This document shows positions 1-64,000 of a DNA stretch of 64,000 bases, piece after piece. Location: NCBI GenBank assembly GCA_947172415.1, contig OX359200.1:2234501-2298500 (forward strand), given 5' to 3'. A program made the position numbers and the translations under genes. The stretch's first letter is position 1, and each line of letters starts with the position of its first letter. The DNA is from Chondrosia reniformis. Its lineage: Eukaryota > Porifera > Demospongiae > Chondrillida > Chondrillidae. The notes under the pieces were generated by a model. That model saw only the letters and a list, made by a program, of their open reading frames with translations, was not told where the DNA came from and did no database searches.

Positions 1-1365
1 ACAAAGAGCAGAGCTAGCATACACACAGGTAAATCCCCGTGCCATTGTTTCCAGATGGTGTCTCTCTTTCACTCACACAACTTTAAGGATATTACTTTTA
101 GGTAGATGTACAATGGTAATTAATTAATTGTAAGTTATTGAAGCTTAATAGCACTGCAAAATTAATCATAAGGTTTCAGAACATGTTCATAGACCTTTAT
201 CAGCTGAAAAAAATTACAACTTGACATCTTTTACACACCTTATTAAAAATACGATGACGTGATGTTGCATAATAGTTAACAAACAAAAGGAATGGAACCA
301 GCTATGATCGAGAGCACTGAGAACAACAAATGGAAGAGAAGGACTTTAGAATGCCATTTACATACTACAGAGCTCCAGAACATCAATATAGACAATGGCA
401 TCATCCTAAGCAACTATTGGTCCCCACTGTTTACCGACTTTGACTCACTACTACACTGCATTGACAGTTCTCACTTTACTAAACTTCAATTTTAACGATC
501 ATCTTACGTTTCTGTTTTTAATCAAGATTCAAGTTGCACAAAACATTTCTCAGCTGATGAAGGTCTACTGCCCAAAATATTCTGAAATCAATTTGAAGTG
601 CTATGGAAACCATCAAAAATGAACCTCTAAATACATACTATCAAGTTTTATAGGGTTTATATTATTTGCAGAAAAAAACATTTATAGAAAGAAAAGGCTT
701 CTTTATTGAAAAGTTTTCCTACATAATTCTTAGAAAAGGAGAGAGAACTGAAAAACAAGGTTTCTGAAGATACATATATACACCGTACAATTCTACTGAA
801 CTCTTGCACTTGCTACGTATATACGGAAGTGCACAGTATGTATAGTATACTTCTGATCCTAGTCTTAATGTAGGTTCATAATAGTGGGTCTATTTGCTAG
901 TCTCTTAAGATGTAGTGTCACATACTACATAGTTTATTTCAAAATCCCCATCACCTAATATACATACGTATAGTGTATCTGCACAAATATTCAATGTGAT
1001 GATCAGACCACATCTATTTACTGATGTACATCATTTCAGATGGAAAATACCACTTAAAAGTATTAGCCAGCCACTAGTGCTACAATTGCCTCATGTACGT
1101 ATATAGCAAGGGTCTCTTTGTGCTTTCCCTCTTATATAATCACCTTAGCTATGCATCTCTAACTGTACATACAGTGTTTTCACGTTTGCTGCAACCTTCT
1201 AAGAAGAGGACCAGGCATGTCCTTTGTTCTCTTTGCTGTCCAAGTGGGGAGGTCAAAACACACATTTTTACTAAAAGGAAGTCAGGGTATGTTTGCAGTA
1301 TGACGTTGTGTGTGTTGTAACTTGTATGTGTGTTATATGCGTATATATATAACATGTGTGTGACT
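1..1365. other. no gene recognised
   Basis: AT-rich sequence with short chance ORFs (longest 67 codons at 292-495) that resemble no family I know and have no convincing splice context. I see no RNA gene or clear repeat. It is probably the 3' flank of the ADAM10-like gene. Confidence 0.5.
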
Positions 1366-1755
1366 AATAGAATAAGGATTCCTTCTAACTGCGTCAAACC
1401 TATCTTTGGGATGGTACATCCTTTGACTTTTTGAGTCTTTAAAAACGCAGTTTGGTTTCATTTCTCAGTCAAACGTTTCGACCCTGGGGATCTTCTAAAG
1501 TGACTGCAGGTTGAGTGGAAAAATGCCTCTATTTATAGAGGATTATTCCCTCCATTTCCATTTCCTGTCATGTGACCCTCAGCAGGAAGAGAAAAACTGG
1601 AAGTATGAATACTAAATCGTCTTCAAGCTTGATGTTTTTCCAATCAACCATCAGTCACTGAAGAAGATCCCCAGGGTCGAAACATTTCACCGAGAAACGA
1701 AACCAAACTGCATTTTTAAACCCTCAAAAAAGTCGAAGGATGTACCATGCCATGT
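1366..1755. repeat. inverted-repeat element with hammerhead-like cores
   Basis: Arms of about 90 bp at roughly 1407-1497 and 1660-1750 are reverse complements with few mismatches. They share blocks such as GGTACATCCTT, GCAGTTTGGTTTC and GATCCCCAGGGTCGAAAC. Both arms carry a hairpin followed by GAAAC: 1658-1683 on the + strand, 1475-1496 on the - strand. The left flank (AATAGAATAAGGATT...) recurs at 25467, so this is a family. I infer a non-autonomous mobile element; no coding capacity is seen. Confidence 0.7.
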
Positions 1756-2066
1756 GGGTGAATATGTGTACGTACGTATGATGTTTACATACATAAATTG
1801 TAATTCTTTTAGAGTCAAATACATTGCACACATTTATACATGTATTTTAGGTACATGTATACACTGATACTTTATATCCTATTGTAGCTGCCTATATAGG
1901 CCTACTAGAAAGAGTAAATGGGGTGATTTGATATTTGTACCAGACAGCGAACATGCTGTGGAAGAAGAAAAATAGTTGATCATCATGACCTGCGTATATA
2001 ACCCATACAATGTATTTCATTAATATTTATGTCAAATGTAATTTAGTTTATAGTACAGTTACTTTT

Positions 2067-5000
2067 TCAGTGTTGTGAAATCTGAGCTAGGTCCATTTCA
2101 GTTACAGATACAAGGTCTTCGCAATTATGGTTAGTTGATAAAATTTGAAGCGATTCATTTCCTCTACCAATGTGACTGCTGCTGTCAGCAACTCTTGACC
2201 TGTGTCGATGTCTTCTAGAAATGCTTTGTAACTCCTTCCTTTTCTTATAATCTTCACTATGTGTTTTTCTCAGTGATACATGACAAATTATAACAATAAT
2301 ATTCAGCAGGACCAAAAAGAAAATGCTGACAAGCACTATTATCCACCACATTGATTGCAGCCATGTGAGTACAGCATAGGATTCTACTAGTAATCTATTA
2401 AGTAGGCTAAAAATGGCCAAATCAGGGTCAAATTCTCTACATCTAGACAATGTATCACAGTATCCATCTTCAAAGGGTTGCTTGTTAAAGTTGTAGCCAT
2501 TACAAGGTTCTCCATTAGTGTATTTTGCCAATGACACATCAATACCATTGCTTATCAACAGCTCATTAATAGTACTGTTTCCAGCCAGTTGCTGCAGTGG
2601 GGTACAACCTTCCTCTTGGTCTGTGACAGAGACAAAAGTCAATAAGTACGTATATATATATGTGTGTGCATGCACTGCTTTGTGTGATTTAATGCATTAT
2701 AATGCATTAAATCACACAATACATAATAATGCATTACCGGTGCAGCAGATATGACAAGAAAGGTCTCCTCGGGGGCACTTGCATTCTTTCATCTTTAGTA
2801 TGGTACATATGGAACTATTGCATGCCTGTATATACAAGGGAACATTTAATATCCAAGCATACAAGGAGAATAACCATTCTTACTTTAGTTATTTAAAACA
2901 AAAAAGCATTTCTAAAGAGCTTGTATCCCTCAATTATTAAATCAATCAGGTTACCAGTTATTTAGTCTGAGTGTATGTAGCAAAGCCATAACACGTACAG
3001 TACGAATTGATGTTCAACTAACCCCGCTTTCATCACATACAAATGCATTATCACAAGATTTTCCAATATTGCCATTTATTGCAATGAAACTTGGACATGC
3101 AGAAGTATTCTGACTACACATCAACATCTGTTAAGGATCATGCATTTACATCCAATGCTTTAACACTACACATGTTGTCACAAATGCACAATCTCATGTG
3201 CTACATCAATTAACAAAGTTACATATTTATTGATTCAAATTTATAAAAGACTACACTTTATTTCACTGTATGATTATGATTTAGTTTCAATTGGCTGCTA
3301 TAATGAGCGTCTGGAGGATACATACAAGTCCGTTGAAGGCTACAGATAGTACTCTCAGCACACACATAGGTGCTGGGTTGAAAGGTACATAAGGTGCTGC
3401 AGCAGGAACCCTGCTGGGGACTGCAAGAAACAAAGGTATACCTACTTATATACAAATACATACATGCACCTTTAGGTAGAATACCATTCTTCATTGCTGA
3501 AAATGCGAATTAGGTAGTCATACTCAGGTTTTGGCATTTAAACAAGGACATATGGTTCACATACTGTATATTTGTGACCTTTTTGAAAGGTTATTATTAC
3601 CAACCATATAGTTAATATACGTACATTGTGTATTCCTTAATAAATTTACTGAGAAAGCATTCTTTGAAGAACAATTATTGACATAATTGAGAAACTAAAC
3701 CAGAGTCAGACAATTAACTCACCTGCACTGTGCTCCCTCTGCAAGCATGCAGGATGTCCTATTGCAGCAGTTATCATAATAACAATATGAACCATAATCA
3801 CACTCTTCTCCATCATCTATTATACCATTACCACAACTACTTGGTTCTAGATTTACATAGAGAACAAAAAGAATTAAAAACCCCTATTCTATATAAATGC
3901 TTCACAACCTCTCTAGAATACATATTGGTGTATATAATGAGTTTCCATAGAAGGGCACTATCAAGCTGCAACCATATGCTGTACTATAATGAGATTCATA
4001 TATTGTAGCTTACCAGTAAAACAATTAGCAGCTGGGTCATCCTTTTTTTGTAAAATTACCTGTGTCATGTTTGCAATGCTACACTTAGAAAACTTCATAT
4101 TTTCAGGATCTCTAGCATTTCCTGTTGATGCAGACATAATGTATTTACTAACTGTACAAGTGTCATTCTTATCATCTTCATCATGCTGCAAAGGAGAAGT
4201 CCAATGAGAAATGCAAAATCTAAGACAACATTGTACACATATACCTACACTGCTTCCAAAGTTGTGGCCAATTTCATGTGCCATGACCACAATATTTTGT
4301 GACATTGCTAAAACTTCATCATTGGTTGACAAAACTGTAGTTATTCCAGCGTTATTGGTGTCACATATAGTACCAATGTATGCCGAACCTTGCACTCCAC
4401 CCTCAAAGCGTCTTGCCGTGAGGCGGTATGCTAAACAATAGTCTGAGTGATCATGGCTTGAGTGCTTTTTTAGCAAAGCATTATGACTTAAGTCATCCTC
4501 AATGGAATACTGGCTAGAACTATCTGTTAAAACTATCAACTCTTTTACAGCTAAACTGACTTCAAATGTTCTATTACCACTGGCAAAACACGTACTTTTG
4601 TAAACCTGATTTACACTTTGCATTAACCATGTAACAAAACCAGCTGCTTGCACACATCTATTTTCCTGTCTTTCACTGGCAGGTAATGATTCCAGTGGTT
4701 GTGTGAACCTAGTGTAATAACTCTCTTCCACAATGATTCTCATAGTACAAACCAGTTTGTCTGTTGCAATCCCAGGCAAGTTTCGTACAGGTCGATGTTG
4801 GCTCTGTTTTAAAAAGTAGTTGCTGTTCAGCTCTGGAAACTCATTGGTACCGCATGTACTAAGAAGTGGATCCACTTGATTAGAATCATACAGGATGGAA
4901 TGAAAATCTGTTGATTTGTTAAAGAATCTAAGGTAGAATATAAATTTTTATGCACATCATAATAGGGCTTCATCCTCCACTGGGATCTTACTTCCAAGCC

Positions 5001-5665
5001 GGCTCTACAAAAAGATGTTTGCCTTGGGTCATAATAAAACCAATAAAATATCCATTACTTAGATCTCCATAAACTGTACTATTTGGATCATCTGCAATAC
5101 ATATATACATACAATAAAGTGAACACAATATACTAATGAAAGAAGCACCGGATCTTTCCCTCACCTACTACATATCCAGAATAGACAGAGAATTTTGGAA
5201 AGTAGTCATCTTGTACTTTCTTGTCATTTACATGCATGACAAAGTTCTTGGAAAAGTGACTCTTGTCTGGATATAACTTTATGGCGTAATTACTATGTCA
5301 ATTAGTATATTTTTTCCACATAAAATACAAGCGCCAGTAAAATTGGATGGAGTGGTACGGTAGCTGGAGCCAATACGTACCTGTCGACTCCTTCTATAAC
5401 AAATTGCAGTGAGCTTGCAATTGATGATGATACTTCTCTCTTTAATCGCTCATGTTGTCTCATAAGGACTGTCCGATCATAGCGAAGAGGATGATAGCGA
5501 CCAGGGAAACCTTAAAAGAGGTGGAAACAAGCAAGGTGACTCCAGTTGAAGAGTTAGCTGCTATAGCAGATGAATTACCCAGTAATTAGACGTACCGCTC
5601 TGAACTAATGGAAAATCACACAAAGTTACAAATAAGAATAAAACAGCACTGCTTGGAGAAAACAT
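2067..5665 (-). CDS. ADAM10: ADAM10/Kuzbanian-like disintegrin metalloprotease
   Basis: Type I membrane zinc protease (ectodomain sheddase). Exons read on the - strand: 5665-5596, 5510-5381, 5292-5165, 5091-4992, 4927-4249, 4185-4014, 3846-3723, 3420-3322, 3113-3023, 2825-2738, 2620-2067. They sum to 2,235 nt (744 codons plus stop), close to the length of vertebrate ADAM10 (known). Visible features: signal peptide at residues 1-23 (starts MFSPSSAV); prodomain; possible furin site RPVR near residue 190 where ADAM10 usually has a polybasic site; zinc motif HEIGHNFGSS plus HD after an intron (about 360-371); disintegrin start CGNGIIDDGEECDYG (about 432), with Tyr where ECDCG is usual; Cys-rich region with CHICC; C-terminal CDTLSRCR block; TM helix about 653-676; basic tail without the proline-rich repeats of vertebrates. 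The start ATG was chosen because it begins the signal peptide. Order and spacing match ADAM10 better than ADAM17. Confidence 0.92.
2680..2719. repeat. 40-bp perfect palindrome
   Basis: TGTGTGATTTAATGCATTA and its reverse complement abut exactly, centre 2699/2700, inside the last intron of the ADAM10-like gene (2621-2737). It can form a 20-bp stem with no loop. No function is inferred. Confidence 0.85.
3114..3321 (-). promoter_or_regulatory. candidate U12-type intron of the ADAM10-like gene
   Basis: Read on the - strand, the donor is GTATCCTCC at 3321-3313 (U12 consensus GTATCCTTT). A TCCTTAAC branch-site match lies at 3137-3130, with the branch A about 17 nt from the acceptor TAG ending at 3114. 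Using these sites keeps the frame and gives a Cys spacing (C-x6-C-x6-CP) equal to that of ADAM10. The nearby major-type donor GTATGT joined to the nearest CAG acceptor puts a stop codon in frame. Confidence 0.7.
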
Positions 5666-5722
5666 TCTATTTATAGATAACAGGATAACACGTGATGTTT
5701 GCAAAAACATAATTGAGACAAA
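5666..5722. promoter_or_regulatory. divergent promoter/5' leader region
   Basis: The start codon of the ADAM10-like gene (5665, -) and that of the next gene (5723, +) lie 57 bp apart and point away from each other. No TATA box is evident. A shared bidirectional promoter is inferred, with start sites possibly inside either leader. Confidence 0.5.
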
Positions 5723-6060
5723 ATGGCGGTGCCATGCCGACGTTTGTACGTCGCTGTGCAATCTGTTAGATGTCTACTTTCCATTAAAATTTGTAAGTTT
5801 AGTATAAAAATAAACTATACCATCTGTTTATTTGCATTATACGTAGCGTTCTCCCACATGCCTACCACGTAACTAGATCATTTAAGATATTGAAGTTAGA
5901 TAATACTTTGCTTATGTTCACTTTTATGATAATTAGTCATAAAAACTGTACTATTACCAGTTCTAGTTGTTTTAAACTGTCTTCTAGGTCATCATAGGGC
6001 AATATATCGCTCTATTAGTGCTACTCCGATTGTGAAAGCGGGAGAACACTTTAGAGTAAG
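5723..6060 (+). CDS. 5' exons of a probable mitochondrial protein (partial)
   Basis: Exon 5723-5792 starts in a good context (AAAATGG) and encodes MAVPCRRLYVAVQSVRCLLS..., an Arg-rich amphipathic leader typical of mitochondrial import. It ends at a strong donor GTAAGT. Exon 5988-6060 follows an acceptor in matching phase and reads ...AIYRSISATPIVKAGEHFRV before donor GTATGT. The last block is reminiscent of the start of MaoC/hot-dog thioester dehydratases, but this is only a guess. Downstream exons were not found; the next intron would contain the transposon debris at 6100-8000. The real gene may end far downstream, possibly in the exons at 12420-13435. Confidence 0.45.
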
Positions 6061-6704
6061 GTATGTATATTATTATTATTATTATTGATTTGAGTGCACC
6101 GTGTGCAGTTGCACACTATAGGGCTATATCGTGCCCCATGTTGCACTATACAAAGGAAATATAAACATAATTGGATAGATAAACCTCAGTTCTATACAAT
6201 AATCTGATTATATTTTGCATCAATGCACCACAGTTGCAGTTGCTATATATCTTCATGCGACTAGTCTCCTTACGTAGCCCCATACCAACTTTGCATTCTC
6301 TCCATTCTCCAATAGTTGTGGTACCATAGTGATTCCAATTCAACCAAAAGCCTTTCAGAGCCATTTAGCTCAAACCACCACATATATTTACCATTCCTCC
6401 TTTTAAAATTTCTCTTGACTCTCACACTCTCTGTTTAATCCCAACCAACAGAGACCGCTATTTCCCTTCAAACTTGACTGACAGTATTAACCTGCCTGTC
6501 TCCCAGTTCCCTTCCTTTTTCTCTCCTGGTCTTTCTTCATGACCCTTACTGAACCCGTTACCGTCTCCATTTCTTTTTCATAATACCTTTTCCTTTGCCT
6601 CGTCTCCTTTGCCTCGTCTTCTCAGCACTTTTGCCTTTCATCAAATGGCCAAGTTGAATATCTTCACAACATGCTTCCAATTTGTTAATAAGCCGTCTAA
6701 TTTC
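6061..6704. other. non-coding, probable LINE 3' debris
   Basis: It holds an (ATT)n microsatellite at about 6068-6087. On the - strand, 6360-6700 continues the PHD-finger ORF as Lys/Arg-rich sequence interrupted by stops. No host exon is recognised. Confidence 0.4.
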
Positions 6705-7058
6705 CTACACTTTTGCTTCAGTTCTCTGTATTATATCCACAATTCTACCTTCGATGTCCTCCCTAAAAGAGTGAAGTCTTTCTTTCATTTCTGTAAACCC
6801 TTTCCTACTGACCTCTTCTCTGACTACTAGCGCTTGGCATTGGATCAAAATTTTTCTTGTACAGAAAAAGCAAAGTAAGTAAACATCATCCCTAGCAACA
6901 AGCACCTGAACAACTCTGTAGCAAGATGGATGCGACCAACACATGCAGCCTTCGCAATAAACCCAGTCTTTCCTGTCCTTAGCTGCAGATTCCCTTTTCT
7001 TCCCACAAATACAGCTAATTATATCGTTTTTGCTGGGAGTTTGTGCCGACGACTCTTT
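6705..7058 (-). pseudogene. PHD-finger ORF, retrotransposon ORF1-like relic
   Basis: About 118 codons encode a Cys4-His-Cys3 zinc finger: CIC, then YCEGC, then WSHPSC, then LCFFC. A helical stretch (REEVSRKGFTEMKERL...) follows and ends at a stop. PHD fingers of this kind occur in ORF1 of LINE retrotransposons (known), and two more lie in the retroelement patch at 50590 and 52150. There is no start methionine: the frame opens after an upstream stop. I infer a truncated LINE ORF1 rather than a host gene. Confidence 0.6.
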
Positions 7059-7456
7059 CACCTCCCTCCCCTTTTCACTTCCTGTAAAACTCCCTTTCTG
7101 CCTTTGCGCAGGTGTCTCAACCCCCCGTTGTGCAAACTAACAACTCTTGCTCCTTTTACTGGCATTTCTTTCCACTACCACCATTCAGTTACGTCTACTT
7201 CACGTTGCCAGGATACTTGCATACATGCATACATATATATATAAGCACAGCAGGTATATGCCTGCTTATCTGTAATGTTTTAGTACCGCAGGCTGTACAT
7301 ATGTGCATTCACTTGTATGTGCTTGTCTCTGTGTGCTAGCTTCATACATGGAAGGCTAGCTGTGGTACGTATGTTTGACAATAGATATGGTTTGACATGA
7401 GACATAGGTATAGATGTGCCTGTGCTAAAACTATAAAATAAATCTGCAAACTTCTT

Positions 7457-7815
7457 TTATACCCTGTTCTCATAGTCAAGGCTTGTCACGGAGTGGCAAT
7501 GAATATGGACCTCTGACAGATCTACCAGACTGGTCATATCTTGGTATGTTGCTCGATTGCACTTCAATTGAAAAACCTGATGAATGATAGTACATATTGA
7601 CATTGCAGTAGAATGTGAATGTTTAGCTAACACTAGAGCCAAGGACTCACAAAAGATCAACAAGAAGACAAAGATTCCCAGGATTACTGATGAAAGATCA
7701 GAAATAATTGACTGCCCCAGTGGAGAGGAGAATTCCAAGTAAAAGGAGAAAACTCTTGTATCCTCATCCAAAGCTCTCACTAGGTTTAGTTTCCCATAGG
7801 CTTTCATTCTAAAGT
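7457..7815 (-). repeat. SINE-like dispersed repeat, copy 1
   Basis: The - strand reads AAACCTAGTGAGAGCTTTGG ATGAGGATAC, then a pyrimidine-rich stretch, then CTCCACTGGGGCAG and AATCCTGGGAATCTTTG. The same order recurs at 12237, 17280, 24225, 24808 and 39405 (+) and in part at 20238 (-). The recurrent translation (...RALDEDT...) is an accident of this repeat. Confidence 0.75.
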
Positions 7816-8008
7816 AGATATACATAGCATGTAAGAATTATGGTGTGTTAAATTATTCATGTAATGTATAGAATCACTAGAAATATTATACCAAGTCTTC
7901 CAGGACCACTTACATAATGACGTCATGGTTTCCCCGCGAGATCTTATGCTTGGCTAAAGAGTGTATTGTGGTATACGCAATCGTATATGATTTAGTTGAT
8001 AACAAAGT

Positions 8009-8324
8009 ATGCCCGTCAGTTTTGTTGGCTGTACGTACCAATCGCTCCAGTAACAACACTGAAGTGACTTTTCATTGTTTTTCAGAAGATAAAATTCGAC
8101 AAAGCAGTAGAAACCGCTCTATCTCCAGATCAGTGGGAAGCCATCAAATATGCAGCCGACATTTCCTAAGCAGAAGACCTTCCAAGGACCCCAACAATGT
8201 CGATTACATACCGACAATATTTACTGATGCTAAGAGGAGAGCCAATGTAGTTAAATTATACTCAAAACGATTAGATAGAGCCCTAGAAAGACTGCAAGCT
8301 TGGCCTAGTCCTGCCCTACATTGA
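8009..8324 (+). pseudogene. THAP zinc-finger gene, frameshifted by a GTAC duplication
   Basis: From ATG 8009 the frame reads MPVSFVGCT. After one extra GTAC (8031-8038 is GTACGTAC) the downstream frame reads TNRSSNNTEVTFH, then SHQICSRHFLS, then DYIPTIF, and ends at 8324. These are the landmarks of a THAP DNA-binding domain (GCTNRS, CSxHF, PTIF). A basic stretch KRRANVVKLYSKRLDRALER follows. The first cysteine of the C2CH site and the usual central Trp are not seen, so it is decayed or diverged as well as frameshifted. THAP domains occur both in host regulators and in P-element-like transposons (known). Confidence 0.6.
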
Positions 8325-9118
8325 CATTTTGCTGAACAAACACTTTATAGTTTGCTTATGCACACAAAGGCATTGTAAATAATATGTATTGTGTCTCTTT
8401 ACATCTGTCAGCACCAGCATGCATTCCAGAACATGAAATGTGAATAGTTAAAATTGAGTGCAGTGAGTCCAGAGTGCTGGAGAGGTAATTTTGATTTCAT
8501 ATTAAGTGATGAGAATCAGTTACATCTGCAAGATAGTGTCTGGCAATGAAGCCACATAATCTTTAATTATAAATTTACCCTTTGTGGATTTTGTATGGTG
8601 CAATAGTTGAATGTGTGCATCTAAAGAATGGGAGATTTCAAGTTTTGCCCACATCTGCAATAATGTGCACCTTAAAATTCAACTCACATTCATTTAGCCC
8701 CTGTTTAATAATTGGTAGTTCAGTGAACCTCCTATATAGCTACCCCTGCTTTAATTGGGTGAATTTCAATTGCCCCCAAAGCCTACACACAAATCTAGGA
8801 TTCACTAAATTGAATCTTACTATTCAATCCGAATCATCTTAGTGTTCACTGAAGGATCTCAGCCTAAGTTCAAAGTATTGTTGCACTTAGAGATAAAATA
8901 ATAATGTCCCTTGAGCATTTTGGCAATTAGCAATTCTATTTTGAGTGATTGGGAATCGGTTTTAAGACATGCTGTATGTATATCAAAATTGTATATCTAA
9001 TTATGTAAATCATTTTCTTACAATTGAAAATAATTTCAGTGAACACAAAACTGCAGTTTATATGATTTTATTATCTCTCTTGCGGTCACTTCAAGTCATT
9101 GTGTCTCACTGTGGCTCA
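8325..9118. other. no gene recognised
   Basis: AT-rich sequence with only a short chance ORF (8582-8842). No splice-supported exon or clear repeat seen. Confidence 0.45.
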
Positions 9119-9121
9119 GTA

Positions 9122-9552
9122 AGACCCCTCTACAAGCCACCCTACTAGCCACCCTACTAGCCACCCTACTAGCCACCCTACAAGCCACCCTACAAGCCAC
9201 CCTACAAGCCACCCTACTAGCCACCCTACTAGCCACCCTACAAGCCACCCTACAAGCCACCCTACAAGCCACCCTACAAGCCACCCTACAAGCCACCCTA
9301 CAAGCCACCCTACTAGCCACCCTACTAGCCACCCTACAAGCCACCCTACTAGCCACCCTACTAGCCACCCTACTAGCCACCCTACAAGCCACCCTACTAG
9401 CCACCCTACAAGCCACCCTACTAGCCACCCTACTAGCCACCCTACTAGCCACCCTACTAGCCACCCTACAAGCCACCCTACTAGCCACCCTACAAGCCAC
9501 CCTACTAGCCACCCTACTAGCCACCCTACAAGCCACCCTACAAGCCAGCCTA
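9122..9552. repeat. 12-bp minisatellite (about 36 copies)
   Basis: Tandem units CTACAAGCCACC and CTACTAGCCACC, differing mainly at one A/T position, fill this interval. As the unit is a multiple of three and lacks stops, several - strand frames stay open; two give (GWLV)n and (CRVA/SRVA)n. I treat these frames as by-products of the repeat. Confidence 0.95.
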
Positions 9553-10660
9553 TGCAACTGGACAGTGCCATTGCTGGCCTGAGTGGTAATGCTTTCCAGA
9601 TTGTAGATAGGTGCATTCTGATGTAAGAACATTTTAGTCTCCTGTTCCTCCTGCATTCTTACTTCTTCCACACTTGTGCCAGTGTACCAATCCTTTTAAA
9701 TACTTATCCTACACTGCTTTTTACGTACGTATGCTTTGAATACTCAATACTGCATGTTTTTAGATATCTTCTCATCTTTCCTGTATGAAATATTTTTATC
9801 CTTGTTTGCCTGGCGTCCTTCACCTTGGTTAAGACTTTTCTCACTGCTATATCCTCTGTTGGAGGATATAGGTTGTAAGTTATACTTCCTGAGGCTGTAC
9901 TCTAATATAGAGGAGTGACATAGTATATCCTGTGTACATACGTAGTATTGTACTATCTAATCTCACTTCTATTCCATTCCAGATTAAATTTTCTGCATTC
10001 TGTTACATATAAGGTTTATAAATCTGTTCCTATTCTTCTCTCAAGTGCTTCCCTTCACTGTTTCACTAAACTCTACTTGACTGGCCCTTGAACCATCCAG
10101 CTCTAACTAGAAGAAGGTGGCTTGGTTTGATTGAGGTTCATACCCACTGGTATATGTATATGTGTCTTAATCTGTTAGCCTATTGTCTATATAAAGTGGG
10201 ATTCTACAATTAATATCTATTTGTCTCATCGAATCTCAAGTGTATTTAAGTCAATCGTGTCTTTGTGGTGGATAAAGAATAGTAACTATTCCAATTTTAG
10301 CCATGACACAAGCCTAATGTGTTTATTATTCCTAATAATTTTCAAAACTAGACACATGCTGTAATGTTTTTTAGAGAAATCAACATTATCATAATGACAT
10401 AGATTCGCAGAATGCCTTCTTTCGATCAATTAAAAGATATACTGTAGGTACAGTTCTCAAAGTGTTTTGGTAACACAACTTATGCTACAAGTGGAATGTG
10501 TTTTATATGTTATCTTTGTCATATGACTAATTATGTTATGGAGGAGATGTTTAATTATCAGTCACATGCACTCTGCACTTAGCACGTGCTATTGGTGTCA
10601 GAGGTGTGTAAGTGTGACAGTGTAAGCTTATATCTTATTTTTAAGTTTACAACCTTTACA
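9553..10660. other. no gene recognised
   Basis: Intergenic or intronic AT-rich DNA without a supported exon, RNA gene or strong repeat. Confidence 0.4.
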
Positions 10661-10674
10661 CCTTGTTTGCACCA

Positions 10675-10930
10675 TGCTTTAATATATACGTATACGTACG
10701 TACGTACTATAACCATTATAAAACAGTTTGGTGGACCTTTTTCTTATTGTTTATAAGTCTTCTTTATTTCCTATTGTGTATATTTCATTTACAGATACTC
10801 CAAATAGTCTGTCTACTTATCAATCTACGTATGTATATGTATGTAGGTACATATGTATGTATGTATGTAGGTACATATGTATGTATGTATGTATGTACAT
10901 ATGTATGTGTGTATGTATGTATTGTATATC
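10675..10930. repeat. GTAC and TATG microsatellites
   Basis: ATACGTATACGTACGTACGTAC lies near 10686-10706 and a (TATG)n tract with TAGG/TACA interruptions runs from about 10827 to 10923. Short GTAC/TATG tracts recur throughout the window (for example near 19745, 24010). Confidence 0.85.
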
Positions 10931-11074
10931 GGCTGTAAGTAGAGATATGGTGCTTATGGAAGTGATGTCATGGAGATTTTTCACTCTGTATTCCTCTGTT
11001 GAGTGATACTGGAACACTGAAGTGTGAAGTTCGATACGTTACTACGTATGTGCAAGGTTAAAATAATGAGTATA

Positions 11075-11340
11075 CGTATATGGACCTCTACCAGATTGAT
11101 CATGTTACTGGATAGGATCTGACTGAATTTGCCCAGCTGTTGGCAAGCTGATAAAAATGGTATACTTTGATATTGACAAGTTTGCAAAGTTTATTGTTCC
11201 GAATGGGGAAGCTGGTATTATCAGGCTTCTGTGCTAGTATAATTGCTATATGCAAATGCAATAAGAAGTTTGTACGTAGGTCACTCCTTCCTCTAAATTT
11301 GGGAAAGGCCATTCTTGTAGTGTCATTCGAGTACATCATA
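11075..11340. repeat. diverged dispersed repeat
   Basis: Begins ATGGACCTCTACCAGATTGATCA..., which resembles 7505-7610 (ATGGACCTCTGACAGATCTACCAGA...), including the following GATATTGACA / ACATTGACAT block. Probably the same repeat family as copy 1; not coding. Confidence 0.4.
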
Positions 11341-12236
11341 AACTAGTTAGAAAACTAAGACATTCCATCATCCTGGTTACTTGTGGCAATCACTTACACT
11401 GTCTGTAAGACCCAAAGTATTGAATGACATTTGTGTATAAGTGTTAATGCTAATAGTGTATGTGTGGATTCGCACGCAAAGTTTTCATGTATATAAGAAC
11501 CAGAAACTGATAATATGATACTTTTTACAGAGCAAAATATGTTTTTTAGTTCTTCAGTTTGTGCTTGTATGTATTCTACAGAGAAACAGAATATGTCTCT
11601 ATTTACTTGTTGAAAGTCTGCTTGTAATTTCCTTGTTTCTGTTTGTATAATGCGGTTGCTGCTAACTTTAGGCTATCCATTTCATTTCCTGTTTTACTGT
11701 GATAAATGTGATTCATTGGTGTTTTTTTAGTTTGTAGTCCATGCTTGGAAGAAATCCAATTTTAGATTTTAGTAGTGTTTTAGAAATACTGCAAGTACGT
11801 AGATATCATATGAACTATTTGTAGTACATCTCTGGGTCTTCAATAGTTATCAGTTGAAGATATCATATACGTATCAGAGGGCCCTAACCTCATGACCCTA
11901 TTTCTGAAATAATAACAATGTTAATGTCAAGTACATAGAGCCTTGAACAGCTATTTAGATGATATAACCTATGTATGTACGTATGTAGTGTATTCCATTG
12001 TGCTTGTACACTTGTATTTGAATTTAAATTCAAATTCAAAACCTACTTATGTAATATATTCCATTTTACCCTTGTATGGATCAAGTGAACAATCTACAAC
12101 AGCTTTAGCCTGTAGATGTGTCGATTGCCATGTATTGTTGTTGAAGAAAACTACAAATTGAGTTCATTGCTTTTTTAGACTCGTTAATATTGGCAATCTC
12201 ATAGGTCTTTGAATGAGGGCACAGTTTCATATCAAC

Positions 12237-12350
12237 TTTTCTATTTTCTCCACTGGGCCAGACAGCTGTTTGCAGGAATTCTACACTTTATCAATGACAC
12301 TGGGAGTCTTTATCTGTTTTCTTCTGTTATCCTTAGCTCTCTGTGCTTAT
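12237..12350 (+). repeat. SINE-like dispersed repeat, copy 2 (partial)
   Basis: TTTTCTCCACTGGGCCAGAC AGCTGTTTGCAGGAATTC, then ATCAATGACACTGGGAGTC TTTATCTG, matching the 3' half of the copy at 39405-39610. Confidence 0.75.
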
Positions 12351-12419
12351 TCTATGTGTCATGTGTGCTGTGTAATTTGTTGTAGTATTTAAAGCTAGTG
12401 TTTGTCTGGTCCTTTTTAG

Positions 12420-13435
12420 ATGGAACCCCTGCTCCACCTTCCATAAGAAAAAAAAAGAGGGAATGGAAGAGAAAAGCATTATCAGTGAGCATAACCGTAG
12501 GATAAGGTTAAGCAGATTAGTAGCTGAAAGATCATAAATTTCAAGTACAAGCTAATATTTTGAGGTTTTGATTTTGAGAAGATTTAATGTCTACTGACTG
12601 AATATGACATTCCTTTTTTGCTATACACCTAGTAAACAATTCTCCATTAAAGTCTGGACCAGCAGTTTAAATGTATAATATAACTTTTGAAACCTTGCAT
12701 TTACGTTAATCATCCTGCTACAAATAAACTTGAATACTAATTTTACATCTGTAAGGGAAAGGATTGATACAGTACTTTTTGGGTCGTTTGTCCAGACCTG
12801 ACATTACAATCAGTTATCAGTTAGCACTTGCAACTACCATTTGAACAAATGTTCCTAATAGAATGATGTCACCATGCAGCGATAACCTTTTTACTGATTA
12901 CCAATTGCAATGTCCGATCTGGACAAACGACCCAAATAAGTACTGTATCTGTTAGATGTAAGGTTGATTTAATAATTACCAAGTGCTTCAACAAAATATA
13001 ATAGCAGGTATGCACATGGTCAAAACTCGTTCTACATCTCTGTATACACTTGGGTATTGGTGCCTATGTATTTTTCACTCGAATGCAAGCATAAGTATTA
13101 AAAATTTGTAGGAAAATTTGCTAAGTTCAACTGCATTTTAGTTTCCAGGTTATTGTAAATGAATCCATTATATTCTACCTACAATACTACTAATAAAAAT
13201 TTGAAATAAGTAGGATTGTATTTCCTTATAGAAAAGAATACAAAACTTGATGAAGCAGGTTGATGATGCTGCTTTGAGGGAAGTTTATGATGAGTTAGGA
13301 CTACCTTTTGAAAGGGAAGAAAAATCTCAAACCTCGACCATTGAACTGGAGGAGAAAGAGGTACAGCAAGATAAGAAGACACAAGAGACACAAATTGATC
13401 AGCCTTCGCCATCCGTAGAATCCAATACCTCGTAA
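12420..13435 (+). CDS. last two exons of an unrecognised gene (partial)
   Basis: Exon 12420-12484 (acceptor TTTTTAG, donor GTGAGC) encodes GTPAPPSIRKKKREWKRKALS. Exon 13232-13435 (acceptor CTTATAG) continues in phase 0 as KRIQNLMKQVDDAALREVYD, then ELGLPFEREE, then a Glu/Gln/Ser/Thr-rich acidic tail ending SVESNTS and a stop. The basic stretch followed by a predicted helix suggests a nuclear or nucleic-acid-linked protein, but no family is recognised. The first exon starts after one base of a split codon, so upstream exons exist and were not found. The intron holds the MITE at 12766. The stop lies 183 bp before the next gene's ATG. Confidence 0.6.
12766..12952. mobile_element. MITE with about 45-bp TIRs and TA flanks
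   Basis: ACAGTACTTTTTGGGTCGTT TGTCCAGA at the left matches the reverse complement of the right end (AAATAAGTACTGT, TCTGGACAAACGACCC), continuing through GACATT.CAAT. The ends read TA-CAGTACTT and AAGTACTG-TA, consistent with a Tc1/mariner-type TA target duplication. No ORF. Confidence 0.85.
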
Positions 13436-13618
13436 ACACTGATTATTATGCATGTGTATGTGTGAATATTATAGTATTGTGTAAAGGGTGGGATGAGCAC
13501 TCGAAACATGTCACACGTTCGGGCGTAACGGATCTCACAGTGGGTTGTGGTCGGAAGTGTTTCTAGCAGTAACTATTTGAACAGACAGGCGTATAATCCT
13601 GCTGTCAGTTTTGCGAGG
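13436..13618 (+). promoter_or_regulatory. short intergenic/leader region of the adhesion GPCR
   Basis: Only 183 bp separate the upstream gene's stop from the receptor ATG at 13619. The segment is more GC-rich than its surroundings and has no TATA box. The promoter and the upstream gene's 3' end must share this interval, or the two are transcribed together. Confidence 0.4.
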
Positions 13619-16600
13619 ATGGCGCTGGGGAGAGCAGTAGTGTTTTGCATTGCAGTTACTACCTTTTTTCAGACGGTATCAGGTATGTTCATCTCCTGTT
13701 AAACAGAATGCGTAGCTTTACGGAATGTATCTGTTAACAGGCTTAGATGCTATCACTGTCCAGAATGGTAGCGTTACAGCTAAAACAGGCACCTATGTAG
13801 CCTTGACTTGCGTTTTGGAAGGATTTCAGCCAAATAACGAGTCTATCCAATGGTCCTTTAATGGAGATATCCTATCTGTCCAAGATCCGAGGTATCTTCA
13901 GCAAATTATTCTAAAATCTGATATTTACGAGGCCACGCTGACATTTCTGAGTCCCAATATGGATTTGAGTGGAGAATATAAGTGTAAATTGCTTGAATTC
14001 TCCGGTGTCATCAACGTCACTATATTACCAGGTAAGGGACACACTGCATGACTACATATGATAGCAGCGAATCCTTGCATGTAGACCCTTTTTCTTAAAG
14101 TGCGGATTGTTAGATAATAAGAGCTGTAATTGATGATACACTGTTTGAATGAAAGGCACCTAGACTGCTTGGCCTGTAATGGTAGATAGTATACAGTATG
14201 TGGGTGTGACACCGTGTTTCATCTTGAAGGGCCACTGTCATGAAAAAAGTTTAACGGTCGATAGATATTACCTCGCAAGTTACCGAATTGGTAGTGAAAG
14301 TGAACATAGACTGATAGAGGCTTCTTAAGCTGCAGCAGTTCTGAGTCTTGGCAAACGTAGTGATAAGCGATGTATTGAAACAATTAAGCAATCCCAATGG
14401 TAACTGTTGTTTAGCAATGAAGGTGATGCATGGTATATCAGAATGAACTGAGTTGTTTTCTGTTGAAGTGTACTTTTGTTACAGCATGAAAAGAAGTTGT
14501 TAGGAAGTGGCTATTTGGAGCCATCCCTGGGAACATAAGGGAGTCACATTATAACTTGTAACTCACTTGAGACTCATTCCTATTCAGTTTTAAGTTGTTA
14601 AACATTGATTTTCTCATTTGAAACATTTTTTTCTGTATTTATAACTGAACTAGGATATTTAGATTTCCTACTACGTACTTTAACTGAGCTGGAGATCTAG
14701 CTTGACAGATTCATGCATAGTTTTGCTATTTATTTAGTAGCCGTTAAAACATTTAGATTCTTTGTAGGATTTTGATTGACACTGTAATAGATTCCTAGCT
14801 TTATATAGGATTATGATTGACTGTGACACTATAATAATTATAGCCATCCTAGGTAGGTGTAATAGCTTGTTCACTTTGATAGCGTGGTAGGATCTAAAGC
14901 TGATCTTAAAGCTTGAATATTATCATCATTTGACTCTGGATTTACCCCAACCTCTCAATTCGCCTATGGAGAGGAATTACCAAATAGGTTGTCCAGAAGT
15001 TTACTCAATGGAAACCAGGTCTCCCTTTTCCCACTCCGGAAAATGGTTTAGGCATAGACAGCTGTTTTGTCAACAGAGAGTGAGGTGACTGACCATCATG
15101 GAATTCTACCATGAGCCAAGCCAAGACTCCCTAGTTTTAGTCAAAGTTACCATTTTCTAACTAAATCCATGTCCTAAGAATGACAATATATTAATCCTAT
15201 AATATAGCTTAATTGTCATGCATGTATACGTATACGTGTACGTATATTTGCTTGTTCTTCATTTGTATTGTATATACGTATATAGGATGCTTTGCAGATA
15301 TTAAATCAGGCCCTCTTTCAGTTGGGGAAACACAGTTGATACCTTGTAAGAATCTTCATTTTGCTCTCAACAAGCTTGGAAATGCCAACCTCACATGCAT
15401 AGAAGACAGGAGGACTAGACTATCTTTGACAGACTGTACCTTTCAAAGAAGCCATTCAAATCCTTTAATTTTATTTCAGTATACAGTGGCTAAGAAGACT
15501 TTTAATACTAATAATGTGAGTTTATACACTTTAGTGGAGTCCTTGCATGAAAGTATTCAAATTATATTATGTCTATCCCATCCCTATACGTATGCCTAAT
15601 TGACAACATACAACTCTTTCTCCACATATCCAACCAGTATTCGTATTTAGCATATCCTATCCACCTTTGATAATTTGTATAAAGAGCCCTATATTGGATG
15701 CATGTACATACATCATAGCTCTCCAGACAGGTCAGTATATATACATATGTACGTACCTACCCTTGAGTGTTAATTTAATTGTATTTGCTTCCAAACAGGC
15801 TTGAATTGATGAGATTTTACTATTCATATGTATGTATGTACATATATGTCTTTAATTGTGCCTTTTTAATATTCATTTGTAGTCTGAAGCATTTGGTGCA
15901 AGTTTTACTATGGCAGTAAGTGAAGTACATAGATTATCAGTCTCCGGTTTTAGTGCATTGTTTGTTCTGTAATCATGATTGAAAACTGTATACTTTGTCT
16001 TGCTTTACTTTACAGTTTAATGATTTCATGATTGAGAGATTCCAGAACATTGGTGGATTTAGAGTTGCTAATGTTTACCTAGCTTACCTTGGGCAGTCTT
16101 CCACATTTAAGGTTGGACTACTTGCAATTTTCCTTGAGATTGAGACAGCAAATCAAAATATTAATGATTTAAACAGCCGTCTTCCAGAACTAAATGCAGA
16201 TATTAAGTTTTCAGATTCCTCTACTGCTATTCCAACAATGCCTGGCAAAGTCGTTTTATTACCTCAAGGTTATTGCTTGCAAGTTACATACATACATACA
16301 AGGACAATAAATGGTACAGGTGTATTGTCTGTGATGGCTGAAATATAACTACCATTTCTCACCTGTATCTTCCAAGAATAAATACATACACACATACGTA
16401 CACATGTATATGTATGTTTGTATGAATACCTACTTATACAGGTATGTGCAAACATGTGTACATTTTTGCCTCCTGTACCTTTCTGGTAGATGTATGCTCC
16501 TGTCCAAATGTTGTTACTAATTTTGATGAGGCTCTTGTTGAAGGTTCTTTGAAAGAGATTCCACTCTGTTATGCCCCCTCAAATGTACCCTCTCCTTGCT

Positions 16601-19600
16601 TGTGTAGCATGGGCTCCTGTCAGGTAGGTACTCAGTCAACTATACAAAATATTGTATAGTCAAGAATGCTGTCCTGTGCTAGAGAGTATACGTGTATACA
16701 TATATGCTCATACAATACAGTGTGAGCTCATTACAGTGAGCAAGCAAGATGAACAGAAAACAAAGCTTGCTACAGTTACATAACTGCATTGATATAATAC
16801 AATCTCTAATGAGAGTTTTATAGATTGGTTCATTATATACAGAGGAGTTTCAATGAAGGAATTTAAGTGATCTCGCGGTGTATTGCATGTACATAAATAC
16901 ATAGTTACATACATGTTGTACAGGATCCTAATTATACAATATTATCTTCTTCTTGCAAGACATATAATGAAGTCTTCATTATAATTCAAGTGTATTGTGG
17001 TTTATATGACCTGGTAGAAGAGAATGTTATATTCTCTGTAGTGCTTTGGAGTCTTTACCTCTAATGATACTAGTCAGGCAGATGGAACTATCCCACCCTG
17101 TATACTGGACACTGATGGAGATGGAATTCCAAATATTTATGTGAGTTACATACATGTATAGTTCATGTATACATGCATGCATACGTACATGTTATTATAG
17201 ATAAAAAGTTCATTCTTTACCTCTTTAACGCTAATGAACCAGTGATAGAGGTCAATATGTATGATTAATCAGTACACCATTAGAGTTTTCTCCTTTTACT
17301 TCTCTTCTTCTCCACTGAACTGGACAACTGATTCTGGGAATTTCACCCTTCATCATTGACCCTGTCTTCTTATTAATCTTTATGTATGTACGTAAGCATG
17401 TACGTATGTATCAGTAGTTTGTATGTACTGTACGTATATGCATGGGATAGCCATAGAATATAATTCTCTTGTTATTAAGTATACATTATTCTCGTATATT
17501 AGATAAGGAACTATCAGGCAGGCACAGTATTATGCTCTGTATTCTTTTAGGTTTTTGGCCTCGTATTATAAATAATTTACAACAACACCAAATTTGAAAT
17601 GATAAAATAGTTAAACAACTAATATTAAGAAACTAACCAAGTGGGAGAGGTAATTATCAAAATGAAATACGACATCATGAAAGGTACAAGATAACTATTT
17701 CTATCTACCTCAAATAATAGTTACAGATAGAAATTGTACAAGTGGTAGTGGTAGTGATGGAGATGACAGTTATTTTTTCTTCTCAATTCTCATTACCTTA
17801 AATTAAAATAGTGAAATTTCTAGTGCACAGCTTAAGGTGCCTTCATGTCCAGCTGAACTAAAGGTACTCCAGAACTTGTAGTGACTTTATCAATTTCAAA
17901 CTTACAAAATACAAACTCATGATCACTAAGCAAGAATAAAAATGCTTTTACTTTAAGAAAATTGTTAACATTTCTCTCCCATAAGCCTTTAGTCATTTCA
18001 AATGTAAAATGCTCTCTTTTGTCATACATTTTAATAATAAATCAGGACTTACTGATTCAGCTATCTAGATCTAAAAGGAGCAGCACCTGGGTTTCTGACT
18101 GGTCTATTGACTGTTGGGGGAATGTCATTAGTGGAGAAGAACTCAAAGGGCTTTGTTACTTTATAAGTGTATAGATTGGATTAAAGGTGAATCAGTATTA
18201 AAATAGTCTCCCTACCAGGTTTTTCAAAAAATACATCTTCATGAGGGTGGACAAATTAGAATGTGAAGAGAATACGAAGAAGAGAGAAAATATAGGTTAA
18301 GAATCCTTTGAGATTATTGTAATGTTGGTCACATCTGAATCAGACCGGGGAAGGAAGAGTTTTCAAACTCTTAGGCAAAGTTGAATCTAGAAATTTATGT
18401 CCATTGTTTGTAACAAATAATGTAAACACTAATTAACATAAAAATGTTATCAGTAGTTTGTATTGTTCTCCTGATTTAGGATAGTTGTGAAGAATGCTGT
18501 AGTGCTGAGCTGGAAGGTGGCATAATGTGGCCAGATACAATAGTAAATACAGTGTCATTTATTAGCTGCTCTATCCTTCATTCTTCATTTGAAGTCAAGA
18601 GTTTTGCAAAGAGAAGGTGTAATTTTGAAGGATGGGGAGAATTTGACACTAGTGAATGCACTTTTAAAGATGGAAGTAATGCTAGTGTAGTAATACTACA
18701 AGGGAAAATTAGCAGCTCATTAATTCAAGATATTGAAGCTTTCAGGAACATGGTTTGTTATGAATGCTATTAAAAATGTGAGGTACATATCTTACTCTAT
18801 ATAGTGTTTCTCTGTAAAATAGTGTTCGTATAAGTATTAGCTAGTTAACCTCTTAATGATTGATATGACCCATATTTGCATGCATGTCTTACTTGTGTTA
18901 CACCATCAATCATTGTTGCCTTATGATTGTCCTGAAATTACTTGCTATAACTAGAACTATTGAGCAATCACTGATGTATATGCTGTATCATTAGCTAGCA
19001 CTGACATTGTACTCACCGGGTACTCTTCTCTTTTCCAGCTCAAGAGAGATTTCTCAGCATATGGACCTGAGGATGTGAACGTGACAACATTTTCTGTTAA
19101 TATTGGGCCAAATTTCAGAGCTGGGATAAAATTTCCACTCTTAGTGAATGCATCAGTATTAACTGTTTATAATGGTCCTCCTCAAACAATCCAGAATCCA
19201 GTTATATATGGGCATGTTTCATCAGGTGTGTATTGTGAAGCTGTTATTCATGTTTCAGGCACTGCATGAGATTAGGCCTTAAACTTAAGTGGACTATGTA
19301 CGTACATGTGAACTAATAGTAGATACTTTCTACTACTATTAATCTATCTTCTTTACATAAGTATGCAAAGTAATAGTAGTTTTGATTATGTGAAGGCTGG
19401 TGTTCATTTTCTCATAATCCAAACTTTTAAAGTATGTACTAGCTATATACTGTACAAGAGAGCCAGATTTTCCAGTAGGATTCCTGATCTTAGTGTGGTA
19501 CAATGTCACCACATGTACAGTACTTAATGCCTGGTTACCAACTCACCCTTTCTATAGTTCAGTTTTCTGCATTCATGATATGGACATCCATTGTTACACA

Positions 19601-22600
19601 TGTCTTCCACCCTTCAATTAGACCGCTGCTTCTGCAACACCATGGCATCATCAGCTGGTAAGCTTCTTGAAACATGTGTCGGTGCACCAGGACCTGTATG
19701 CAGCTTTCCTGAGAGCAAGAGCCCAGAGGTATGCATACATACACACGTACGTACGTATGTGGATATCAGTTGGGTGGCTATGCGTAGGTGTCATGTATAC
19801 CGTATAGCAGGAAATATTCGAGGGTGGAAATTTTCTCGGAAATCCCACCAGACACTCCGGGAGAAATATTCCCGGTGTTTATTTTTGAAACAGTGCAACC
19901 AATGAGGAAGTTACGTATGTTAATTGAAGAATCTGCCCCATTTAAATTTATGTGTCTTTATTTTTGTAATACTAGACAACCACGAAATTTTGCACCATGC
20001 GAAAATTTCCCGCTATATGGTATATGGATGGGTATATGTATCAGATGGATGGTTCTATGTGTATGTGTGCTTACGTATGAGGTGGATGGATATCAGATGG
20101 GTAGCTATATGCGTATGCAGGATGGATAGCTATATCTGTACATTTTCATACGTACTTATGTTGGATGGATGAATAGTAGATGGGTAGCTATATATATGTG
20201 TACTTGTATGTATGTTGGATGGATAGATATTAGATGGGTATCCTCATCCAAAGCTCTCACTACGTTTAGTTCCCTATTGGCCTTTACATAGTTGCCAACT
20301 GTCCCGGATTGCCTGGAACAGACCCGGAAAATAAGCTATATGTATGTCCCGGTATGTAAAGATAAATACTTAGGATATTAGCCTCCCTTGTTATTTGAAT
20401 GGATTGCGTGTTGGTTTTAGCTTATAACCACATAATTTACTTCGCCGACAAATTTCATCATAAACAGTGTTTCTCAAGGAGAACAGGCCCTTGAATAGTC
20501 TCGTGTAGCCCAGACCACTACTCCCCTCCATTTTTTATGATGACACACGCAAGATGTCCCTGAAGTTAATTTGGAAAGTTGGCAACTATGCCTTTACCCT
20601 TACAAGTAGAATGTAAGAAAAATGATGTATTAAACATTCATGTACATATATGGGTAACAGATGGATGGATGTAATCTACCATTTAGTGCTGGATGGTTAA
20701 ATGGGTAGTGATGTTTAAAGCTAGGTCAAGTTTGGTCCCAAGAGTGTGTATACCTACGTACCTCTCTCCTTAGTGTGTGGATCCTTTTGTTGCTATTCAA
20801 GAAATTGACATGCCTTCACAATCTGTTACATGTGGTCTGGATAGTGATGGAGATGGAATACTAGATAGTATGGTAAGTCATGCAGGCCAGCTTATGACAA
20901 TAGTAACTGCACTTTCATGTATGTATTCTCATGCTACAGGATCCATGTCCAGATATTCACGTAAACCTTGACAATGAACCACCTTGTGAAAGTAAGCTTT
21001 CTACCACATTAGAGGAACACATTTTTACTTGAACTATTGCTGAAATGGTTAATAATTAAGCAAAGTCAGTAATCCCTTCACCAACAGTCTTATTTGTTTG
21101 TTGATTTAGGGTTATTACATTTAGCAATACGTAAGTGTCCTGTCTATTTTTGTATATTAACTATGGAGTAATATAAATGCATTACGTATTAAATATGAAC
21201 ATTGTTTGCATCCTGCAGTTAAAAGTGATCCTGATGGCTGTGTTAGTGGGATTGATGTACTATGGGACATAGAGTGGTCTCAAATATCAAGAAACACTTT
21301 TGATTACAAGAGATGTCCAGGTGGTTTAAGTGTCACAACAGGTGTGTGTGTGTGCATGTGTGTGTGTGTATACTTTCGTATATAAGACTCTTAATAGAAA
21401 TTTTGATTTGTAAGGAATGTATAAAGTAGCAATACTTAAGTTTAAATACAGATAACCAAGCAATACAGGTGTTATTATACAATGATGCAGAGCTAGTGAA
21501 AGGGGAGAAATAAGCCAGTTTTCTTTTTTAATTAGTGAGTAAGGTTAGAACTAGCGTTACCGCCTGGATTATACCACTCTTATCTGAATGGATTTCTCCT
21601 CTTATCATATTGAATCTCTTTATCATCTGCTACATATTTATTTAGCAGGTTGTGCTTATTATTACTAGAGAACAATAAATATTTTCTACAAAAATAGTGA
21701 AGATGTAGGGATGGCACAAAAAGCATAGAAACAAGAAAGAGATGTTACACAGTGAAGCATTAGCTATATATACATGAATCATACTACACCCTTGCTTGTA
21801 GGATTCATGCATAGCTAATGCTTCACTGTGTAACATTCCTTTCTTGTTTCTATGTTTTTTGTGCCATCCCTACATCTTCACTATTTTGTAGAAATATTTT
21901 ATTGTTCTCTAGTTTCTGTACTTTTTATGGAGCATAAGCTAGGAATTAGAGATCTATTATAAACCGTTTTGGTTTTGCAATCTTCGACTGAATATGACGT
22001 CATTAAAGTGGCAAATGCATTGAGGCTTTGACCCTTGGGCCATGAAAACCATCATACTCGATGAAGAAGAAAACGAAAGTGGGATATTTCAAAGTTTGTT
22101 CATTTGCCAGCGGAACATGGTCACTTGCCTTAAAGGCCAGTTTATAGTATGGCTGGTCTATTTTTAACTATACATAGCCTTTTTTCGGCGATTTTCAGCA
22201 TATTCTGGATTTTCGCTCCTATACAAATGTATAGGGAAAACGAAACAGCCCGTACCATCCCTACATACATGCCAAACTGGCAAAATTAAGAAGATTTTTC
22301 CATATTCTCCTCAATTGCAATTCAAAGATTCCCGTCCAAAATTTATGTATTGCAACTATTCACGGAATCCTCATTGTATTTAAAATAACTGAATGTTTGA
22401 TTGTTGAATGAGTTAAGTGGACTACACTGTAATTGTTTACATGCATATTTGAAGTATTGTGCTATACGTAGGTAAACTGTATATACAGTGCGTGTATTTG
22501 TTTCGTGTGTTTCTACATGTAGGTGTAGCAATGAGAGAATGTCTTGAAAATGGAACTTGGGGTCCTTCAATAGTGACTGGATGTAGATCTAGGGTTTTCA

Positions 22601-25600
22601 CAGTCACAGAAAAGGAAGTAAGTTTACATGCACATAAACACAATGGAACCACTCTTTTGATCTTTATAGTAAAATAAGGCAACTGCCTCGGAAAAAGTTG
22701 AGTGATTCAAAGTTTATTAGAAATTTTCATTTGAATGCACAACTAAACTTTCACATTGCTACAGATCATTTACGTTAGCTGGTTAGACGAAATGTAACCT
22801 GAAACTCTTTTTTCTTGATGGGAGGCGGGCATAAATCTATGAGCTGTGTTCAGTAGCCTTAAAAGCTAGATCTAGAGAGCTTACAGCCATACACCTACAG
22901 GTGGATTCTCATAACAAAATTATGTTTTCCTCAAAATAAGCTGCATTGTAGCATTACTTCCAACAAAGACGTTTTATTGGAGTGGATTTAAATACATACA
23001 ATGCTTAGCAAATTGATGTGTGGCTCTAGTCAGGGCAAGTCTCCCATGCTAGCTACATCCTGTTCCCTGTTAGTCCGAGAAAGGGCATAGTCAAACGTAA
23101 TGGGGACCCCTGCAGACTGAAATACAGAAATTATAATAGTACTGTACCATCATATAAATTATAAGTGGACTAGGTCAGTAACAAAGACTGTTTCTGGCCA
23201 TGGAAAGTTACCTTTCATCATCTGAACACTTTGGTATTCTTTTGCTGGTACTGTGAATACTTACATATATGCATGCATAACTGTAAATGTATGCTGATCT
23301 ATGTATATATAAAAGCGATCAACAACCAACATTTTTTAGGTCGGGAATGCCTATACAGCTCTTCAGTCAAGCCTTGCCTACAAAATGAATCCTACTGGAG
23401 AACGACTTGAGCTCCCCATAGCTCAATTTGCTGTAGTAACTGAAGCTACTTCCAAGTTACGCACTCAATCTAAAGCACAGAATACATTCCGTCAACGTGG
23501 CGCCCTGCTACCTAGAGACCTGGAATCGGCTAGCGAAGTGCTAAATATTATATCTATGTTAGTACTTTGTTCTTGACAACTGTGTGTATGTACATGTTTC
23601 AACTGTGTCATTGCATCCTTAACATTGCAAAACTGTGTGGACATGAACATCCTTGCTTCCATTTTTGTAAAAACAGTTGATGGATTAGCTTCTACGTCCC
23701 CACTTTAGGTACGGAGACAATACTAATCTATTTTCAATTAGTGATTTTGACCCAGATGTAAGTTTTAGCAACTTCTTGGTGTACATATGTGCATTGATTA
23801 GTTGATAGCTGGCTATTCTACATTCAGCTCTCTTGTTAACTCTCTCTTTGACATGCAGCCTCTCAATTGTCATTGCATCTTTATTAAGCTCTATTCTCTC
23901 CGTATATGCCAATTCAACCTTTTTCAAGACACATTAGATTTGGTATATACGTACATCACCAAAACTATAATTCTAACTATATAGAATATATAATATGTGT
24001 TTGGCAGGTACATACGTACGTACATACGTGTTTACAAAAATGAATATGTCTATAAATACAGCTCTACAAAATGTAACTGTATAGCCTACGTAGCTATATT
24101 GTCATAAATGAGAAGAAGAGAATAAGGTGCTACTGCAATATGAAAATACTATTCCACCGTATGATACAGTTGACGTTTGGAATATATGAAACACTTTAAT
24201 CTCATTAAAATCTAAAATGTCACTTTCTCTCTTCTTATTGGATAAACAGTTGTTTCTGGGAATTTCACCCTTCATCAGTGATTTTAGGAGTCATTGTGTT
24301 CTTTTTGATATTTTGTGACCCCTATATGCCCTATTAACCTATACATATAAATGTATGTTTTTCATTTAGGATCTATTTGTTGTATTGGATACCTTATTGG
24401 GAGGCAGTAACAATGAGTGGCAAACTTTAAATGACGTGAGCTGAGATACGTATATATTAAGTTACGTATGTATACAGTATGTGTAGGAAGATTAGTGTAA
24501 GACTTCAATAACTTCTATTTGGATATGTTACTGACATCCATCAATTCAAATTTGAAATTATGCATCCTTGATATTCTACATACACTCTACAAAAGAGAGC
24601 CATGCCAGTCTGGTATGTATGTGCTAAATTTACAATTACGTATGCTGCAGCATACATGATATCTAGTATAGATATATTGCAGTTAGTAATGCATTCTGCA
24701 CCTCAACTTCCCCACTTGTTCTAATATGCTGTGTTGAGCTGGAGCCATCAGTGAATGCAGAAACTAAATTCCCTTCAAAATAATAATCTAATACATTTAT
24801 CTACATGCTATGCCTGCTCTGTAAAGAAAGCCAATAAGGAACTAAAACTGGAGAGAGCTTTGGATGAAGACAGTCTTTTCCTTCTTCTGCTCCACTGGGC
24901 CAGACAGCTGTTTCTGGGAATGCCACCCTTAATCAGTAATCCTGTTTTTTCTTGATCTTGATCTTTGTGAATCCTTTGCTCATACACATACACATTAGAG
25001 TCCCTGTAGTCAGTGTATTTAAGCATGCAGAGATAAAGGTCAAGCAATTACCTGAAGGGTAGGTGATTAGGTATTGGGTCAGGCTGGTTGGTAAATGAGT
25101 ATAACGTTTTGAAGTCCATAACTTTTAAGATGGCAAGCCATTTGTTTGTACTTGCATTTTACAAATCATTCTTCAACAACACAAATCTCATTCATTAACA
25201 CATGCATTTATACATGTTGCAGGACCCTGACAGTGATGGGTCCCCAATGGCTATTCAGAGTTTAGAAAGACTAGTGGCATCTCATGCTCGAAGTCTTATG
25301 CTTGCTTTCAATGAAAGTAATGAGCCTTATTCTATGCAGTATGAAGGAAAAAACATTCGTAAGTCCACTGAATAATAAAGTGAACCTTTTGTAGTTTAGG
25401 TGTATAATTTATATATACTACACCCATTATGGCAACGAACTGATAATGGGGGACATTATATATCTACCATAATAGAATAAGGATTTCTTCTAACTGCGTT
25501 AAAATTTTTTGAAGGGTTCGCCTTTCGATATTTTGAACGTCTAGGGATACAGTTGGCAATTTCTTTTCTTGTCGCTATATTAACACTTACTTTTCCTCTT

Positions 25601-28600
25601 TTTCTTCCCCTGGTTATGATGTAACCAATGATGATGTTATCCAAAATGATGGGAACAATTCATTATAAAAAGAGAACACCCATGGACCAACTTCAGAAGA
25701 AGATCCTTGGGGTAAAAATGTTTGACGACATGAATATAAATCAACTATGTCTCCAGACACTCAATATATTGAAAGATGAATCCTTTAAAAGATTATTTAC
25801 CATTTACAGCGTGAATTACTGATTAATGGGATATAGAGTGTGATACAGGGAGCGAAGTAAATCTTACACATCTTTAGAAAGATGACCCTTTCTAAAGATA
25901 AGTTCAATGCAGTTAAAAGGAATCCTTACTCTACTATTAAATCTTACACAATTGTTTGCTTAGGTGCCAGCGTTCTCTTTATTTCCTGAAGCAAATCTCA
26001 TGATTTCTTTTGTCCTGAAGTACTCACATGCCGTGGCAATGGGGTATATATATCAGTTATGACCCATTGCCTTGGACTTCTGCCAAAAACAATAACTCGA
26101 CCTCTGATCTGCCTCAGCCTTATATTATAATCGTATAACATATACGTATGGCATAACATGTGTTAAATCGGTAACATTTATTGAGTTATAGACCTTTTTA
26201 GTATGTACATGCGCTGCAATCAGTGCTAGTAATTACGTATGTGACAGTGTAATGATGTGATAATACTGTTATTTCCAAGTGTTAATGTTATATTTGTACT
26301 CTTCACTCTGATGTAGTGATTACAACTGAAATAATCCCTTTGTCATCTGATACCCCAAAATCACCAGTAGGAGTTGGCATGCCAACCTCAGGGGTATTTG
26401 AAGGTTCTAGTGATCTTCCAAATATTAATATTCCTGAAAATTTTGTTAGGGGCAGGGCAGGAGATGGAGGTGATGTACTATCTACATACCATGAACTGGA
26501 TACTTAAAGCAGACATTGTATCTGAATATTGTGTAGTTTTGAGAAAAAATTAAAAAATTCACATTTAGTTCTATTGGCTATATACGTGTGTGTATGGTGT
26601 TTTAATTTTCTCTTTAGTTGGTATTTAATTGTGCATTTTACAATTCTCTTTCAGATGCTGCAGTCTATGTCGTAACAGCTGTTTTGTCAAACTTCACTCA
26701 TCAATTGCCAGTACAATTCCAGAATTCCAGGTAGTTACTTTACCAATGTTATATAACTATCTTGTAATAACATCTAAACTGCAATACATAAGTAAAACCG
26801 AATTTTGAAAACAAATGAATTCCAAGTTAGGTTATGGGTGGATATCATTTGCTAACATTTATGGTCACTAAAATGTTTGTTATAACGCATGTGCAATTGT
26901 GTGGAGCAAGAATTTACAACAAAATGCTAAATTTAATGGACACTAATGAGTCATATAGGGTAAAAAACACTAAATATGTATAATGGATGTTAATATTAAG
27001 GGTTTTACAGTATATACATATGCTTTTTTACCTTCTAGTTCTGCCAAAAGTGCAACTGTGGGTAGCAGTTTAATATCTAGTCAAGTTGGAAGACTTAGTG
27101 GAAGGTCACCATTGCTCTCAGGCAGTAACCGTATCAGAATAGGATTTCCTATTCAAGTTAGTTGAGAATATATTAAAAGCCAATTTAATTTATATCCTTA
27201 TAATACACTGTTCATCATAACAGAAACAGTACAGAGGTCTAAATATGAAGTGTGTGTTTTGGAATTTCACATTTGATGGTGATGATAATGTGACAGATCG
27301 CACTAAGAGGTATGTCTTGTATGTAAGTACGTACATCTCATGTTGTTAAAAGCAATTTATATTTTCAGTTGGATAGATTAGTAAGTGTAACATCTATCTT
27401 TTCAAAATTATGTACGTACTTGATTGCAATGAAACATTTATAGTACTGAATCATAGGGATATAAATGTTTTGCTTAGAGTTCCTTCATTTCCTTTAAACT
27501 TGATTTAAATCACTGTTTAATGGTTATGGGATTCTCTACTCAATATCTACACCTATAGTTACCTTGCTTACAACCTTGTATATGATCCCCCATTCCTTAT
27601 ATGCATCTATATACAGTACCTATACCATGCCTATTAATCCTACTTAAGACTTGCCTATATAAGCTTATAGGAAGGACCAACCCATTGGCTGGAACTTCTT
27701 GGTATGTAAGGGGGTACAGGCTTGATACCCCCTGGAATTATAAGGCCATTTTGCTGTACTACTACTGAGCTCAATCTTAGACCCCCCCTAAATGCGTAAG
27801 GTCACCCTAGAACCTGGGGGTATACTGCCCAATAGGAATGAAATGACCCCCAGGTGGATGATATATACTGTATTTAATTATAGAATGAAAGATACATAAA
27901 ATAATAATAATAATAATAGTATGATAACACAATTTATATATATAGTTAGCCCAACTCAGAGTTCTGTGGAAGAGGCCAGTTATGAGGAGACCATAGCCAG
28001 TTCGTTTTGTGAGGGGCGTATATAACACTGGTGATCCGAGCTCTCCCAACGGCCTAGCAATTTGATGGCTGACTCTGATACACCTGCTATACTTGCCGTG
28101 GTGGCTGACCCTACCCAAAAGCTATGGCCATTAAACAAAGAACCGTTCAGTCTGGAAGCAGACAGTGCCTCTTGCACGCTAGTAATAAACTGCCTGTCCC
28201 TCAAAGGCCCCTTTTCGGAGCGAAATAGAGGACCAGCAGCTGGGCCTCTCACAGTGAAGTAGTCTAACAGGGCTACCACTGCACACCAGTCTGAATTGGT
28301 GCTGCCTATGGTGATTGGTGTACCCTTTCTGAACTGATCAGTTTTGGAAACTTTAATTAGCAGCGAAATTGTCCAAGATGGGGCTGATGTATCCACTGAC
28401 ACATCAGCCGGGAGCTGGGGGTTGAACTCTGCCCCATTTGGGACCAAGAATTCCCCACACCTGAGGAATCCGAAAAACCACACATCATGCCACCTAGATC
28501 AATAAATTATAGTACACTCTGCTTCCTGAACTGAGGGTTGACTTAATACGACGCATGATAGATGCTGTGATGGGCAATCTTGTAATCCTAGGGCCCTTAT

Positions 28601-31600
28601 TGGCCTGGTGATGTTTAATCCCACTGAGAAGTAGTGTCATATGCAATGAATGAAAAGAGGGATTGCTACCTTGTGGGTCAGATAATAGTTTATTGTGACG
28701 GAGAGCTGCTAGATATGACTAGATAGTTGATACACTCAACCCCTCTGCACCCAGGAAGGCAACAAAGAAAGTAATTTTCTCTGTAGTTAATGGCTCAGGT
28801 AAAAGATGGAATGCTCTAGTAAATGCTAAATATCAGTTCAGCCCTGCTTGATAAACATTCCTTGTGGGGGGAGCTAATCCTTCCTCCAAAAAACTAAATT
28901 GACTTGAGAGGGAGATGAAGAGGCAGATGGATGAGTTCTAAGAAAGGCTGATGCTCTATTGCTATATATATATATATATATATTGCTATATTCAGTCTCC
29001 CAGCTATGTGCTCTGCCCTCAAGCGAAAGTCGTGCTTTGCCATGAAAAAGACCAGAGAGCATAGCAGATGAGCTGCTTGTTTCTTATTTAAGGTGGGGAG
29101 CCTAGCTATTAGCCAGTTCAGAGCTACTTCAGAACTACTGCTAATGGGTCACGAGCATGAAGGTGGTTAACCTGAGACACAGCTGCACTATTGTCTGAAT
29201 GACACACTACATAGGACCTGGACCACTCCAGACCCCAGACAGCACATGCCAAGGTGATTGGGAACAATTCCTTTAGCGTGATAGAGTGCATATGAAGTGC
29301 GCTACTCTCTGTCCATTGCCACTGGAGCCAGTGAGGTAAAGTCCAAGCCCCGCAACCCCATGACTTGGATGCATCTGTAAATAGAAGGTGCTTTGGCTCC
29401 TGCAGTAGGAGGAACTGGTGTACCGATATACCTGACCAGTGAGAGCACATGATGCTCCACAAGGCTAGATCACATCTTGCTGCACAATTGAGGTGCCATG
29501 TTTGCTTTGGCTGCATAGTGTTTGACAAAGGGAATAGATTATTCAGAAAGGCTTTCCTTAGGGGAAGAACATGGCAAGCATGCACTAAACACCCTAACAA
29601 TGACTGCAGCTGGTGCATGTCCTGAATGCACTTGGTCCTACTCCATGTATCCAGCAGGGATTTGAGAGCAGCCCTCTTATCCTCAGGTAGTTTGAGGAAC
29701 ATGTTGATTGAATTGATTTCAATGCCTAGGAAGGTCAACTGTGTGACTGGACCTTCCAGTTTGTCCTCAGCAATGGGCACCCCCAGCTCTTTGCAAACCT
29801 GTAATGTGATATCCATTGCCTGGCAACACTCGGTGGAATCTGGTGGTCCCAGTATTAAAAAAATCATCTCAGTAATGGATGATGTAATACACACCTCTAG
29901 ACCTCAGAATCCATTCCAATGCCTCAGCCAATGCATTAAAGATGGCAGGTGCTGAAGCTAGGCCGAATGGCAATTGGCAATCAACATAAACTGAGTCTTG
30001 CTAGGAGATCCCCAAGAAGCGATGATCCTCAGGATGAATTGGGAGCAGCCTGTATGCCTCCCGGAGGTCAATTTTAGCCAGCAGAGATCTCTTACCCAGA
30101 TAGTGCATGAGCAAAGTGCCATCATCTGGGGAGGAGTAGGAAACGTGTCAATTCTTGGTGAAGGTTGTCGTTGTCGTTGAAGACTGGTGAACCAGAATCT
30201 GCTTAGATACCAAGCCAATGCAAAAGCCCTCCTGAATACCTGCAATCAGACATTGTGTCCACTGCCTGTTGGGATGCTTCTAAGGATCTCTTCTATTGGT
30301 TGGTAACCAACGGGATGGATATCGGAGCACCCAACACAGACTGGGTGTCCCATGTCCTTGTCCGTTGTGCTCTGACCCTAAGGTCTGCAGTAGGCAGAAT
30401 TGCCTAGCCAGGATGGGTATCAACATCATGTATGGCGGGGTTGAGCCTACCTCAAAGGTCGAGGAGCCTATAAATGCAAACATAAGGAGGATATTGAAAA
30501 CCCCTAAGGTGATCCTGTACCCTATAGCTATATGGGGTGTAGACTATACTATATATGTACCTCTAAGTTGCCATTGTGGTTATGTATACATTTGTATTTG
30601 GTATATATAACATTAAGATATGTTCATAATATGTCCTCGTGATTAATCTTTCCCAAAAAAAAGATATAATAGAAATTGACCAAAATTAGACTCTAAATGT
30701 CAATGAGATAGACATGTAGAGTGCCATAAATATTGAAATCATTAGCTAACGTTTCAATTCTATCTATAGGCAAGCGGCAAAGATAGGTTGGTAGCTATGG
30801 TAGGTTGTCCTTCCGGTATGCCTCGTGGGGTGGGATCCAGAGTCCGCCTGTCCCCTGTGCTTCACTGGAAAAAGAGTAGGGCGGCAGCTCTTGGCTGAAT
30901 GTCTTGGTGCAGTGCACACCAGGCACTTATGAGCATAACAATAAGAGTCCCCCTGACATTCAAATCTGTTTCAGCGATGGCATACGTTCTCATGTGCTGT
31001 ACTCCTTCTGTCAAGAGAGCGCTTCCTGCGGGAAGCTATAGAGTCGTTGCCTGGGCTAGTGGTAGCCTCAGCTGGACTTACAGTTGACTGGACATTTTCG
31101 TCCTGAGCAATGGAAACCAGCCATATGTCTGGCTCCCTGCAATCCCATCTTAAGGATGGTTGCACAGCTGCTGCCTGTTTGAAAGTGCGATCATTCTGGA
31201 ACCATACCTTTCCTCTGACTTCTTTGGCCATTCTGAATGTGATGTTTGCGTAAGTTATTAACTGAGGACCTCTCTCAGAGTTATAATGGGTGGCTACTGC
31301 CGCAAAGGTAGAGAAGGTAGTATCATTTGGGTGGCTCTTGGTCTTGGCTGAGTCCTCTTTCCCCTCCTTCTGCATTTTATCAAACATTTCTGCCAGAGAT
31401 TCTGGCAATAGGTCCCCATGTCAACATACCTCCCCCCTGAATGTTCTTGAGAATCTGACCTGGGATAGGTGGGAGGCTAGGGTTTTCAAAAGGTTTCACC
31501 GTTGTGGGGACACCCTCGTATCCATTGATGATACTGCAGTGACACCCTGTCTTGGGCTGGGAACTGTAAGCAAAGGAGCGCTTGTCCTAGGAGTGAAAAT

Positions 31601-34600
31601 GGAAGCTGTTGCCTGCTGGTTGGTCAGGCTTGTGGCCAATGGTCCCCTGAGTCCCCTGCGAGCTGGAGATTAGTGCTTCTAAAACAAGGAGTTCGAGTTT
31701 AAAAAACTCGTGGGGCGCCAGGCGCCCCTAAGTAAACTCGAACTACTTGGCTGCTTCTCATAGATATCCGGTTAACCGATTTCCGATCGACTCTTGTTGG
31801 CCGTCAATTTTTCAAGGCCATATCTCGTAGAAAACGTTTTTACGCAAGCTTTACGTTACATAGTATTAGTAAGGGTGGTTTTTAAGTCCATTTCGTTCGT
31901 TCACTGTTCCACGCTAAGGAAGAGAAAGCTAATTTTAAGCTAGAAAACGAAAGCTAGCCGAACGTCCGCCATTTTTTGACAGATATATACAGTACAAGTT
32001 ACAATATACTAAGGTAATCTAATATAAATAAATAAATAAATAATATAATATAATATAATTAATTAATTAATTAATTAAATAATTCATATGGCTCCAAGAA
32101 AGGACCTAGAAACAAAATGGGCATATCATCATAAAGTTTAGGGTATAAAACTCATTTTAAATTAAGGGATTTTTAATTTAGGCCTCCGTTTGTTAGAAAA
32201 CAGAGGACAAAGTCTGCATATAAAAGGCCATAGGACTATAGAAAACCTATGGGAAATTTATATGCAAACAATGTGTTATATTGATAAAAAATTTCAATTT
32301 GTCAGATAACTGTGAAATCAACATATATCATGGTACATGTGTATAAGAAACGTCTGACGAAGTTTTGCTTAATTAAATGAGCAAAATAATCAAGATATAA
32401 TGAAGAATTCAAAGTTACGATTGCGCAAGCTGGTGATGTATTGTGATGTTCTTCGAATGCGTCACCAACACCTTCGTATGTCGCTCCGTACACACATTTT
32501 GTGAATCATGTGACGTTGCGTAAACGTCACCGACTCGTTGCTAAAGAAGATCATCCTTCGAGAACGGCTATGACAAGTCGACGCTCTCCTACGAGAAGGA
32601 GCTACCGAACAGGCGAGTTGTAGCGAAGGTTAGATAAAGCGTTTTTGTATACGTTCCCGTCAAGTTTGAGGCAGAGTTGTTCCTATATTGATGCGAAAGA
32701 CTGGATTCGTTTGGTCGACCGTATTACTTTGGTAATTTAAGCTCTGTCTTCTCTTCTTACGTTATCTGTTAATATTTTTACTTGTCCATGTGTAGGAATT
32801 AGGAGTGTTTGTTGCGATCATTACGAGAATAAAGCTTTGTTGAGTGTCAGCAACATGAATTTACTAATTTCCTATTTATACTGAATTGTATTCCCACTCC
32901 TCATATATTGCTGATGCATGAAGACCTCTGGGTCGAAACGTCCAGAATTAGTAAATTCATATTGCTGACTTTCAACTAGGCTTTATTCTTATCCATGTTA
33001 GTACGTTTTCCATGTGTACTACATACAGTAACGAAATTGCTTATAGCGAATGTCTATAAGTATAGTGAAATACTTTGTTAGCTAATTACACTCAAGTACA
33101 CTACACAGTGCAAGTTACTAGCAAATATATAAAATATTAAATTACAATCAAGTACTACACAGTACAAGTTACAAATTTAAGAGATCCAAGTGACTATGTA
33201 ATATTAAAATTACAATCAAGTACTAGCTACACAGTGCAAGTTACAAATTTAAAGAGATCCAAGTGACCCCTAGGATAATCAGTATTTTAAACAGTACAAG
33301 ACTTTAGTCACACTAGTACTGTTGCAGGCTTTGAAATCCTCAACTACTGCATAGAGAGTAGTAGTTGATACAGATCATCCAATTGCAAGGTAGAACACAT
33401 GGCCTACCAATTACCTTTTCACACCTTAGTATAGACTGAAGATGATGCATCTGCATGCCATATATCAACAAAGGCTTCAGTATTAAAGGGGTCTCAGCTA
33501 ATAACCACAGCAGATTTGATTTGCCTTGTGAGGGAGCTAAGAACACCGACGGTTGGTTGCATGCATTGGCATAATCAACAGGGTTAGAGACCATTTTGTA
33601 ACTTGTACACAAGGGACATAAAAGGCCAAGGCCTTTATATACGTATATGATGTCCCTTGTGTACAAGTTACAAAATGGTCTCTAACCCTGTTGATTATGC
33701 CAATGCATGCAACCAACCGTCGGTGTTCTTAGCTCCCTCACAAGGCAAATCAAATCTGCTGTGGTTATTAGCTGAGACCCCTTTAATACTGAAGCCTTTG
33801 TTGATATATGGCATGCAGATGCATCATCTTCAGTCTATACTAAGGTGTGAAAAGGTAATTGGTAGGCCATGTGTTCTACCTTGCAATTGGATGATCTGTA
33901 TCAACTACTACTCTCTATGCAGTAGTTGAGGATTTCAAAGCCTGCAACAGTACTAGTGTGACTAAAGTCTTGTACTGTTTAAAATACTGATTATCCTAGG
34001 GGTCACTTGGATCTCTTTAAATTTGTAACTTGCACTGTGTAGCTAGTACTTGATTGTAATTTTAATATTACATAGTCACTTGGATCTCTTAAATTTGTAA
34101 CTTGTACTGTGTAGTACTTGATTGTAATTTAATATTTTATATATTTGCTAGTAACTTGCACTGTGTAGTGTACTTGAGTGTAATTAGCTAACAAAGTATA
34201 TATATATATATATACAAGACTACGAACAGGAAGCCATACGTTAACATAATTTCTGAAAACAATATAGGGGCGCCTGCGGCGCCCCAAAAAGAAATAAAAC
34301 AGGGTTGTCGTGCAAGCTGTGTAAGTGCAATGTGGCATGCTTGACTAATGGTTAACCCTCTCTTTTGCAATGGGTCACCATGGTAGGAGGGATGGCAGTG
34401 GGATTAGTATAGAACCAGTAGGCATACACACGGATAAGCCTGCAGCTGAGACCTACTGAGTACGTACCTGGAGGAGCTAAACAGTTGAAAGTTGCTTAGC
34501 GACCACTGGGCGGATATTGATAGGCTCAGTCCCGGCCGCCTGTCTGACTCGAAAGGTTCCAAATACGCCTCAAGTGGGTCACAGGGACAGAGCCGAACTT

Positions 34601-37600
34601 AACTGTCGAACAGCGAGCATGGTCACGTAATGTTAATCTACAAACCTGTTACAATGAACCTTGAAGTGCTGAGCTCAAGGACGTCGATGTTCCAGTAGTC
34701 GATGAACTGCTGGTAGGATCGTATAGGTTAGCTGCCATCGTTTCAAATGTAGGATAACTAGAGTCATTCCAAAATGAACTACCAAGGACGTGTACGTGCT
34801 GCCGTTCACTTTACGCGCTTAATGCTGACCTCACAGTCTTACATGACTGATACCTGCTTGTATGATTGCTGTTGCTGGCACTTATACTTCCGTGAGAATA
34901 GGTAATTGCCCTTACCCCTGCCCACACGCCGTTCCAATATACCTACCATTAACTATGTTAACCTACATGGTTTATGTGTTATACTCAAGGAAAGCGCCTG
35001 GAAGGATTATTCTTTAGATATAACAAAATGAAGTAAATGAAGCATGTTAAGTTGTGATTCCAATTGTTTGCTATAGCAAATTTTAAATAGATTTCATAAT
35101 AAATGATATGCTTTAGTATTGTAGTATCGGGTTATACTGAATACATGTTCACAAATGAGAAATTTCAGACGTGACCTGTTAAGGGAGTCAACAATGTGAT
35201 GTCATGTACATTACATTTATAAGGTCTGTGAGCGCTGAACTAAATCTAAATTCTCAGATTTCAGTAGATAAAATACCCTATACAGTTCCAAATTTCTCGT
35301 ATTTTACAAAAGTGGATCTGTAAATTCTTATAATTAGTTACTTGTTTTACTAGGTGACAGGGGTTGAAAGATTAGTATCTAACAAAGGTATCATTGAACC
35401 AGATTGCACTGTTTTTAATGTGTTTTTAGGTTGGGTGGTTGGTCAACTGAAGATGTTGATCTTGATGGTGATGATGGAGAAATGCTGTCGTGTGCTAGTT
35501 CTCATTTGACTTCCTTTGCTATTCTAGTGGATGTGTCAGGCTTGACAACAGTGAGTTACATTATACACATATTGGAGTGTGTACACCCCTGCAGTACATA
35601 TTCATTCAAAATGTTTGGTCTCTCTAAGATGATGTAATTGATAACTATCAGCATTGCAAAATCTATTGATACGTAGCAGTGCCAGTTTATGTTGTTCAGG
35701 GTTTCTTTTCTTAGCAACTATATTATTTCAAGCATCAGCATCATTTTGTTCAGTAATCATATTCATATGCATTACTTTGTGTACTAATTTTATTGTACGT
35801 ACTTATTACATATTCAAATTGCAGCAAATTTCAACAACTGAAGCAATTCTTTTTGAAATTGTTAGCTACATTGGTTGTGCACTGTCTCTTGGAGGACTTA
35901 TAGCCACCATTTTGTTCCTTTTTACATTAAAGTGAGTGTTAATACATGCATACATATTATATAATTAATTATAGATAAAATAATATATAAAAATATATAC
36001 TTATACAACCTGCTATCGCTGTATAAGGACCATGGTAAGGTCTAAGATTTCAACTTCATAAAAAATATGTATATATAGAAGAACTTCCATATTTATAATT
36101 TAGTTCTATACCATCTTTAAAATTTGAATATTCTTTTGCATATACAGGAAAGATCTGATTGAAAAAGTCATCAATTTTGTACACCTAAATCTTTGTATTG
36201 CACTAAGCTGTGGTTTGCTTATTTTTCTTGCTGGAATTGAAACTGCTACTTGGAACTCCGTAAGTGTTACGATATATGGTAGCTCCACCCGATCCTCTCT
36301 TAATATGATGCACTATTTTGTTTTCTTCTGACAGGGGTTATGCACCTTCGTGGCCACACTGCTCCATTACTTCTTCCTTGCAGCATTTAGCTGGATGTTG
36401 TGTGAAGGAGTGTGCCTTTACAATATGCTTGTTAGGGTGTTTAAGGCTAATGCTAGAAAATGGATATACATCTATCTTGGACTGGGATGGGGTGTGTACC
36501 AAAATTCCTGCACGAACTTCAGACTATTATATATATGTACATGTTCAATTTATGTATATATGCTGAAAATGTTCTCTGAATTTCATAGGTATACCAATCC
36601 CTATAGTGATTATTTCAGTGGGTATTAAATGGAATTATTACTATATCCCAAAGTCTTATGACACTCAAAATTCTCTGTATAGTGAAATAAGAGCGTAAGT
36701 CCAAAAATACAGCCAGGGCCATAAGAAGTGGTCCAATTGGTGACGTTTTGCATGCACGGGGCTATCTTTGTGAGTATATATAAAGATGGTCACATTAGCT
36801 ATTACATATGCTTTGTCTTTGATCACCACTGCCACTAGATGAATATACTTACCTACTATTACCTTCAATGGTCTGTTTACATTCAATTTTTGACTTGGTC
36901 TTAATTGATAGATTCACAATTCACAATTATTTGTCAGCTAATTGACCTTATTACATATAGCAGAATTTAAATTAAACCAATTGTCAGTAATGGAACAAAC
37001 TGCATCATACAATTATTCCATTAAATATATACATGCACAGCAGAAGTTTTTTGATATGTAGTCATGTTATTTGCTTATCAAGTTAGCAGTAAGATTTTAC
37101 CAGCATTTAGATTAAAAATCTTTTATTCTACATACATAGTAGCATTATATTTAATGGTGTCCTACAGGCCTAATATAACACTACAAATTATCCATGAAAG
37201 AATGTTCTCTCCTATGGTTTAGTTGCTGGCTTCCCACCACAGATGGAATAATTGCTGCCTTTGTTGCTCCCATGCTGGCTATCATACTGGTTAGTTGGAC
37301 CCTCTTACCTTCTACCAGACCTTGAGTCCTTATGTCTCCTTTTAGATTAACTGTATATTTGCTGGACTAGCTCTCAGAAGTGTATACAAGTTTAAAGCAA
37401 GTCAAATGTCCCGAAACCAGGAAGATATGACAACAGTGGCTGCTGGAAAGTGAGAAACATGGTGTATTCATGTACGTAGACGCATATAGCAATTAAATGT
37501 TTCTGTATATAGGACTATTATGAAAGCTTTTGTTATAATACTTCCACTATTGGGTCTGACATGGGTAATAGGACTGCTGGCTGTCAACCCTTATACTACG

Positions 37601-39113
37601 GTCTTTGCTTGGATATTCCTTTTTCTCAATGCTTTTCAGGTATATTGTGCCCACATACATACATTACTGAATTCTGTTGACCATCTTTGTTGCACATTTA
37701 ACATGTATAGCAATCCTAGCACAACTCTGCACTGTATTTTGGGAACCTTCATATCCTTATTTATTTACAGGATAGTATACTTGCTACTGCAGGAGCTCTT
37801 TATATGCATAGTATTCTCCCTACTTCAAGAGCTCTTGAGATAATATTCTACCTACTACACAAGAGCACTTCGTACTGTATTCTCCCTACAACAGGATTTA
37901 TTATTTGAGGGTTGTTTATTCTCCTCTCTATAACAGGGGTTGTTTATATTCTCCTCTCTATTACAGGGTTGTTTATATTCTCCTCTCTATAACAGGGGTT
38001 GTTTATATTCTCCTCTCTATAACAGGGGTTGTTTATATTCTCCTCTCTATAACAGGGGTTGTTTATATTCTCCTCTCTATTACAGGGTTGTTTATATTCT
38101 CTTTATTTCAGGGGCTGTTTATATTTTTCTTTCATGTCATCCGAAATGATAAGGTTTGGCCTAAGTTAAAGGCCATCTTATGCTGCAAGAAACTGGAACT
38201 TCAAAAAGTACCCCTACTATTCTCCGTATACGTATTAACAGTATTTTTGATAACATGCTGTATGTATGGTCATTGAAATACCTGTTAACATTTCAAACTT
38301 TTTTCAGCCATGCACTGCTATCAACTGTAGTAAAGCAGTTCTGAAAGATACTTTATATACTACCAGTGTTTTGTCCCTCCATCAATACTAAATATGGGTC
38401 TTCTTCGAGTTATTGTGCCTCTGATTGCTGTTATCTTTAGGCCCCATACAAAAATGCTTTGTGGCCTTACCAAGCTTTAGAATACCAAACACTATTTTTT
38501 TCCTTTCTTTCCTTTCTACTTGTTTAATTTTTGTAGACATCTTCTCAAGGGATCACCAATTCAACTAAAGCCACTTTTCGTAAAACTTGTGAGTTACCGT
38601 ATTTTTAGCTTCATTTAACTACATTTAATACCCCGACTTCCTTTATGCTGTGTTTCTAATGCTCACAAGCTTGCTTTCAGAGAAGTGTAGTTAGGATGTG
38701 ACACTTTTAAAGCTGTTATAATGTAATTGTCTGGTAAAGGGGTAGAATGGACTACGAAAGAAACTCTAAGAGAACCATTTGATTGAATTATACAATGTCC
38801 AAGGCTGTATTTATCTGAAATCCTTTCATAAAATCCTACTTTTAAAATAAACCGTTGATTACAGGTAGGCTACAATATTAAATTAAGTATTTAATTTGAT
38901 AGAGTAATTTCACTGGATTAATTGGACAGTTTGTGCCTTATTGATGTTATACTTAGTCCCTACAAAGGGTCTTTACTTAATTTTGCAGGGAATGCTAGTG
39001 CTTACAAGGCTAAAGAAAGGTCTTCATCACCTAGTGATGAGGAAGCTAATTACCTATCTGAAGGTAGCATTTCAAAGTTAGCGGGAGAAGAGTTTACCTC
39101 TACGAAACTGTAA
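13619..39113 (+). CDS. adhesion G-protein-coupled receptor (Ig, TSP3-like, HormR, GAIN/GPS, 7TM)
   Basis: Thirty-four exons: 13619-13682, 13741-14031, 15286-15515, 15883-15915, 16016-16268, 16490-16623, 17042-17140, 18480-18752, 19039-19225, 19655-19728, 20774-20872, 20940-20991, 21110-21130, 21219-21341, 22523-22617, 23340-23557, 23709-23757, 24370-24435, 25223-25358, 26317-26469, 26655-26730, 27039-27156, 27224-27309, 35430-35550, 35825-35931, 36148-36259, 36335-36491, 36589-36694, 37223-37289, 37346-37449, 37513-37639, 38112-38207, 38537-38588, 38989-39113. The sum is 4,104 nt (1,367 codons plus stop) and every junction keeps phase. Order: signal peptide 1-21; Ig domain 22-118; unassigned Cys-containing region 119-335; two TSP3-like/HormR modules 336-676; GAIN about 677-1010; GPS; 7TM about 1018-1310; Ser/Glu-rich tail ending STKL. 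Weakest sites: donors at 16268 and 18752 and the acceptor at 19655. Ligand unknown. Confidence 0.9.
13741..14031 (+). other. Ig domain exon of the adhesion GPCR
   Basis: A single exon holds a whole Ig fold: ALTCVLEG (first Cys), IQWSFNG (core Trp), then SGEYKCKL (Y-x-C) and a final strand ...VINVTILPG. Flanking split codons (phase 1 on both sides) make it a symmetric, shuffle-competent exon. It probably binds an extracellular ligand; this is inference. Confidence 0.85.
14032..15285 (+). other. adhesion GPCR intron 2, nothing recognised
   Basis: A 1.25-kb intron without an ORF or repeat that I can support. Confidence 0.5.
17042..18752 (+). other. first TSP3-like plus HormR module of the receptor
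   Basis: Exon 17042-17140 (33 codons) ends ILDTDGDGIPNIY, a calcium-binding thrombospondin type-3-like motif. Exon 18480-18752 starts DSCEECC and contains GGIMWPDT, SFISC, KRRCNFEGWGEF and TSEC, the Cys/Trp pattern of a HormR (hormone-receptor-type) domain. The intron between (1.3 kb) contains a partial SINE-like copy at about 17280-17385. Confidence 0.75.
17280..17385 (+). repeat. SINE-like dispersed repeat, copy 3 (partial)
   Basis: TCTTCTTCTCCACTGAACTG GACAACTG, then TGGGAATTTCACCCTTCATC A, aligned with the middle of the 39405 copy. Confidence 0.7.
20238..20290 (-). repeat. SINE-like dispersed repeat, copy 4 (5' end only)
   Basis: ATCCTCATCCAAAGCTCTCA CTACGTTTAG is the reverse complement of the RALDEDT-encoding block of the family. 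It is cut off on its right by the TIR element starting at 20288. Confidence 0.65.
20287..20592. mobile_element. MITE-like element with CATAGTTGCCAACT ends
   Basis: CATAGTTGCCAACT at 20287-20300 is the exact reverse complement of AGTTGGCAACTATG at about 20577-20590. About 300 bp lie between, with no ORF. It sits in a receptor intron and interrupts a SINE-like copy, so it is the younger insertion. Confidence 0.75.
20774..22617 (+). other. second TSP3-like plus HormR module of the receptor
   Basis: Exon 20774-20872 is again exactly 99 nt, begins with Cys and ends GLDSDGDGILDSM. The next exon starts DPCPDIHVN. A 21-nt microexon (21110-21130, LLHLAI plus split codons) links to 21219-21341 (GCVSGIDVLWDIEW...KRCPGG) and 22523-22617 (AMRECLENGTWGPS...GC), which together give a HormR pattern. 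Exon size, phase and motif order repeat those of the first module, so an internal duplication is inferred. Confidence 0.75.
21665..21912. mobile_element. foldback element in a receptor intron
   Basis: CTAGAGAACAATAAATATTT TCTAC at 21665 onward and its reverse complement ending at 21912 form arms of about 110 bp with few mismatches (centre near 21788). The loop is about 25 bp. There is no coding capacity. Confidence 0.85.
22618..23339 (+). other. adhesion GPCR intron 15, nothing recognised
   Basis: No ORF or repeat that I can support. Confidence 0.45.
24225..24340 (+). repeat. SINE-like dispersed repeat, copy 5 (partial)
   Basis: TGGATAAACAGTTGTTTCTG GGAATTTC, then CATCAGTGATTTTAGGAGTC ATTGTG, matching the family 3' half. 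It lies 30 bp before a receptor exon acceptor. Confidence 0.7.
24808..24990 (+). repeat. SINE-like dispersed repeat, copy 6
   Basis: CTGCTCTGTAAAGAAAGCC, then GAGAGAGCTTTGGATGAAG, then CTCCACTGGGCCAGACAGC and TCTTGATCTTGATCTTTGTG, in the same order as the copy at 39405-39610. Confidence 0.8.
25467..25943. repeat. diverged inverted-repeat element in a receptor intron
   Basis: AATAGAATAAGGATTTCTTC TAACTGCGTT near 25470 pairs imperfectly with AATGCAGTTAAAAGGAATCC TTACTCTACTATT near 25905-25940. The left end matches the element at 1366. Internally (about 25700) there is a decayed CAGAAGAAGATCC...GGGG block like the hammerhead-like core of that element. Confidence 0.55.
27980..28483 (-). pseudogene. 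tyrosine recombinase domain of the DIRS-type element
   Basis: 167 codons, with the LRCGEFL motif near the start and GHSFWVGSATTAS, LLGRWESSDHQCYIR near the end. The second catalytic Arg (HSFRxGxAT in related elements, known) is Trp here, which would abolish strand cleavage. The nucleophile Tyr (QCYIR) is kept. A frameshifted continuation runs to about 27810. Confidence 0.75.
29124..30245 (-). pseudogene. reverse transcriptase and RNase H of the DIRS-type element
   Basis: RT signature AKIDLREAYRLLPIHPEDHR is read near 30010-30090 and LPFGLASAPAIFNALAEALE near 29920-29985. The catalytic box appears as HY-stop-DDF near 29870 and then changes frame at a T-run. The downstream frame reads TQLTFLGIEI, then RNase H motifs FTDASKSWGCGAW and CHSDNSAAV. 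At least two frameshifts and one nonsense codon are present. Confidence 0.75.
30971..31670 (-). pseudogene. gag-like region of the DIRS-type element
   Basis: The - strand reads LPPIPGQILKNIQGG near 31440-31480 and, after a frameshift, PESLAEMFDKMQKEGKEDS from 31408. This PPIP...I..G..(V/I)DM...LP pattern is found upstream of RT in DIRS-type elements. A Ser/Arg-rich tail ends at 30971. Confidence 0.5.
31684..31745. repeat. hairpin at the edge of the DIRS-type element
   Basis: GTTCGAGTTTA at about 31690 and TAAACTCGAAC at about 31732 are exact reverse complements. They enclose a second inverted repeat, GGGGCGCC AG GCGCCCC. A similar GGGGCGCCTGCGGCGCCCC palindrome occurs at about 34266, just past the large palindrome, so the two may mark ends of one insertion. 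Confidence 0.55.
32024..32080. repeat. AT-rich microsatellite
   Basis: (ATAA)n, (TATAA)n and (TTAA)n tracts run in succession. Confidence 0.85.
32080..33000. repeat. dispersed repeat R, copy 1
   Basis: The sequence from CATATGGCTCCAAGAAAGGA onward recurs at 40583-40870 (same strand, truncated) and at 49075-49935 (opposite strand, nearly full). Its last 180 bp form an inverted repeat (AGCAACATGAATTTACTAAT ... ATTAGTAAATTCATATTGCT) and include a hairpin plus GAAAC core at 32911-32939. A 63-codon frame at 32302-32493 (-) is kept in copy 3, but without codon-level evidence I do not call a gene. Confidence 0.8.
33030..34199. repeat. near-perfect 1.13-kb palindrome (element P, copy 1)
   Basis: Arms 33070-33619 and 33650-34199 (550 bp each) are reverse complements with essentially no differences over the parts I compared. 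The spacer is 30 bp (33620-33649) and is itself palindromic. The left arm continues to about 33030; on the right it is replaced by (TA)n. Identical chance ORFs appear on both strands as a consequence. A diverged copy lacking most of one arm lies at 42114-42800. Confidence 0.9.
34300..35429 (+). other. 3' part of the 8.1-kb receptor intron
   Basis: 34380-34900 is more GC-rich than its surroundings, non-coding, and may be the far end of the DIRS-type element or another unidentified repeat. 34980-35429 is ordinary AT-rich intron. Confidence 0.35.
35825..38207 (+). other. seven-transmembrane domain exons of the receptor
   Basis: TM1 (EIVSYIGCALSLGGLIATIL), TM2 (HLNLCIALSCGLLIFLAG), TM3 with the family signature LLHYFFLAAFSWMLCEGVCL, TM4 (GIPIPIVIISVGI), extracellular loop 2 with ACWL, TM5 (AAFVAPMLAIIL), TM6 (LPLLGLTWVIGLLAVN) and TM7 (FLFLNAFQGLFIFFFHVIRN). 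All are characteristic of secretin/adhesion class receptors (family B2). Eight exons in this span, introns mostly 57-530 bp. Confidence 0.92.
37850..38108 (+). repeat. about 30-bp minisatellite built from a 3' splice site
   Basis: Six or more units of the form TATAACAGGGGTTGTTTATATTCTCCTC (shortened variants TATTACAGGGTTG) precede the real acceptor TTTCAGGGGCTGTTTATATT at 38112. The unit resembles the acceptor plus the first bases of the exon, with intronic pyrimidines between. It lies entirely in the intron 37640-38111. Confidence 0.85.
38989..39113 (+). other. receptor C-terminal tail exon
   Basis: Encodes NASAYKAKERSSSPSDEEA, then an acidic Ser-rich stretch, and ends EEFTSTKL before TAA. 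The final S-T-K-L fits a class I PDZ ligand (S/T-x-hydrophobic). Coupling to a PDZ scaffold is inference. Confidence 0.7.
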
Positions 39114-39404
39114 ATTCTGTTATTTTATAATGATGATAAAATTATTATAGGCTGCTGTATATACATTATATATCACATCTATTGTTATGTCTATTGCTAG
39201 TATTTATATGATACATCTCCAGCATTTTGCATGAATAATATAAACACTATTGTCCTGTTGATACGTATGGTAGACGTGCATATTTTATGAGGCTAAGGAG
39301 ACATACATTTTAAAGTAGACTGAAACTGAACATTGCTTCATGGTGTATACCATAGAGCATGAAAAATCTAAGATACCATTTTCCTACATGCTATATGCCT
39401 ATTC
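39114..39404. other. 3' flank of the receptor gene
   Basis: AT-rich; no clear AATAAA signal close to the stop and no ORF of note. Confidence 0.4.
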
Positions 39405-39610
39405 TGTAAAAAGAGCCTATAGGGGAACTAAACCTGAAGAGACCTTTGGATGAAGATACAGGAGTCTTTTCTTCCTTCTTTTCTCTTCTTTCATCTTCTT
39501 CTCCACTGGGTCAGACAGCCGTTTCTAGGAATTCCACCCTTCATCAGTGATCCTGGGAGTCTTTGTCTTTTTCCTTATCTTGATCTTCTGTGAATCCTTG
39601 GCTCTCTATG
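39405..39610 (+). repeat. SINE-like dispersed repeat, best copy
   Basis: Most complete member: TATTCTGTAAAAAGAGCC, CTTTGGATGAAGATACAGG, TCTTCTTCTCCACTGGGTCAG, TTCCACCCTTCATCAGTGAT, CTTGATCTTCTGTGAATCC in order. About 200 bp; no pol III box or tail could be established. Confidence 0.75.
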
Positions 39611-40582
39611 CTAAATCTAAGGGCCTTATATACACATATATACGTGTATATACATAGATTGCAATATAAGTCGTCAAATACGTATGTATATAGGTTCTAT
39701 ACATATATGTTCAGTTTGTATATCTATATAATACCAGTGCATGGGGTGTGGCCCAAAAGTGTCGCATATTGGGAATTTAAGGTGCAAAATGGTTCCGTTC
39801 ATTGTTCTTTGGCCTATATGAATGGCACATACGGAACTGAGACAAGTTTATATACGAAACTGAAGGTAGATTAATTTGTTCTACAGTTATATATCTCTAT
39901 CTTCAGTACCATCAAAGGTATATAAGCCATCTGCTTTGTGTATGTGCAGCTAGTTCTACTAGGCAGATGATAATATAATCATCATGGGGGCGAACATGAG
40001 CAAGTTTTAGGTGATTGTTCTGAGATCATTGGTAGATGCACTAGTGAAAACGACAAAGGTGGGTGGTAGCAGAAGCATGATGGAGGCGAGGATTGAAGAG
40101 GAGCCTGTTAGCAATGGCCATAGTGTTTCTTAGCGCCATGACTGTCATGTGCATGCTGTGCATGAATGTGAAATAGCTGGAAGGAACACAACATGAGTGT
40201 TAACAGATTTACAGGAGGGAGGGGAGAAGCTAAAATAGAATTGAAGAGTGCACTTGGAAAATGCAGGAGTTTGGAGTTACTTGGAAGTACGCCAGGCTTA
40301 TGGTGAAGTGGGTATATAGAGGGAGGAGTATACATAGGAGATGCAGATGGATAAGGAGCAAGTTCAGCAGGATGCTGTGGATATTGAGCTTGGGTGGAAG
40401 GAAAAATTAAGAGAATAGGTACTGATGCTCACGATGCTGCTCCAGAAAACGTTGGGTATGAGTAAGGTTGGCAAGTATGCTTAACAGAGCTTTTGAGGCT
40501 TTCCACGAAGAATATTCAAACTGATTGCAAGAGGTAGTAAGTGTGGAGCTCGCTCAGGCTCACCCCAAATATAACAATTAAT
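39611..40582. other. no gene recognised
   Basis: TA/CA-rich microsatellite near 39630-39730; otherwise nothing supported. A 75-codon - strand frame at 40108-40335 has no splice or family support. Confidence 0.4.
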
Positions 40583-40870
40583 TAAACAACTTATATGGCT
40601 CCAAGAAAGGACCTTGAAACAGAACGGGCTCAAAAGTCATTTTAAAATGGGATTTTTCATTTAGGCCTCCATTTGTTAGAAAACGGAGGCCAAAGTCTGC
40701 AAATAAAAGGCCATAGGACTATAGAAAAGCTATAGGAAATTTATATTGAAACCATGTGTTATATTGATAAAAATGTTCAATTTGTCAGATCGATCACTGT
40801 GAAACCAACATTTATCATGGTACATGTGTATGACAAATGTCTGGCGAAGTTTAGCTTAATTATAATTGCA
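40583..40870. repeat. dispersed repeat R, copy 2 (truncated)
   Basis: TTATATGGCTCCAAGAAAGG ACC through AATGTCTGGCGAAG matches 32085-32370 in the same orientation. Confidence 0.8.
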
Positions 40871-42113
40871 AAATTGTCAAAAATTTAAGGTTATGATTAT
40901 GCAATCTCGTGATTGTGTTACCAACAAATGTGTATGTTGCTGGTGTTACTAAAATTTGGAACGGAACCATTTTTGCAGAACGTTCTGCAGTAGGCGACTT
41001 CATTATAATACATTGATGCTTCTGCAATATGCTTAATTGAAGGAACTGTATATTCTGACTATATACATACATCTATGTATAAAATGTATCTTCCTTAAAT
41101 AATGGTGAATCGATAATTAACAATTTATTTTGGTGGGATTTAGACCTAGAAAGTATGGCTCTGCATTTCTGTAAAGGTACATCGGAGAAAAATACTACTA
41201 ATTTTATATACTAAAAATCAAGTGATTTCATTTCAAATTTTTTCTTCCTCAATTAATAGTTGACAATATAAAATGATAAAACAATATAGCACAATAAACT
41301 AGTGATCTGTTCAGATACTAGAGCTAACTAAAAGATAGATATAAAAAGCTACATAATTTTCATGCAGTGTCTGTTTCAGACTGACATGTTGTCTGATTGC
41401 TATTGTGCCCTATTCATGAATCACTGTGTAGACGATTGGAGATCTAGAGTAGATCAGTATAGGTGGAGAGGCAATTGTATAGTGAAATTACCAAGGAATA
41501 AGCCTGTCTTAAGAAAATGCTATTTTGTTTCAGAAACACTAGAAGGGCTGAATTCGAGTTTTAAGAAGATAGCTATAGACTGCATGGCAATTAATATCAA
41601 GCCCTCAATACATTGGTGATGATACCATAGCCAAAGGATATCCTACAGGTACGGTCTTTTATACTCATTTTAAAATGTGGACCAAATCTTAAAGTGTAAA
41701 TAGCTATCTCCAAATCTTACATAAAAATCGAATAGCAAGGAAGGCACTGTGAAGGAATATATCAACCACATGTGAAAGGGCTATAGGCAGCAAGAGCTCC
41801 CATCCTTGTTTCAGGTGTACTGTTGGAACCACATCTTAAGAGATGGGCGCAGATGCTTTTCATCCCACAATGCACCTGGTATAGAAAAAGAAATCTTGGC
41901 TGGCCTCCATGAGGGAATTTCAACTATCATTGGAGCACAAAGGCCTCACTCACCATTTCTCCTCATCCACTCATTTTCTTGAACTGCATTATACACCTGC
42001 AAACATTGTGAAAGAAATACAAAAGACTGTCACTAGTAATGAAGGTATGTCATTACTGTGTATCATTACTCAGTAATGGTCAGGAATTAACAACAACATT
42101 GTATTTTTAAAGC
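40871..42113. other. no gene recognised
   Basis: An 85-codon + frame (41362-41619) and a fragment reading HYTPANIVKEIQKTVTSNEG near 41990-42045 could be exons or transposon debris. I recognise no family. Confidence 0.3.
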
Positions 42114-42800
42114 TAACAATACCGACGATTGGTTGCATGCATTCGCATGATCAACAGGGTTAGAGACCATTTTGTAACTTGTACACAAGGACATAAAAGG
42201 CCAATGCCATTATTACACATATGTCATATGATGTCCCTTGTGTACAAGTTACAAATGTTCTCTAACCCTGTTGATTATGCGAAAGCATGCAACCAACAGT
42301 CGGTATTCTTAGCTCCCTCAGAAGGCAAATCAAATCTGCTGTGGAAATTAGCTGAGACCCCTTTAAGACTGGAACCTTTGTTGACTTTTGGCATGCAGAT
42401 CATCATCTTCAGTTTATACTAAGGTGTGAAAAGGTAATTAGTTGGCCATGTGTTCTAACTTGGATGATCTGTATCAACTACTACTCTCTATGCTGTAGTT
42501 GAGGATTTCAAAGCCTGCAACAGCGTGACTAAAATCTGTACTGTTTATAATACTGATTATCCTATGGGTCACTTGGATCTCTTTAAATTTGTAACTTGCA
42601 CTGCATCACTAGCTAGTACTTGATTGTAATTTTAATATTATATAGTTCCTTGGACCTCTTAAATTTGTAACCTGTACTGTATAGTACTTGATTGTAATTT
42701 TAATATTTTATATATTTGCCAGTAACTTTCACTGTGTAGTGTACTTGAGTGTAATTAGCCAGTAATGTACTTCACTATACTTAGACATTCACTATATGAG
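42114..42800. repeat. element P, copy 2 (one arm truncated)
   Basis: ACCGACGATTGGTTGCATGC to about 42235 is the short remnant of the left arm. From 42236 the right arm is complete and diverged from 33650-34199. It extends past the break point of copy 1 to CTTCACTATACTTAGACATT C, which matches the outer left arm of copy 1 in reverse complement. Confidence 0.85.
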
Positions 42801-42869
42801 CAATGTCATTATGAGATTCAACTGTATGTACACATGTAAAGCATACACACATAGATAAGAATAAAGACT

Positions 42870-42955
42870 TGTTTAACTTCAGTAGGATCAAGTGAAGAGA
42901 ACGGAACATAACGAATGATGTCATGGGACGTCACAGGAGTATTGCATCATCGTTT
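42870..42955 (+). repeat. fragment shared with 48955-49075
   Basis: GGATCAAGTGAAGAGAACGG A, then AATGATGTCATG.GA.GTCA, is the reverse complement of sequence at 48960-49055, next to AGAATAAAG.CTTGTT in both places. Probably part of the R/P repeat family. Confidence 0.55.
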
Positions 42956-43616
42956 TTGAACTTATTAACAATTTCACTGTTGTCTTGGTTATTTTTATTC
43001 AAGTGTTAAAATGCAATTTTCGGAAATAATTGAGAGGAAATTAATGTTACAAAGTAATTTATTGTGGGATTTCATCCAGTTTTGGTAAAATGTCTCTTCT
43101 TGGTCTTGTTCCTGTGATCATTGGAAGTACAGATGGCATAATAAGCTACATGAAAGGTAAATTAGGGAAAATGTAAACTGCATTAAGCTACAACAGTTAA
43201 AATAGGGGACTGTAACAAACCTATATGCACTTAACATTTCACAGGCAAAGATCTGCTAGCTAGGGCAAAAAATTACCCAAATTGTAGTACCCTCAATGCA
43301 CCTTAGCCAATGCAGTGGGAAGTAAGGGCTGATGTATCAGATGGGTATCGCTGGAGGTGCCCCAAACCTAACTGTAGGAACACAGCCACAAACTGATCTG
43401 GAAGTTTTTTTGAAAAGTCACATATTATATACTGTACTGATTAAAGATTTCTAGCCACTAAAGCGTTTAGACTGCAGACGATGCACAGCACTCTTGCGGA
43501 CATCGTACAAGCACCATGCAGACATCGCTAATTTACACCTAATTTTACACATTCTATATGCCTAACATCGCACCTAAGAATCGTAGTCTACTATACTGTC
43601 AGAAGTTATCTCTAAA

Positions 43617-46504
43617 ATGCCTCAAAAACCGAACAAAATTGCCGTGAAATGGTTGGAATCAAAGGATGCTGGGAAGACACATCGAGTAAATGTTAAGCAT
43701 ATTGTAGGAAAGCGTGAGGATATTCAAGAAGGAGCCGAGATCGTCCTAAAACTCAATATGCAACGATATCGTGGAAAGGTTGTCGATCTTCTCGATTTCG
43801 TTCCCCCTATGAACCCATTGCTGCGAAAGAAGTTAAGGCCTTCAAAAGAAAATAAGAAAACTCGACAGAAAAGGAAGCAAACAGAGGTTTGTTTAGTTTT
43901 TATATTGCCAAAAACCTAACGCCTACGCGAGTATATACATGTATCTGCTCAAACCTATTCTTCATCTTCTCCTTCTTTAAGAACCTCTGGTTAGGAAATA
44001 ACTCACCAGCAAGCTCAGGCAGTGAAAATGACTTGGACTTGAGTTGCAGTATGCTTGATATTCCAGAAGTAGAAAAGGACAGCAACAGAATTAGAACACC
44101 ACTCAAGGAGATGACAAATAATAACGTAACACCAAAGATATCCAGCTGCAGCCCTCCATCTCGATCTTCTGATGCCCCCCAGCTCCAGCAGTCTTTTGCA
44201 GCCCCACTCCACTGCAGCAGCCGTTATTTATCAAATGCAACCTATCTACAGCAGTCATCTACTGGTCATTACCAAGGACCACCAGGGCAACAAATAATTT
44301 GGTAGTTTTAGCCGGTTCAATTCTCTTGCTAGCCTAGGCCTGGTGGCTTTTGGTTGGATAGCATTCATTGCAATGAGGACTTCTTCATCAGTGAACACAG
44401 AAGAACCAAGTTGGGTATTGCTGGAATTCAGGGATTGATCAAGAGATGTGTCTAAGGGAAGATCTTCAGCAGTTTGTTTTAGTTTCAGTTGATTCTCTAA
44501 AATGGCAACCTTTTTATGAAGTCTTTGCATTTCCTCCTGGTATGCTTTTCTCTGCACTTTCCATTCTTCTTGGAAGCTCTGCCTCATTTCCCCTATCTTC
44601 TCAATCACAAAATCCATGACATCCTCTGTGACCTTTTCCACGATAATTGAGTCAGCCATGGTCATAGATTGGAAAGCTGTGTTATTCCTAAGGATACCAT
44701 TTCTTATGTCTTCTAATGGCCGAGCATCTGTTACAATGTTGTTCATAGGTACACTGAATAAGTCTTCAAAGGAGATGTCCTCCCTATCTTGATCTTTCCT
44801 GTTAATAGCAGTGGAATTGCCTATCATTTCTTGAACATCTTCATGTTCCTTTTCTAATTGGCCATGGCCTTCCTGTGGCTTCCAGCCTTTGCCATTCCTA
44901 GGGATATCATTTGTTATATCTTCTAATGGCAGAGCATCTGTTACAGTGTTGTTCATAGGTATACGGAATAAGTCTTCTTAGGAGATGTCCTCCCTATCTT
45001 GATCTTTCCAGTTAATAGCAGTGGAATTGCCTTGCTTTTCTTGAACATCTTCATGTTCCTTTTCTAATTGTCCTTCCTGTGACTTCCAGCCTTTGCTTAT
45101 ACTTAAAAATTGCTGCAACATCAAATGACAAGTACATAAGTTATAACGTTGTAGGCACGTACGTATAAGGTATATATTTGCGTAGTTATATATACTGTAT
45201 ATAAAGGTTAGTAAAAACGCTTTGTGGGTATGCCTAGGCATGCGAATTGTGTGTATATTGTGTGTAAAATCTGTCACATATTATAAACTAACTGGTATTT
45301 CCTTCTTCAGTCGTTTTTTATCGATGAGCTTCTCTTTGTAGTAGGATTGTTTTCGATTTCATTCTCGGCTATCTTCCTTTTCGATTTTCGATTACCGAGC
45401 AACGAATCCTGTGCTCCCACAATCCCTCCTGTTTGTCCAGCATGAGTGCCTTAAACTTCTTCAGCTCCACAATTTGGCCAAGTTTGAAAGGGGGCTTAGC
45501 ATTGGTGTTGTGCCTGTTTATATCATACACGACTCCGTCAAACTTTCCCCCAATCCATTTTACAGCGATCCAGTTCTCTATTCTCTTTGCCACATTAAGT
45601 CTTGCTTTCTCTTGATTCTATAATGTAATACTTCTCGAATGAATGCGCGATAAATATTTTACACCTATTCATAGCTGTTAGCACTTTTAAAAGCCTGTCA
45701 GGCACTCGCAACTATCCCTCTTTAACTTCACGCTTCGATTACCACTCATTGCCACTCTTTTCATCGAGTGCCACGCTCTAAAATCTCGCGAGTGCAGGCG
45801 TTTCTTTTGGCCCGTACCGTATACAGCCATCTAACCACAACTGTCAAGGACAGCAACTGCAACATCCTTTGATTTCTCCATGTCTAGAGCCATCATCTAA
45901 CTTTTCTCATGAACAGCTTTCATTCCACACCCCATATCTACTTCAGCAGATGTCAAGCTTCCATCCAGGACAACAATCATTGTATAACCCCTATTTACTT
46001 CAGCCAACACCTTATGGCAACTATCAAGGACAACTATTTCAACAGCCTTCTATTTAATCATTCTCTCCAAAGCCATCATCATACCATCAGCAGAGGCCTC
46101 CACTTTCCCCTTACACAAGTCAGATCCAGTATCCTTTCCAATCTGCCTCTTGTACTTCCACAGCTAATTCCATCAACAATTCCAATCCAGTAGTTCAAGA
46201 TGATGATGATGATGATGATTGGATAGATTTTGAACAAGTGTTTGATGACTATTACCTTGGGCCCCCGTATAAGTTTCACCAAAAGGTCATAGATGACTGT
46301 TACAACAAAGCAAATTCGAAGCAGAATCTTGCTGTTCAGTTAGTGAAGACCTGTTACTCCAAAAGAGAAAGGGCAACATCCAACTGTGCAGGAGATCACC
46401 GTTATGGTAAGAAGAAGCTCTTTCCAAATCGGATGAAGGCTGTAAAGAATGCCATTTACACAATGCATCCCATTCGGACAGGAGAGGTGGAAAAAGATGT
46501 GTGA
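43617..46504 (+). CDS. BEN-domain protein gene
   Basis: Exon 43617-43886 encodes a compact N-terminal module (NKIAVKWLESKDAGKTHRVN, then EGAEIVLKLNMQRYRGKVVD), followed by a basic Lys/Arg tail. An intron 43887-43981 joins in phase 0 to 43982-44305 (NLWLGNNSPASSGSENDLDL, then Ser/Pro/Gln-rich). After a 1.5-kb gap, 45850-46504 gives a Gln/Pro/Tyr-rich linker, an Asp run (GAT repeat) and a C-terminal BEN domain: NLAVQLVKTCYSKRERATSN C, then KKLFPNRMKAVKNAIYTMHP. BEN domains are DNA/protein-binding modules of chromatin regulators and mobile or viral proteins (known). The linker is crossed by one frame change near 46055, so it is either spliced there or broken. The gap contains an antisense gene. 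Confidence 0.6.
44255..45593 (-). pseudogene. coiled-coil gene with IAVKW module, nested antisense in the BEN gene
   Basis: Exon 45593-45396 starts MAKRIENWIAVKWIGGKFDG, a module similar to the start of the BEN-domain gene. It splices in phase 0 (donor GTAATC, acceptor TTGCAG) to 45112, reading QFLSISKGWKSQEG and an acidic stretch to a TAA at 44978. The same 170-bp unit is repeated next to it (44956 on) with TTT at the TAA position; the frame then runs through a coiled coil (residues like EKIGEMRQSFQEEWKVQRKA) to a stop at 44255. So one nonsense codon separates an otherwise continuous gene. Its 3' end overlaps the second exon of the opposite gene by 51 bp. No BEN domain is seen in it. Confidence 0.55.
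45782..45791. promoter_or_regulatory. TCTCGCGAG palindrome upstream of the antisense gene
   Basis: TCTCGCGAGT lies about 190 bp upstream of the - strand start codon at 45593. It differs by one base from TCTCGCGAGA, the known target of the BEN protein BANP. A regulatory role is inference. Confidence 0.3.
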
Positions 46505-46779
46505 AAAGTCTACAGGATAGATAGTAGCTTCCGTCACTTTAATCGTGCGAAAGTCATATATACAGTTACATGTACGTATATCTAATAATTTACATATAAA
46601 ATATATATGGTTTTAGAAATAGTAATGGTTGTACAGAATTTATTAGTTATGATAAAATGACTAATTGTATGCATGGCAATGTTAAGTTACTCACCTGTAA
46701 TTCCTCCTTCCTTTTCAAGAATCTTAGGCAGAACATGGTGGGTATGTGCAATATATCGTGCACACTTCTCTTTGGTCAT

Positions 46780-47705
46780 TCTTTGTTTCCAAAAAGCCCT
46801 ATTCCTTCCACTAGTTCCTTTCTTAGACAGTGGTTTTACATGCCTTGCTATGAAATACGTAAGCTCTCTCCATACTTGCTCTATTGGTTGACATCTGCAC
46901 TGCTAGCTGGGGTGGGCCACCAATTAATTCCTTTCTCCTGGTAGAAAGTCTTTGCCAATCGACTGGTGTGTTTTGGGTCATTGTCCTGCATAATTCTATA
47001 TGAGGAACCTTGAAATTTCTTTTCAATAAAAGGAAGAAGGAAGTCATTCAAGATCTTGACATAGAGGGATGCATCCATCGTCTGATCGAAGATGCAGATG
47101 TTAGTTGCTCCCTTCATAGAGATGCCTGCCCAAACATGTACTTTTAACATATACTTTGCTTGAGGTTTTAATGTCCTTTCTCTTCCTATTTTAACTCTGA
47201 TTGTTTGGCAGTGTCTTCGCAGTTGAATAGATGATTCATCTGTCCAGATCACATTGGCAAAGGTGTCATTAGTCTCTATGCACATCTTAGCAAATGCTAG
47301 TCACTTGATTTTGTTGGCATCTGAAATCATTGGTCCAAATCTTGTCCTTACTACTGCCCACTTCAAGTTTAAGCGTAAATATCTCTGGATGGTAGAAGAA
47401 GAGACTTCAGTTGCAAATTTTCTAGCTACTAATCGTTGTAGTTCGATCCAAGTTATTTCGTCATCATCTTCTAGTTGTAGTTCCATGAAAGCAGCTATAT
47501 TCGTTGAGATTTTTGATGATCTTCCACTCCTATTTTTGTCTTCAAGACTGCAGTGCAATTGCCAACGATATATCCATTTTCTTATCGTATCCCGTGTTGT
47601 TTCTTTTCCTTCCGCCCTTAATATCTTGACGATAGATGTTACATTTTCTCCATCGATCCACAAACGAATGATTCGCTCTCTGAAATAGGAGGATAACATA
47701 GACAT
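46780..47705 (-). pseudogene. Tc1/mariner-type transposase, inactive
   Basis: The N-terminal helix-turn-helix half (47705-47301) ends at a TGA after SDANKIK. The frame resumes at once with the catalytic half (47285-46881): IWTDESS (first Asp), YRIMQDNDPKHTS (second Asp). A one-base frameshift near 46885 shifts into PIEQVWREL, which supplies the Glu. So one nonsense codon and one frameshift break a D-D-E transposase. The 3' end converges on the BEN-domain gene ending at 46504. TIRs were not identified with certainty. Confidence 0.85.
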
Positions 47706-47845
47706 TGCCGACTCGATAGCGCTTTAAACTTTGTTTCTATGATAGTGGCCAGGTGTTAGATAATGTGTAAAATGTAACTATTACTGATAATTACATATTA
47801 TGGTGACAATTTTCTTTATGTCCGTGCGAGTATCGTACGAGCATC

Positions 47846-48713
47846 ATGCGCTTAATGCGTGCTAACTCTGTGTTACGCGACAAGACATTTTTAATCGCTA
47901 CTGTACGTTGCAGAAGTGGCTCATTCTGCTATACTGGTGGGCCAGACAGTACCCCATTTCTGATGCAGAGGAAGAAGCCGGGGTGTCCAATTCTGCTATA
48001 CTGGTGGGCCAGACAGTACCCCGTTTCTGATGCGGAGGAAGAAGCTGGGGTATCTAACCGCATGGCCATTGATGCGTATCAATGGCTGAGAGAAACCTGC
48101 ATCCACAAATTGTTGTAGATGATTATTCAACTAGGAGAAACTGGAAAGGTTGTGCAGATAGACGAAAGTACTTCAGACATAAACCCAAGGTAAACCAATT
48201 TACACTACACTTTATAAAACATGAGTACATTTATGACATTGCACATCATACCCTCTAGTACCACAGAGGCAGAGGACCAACCCAAGAGAAATGGGTTTTT
48301 GGAATGGTAGATACTTCTACCACTCCTTCACTTGGTTATATGGAGCTTGTAGTAGACAGGACAGCCACTACACTGCTTCCTATCATCCAGCAGCATATCC
48401 TCCCTGGCACTACCATTTATTCTGATGAATGGAGGAGTGCCTACAGACGTGTTGGCACACTGTCAAATGTACACCAGCATTTGACAGTAAACCATACAGT
48501 AACTTTCGTGGCTCCAAATGGGGTCCTCATGCAAAATGTGGAAACCTATTGGAATCGTTCCAAAGTCAAGCTAAAGCGAATGGAGGGAGTCAGGGCTGAG
48601 TAGTTGCCATCCTACCTCGACGAATTTATGTGGAAGGAGAGATTTGGCAAGACATCTAGTGACACAATGGAAAACATCATGGCCCACATCACCGAGTTCT
48701 ATCCCATAAATTA
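47846..48713 (+). pseudogene. Merlin/IS1595-type (ISXO2-like) transposase, inactive
   Basis: Reads LLYWWARQYP.SDAEEEAGVS, then GKVVQIDES (first Asp). An intron about 48190-48257 is inferred from PK|YHRGRGPTQEKWVFG. Then MVDTSTTPSLGYMELVVDR, TTIYSDEW (second Asp), VNHTVTFV and VETYWNRSKVKLKRM (Glu). All are hallmarks of the ISXO2-like transposase domain of Merlin elements (known). Breaks: a 67-bp tandem duplication (47923-47989 and 47990-48056) that shifts frame, a TAG at about 48118, and a TAG at 48601-48603 before the last LPSYLDEFMWKERFG block. Confidence 0.82.
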
Positions 48714-48739
48714 GATGAACTTAACACTTAAAACAAGAT

Positions 48740-48815
48740 TTGCATCATACTGCTAACAATAAAATTTGCATCATACCGCTAACAAAAAAATTTGCATCAT
48801 ACCGCTTACAAACTC
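48740..48815. repeat. short tandem repeat
   Basis: About three units of ATTTGCATCATACCGCTAAC AAAAA. Confidence 0.8.
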
Positions 48816-48954
48816 GAACTGTACTGGAATTATAAAAGTACACAAACTTCAGATTTCTAATCAAACTTATCTTCTTGTGCTTCGCTTTCACTTTCGTGCC
48901 GTTCTTGTTCTTTTCCAGAAGAAACAAATTAGAATTATCTGAGGTGACCTATGA

Positions 48955-49935
48955 TGCCGTCTGGATGATGTCACACATTCCTATGACATCACATGACATC
49001 ATTGGTGCCATCCCGTATCTGGTCCGTTCTCTTCACTTGATCCCTTCAGCTAGGAACATAAATTTATTAGTTCTGAACATTTCAACCTAAAGGTCTTCAT
49101 CATTAATACAGGAATGGGAATATCAAGTAGGAAATCAGTAAATTCATGTTGCTGACGCTCAACAAGGCTTTATTCTCATAATGATCACATGATCACATCC
49201 TTATTCCTACATATGGACAAGTAAAAGTATGAACAAAAAACATAAGAAGAGAAGACAGAGCTTAAATTACCAAAGTTTTAATACAGTGGACTAAACGAAT
49301 TTCTTTTGCATCAATATAGGGATAACTCTGCCTCAAACTTATTGGGAATGTATACAAATACGTTTTATCTAACCTTCGCTAAAAGTCGCTTATTCCGCAG
49401 CTACTTTTCGTAGGAAAGTGTAGACTTGTCATGGCCGTTCACAAAAGGGATAATCTTCTTCAGCAACGAGGCAGTAACGTTTTCACAAAGTCACATGATT
49501 CACTAAATATGTATGGAGAGACATACAAGGGTGTTGGTGACGCAGTAGAGAAACATCACAATATATCACCTGATTGCGCAATCATACCCTTGCATTCTTC
49601 ATTATATCTTGACTATTTTGCAACTTTAATTAAACAAAACTTCGCCAGACGTTTGTCATTCACATGTACCATGATATATGTCGGTTTCACAGTGATCTGA
49701 CCAATTAATAATTTTTATTAATATAACACTTGGTTTCAATATAAATTTTCTATAGCTTTTCTAGAGTTTTATGGTATTTTATATGCAGAATTTGCCATCC
49801 GTTTTCTACCAAAAGGAGACCTAAATAGAAATATCCCTTAATTTAAAATGAAATTTATACCCTAAACTTTATGATACTTTGCCCATTCTTTTTCTAAGGC
49901 CTTTCTTGCTAGTTCCTTTCCTGGAGGCATATGAA
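48955..49935. repeat. dispersed repeat R, copy 3 (inverted)
   Basis: 49075-49935 is the reverse complement of 32080-33000 at high similarity. 48955-49070 matches 42870-42955. A TTCAACCTAAAGGTCTTCAT CATT block (49081-49104) is the counterpart of the hairpin plus GAAA core in copy 1. Confidence 0.8.
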
Positions 49936-49956
49936 TTATTTATATTATATGTATTA

Positions 49957-50080
49957 GTTATACCACGGCGTTGAGGTGTGTATGGGTTTATATGTATGAG
50001 TCACGAGGTCACATAGCACCCGAGGGCGAGTATATACGTATATAAACCCATATACAGCGAAACGCCGTGATATGAGTGAT
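49957..50080. mobile_element. short MITE with about 35-bp TIRs
   Basis: ACCACGGCGTTGAGGTGTGT ATGGGTTTATAT pairs with the reverse complement of ATATAAACCCATATACAGCG AAACGCCGTGATAT with a few mismatches. About 125 bp in all. Confidence 0.75.
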
Positions 50081-50311
50081 ATATACTCCGTCGCTTCTTA
50101 TCATTATTTTGGCGGGACTTTCAGGATGGCTCATCTAGCCTCTGGTTGGTTTTGCTTTAACGCTGACGACTTCATAGAATGCTCTTGCCCTGACTACTCA
50201 AACTGTTGTAAATGTAAGGAGAATTGTCCACCTCCCAAGAAGAAACGTCTTAGTTTACCATATTTGGGCAGGGATATAACAGGATTTAAGAAGCCGATGC
50301 AGTACATATAG
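50072..50311 (+). CDS. small Cys-rich ORF, unrecognised
   Basis: 79 codons. The centre carries IECSCPDYSNCCKCKENC followed by PPPKKKRLSLPYLGR: a dense Cys cluster and a nuclear-localisation-like basic block. The start overlaps the right TIR of the neighbouring MITE, and no promoter or splice site is evident. It may be an exon, a transposon fragment or chance. Confidence 0.3.
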   Translation: MSDIYSVASYHYFGGTFRMAHLASGWFCFNADDFIECSCPDYSNCCKCKENCPPPKKKRLSLPYLGRDITGFKKPMQYI

Positions 50312-50589
50312 CTTCCTAAATCGTGTTATATCACGGTTACAAAATTTAAACACAGGCAGTTGCCAAGGCAACGGAGTATATTATTTATTTATATTATATT
50401 TTTTATATTAATTAGTTTATCTCAGTAAATTGTAACTTGTACTATATATAGATTGGCGCGTAAATTTGAAAAGGTGAAGCAGATTGGTTGAAAGCTCTTG
50501 TTACAGCTTGGATAATGCGTAGATTATTAAATTGAAAACAGTTCTATCTACAAATATGGAATATGGAAAGCAATGCCTGGGAATAAGGA

Positions 50590-50901
50590 GATCGTTCGAC
50601 GGACGGAGTAGCCTGCGATGGTTACTGCAAGGTTTGGTATCATTTCACCTGCCTAGACATTGCTGAGGACGAACAGGGAACCATTACCACCTCCAGAGAG
50701 AAATGGCTATGCACAGAATGTGCACGTTTGGATAACACTATAGCATTTCTGCTAAAAGAAACAGAAAACCTGAAGAAGCAAAACAGCCACCTTACAGACA
50801 GGCTACGCATGCTGGACACTATCACAGCCACCTCGACAGAACAACCTGTCCTCGGATCAGCCCTCTTGACACAAGCCAAAGTAAAACAAGTAACACCGTA
50901 G
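50590..50901 (+). pseudogene. LINE ORF1-like PHD finger with coiled coil
   Basis: VACDGYCKVWYHFTCLDIAE is a PHD-type half (C-D-x-x-C, W-x-H-x-x-C), completed by WLCTECARL. A leucine-rich helix (LLKETENLKKQNSHLTDRLR) follows, ending at TAG 50899. The architecture matches retrotransposon ORF1 proteins. No start codon in frame. Confidence 0.6.
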
Positions 50902-51124
50902 AGACGGTCACTAAATTTCTCAGAAAGATCCCTAAGAAAACTAGTCTCAGAGATATTTATTCCACAATTAAGAAAGTGACTATGGCATTATGCTAGCTGA
51001 CATTATTGATTTATATACTGTTAGGACTATATGAACGAATGTTGTACTTATTTATTATATATATATATATATATCTGTATTGTATTATATTAATTATTAT
51101 AATTGAATGGTACTCGAGTGAACC

Positions 51125-51150
51125 GAATTCGACATGGTGTCAGAAGTGGA
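51125..51150 (+). other. LTR end and primer-binding-site-like sequence
   Basis: GAATTCGACA followed by TGGTGTCAGAAGTGG. TGGTGTCAGAAGTGG(G) is a common primer-binding site form in invertebrate Ty3/gypsy elements (known), directly 3' of an LTR ending in CA. A gag-like frame begins just downstream, which supports the call. Confidence 0.55.
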
Positions 51151-51159
51151 ATGCCAATA

Positions 51160-51540
51160 GTTTGCAAATGGCTAGCCTACAGTTGCAGCCCCAGGTCCCT
51201 TTAACTTACAACACCCCGACGAGTGGACTAGATGGAAGAGGAGATTTCAGCAATACCGTTCAGCTTCCGGATTTTGTTCAGAATCCGATGAACGACAGGG
51301 TTGTACCTTGCTTTTTTGCCTGGGTGAGAGTTCGGAGGATGTCTTGAGGTCAACCCACATATCCGAGGACGACAAGAAAAAGCATGCAACAGTCGTGGAA
51401 CATTTTGACAACTTTTTCAAGTACGCAGGAACGTTATATTCGAACGGGCCAGATATAATCGGAGAAATCAGCTACCGGAGGAGACGCCCGAACAGTACAT
51501 CACTACTCTGTACAACCTCGTAAAGAATTGTGCGTTCGGC
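51160..51540 (+). pseudogene. Ty3/gypsy gag fragment
   Basis: Frames together read DEWTRWKRRFQQYRSASGF, LLFCLGESSEDVL, EDDKKKHATVVEHFDNFF and ETPEQYITTLYNLVKNCAFG, the typical retrotransposon gag matrix/capsid-like start. One or more frameshifts are present. The nucleocapsid and protease that should follow are missing. Confidence 0.75.
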
Positions 51541-51960
51541 CCTCTTATATACAGATGAACAAAATACTGGCAGGTCTTGCCGGAATGTTGTGCCATATGG
51601 ATGATGCCCTGGTGTATGGCAGTACACAACAGGAACACAACCAACGAATCACTGCTGTGTTGGAGAGAATTCAGTCTAAGGGAGTGACCTTGAACCCAAA
51701 CAAGTGTGAGTTCAGCAGGAGTCAATCAACCTTTCTGGGACACATAATTAATCAGGATGGGATATCGCCTGATCCCCTGATGACACAGTTGCCATTCAAG
51801 AAATGAAAACACCTTCTGAATTACGTCGCTTTATGGGTATGGTAAACCAATTAGGGAATTTAGCCCTAACCTAGTAGAGCTTTCACAACCTCTCCGAGAA
51901 CTATTGAGTAATAAGAGAGCCTGGATATGGGACCCCACTCAAGAAAATGCATAAATTGAG
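51541..51960 (+). pseudogene. Ty3/gypsy reverse transcriptase fragment
   Basis: Begins abruptly in the RT palm: MLCHMDDALVYGSTQQEHNQ (MDD box), then NPNKCEFSRSQSTFLGHIIN. A frameshift near 51780 leads into thumb/connection motifs LRRFMGMVNQLG. The joint with gag at about 51540 skips the protease and the first half of RT. Confidence 0.8.
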
Positions 51961-52059
51961 GTGTGAAAAATGGCAGTGGCTATTGTACTTATCTGTCTAC
52001 TAATCAACCTGTTTCACTTGAAACAACTGATACTCAATGCTATGGATCCAGGCGCTGTG

Positions 52060-52880
52060 CTCTTTGCACCAACCTTAATCCTGCACCTAGGTGCCGTTTC
52101 TCCTGTGTTTCCTGATGTAAAGCTCTTCGCAATTATTCTGAAAATAGCATCGAGTGTACGAAGTGCAGAAGATGGACTCATTTAGGGTATAGCGGTCTGT
52201 CTTACGAGGAATTTCTAAACCTAAGAAATCATGAGTGGCTTTGTTGTAACTGTTTGCAATCTTATTTACCCCACACCTTACTTAAAGACCTCCTCACTGA
52301 CCAGAAAGTATCTGACTGTCTTGATCACTCCCTTTTGAGGCCGGTAGGGTCCGCTCACCGAAATTCCTTACCAAATCCTGGTATTCCCCTGTCTAACTCC
52401 CAACTGTTACCTTCTAAGGCCTATGATATTCCTTGCTGGAGCCACTGCTCAAGTTTTAAGGTAGACCATGTTAATATTCGTAGTCTGCTCAGGCATATTG
52501 ATGAACTGCGATGCTTTGCCTTTGATCTGAAGCCTGAAAATCATTGCTCTAAATGAAACATGGCTTAATACTACCATTAATAATGCTGAAGTAATGATCC
52601 ATGGTTATAACATTGTGAGGCATGACCGTAATCGTCAAGGAGGTGGGGTTGCTATTTTCACTTCTAAATGTCTTTCCATCAAATCCATCTGCTTCTCCAA
52701 CCAGTCTTCTCAATCTATTGAAACTGCCTGGCTGGAAATTTCTCACAAATCACTATCCTCCACTCTTCTTCTAGCATCTTGCTATCGTCCTCCTAGTAGC
52801 CCACCCAGCTCCCTTGATCATTTTTTCACTGAAGTTGAAACTGTACTTTCTTATAGGAAGAATGTTATAGTATGTGGTAG
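52060..52880 (+). pseudogene. LINE fragment: PHD finger plus apurinic-type endonuclease
   Basis: CTKCRRWTHLGYSGLSYEEF and WLCCNCLQ give a second PHD-like finger. After a linker come NIRSLLRHIDEL, then (frameshift near 52553) IIALNETWLNTTINNAEV, GYNIVRHDRNRQGGGVAIF and ASCYRPPSS, the AP-endonuclease domain of CR1/L2-like LINEs (known). It stops abruptly at VIVCG, just before the usual D-x-N motif. Confidence 0.8.
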
Positions 52881-52884
52881 TGGG

Positions 52885-55697
52885 AATTGGAGGCTGTGGT
52901 TCCGATCTGACAAGAGGATGGGTATTGTTCACTTCAACCCCCCGACGGAGCAGGGTGCTTAGCCCCTCATGCGGCATCCTGTGGCTAAATAAGCCTCCCT
53001 GCCAGCTTGGGCTAACCCCCCATCTGGTAGTTTCACTGAGTTACGTTGCGCCATGAAAAGGACAATTTTCAAGACAGGCTGTGGCCTAGGAGCACCAGTG
53101 GTGAAGAAAACCCTGGGTCAACCAGAATAGGTGATTCTCCTGGTGCCTCACAGGTAGATGTACCTGAATGTAATAGCCTTTATTCGGTTCCCGTGTTGGG
53201 CCAACCAGCCCTATGGACTGAGAAAATGGCTAGGGCACTAATTGATTGCTATGAGCGACCTGAACCCCAAAGAGGTGGCTATCTGAAGTGTTTAGAATGG
53301 GAATGGCTGAGCAAATACCCACATTTGTCTCAGACCAGTCGAACCCTTGCCTGCCAAGCCAAGCCAAAAGGAACTTGGTGGGAGACGAAGTACAGTACAG
53401 ATCAAAAAAAGGTAACGCTTTTTGTCGGTTAACGTTTAGCGATTATCGGTTGTCGGATATTTTTTTCGTTTTCACGTTTAAAGGGTTGTATCGGTTATTG
53501 GTTTACTGTAGCATTTACCGTTTGACGTCTTGTCGGTTGTCGGTTATTCTCTAACGGTTAGTGCTGAACATTAACGGTAGATCGCTTTTGTTAACGGTTA
53601 ATTTTTCCAATTAGCTCTCGCTTAGGTGTCGCTTTAAGGTGTAATTTATCAGTGTGTTTAACGTTTGACTAGCTCGGTAGCTTTTTTATTGACTCGGAAG
53701 TGCTTTTAACTGATCGCAATTATGGACTACGTTGCAATTATTTATCAAGGAAATAATTCGGTGCACTACGACGATAAGGAGTTTCTAGAGAGAAGAAGCA
53801 AGCTAAGGAGATTGAAGGGCGCAAAAGGAAATCTTAGAGTAGGGAAGAAGTAACAATATATCTCATTTATTACCGCTTAGTTCGATTCGACGGTTAACGG
53901 TTAAGCCCTTCTTAAGCAATTAATGTTTATCGGTTAAACATCACCCTAAACGTTAGTCGATTTTTCTTTAGCGTTTACCCTTTATCGCTTATTAAAAAAT
54001 CCTATCGGTTAGCCTTTAACGGTTATCGTTTATCGGTTAGCTTTTAGCTCTTAGCGTTTACCGTTTAACTTTTACCGTTACCTTTTTTTTGACCTGTAAT
54101 GTACTGCAAGTTACAGATAGCCGAGATTTAGATTTGATTAATGATGCACAGCAAGGTGCCTCTAGAAGGAGAAGGATCCAAGGGGTGATCTGGAACCTTC
54201 AGAGCGATAATATCCTCATGGAGCTTTACCGAGAAAGTAAGCCCATGGAAAAGGGGTATGCCGAGCAGTTGTACCAGGCTTGGAATACTGCAAAGCCAGA
54301 CCATAAAACCACAAAGGTAGCGCTAACTGCAAGGGTTGGTAGAATCCGAAGAGGTCAAGGTCTCTTGAGACTAAACCTTGTCGAATCAGACTCTTGTTGT
54401 GTAGCCACCCTAACTTGGACTATGGAAGAAGGTGTGGGAGCCCAGGGACAGGAGGAGCTTCACCAAGTTCAAGCTGGGGCTGAACAAAATGGTAAGCTGC
54501 CTACAAGCCCTGTGGAAACTCCCACACATGATCACCCCAGTCCCAGAACAAGTGTCAATGATCATTTGATGCAACTTTTAGGCAAAGCAAAAGATGCCCG
54601 TCTCCGAAAGAAAGCTGGAGATTTCTCTGATAGAAAACCCTTTGGGGTGGTGCGTTTCAACTATGTTGACCCAGCACTGCTTCAGGAGGCCAATGATTGG
54701 GTGGAGAAAGAGTGGCAGGAAGGCCCTAGGTTGGCCTGGCACCTGAACTGCCTGGTCTACTCTGTTGCTATGGCTGTGAGGGGAAAAACAACCAATGAAT
54801 CGCAGCCATGCAACCAGGGAAGGAAATCGGACAATCAGAAGGGAAGTAAGAGACAGGAAGGTCACGTAAGTGACAGGAAGGCCAAGGGTCTTAGGTTTAG
54901 AAGACTGCTTGCCTGGTTGGATGCAGAAATAGCGTGTCTACAGAATAATATTCCTACTTCAGAAAGCTTAGGAGGGAGTTCCATTCATTAAACCTGAATG
55001 TGCTGATCAGAGCTTGGGAAGAGACACTGGGGAAATGCAGGGTCTGGACCCTACAAGAGCGAAGATCAGCTGAAAGCAGGAAATTCCAGGAACAAAACCA
55101 CATTTGGAATACCCAAAGGAAGTTCCGGATGAATGGCAATGTTCCAACCTCCAATGAAGCCCCCTCAATCGAGGTAGTAAGAGACTTTTGGACAAAGATT
55201 GTAGGTACTGTTGGTAAGGTCAACAAAGACGGCCCAGGGGTGAAAGAATGGCTAAAGGAAACCAAAAGGAGAGTTGGTAGAACCTCCTCTGAAGGTCCCA
55301 ATAGCATTGATGAGATCAAACTGAGGAAAGTCTTGAAAAGCTGGTCTGCCCCTGGGCCGGACAGCATCCACACTTTTTGGTGGAAAGCACTCCCCTCTGC
55401 ACAGTCTGCCTTGGCAGATGTACTACGGAGGGTGGTGAGCAGAGATCTGTCAGTTCCAGACTGGCTTACAAGGGGACGTACTCTATTCATCCCCAAAAAG
55501 GGTGACCCGAAAAGTGCGGCCAACTACCGACCTATTGCGTACCTCAACACAATGTACAAGGCTGTCACAGCATACATTGCATCAGAACTACTCACTCATA
55601 CCTACACTAATGATCTTTTACCTATGGCCGAACGGGCCATGAGAAAAGGGAGGTGGGGCTGTGTGGACTGTCTACTGCTGGATCAAACATCGGTCTA
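52885..55697 (+). pseudogene. second LINE fragment (N-terminal region and RT)
   Basis: Starts in GC-richer sequence. 53210-53360 encodes WTEKMARALIDCYERPEPQR GGYLKCLEWEW. This is interrupted by the insertion 53393-54105, then a 300-codon frame (54089-54991). After a frameshift near 54950 comes an RT frame (55000-55697): VRDFWTKIVG, KSWSAPGPDSIHTFWWKALP, RGRTLFIPKKGDPKSAANYR P, RKGRWGCVDCLLLDQ. These are conserved RT blocks 0-2 of a LINE; the catalytic box is not reached because the sequence switches at about 55695. Confidence 0.8.
53393..54105. mobile_element. TIR element with CGTTAACGG-like arrays inside a LINE
   Basis: CAGTACAGATCAAAAAAAGG TAACG at the left corresponds to the reverse complement of CGTTACCTTTTTTTTGACCTGTAATGTACTG at the right, with a 6-base gap. 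Inside both ends are about 200 bp of degenerate short motifs (CGGTTAACG, TATCGGTTA, GCGTTTACC). The core holds a 43-codon ORF at 53721-53852 (MDYVAIIYQGNNSVHYDDKE and a Lys/Arg-rich end) of unknown meaning. Confidence 0.65.
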
Positions 55698-56270
55698 GAT
55701 GCCAAAATTATTGGCAAGCCACTTAGTGAATGGGAGAAATTCTCCCACTATATCCTTGGAAAGAAGTTCCACTTGGATACAGACCACAAACCCCTGGTAC
55801 CCCTTCTAAGTATGAAATATCTTGATCATCTACCACCGAGAGTCCTACGATTTAGATTACGGTTGACGAGATTTCAGTATACTATCGTACATGTGCCAGG
55901 ACAGTGGCTAAACACTGCAGATACCCTTTCGAGAGCTCCATTTCCTGATACAACTACTACATCCAATCTTGAAAGTGAGGCGAAATTTTTCATTAGCTCA
56001 GTAGCATCGCAGCTTCCCGCTAGTAGTGATCATCTACAAGCTTATCGTGCAGCTCAGTCCCGAGACACTACTTGTTCATTACTTAATAATTACTGTAAGA
56101 ATGGTTGGCTTAAACGGCATGTTATAGAAGGAAATCTAGTGCCCTACTTATCAGCTAAAAGTGAGTTGACAGTGTATGATGATCTTTTACTCTACAGAGA
56201 CAGAATTGTCATTCCCAAGCCTATGAGACAAGAGACCCTCCACCAAGCACACTGGGTATTCTGAGATGTC
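55690..56270 (+). pseudogene. Ty3/gypsy RNase H and integrase start
   Basis: LSEWEKFSHYILGKKFHLDT DHKPLVPLL is the RNase H end of a gypsy polyprotein. VLRFRLRLTRFQYTIVHVPG, NTADTLSRAP and later DRIVIPKPMRQETLHQAH lead into the integrase zinc-binding domain, where it ends (stop near 56264). The upstream frame enters from the LINE RT at about 55690 without a stop. Confidence 0.85.
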
Positions 56271-56319
56271 ATCCCAGGATAACCTCTTCAGTGTGGTGGC
56301 CTGGTCCATCCAAAGATAA

Positions 56320-57655
56320 GGGAAAAGATGAGAAATTTAGGTGTTATTGGAAAACTGTTGAAGACCATACAAGCTACGTACACAAATGTAAGATACACAA
56401 TTAAAGTTAACGAACTATTTACAGATTACTTTAAAGTAGATCAAGGTGTTAAGCAGGGATGCCGGCCCTCTCACCAACTCTATTTATAAATGATTTGGTA
56501 CTAGATATTAGCAAGGCAGGAGTTGGCTTGAGCTTAGAAACAGATAATGCGTGTAGCCTACTCTGTGCTGATGATGTCACTTTATGTGCAAATTCAGAAA
56601 AAGATCTACAGACCCTCTTAGATGTACTCAATTCTTGGTACAATAAATGGATACTTGAGATTAACCTAAATAAGACAAAACTTATCCACTTTGGACCAAT
56701 AAACCATAAATTATCAAAGTACACTTTCTAATAGGTAACCATAAGATAGACTATGCAACAGAATATACATATCTTGGGTTTACTTTCAATCATCATTAAC
56801 TTGGAAGAAATCAATTGACCTGAAAGCTAAGAGAGCCTCAAAGGCTGCCCAATATTTAATGGTTAAATCAAGAGCTTCTGGAACTTTTTTGTATCGTCTT
56901 TTTACACACTTTTATAAAGCACTACTGATGAGCATCGTCGAATACAGTTCACATGCATGGGGTTTAAGAGAGTATAAGTGTTTAGAACATATCCACACCA
57001 ACCTAATGAGAGCATTCCTTGGTTTGGGTAGGACTGCACCTATTGCAGGTCTTAGTGGGGAGATGAACTGGAGACCTTTGCACTGGCTCACTAAATCGAT
57101 TATCTTTAAATATTGGTATCACATTAATAATCTACCAAATACTCTTTTACCTACTACTACATCTTTCTAAACTTAACTTAAAGGACAGTTGGTACTCAAA
57201 CCTCCATAGTGTACTCCAAGATTTATCAGTACAGAATCATAATTATTCCTACTCTAACATAGATGTCCCCTTTATTAATATATAAACAGCTAGGCCTTTA
57301 TCAAAGATACACTACAGAAAATCAATAATTCAGGATTAAAGGAATGGAATAAGGATGTAAATAGAATAGAAATCAATAGTCAGTCTGGTGGTAGGTTGGC
57401 TCTTTACAGACTCTTGAAAGGATGCCCCACTATGGAGGAGTATGTGGTGATGGGAGAGGTTGACAATAGGAGAGTTCTGGCATCTCTGAGGTGTGGATAC
57501 CTGCAACTCCAAGTAGAACTTGGTAGAATCCAACATCCTAAGGTGCCACTGGAGGACTGGGTCTGTAGACTGTGCAACCTTAGTGAGATTGAGGATACCG
57601 CACACTTTTTGATCACATGTCCACTTTTAACAAACTTTGATGTAAGTTTGCATTA
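56320..57655 (+). pseudogene. third LINE fragment: RT palm to C-terminal zinc motif
   Basis: VDQGVKQGCRPSPTLFINDL, then LLCADDVTLCANSEKDLQTL (Y/CADD catalytic box), then KWILEINLNKTKLIHFGP. Further frames give YSSHAWGLREYKCLEHIHTN (56860-57168) and CRLCNLSEIEDTAHFLITCP (57540-57630), the C-terminal Cys/His motif of many LINEs. Frameshifts near 56730 and 57170. It follows a gypsy integrase fragment with no recognisable 5' end. Confidence 0.8.
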
Positions 57656-57659
57656 ACTA

Positions 57660-57988
57660 TATATCACCCCCACTTCTTTTCTTTAACACCCTTGCAAAAG
57701 TGCCTTTTTACTCTATCATATCCTAGAAAACAAATCACCAATCTTATTTATGATATGTATTTAACCCTTTATCAGCCGATAGCCACAATAGTGGCTCGAA
57801 ATAGTTTAGACCATTAACAGCCACAAAGTTTAAAAATCATCCAATCATTTTAAATTTTTTATGAATCGATAGAATTACGATTGTTTAAGCTTCGTATGAA
57901 ATTATACCACAGTATATGCATATTAGAAAGGACAGGATGATATAGGCCTAACATATAATGCAAATGTAACGAAAAACACAGGATATAT
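57660..57988. other. no gene recognised
   Basis: AT-rich spacer between the LINE fragment and the TIR element. Confidence 0.4.
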
Positions 57989-58015
57989 GGTACATGTCAC
58001 AAGTAACTTTACGAA

Positions 58016-58305
58016 TTCCGCGGATCTGCCACGTAGGTAATCCGCGGCTCTTCTGCGGAATCCTCGCAGAATATCCGCAGATTCCTCCAAGGGTTCCGCG
58101 GAATCGTCGAAGGGCATCTGCGGAATCGTCAAAAAGCATCCGCGGAATCGTCGAAGGGCATCTGCGGAATCGTCAAAAGGCATCCGAGGAATAGTCAAAA
58201 TCGTCAAACGGCATCCGCGGAATTGTCAAAGGGTAGTTGTGAAATCGTCGCAGGGTTACTGTAGCCGTGGAATCATCGAAAGGTAGCCTAGAATAGTCGA
58301 ACGAT
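58016..58305. repeat. left subterminal array, about 22-bp units
   Basis: Units of the form CATCCGCGGAATCGTCGAAG GG / CATCTGCGGAATCGTCAAAA AG repeat about ten times with drift. CCGCGG is a perfect palindrome. The - strand translation gives a repeated FDDSADALRRFRG-like peptide, which I treat as a by-product. Confidence 0.85.
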
Positions 58306-58307
58306 AG

Positions 58308-58430
58308 TTGTTTAACCTGTTTAACAGCCCAAAAGGTCAAGTGTCACATACGGGGGGCATAGTTGTGGTCAACCAATGTTTATTTAATGCGCAATATTTG
58401 TTTAACAGCGCAAAAGGTCAAGTGTCACCT
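58308..58430. repeat. 33-bp direct repeat
   Basis: TGTTTAACAGCCCAAAAGGT CAAGTGTCAC (58318) recurs at 58399 with one change (GCGC for GCCC). It may mark an old transposon end. Confidence 0.7.
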
Positions 58431-58512
58431 GGAAAACAATTAGAATCAATTAGGCATGTACAAGTAATAACAAACAAAACAAGAATAGTCACTGCAATAA
58501 AAAAGAAATAGT

Positions 58513-59592
58513 TTAATGCCCTGAAGGGGCTCCCTCTACTTGCACTACCACAGGCATCACCTTCTGCAGGTGATCAATGTAGCGCATACATACTTCAGGG
58601 GTAAGTGTGGACCAGTACTTTCTGATACCTTCTTTCAACTCACCAAGATTTTTTGGCTTGAGCTTGTCTCTGATGAAGTTCTTCATCGACCCCCACACCA
58701 ATTCTATGGGGTTAAGGTCTGGGGACTCTGCTGGACTCTTCCACCAGTTCACTCCATTGGCTTCAAAGTAACGCTGAATATATTTGTTTGTGTGCTTAGG
58801 ATCATTGTCCTGGTACAGCCGATGACCATGTGGGTACATCTCTTTCAGGAATGGCACGAGAGAGGCTGACAAGATGTCCGAGTACCTGGTGGCATTCATG
58901 ATCCCGCTAAACATCAAAATTTGAGTGGCACCTTTCTTCAATATTCCAGCCCACACATATCTTCGGTGAGTGTTTGTGTTTGTACTTCAGTTTTCTGGGC
59001 ATATTCTTCTTCCGGAAGCACTTCCTCCGATGGCACTCCAATTGGAAGCACTCCAATTGGAAAGTGGACTCATCTGTGAAAATGACATCATCAAATTTCT
59101 CTTTCTCAGCGATGAGTTTGTACACCAGTCAAGCCTCTTCTGTTTGTTGGCATCCCTAATTGCCTGACAGTATCTCGCTGTTGTAAATGTCCATCCGAGC
59201 TCATTACGGACCCTTGCTATGGTTCTTTCTCAATATTGGACTTTCTCCACTCCAAATTTTTTGATGAGTATGTCCTTCAGATCTGAAGCAGTCAATTCAT
59301 CATTGTCCACCATGGCATCATCGATACACCGAGAGTGGCTTTCAGGCACTTTCACAGGGACCCCACTTTTTGGACAGTCTCCTGTGCTCTTGGTTAAATG
59401 CCATCTTGAAATTGTATTGCTAATCGTCGGAGAAGTGGTGATTATCCCCTCCAAGGCCAGGATTCTTCTCATCTGTGCCAATGTCCATTTACCTTCACAC
59501 TGGGTCCAAAGGGCTACTACTCTTCCTCTTTGATATTCATTCAAAGGCATCTTAATGGTCAAAGTCGCAAAAGGCACACACTGAAAAAACAA
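58513..59592 (-). pseudogene. Tc1/mariner-type transposase, inactive
   Basis: N-terminal helix-turn-helix part 59592-59230 (EYQRGRVVALWTQCEGKWTL) ends in a stop. The frame then moves through NELGWTFTTARYCQAIRDA to VIFTDESTFQLECFQLEC (first Asp, with a small internal duplication) and MWAGILKKGATQIL. It finishes intact with RLYQDNDPKHTNKYIQ and SPDLNPIELVWGSM (second Asp and Glu). At least one nonsense codon and two frameshifts. It differs clearly from the transposase at 46780-47705, so the two are separate families. Confidence 0.87.
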
Positions 59593-59620
59593 GATATCTT
59601 ATATGCTGGGGATAATCTGA

Positions 59621-60370
59621 AGTGATCGATGTGATCAGGCACCAGCATCACCTGCCACTACCAGGAATGAGCCTGAAGAGCAGTTTACTTTTGAACTGGC
59701 AGCTCCAGCTCCTTCAACTTCCACAGATTCGCGTGCACCCGAAGGACAGCAGGATGATAGGTTTTATACTATCTTGCAGAAGCTGGACAGCTTGTCAGAG
59801 AAGTTGGACATTTTGTCAGACACGGTGTCTGGAGTTGAAGCGCGACTGGTGTGCCGTCTTCTGACGTTAGAGGAGAAAGTGTACACTCTGCAGCCTCCAG
59901 TAAGCGAGTATCCACTGCTACAGGAAACGCCTATGCATGCACCCCCCATGGAGATGGCGACACCAGTGTCTCCTTACTTCTGGCAAGAAATTCCCCCGAC
60001 ACACCTGGAGTCTCCTCATGATATGCCTCTGCAAGACATTACGAGTCAGATGAACGAGGTAGGAGACGTATGCATCCAACCAGAAGACATCAGTTCTGCC
60101 CTACAAGCTTGCAGGTCAAGTAGAAACCTGGCTGCAAAGCTTGCAGCCAGAATGTTCCCGCCACGAGAGCATGTTGGAAGCAACTGCAGAGGAGTCCTGG
60201 GCAAGAAAGCCTTAAACGGCCCGAAAATCAAAGCTATCTATGCTGCGTGCATGCAGCATTTCCCTCTGCAACGGCTGGAGTCGGCAACTATGTCGGTGAA
60301 GGAAATGAGGTGCGCGATTGACGAAGTCTGCCGCAAGACAAAGCCTCCAGAAGAAATAGAAAATTGTTAA
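59621..60370 (+). CDS. BEN-domain protein ORF, first exon not found
   Basis: Open for 249 codons after an in-frame TGA, with no ATG near the start, so a 5' exon or acceptor near 59610 is likely. Order: Ala/Pro/Ser/Thr/Glu-rich leader, coiled coil with heptad leucines (ILQKLDSLSEKLDILSDTVS GVE), Pro/Met-rich linker, then a BEN domain: RNLAAKLAARMFPPREHVGS NC, RGVLGKKALNGPKIKAIYAA. The C-terminal tail ends EEIENC. No internal stop or frameshift, unlike the transposase next to it, which may mean it was kept under selection longer. It starts 29 bp from the divergent transposase ORF. The domain resembles that of the gene at 43617-46504, but the N-terminal parts differ. Confidence 0.72.
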   Translation, partial: SDRCDQAPASPATTRNEPEEQFTFELAAPAPSTSTDSRAPEGQQDDRFYTILQKLDSLSEKLDILSDTVSGVEARLVCRLLTLEEKVYTLQPPVSEYPLLQETPMHAPPMEMATPVSPYFWQEIPPTHLESPHDMPLQDITSQMNEVGDVCIQPEDISSALQACRSSRNLAAKLAARMFPPREHVGSNCRGVLGKKALNGPKIKAIYAACMQHFPLQRLESATMSVKEMRCAIDEVCRKTKPPEEIENC

Positions 60371-60554
60371 CTTTTAACCTTTGTTACAATTGTTCTATTG
60401 TTACTATTATTAATATTACTATTATAATAATTAATCGTTAATTAAACGTTGTTGCTCGTTATTAAACGTTATTGTTTGTGGAAATGCTTGGCTTAGACCG
60501 CGTAGTGTGCAGATACGTACCAGTACAAACCTTGTGCGCAATACGGCAGAGGCG

Positions 60555-60770
60555 TTAACATTCCGCGGATAAGGACAAAGACGATCCGCGGACAGCGAAG
60601 ACGTTCCACGGAAAGGCAAGAGACATTCCACGGAAAGGCTAGACATTCCGCGGAAATAGCACGGTAACACCGAGGTTAGCTGCGCGGATTCCATGCGGAA
60701 TCCGTACGGAATCTGCACGGAATTTCTGCAAAATTCGTCGGATTTTGTAAAGTTTCTTGTGACATGTACC
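60555..60770. repeat. right subterminal array and TIR
   Basis: Repeated TTCCGCGGA / TCCACGGAAAGGCAAGA units, then GCGGATTCC and its near-inverse, then the TIR. Three CCGCGG sites are present, against five in the left array. Confidence 0.75.
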
Positions 60771-61189
60771 GTACGGTTGTTTATAAGAGAATACAATGGA
60801 AACAAAATGGCCGTCTTGAGGCAGGCATATGGATTTATTAAGCTCATTTTTAACATTCCACCCCTCCATATGTGTCACAAAGTATATAGTATATTGACTT
60901 TATTGTTATATTTCTGCTTTAGAAATCACGGATAGCTACAAATTTGAACAACATATGGGAAATTTACAAGTCAAAAGGATCAAAATGATACCTAATATGC
61001 AGCAAAACCTATACCTTCACTGGTTACCACAAATAGGACTTCAGTCCCCCAGCCTAGTAGACAATTGTCACTTGGTTGGTTGGCGTAATTATCCAGTGTT
61101 GTATATTATTTGCAACAATAGCCTACCACAGGCTCAAGTGCAATAATCTCCCCTTTTCATGTATCCATTATGTACATATGTAGGTTGAT
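60771..61189. other. no gene recognised
   Basis: A 63-codon + frame at 60955-61146 (MGNLQVKRIKMIPNMQQNLY...) just upstream of the transposase-like exons could be an earlier exon of that gene; this is not supported further. Confidence 0.35.
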
Positions 61190-62375
61190 TACTATATAGG
61201 AGGTGACTGGAAGTTTTTAGCCATGGCTACAGGAATTGATGCTGCATGTAGCACATATGCGTGCATATGGTGCAAGTGTCCTGCTGACAAGAGTTGGGAC
61301 ACTTCCTTAGATTGGTCCTTGACCAATCATTCTTTTTGAATGCTATGTAGGTATGTATGCATAATTCAAATCTAACCTGTTTACTGGATTATCCTTGAAT
61401 GGAAATCTTATTTTCTGTTGATGCAGAACCATTGATGAAAATATTGCTCAAACCCAGTTGCCTAAGTGCAAAAAGAAGTTTAATATCACCAACTCCCCTC
61501 TTTTTCCAACTATTTCCTTGCACCATGGTGTCATCGACAACCTTCACTTGTTTTTGATGATAGCTGATGTCCTTATGGATCTTTTATTTGAAGATCTCAT
61601 GAGGGCAGATTCCATTGAGAAGGGAAAATGGATTTGATGCAGCATAGTACCTTTATGCATTTGAAAAATTTGTTCACATTCTTGGGATTCCAGGGTTGGC
61701 ATTTTTTGCTGGGATTAACAAGATAATGAATTGGAGAACACTTACTGGTTAGTAACTACTTCTACATGCAAAAGTGTATGTTTCTTGATTCATACAGGTC
61801 CAGAGAAGTTAGTACCTTTTTCAAAGATAGACATCCGAAACCTTCTTCCTAATGTTAATCCCACAAAAACAACAACTATACAATCACTGTGGTGTCACTT
61901 CTTGGAAGTCAACAGGCTATTGTGTGGAGCTAAGGACTTGGATTTGTCAGTTTTTGAAACAAAGTGCAAAGAATGGGTAGATAGATATATACCTTTGTTT
62001 CGGTTTATCAAACAAAATGGGTCACTCCCTACATTCATGCTCTATATTCATATGTAAGCCAGTTACTTGCCTTACATGGAAGCATATATAGCACCATTCC
62101 CCCAGCAGGCACTGGAAAAACATAATGACAGATTAACCAAGATATACTTTAGATAAAAGCATCACATGCATATATATAATATATTCTGTGCATTCACTTT
62201 GAATTGAATCATATCCATTCAGGTCGTCCAATATGAGACAAACAGAACCCTTACAACAGATTCTAGAAAAAGAGAATAGGTTAGTAACTCTGATGAAAGA
62301 AGTGATCCCACCAGAAATGGAGGAGTATGTTTGTAGCAATTGTGGAGTATAAGGGCACAACAAGAGAACTTGCAC
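61190..62375 (+). pseudogene. decayed multi-exon transposase-like gene, family not assigned
   Basis: Exon about 61185-61335: YYIGGDWKFLAMATGIDAAC, then YACIWCKCPADKSWD (C-x-x-C). Exon 61428-61635: TIDENIAQTQLPKCKKKFN, then HHGVIDNLHLFLMIADVLMD LL. Exon about 61670-61753 ends NWRTLT and joins via an intron to 61800-62057: GPEKLVPFSKIDIRNL, IQSLWCHFLEVNRLL, FMLYIHM. Then EKHNDRLTKIYF near 62110-62150 (donor apparently mutated) and 62222-62370 ending CSNCGV-stop-GHNKRTC, a zinc-knuckle pattern with a stop in it. The Cys pair, conserved Asp/His-bearing blocks and C-terminal knuckle suggest a DDE-type DNA transposase or a gene derived from one. I cannot name the family. Confidence 0.5.
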
Positions 62376-62579
62376 TTATAGTTAAATAGTATATGGCTGA
62401 GTATGTCAAGCTATTTAATGCCACCACTTAGCAAGGATTATGTAAAGAGTTTTAGCATGGCAGAAGCAGTTAAGAAGTTTCAATTATTTCAAAAGTAGAA
62501 GCTGTACGGTAAGTTAAGTCTATGGACAGCAAATGAACACTATATACAATAAATAATACTTTTTATGTCAACTTATAGA

Positions 62580-62822
62580 AGCCACTGATTAACCAGGTTG
62601 TGCCTGAACCTTCAATAGAGACCTTCACAGTGCTATTAATGAGACATGGAGAGTGCAATACCGAGAGCGGCAGATTAACCGAATTAGGTAAGGAACAGGG
62701 TATCAAGACAGGCCTATATCTATCAGGCTGCCTGTACACTAACAAAATAATTTCTTGGGAGTGTTCACCACTACAAAGAGCTCAGGACACCAGTAGGAAA
62801 TTCAGAGATTCCTCAGCATAAG
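62580..62822 (+). CDS. histidine-phosphatase (phosphoglycerate-mutase-like) exon, partial
   Basis: After acceptor TTATAG (62578), the frame reads KPLINQVVPEPSIETFTVLL, then MRHGECNTESGRLTELGKEQ and ECSPLQRAQDTSRKF. RHGE is the catalytic motif of the histidine phosphatase superfamily and SPLQRAxxT its second conserved block. The frame ends at TAA 62821, well short of a full domain of about 200 residues, with no donor identified. It is either the first part of a host gene or a captured fragment downstream of the transposase-like exons. Confidence 0.55.
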
Positions 62823-64000
62823 GTTCCCAAGCTATACAAATGAAATGCTAAAAGAAGGCTCTCCTTTAAGTAAACCATATACTTAACATTTAACACACTT
62901 TATCATTATCCTGAACAGAACAGTACCTCAGACTGGGACAGGTTTCAGTCTGCCTAGGAGGATTTGAAATCAGGGGCCGTGACCCCAAAAATAAAGAAAA
63001 AATTAAAGTATTGGTATGCCATAGAAATATAATAAAGCACATTCTAAACCAGTAAGTCTTACATTTTCAAACGGTAAATATAGCCATTAAATATATAACA
63101 ATTGCATTTTTAGAGGTTCAAGACAGGGAGGTCACATCTGGCATTGTGGTATTGCCATTGTAAGGACATAGAAATTTGCAAAAGCAGTTGTAAACATTTT
63201 AGCAGCAGGAGGCTACAAACACATTGTTAGTTCCATGCTGCTTTCAGATGTTGTCATGTCTTTGGTTATATCTTCTGAGCTCTAGAGCTGGCTTATATCC
63301 ATTGAGAGTGTGCAGCAGAGTTTGTCGTTCTGGACACAGCTTGCAGGTTTGTGATGGTAGTTTGGCCTATTGGTAGAGGTTTTCATTGTGGAGCAAGGTA
63401 TCAGTTACGGAGTTCAACGCAAATTTGAAAATTTATTCTGGTAACGATAGAATGACAGAAGACCATAATTCTGCTAAACAGTTGCCACAAAACTTGCGAG
63501 TTGTCTGACATTGTCTTACCAAACCTCTGCTGTGGTTGGTATGTTTCTCAGCATCTTCAGCATCTATTTTCGTCTTTACATTGTGGATGATCTGTTTCCT
63601 ATGGCACCTGGGTCTTATTGCATAGTTTGCATAACTTGATGGAAGGGTTTGAATGCCTGTCGTCTGGAGACTACTTCTGCTTGTGTTTCCTGTGTGGCTA
63701 GGTGTCTGACCATGGGATCCCTTGATGACATCAGTGCTGCAGCCTTTGCAAATTAAAATTTCTTGTAGATGGTTACCACTGAAGACAGCTTGCTTCTCTT
63801 GGGAGGTATAACTTACTTGTAGCTGCACACTTGGCAAGACCTCACCATTTCTTTAGGAAGTGTGTTCCAAGTGTCTGAAGATTCTTCTCAACCCAGGATA
63901 TAGGAAGATCTGTGATGGAAATGTCCCACCAAAAGGCGAGGGCATAAAACTTCCTTGTAAAGTCTAAGTTTCTGCTGGCGTGTTACCAGAGTAACATTTA
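62823..64000. other. no gene recognised
   Basis: A 134-codon - strand frame at 63433-63837 has many Cys, His and Ser (for example TTRKFCGNCLAELW) and could be a transposon C-terminus, but no family signature is convincing. Confidence 0.35.

Follow-up and report, generated by a model that had tools for sequence, protein, structure and literature searches.

Tc1/mariner elements serve as the textbook example of one-gene transposons, and gene-delivery tools are built on them. In the accounts available, elements of the Tc1 family usually contain a single ORF (PMC8533490), and Tc1/mariner elements are generally described as lacking accessory proteins (PMC12242761). The same paper describes the TBE elements of Oxytricha as Tc1/mariner elements with three ORFs, a transposase plus accessory ORFs; a 57-kDa zinc-finger/kinase protein and a 22-kDa protein are listed as accessories, and its account names no BEN domain among them (PMC12242761). 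Most candidates among PIF/Harbinger, NuwaI and NuwaII are reported to have two ORFs, encoding a DDE transposase and a separate Myb/SANT DNA-binding protein, and the function of the PIF/Harbinger partner was called unknown in 2015 (PMC4482050).

The elements described here, from the sponge Chondrosia reniformis, share a TA target-site duplication, terminal inverted repeats (TIRs) and a DD34E transposase with the Tc1 family (DD34E) of the IS630-Tc1-mariner group, of which Sleeping Beauty is an example, but they add a BEN protein and, in one family (family A), arrays of short sites in the ends. Since a single ORF is typical rather than defining for Tc1, we keep the sponge lineage as a Tc1 variant. 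Like Oxytricha TBE, it combines a Tc1/mariner transposase with an accessory ORF, although TBE is a ciliate element for which no BEN protein is named. PIF/Harbinger offers the nearest known logic, but belongs to another superfamily, generates a TWA duplication and uses a Myb rather than a BEN protein. In En/Spm (CACTA) elements, with their TnpA/TnpD pair, short subterminal repeats close to either end are the binding sites of a second protein; these plant elements differ in having an unrelated transposase and binding protein and a 3-bp duplication. Animal BEND3 and BANP are BEN relatives by profile, but they are host regulators and not transposon genes. Our search of published papers gave no description of BEN-bearing Tc1 elements among the papers listed, and the two papers that paired the BEN domain with transposon terms concern, by their titles, horizontal transfer into Lepidoptera. 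As far as these searches reach, the two-gene Tc1 lineage is previously undescribed, which falls short of establishing its absence from print. The BEN profile found no relatives in viral contigs or in bacterial and archaeal genome contigs, and one transposase of the lineage found none in viral contigs.

The stretch of DNA under study (the window, 64 kb, C12:2234501-2298500) was compared with the host genome of 117,379,552 bp in 15 contigs. A single transposon of 2,784 bp spans window positions 57988-60771, with TA duplications and TIRs at its borders (Table 1). A preliminary description made from the sequence alone had placed the element at 57989..60770 with a 24-bp TIR pair containing one mismatch; that pair is correct and the element is there, but its true extent is one base greater on either side. 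A repeat scan returned the full inverted pair at 57986-58020 and 60739-60773 (35 nt, 89% complementary). The motif CCGCGG occurs eight times in the entire window (0.78 expected; a count of eight was reached in 0 of 100 shuffles), and all eight sites lie in the element ends, five left and three right, as had been claimed. To the left of the element, an ORF at 57396-57656 resembles what we take to be the tail of a reverse-transcriptase element.

Table 1 Features of the two-gene element in the window.
Feature	Position in window	Strand	Remarks
TA target-site duplication, left	57986..57987	.	One TA only in 3 of the 4 empty paralogous sites that were aligned
Left terminal inverted repeat	57988..58013	+	26 bp, 3 mismatches relative to the right one
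Left subterminal array	58017..58221	+	CCGCGG at 58018, 58042, 58096, 58140 and 58215, inside repeat units of ~22 bp
Transposase, C-terminal piece (DDE_3)	58513..58956	-	
Transposase, middle piece	58907..59125	-	Different frame, no Pfam match of its own
Transposase, N-terminal piece	59230..59592	-	Weak HTH_32, E = 0.019
Deletion scar	59593..59632	.	Intergenic region and BEN 5' end gone; alignment with five relatives
BEN protein ORF	59621..60370	+	5'-truncated, no start codon, 249 codons plus stop
BEN domain	60125..60337	+	Residues 169-239; Pfam score under cut-off, firm through the relatives' profile
Right subterminal array	60562..60654	+	CCGCGG at 60563, 60586 and 60648, plus two CCACGG variants
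Right terminal inverted repeat	60746..60771	-	26 bp
TA target-site duplication, right	60772..60773	.	

The target of the insertion was a copy of another repeat. When the flanks were joined (junction at query position 198), eight copies of this repeat gave matches that begin at position 1, run through the junction and stop at 248-254, and a further three spanned it in part; four copies were aligned at the junction itself, three having a single TA and one being diverged there. Both the transposase and the BEN gene are absent from these paralogous empty sites, and the single TA in unoccupied repeat copies is good evidence that one insertion brought both genes. Taken in isolation, the window copy would permit a Tc1 relic to have landed by chance in or beside a BEN gene. 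The repeat scan found no second TIR pair with TA duplication around the transposase alone, so the two-gene reading survives the objection, raised at the outset, of a Tc1 relic with its own inner ends. Chance nesting is refuted by the empty sites lacking either gene and by other loci that hold both genes within the same TIRs and TA duplications, and we assign it next to no probability.

The window copy is a decayed member of the two-gene Tc1-type lineage. Its minus-strand transposase matches DDE_3 (E = 7.7e-14), as do related transposases elsewhere. The open frame is split into at least three pieces, two TGA codons lie inside the match obtained in the genome search and, compared with five relatives, the middle piece carries a window-specific 15-bp insertion and frame-breaking gaps, confirming the broken transposase of the preliminary description. 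About 610 bp (~344 + 268 + 7 bp) that three or more of these relatives retain are missing around 59593-59632, and this deletion left the BEN ORF without its start and about 50 codons. A TGA precedes the frame, no ATG lies near its head, and the encoded protein lacks the N-terminal ~50 residues that three relatives (L025, L027 and L028) have. The 249-codon BEN ORF had been called intact and unbroken: the frame is open throughout, but the gene is 5'-truncated and its start codon is gone. Similarly, the reported 29-bp gap between the genes is present, but represents the deletion scar rather than native spacing; the start codons of the two genes lie 432 bp apart in L025 and 540 bp apart in L027.

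Genome searches with the left and right ends matched at least 34 and at least 48 places, respectively, some of which are fragments of one copy. We fetched 40 loci, a selection from all matches, of which 20 were chosen for a BEN match and 20 for an end match. We tabulated 31 copies with both TIRs (families A-D), and 26 of them are flanked by TA at either end; the exceptions are L056, L057, L061 and a duplicated pair in L060. The table does not include loci with no or one TIR, further partial copies in L058, or the L059 locus, a repeat of L058. TA flanks were seen at both ends of class E loci and at one end only in class F, and no perfect inverted repeats of at least 12 bp were found around the two class G/H loci read. 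The search proposed earlier for copies with the same TIR and array yielded, among others, five loci (L025-L029) that do carry BEN, contrary to the suggestion that TIR copies elsewhere might never carry a BEN ORF. In this family (family A), the transposase is open in L025, L026, L027 and L029 (341 aa), and the BEN protein is open in L025 and L027 (300-301 aa) and damaged in L026, L028 and L029. L025 and L027 thus hold an open DD34E transposase and an open BEN ORF between the same TIRs as the window element: a DD34E transposase and a protein ending in a BEN domain are encoded on opposite strands of a single element that has TIRs and a TA duplication. Full family A copies other than L028 differ by 1.7-4.1%, and L028 by 17-22%. 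In family B (L036, L037 and L040) the open transposase measures 338-339 aa and the BEN protein 321 aa, the latter being shortened in L039. The shorter members of family A (0.1-1.6 kb) retain the ends, but their length leaves no room for both genes; they resemble ordinary non-autonomous derivatives.

The residues D160, D244 and E279 are invariant in the nine transposases compared from families A, B and C, defining a DD34E triad. A profile of the transposase links it to Sleeping Beauty SB100X (E = 5.1e-28) and to NCBIfam IS630 (E = 3.2e-29). The window BEN protein alone matches Pfam BEN at E = 0.0075, under the curated cut-off; the domain call becomes firm because relatives were added, a 12-sequence profile matching BEND3 (E = 5.2e-11) and BANP (6e-6) in the PDB. 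The curated Pfam score is reached by classes E and F (L065, L066 and L067) and by 19 genome matches. L025 and L040 fall under it, A1 has 13 members of which 9 match with an E value no higher than 1, and the L027 protein gave no match up to E = 0.1. The second ORF of class G/H scores below threshold against Pfam BEN (E = 0.019 and 0.0099), with the match C-terminal as in the other classes, and matches BEN weakly by hhalign (probability 20%, E = 0.0011). BEN proteins of families A, B, C, E and F share a conserved N-terminal stretch of ~55 residues, with seven invariant columns in an alignment of seven sequences. Between this stretch and the BEN domain lie matches to coiled-coil families, and because these are low-scoring, oligomerization of the protein is only a guess.

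The gene pair extends well beyond the window element's family. The transposase search listed 125 matches, a lower bound because 119 of 312 candidates were scored; 49 matches cover at least 270 residues, and 29 of these are open (at least 330 codons, no stop). They were compared with a BEN set of 145 entries at 107 distinct places, with a neighbor limit of 3.5 kb. A BEN or BEN-like ORF was found within that distance of 28 of the 29 open related transposases and, under the looser rule of at least 270 matched residues, of 40 of the 49. The nine transposase matches for which no BEN was found within 3.5 kb include the open 339-codon C4:3020471. Each of the 28 neighbors is encoded on the strand opposite its transposase, with 19 pairs arranged tail-to-tail and 9 head-to-head; the nearest BEN entry came from a class A/E BEN query or the Pfam model in 21 pairs and from a class G query in 7, the latter being class G/H neighbors whose BEN match is weak. 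The chance of a BEN neighbor is about 0.6-0.7% per transposase, and the 28 pairs are not independent, because several are near-identical copies. Of the 19 Pfam BEN matches, in turn, 18 have a related transposase match no more than 3.5 kb away. A by-eye choice of 44 transposase matches gave 38 with BEN and the same 28 of 29 for open transposases. The proposed co-occurrence of the two genes is therefore borne out beyond the window family, and this pairing, together with the same-TIR copies carrying both genes, supports the idea of a two-gene transposon class.

Pooled pN/pS within family A is 0.41 for BEN and 0.40 for the transposase; between families it is 0.33 for BEN (BEN domain only, ~98 codons) and 0.26 for the transposase, with dS saturated. 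Two class E BEN copies give 0.40, and the family B BEN value of 1.43 says little, as no pair has more than two synonymous changes. On these values BEN looks to be under constraint. Distances between transposases and between BEN proteins correlate across eight families (r = 0.92, reached by 32 of 40,320 permutations) and across the six families with certain BEN (r = 0.987, reached by 3 of 720), and the two trees differ solely in the placement of E, F and G/H. By this comparison of eight families, the two genes remained paired as they diverged. Host genes are sometimes captured by transposons, and the decay of BEN in the window copy could be taken to indicate that the ORF is a captured host gene or a passenger without element function. 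One recent capture does not fit the co-divergence, the low BEN pN/pS and the presence of BEN beside 28 of 29 open transposases, and we reject host capture as very improbable.

In the outer 260 bp of two family A copies, CGCGGA occurs 17 times (L025) and 20 times (L027), against 0.8 and 1.0 expected from Markov resamples, and never in the interior; both strands were counted, and the palindrome TCCGCGGA therefore counts twice. Family D (L032) has six CGCGGA, one of the two CCGCGG sites of family C (L033) lies near an end, and no CCGCGG was found in families B (four tabulated copies), E and F. The CCGCGG arrays are thus a trait of the window element's family, with few or none in the others. Words enriched in the ends are TACGTA in B, TCCGCA and CCGAGG in C, GAGTAC and AGTACT in E, and CCTCGC and GAGGCC in F; they were picked from the top words without multiple-testing correction and, except in A, from one copy per family, and on this basis the families seem to have their own end motifs. 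We rejected CCGCGG as a universal BEN site because family B, with an intact BEN ORF, has none; a candidate BEN site would have to differ by family.

The ends of the window element are rich in CpG (observed/expected 1.57 and 1.58) compared with its middle (0.53) and the whole window (0.43), a pattern as expected of a CpG-methylated genome in which the ends are protected or selected. Across 20 family A copies, transitions at CpG exceed those at other C/G positions at the left end (0.114 versus 0.062) and the right end (0.083 versus 0.031), so that the ends do lose CpGs, and CCGCGG sites have lower values than the CpGs of the ends overall (0.067 left, 0.054 right). BANP and BEND3 are reported to recognize CGCG and to be repelled by its methylation (PMC11472053), and the NAC1 BEN domain to select ACATGT (PMC7764960), a word found in many family A TIRs. 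These parallels make it likely that BEN binds the element ends. The preliminary proposal that the CCGCGG arrays are BEN sites and BEN an accessory factor is plausible for family A, although the end motifs could instead be transposase sites.

We consider it somewhat more probable than its rivals together that these are two-gene Tc1-type transposons whose transposase acts at the TIRs and whose BEN protein is an element-specific end-binding factor. The transposase would cut and paste at the TIRs, while the BEN protein, perhaps as an oligomer, would bind repeated CpG-rich sites (putatively CCGCGG in family A) within about 260 bp of each end. Bound BEN would mark or pair the two ends for the transposase and may also sense or protect their methylation state, a logic analogous to that of other elements in which a second DNA-binding protein serves the transposase. 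Alternatively, BEN could be an element-encoded transcription or chromatin regulator (a repressor, autoregulator or anti-silencing factor) with the end arrays as its binding sites but no part in the cut-and-paste reaction. The BEN proteins described so far, in the accounts available, are mostly transcription or chromatin factors, the CpG-rich ends of the window element lie amid CpG-depleted sequence, and in head-to-head families one intergenic region is common to both genes. Tail-to-tail families (19 of the 28 pairs) lack a common upstream region, and family A sites lie at both ends, as end recognition predicts; neither point excludes regulation, which we regard as possible but clearly the less probable role.

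The near-universal BEN or BEN-like partner of open transposases suggests another way to recognize or regulate transposon ends, and an end-binding BEN factor offers a testable link between CpG recognition and transposition. A bolder scenario, which we put forward tentatively and think rather unlikely, is that an ancient sponge Tc1 lineage is obligately two-gene, with a BEN protein particular to each family and end motifs that likewise differ by family and mostly contain CpG. BEN would then read unmethylated CpG, tying transposition to the methylation of the element, and BEND3 and BANP may derive from such genes, which would make the lineage a possible source of an animal transcription-factor domain.

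Several further features were observed. A second, decayed BEN/Tc1 element, arranged tail-to-tail, lies at 46196-46555 (+) and 46785-47696 (-) of the window; its BEN match contains one stop and its transposase match four, and the tried motifs and an inverted-repeat scan revealed no TIRs around 46196-47696. The class E BEN protein (L065-L066; C2:3356800-3361200 and C1:5374300-5378800) contains tandem HHPVYPSTPS-like units that differ between copies. In the class F protein (L067; C2:7297500-7301600), the N-terminal stretch and the BEN domain occupy separate open frames, which could reflect an intron or a frameshift. Family B loci (L036-L040; C10:1542500-1549500, C3:7164000-7171500, C10:1422500-1430000 and C1:2099000-2106500) have similar frames just upstream of the transposase and the BEN gene, reading IFVHAFGHYESLRLEE and LFVHAFGRYESLRLEE in L040, which suggests an inverted repeat between the divergent genes. 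Finally, the copies in L058/L059 (C5:8.05 and 8.01 Mb) and L060 (C11:2.21 Mb) have identical short flanks and were therefore probably duplicated along with their surroundings rather than inserted separately.
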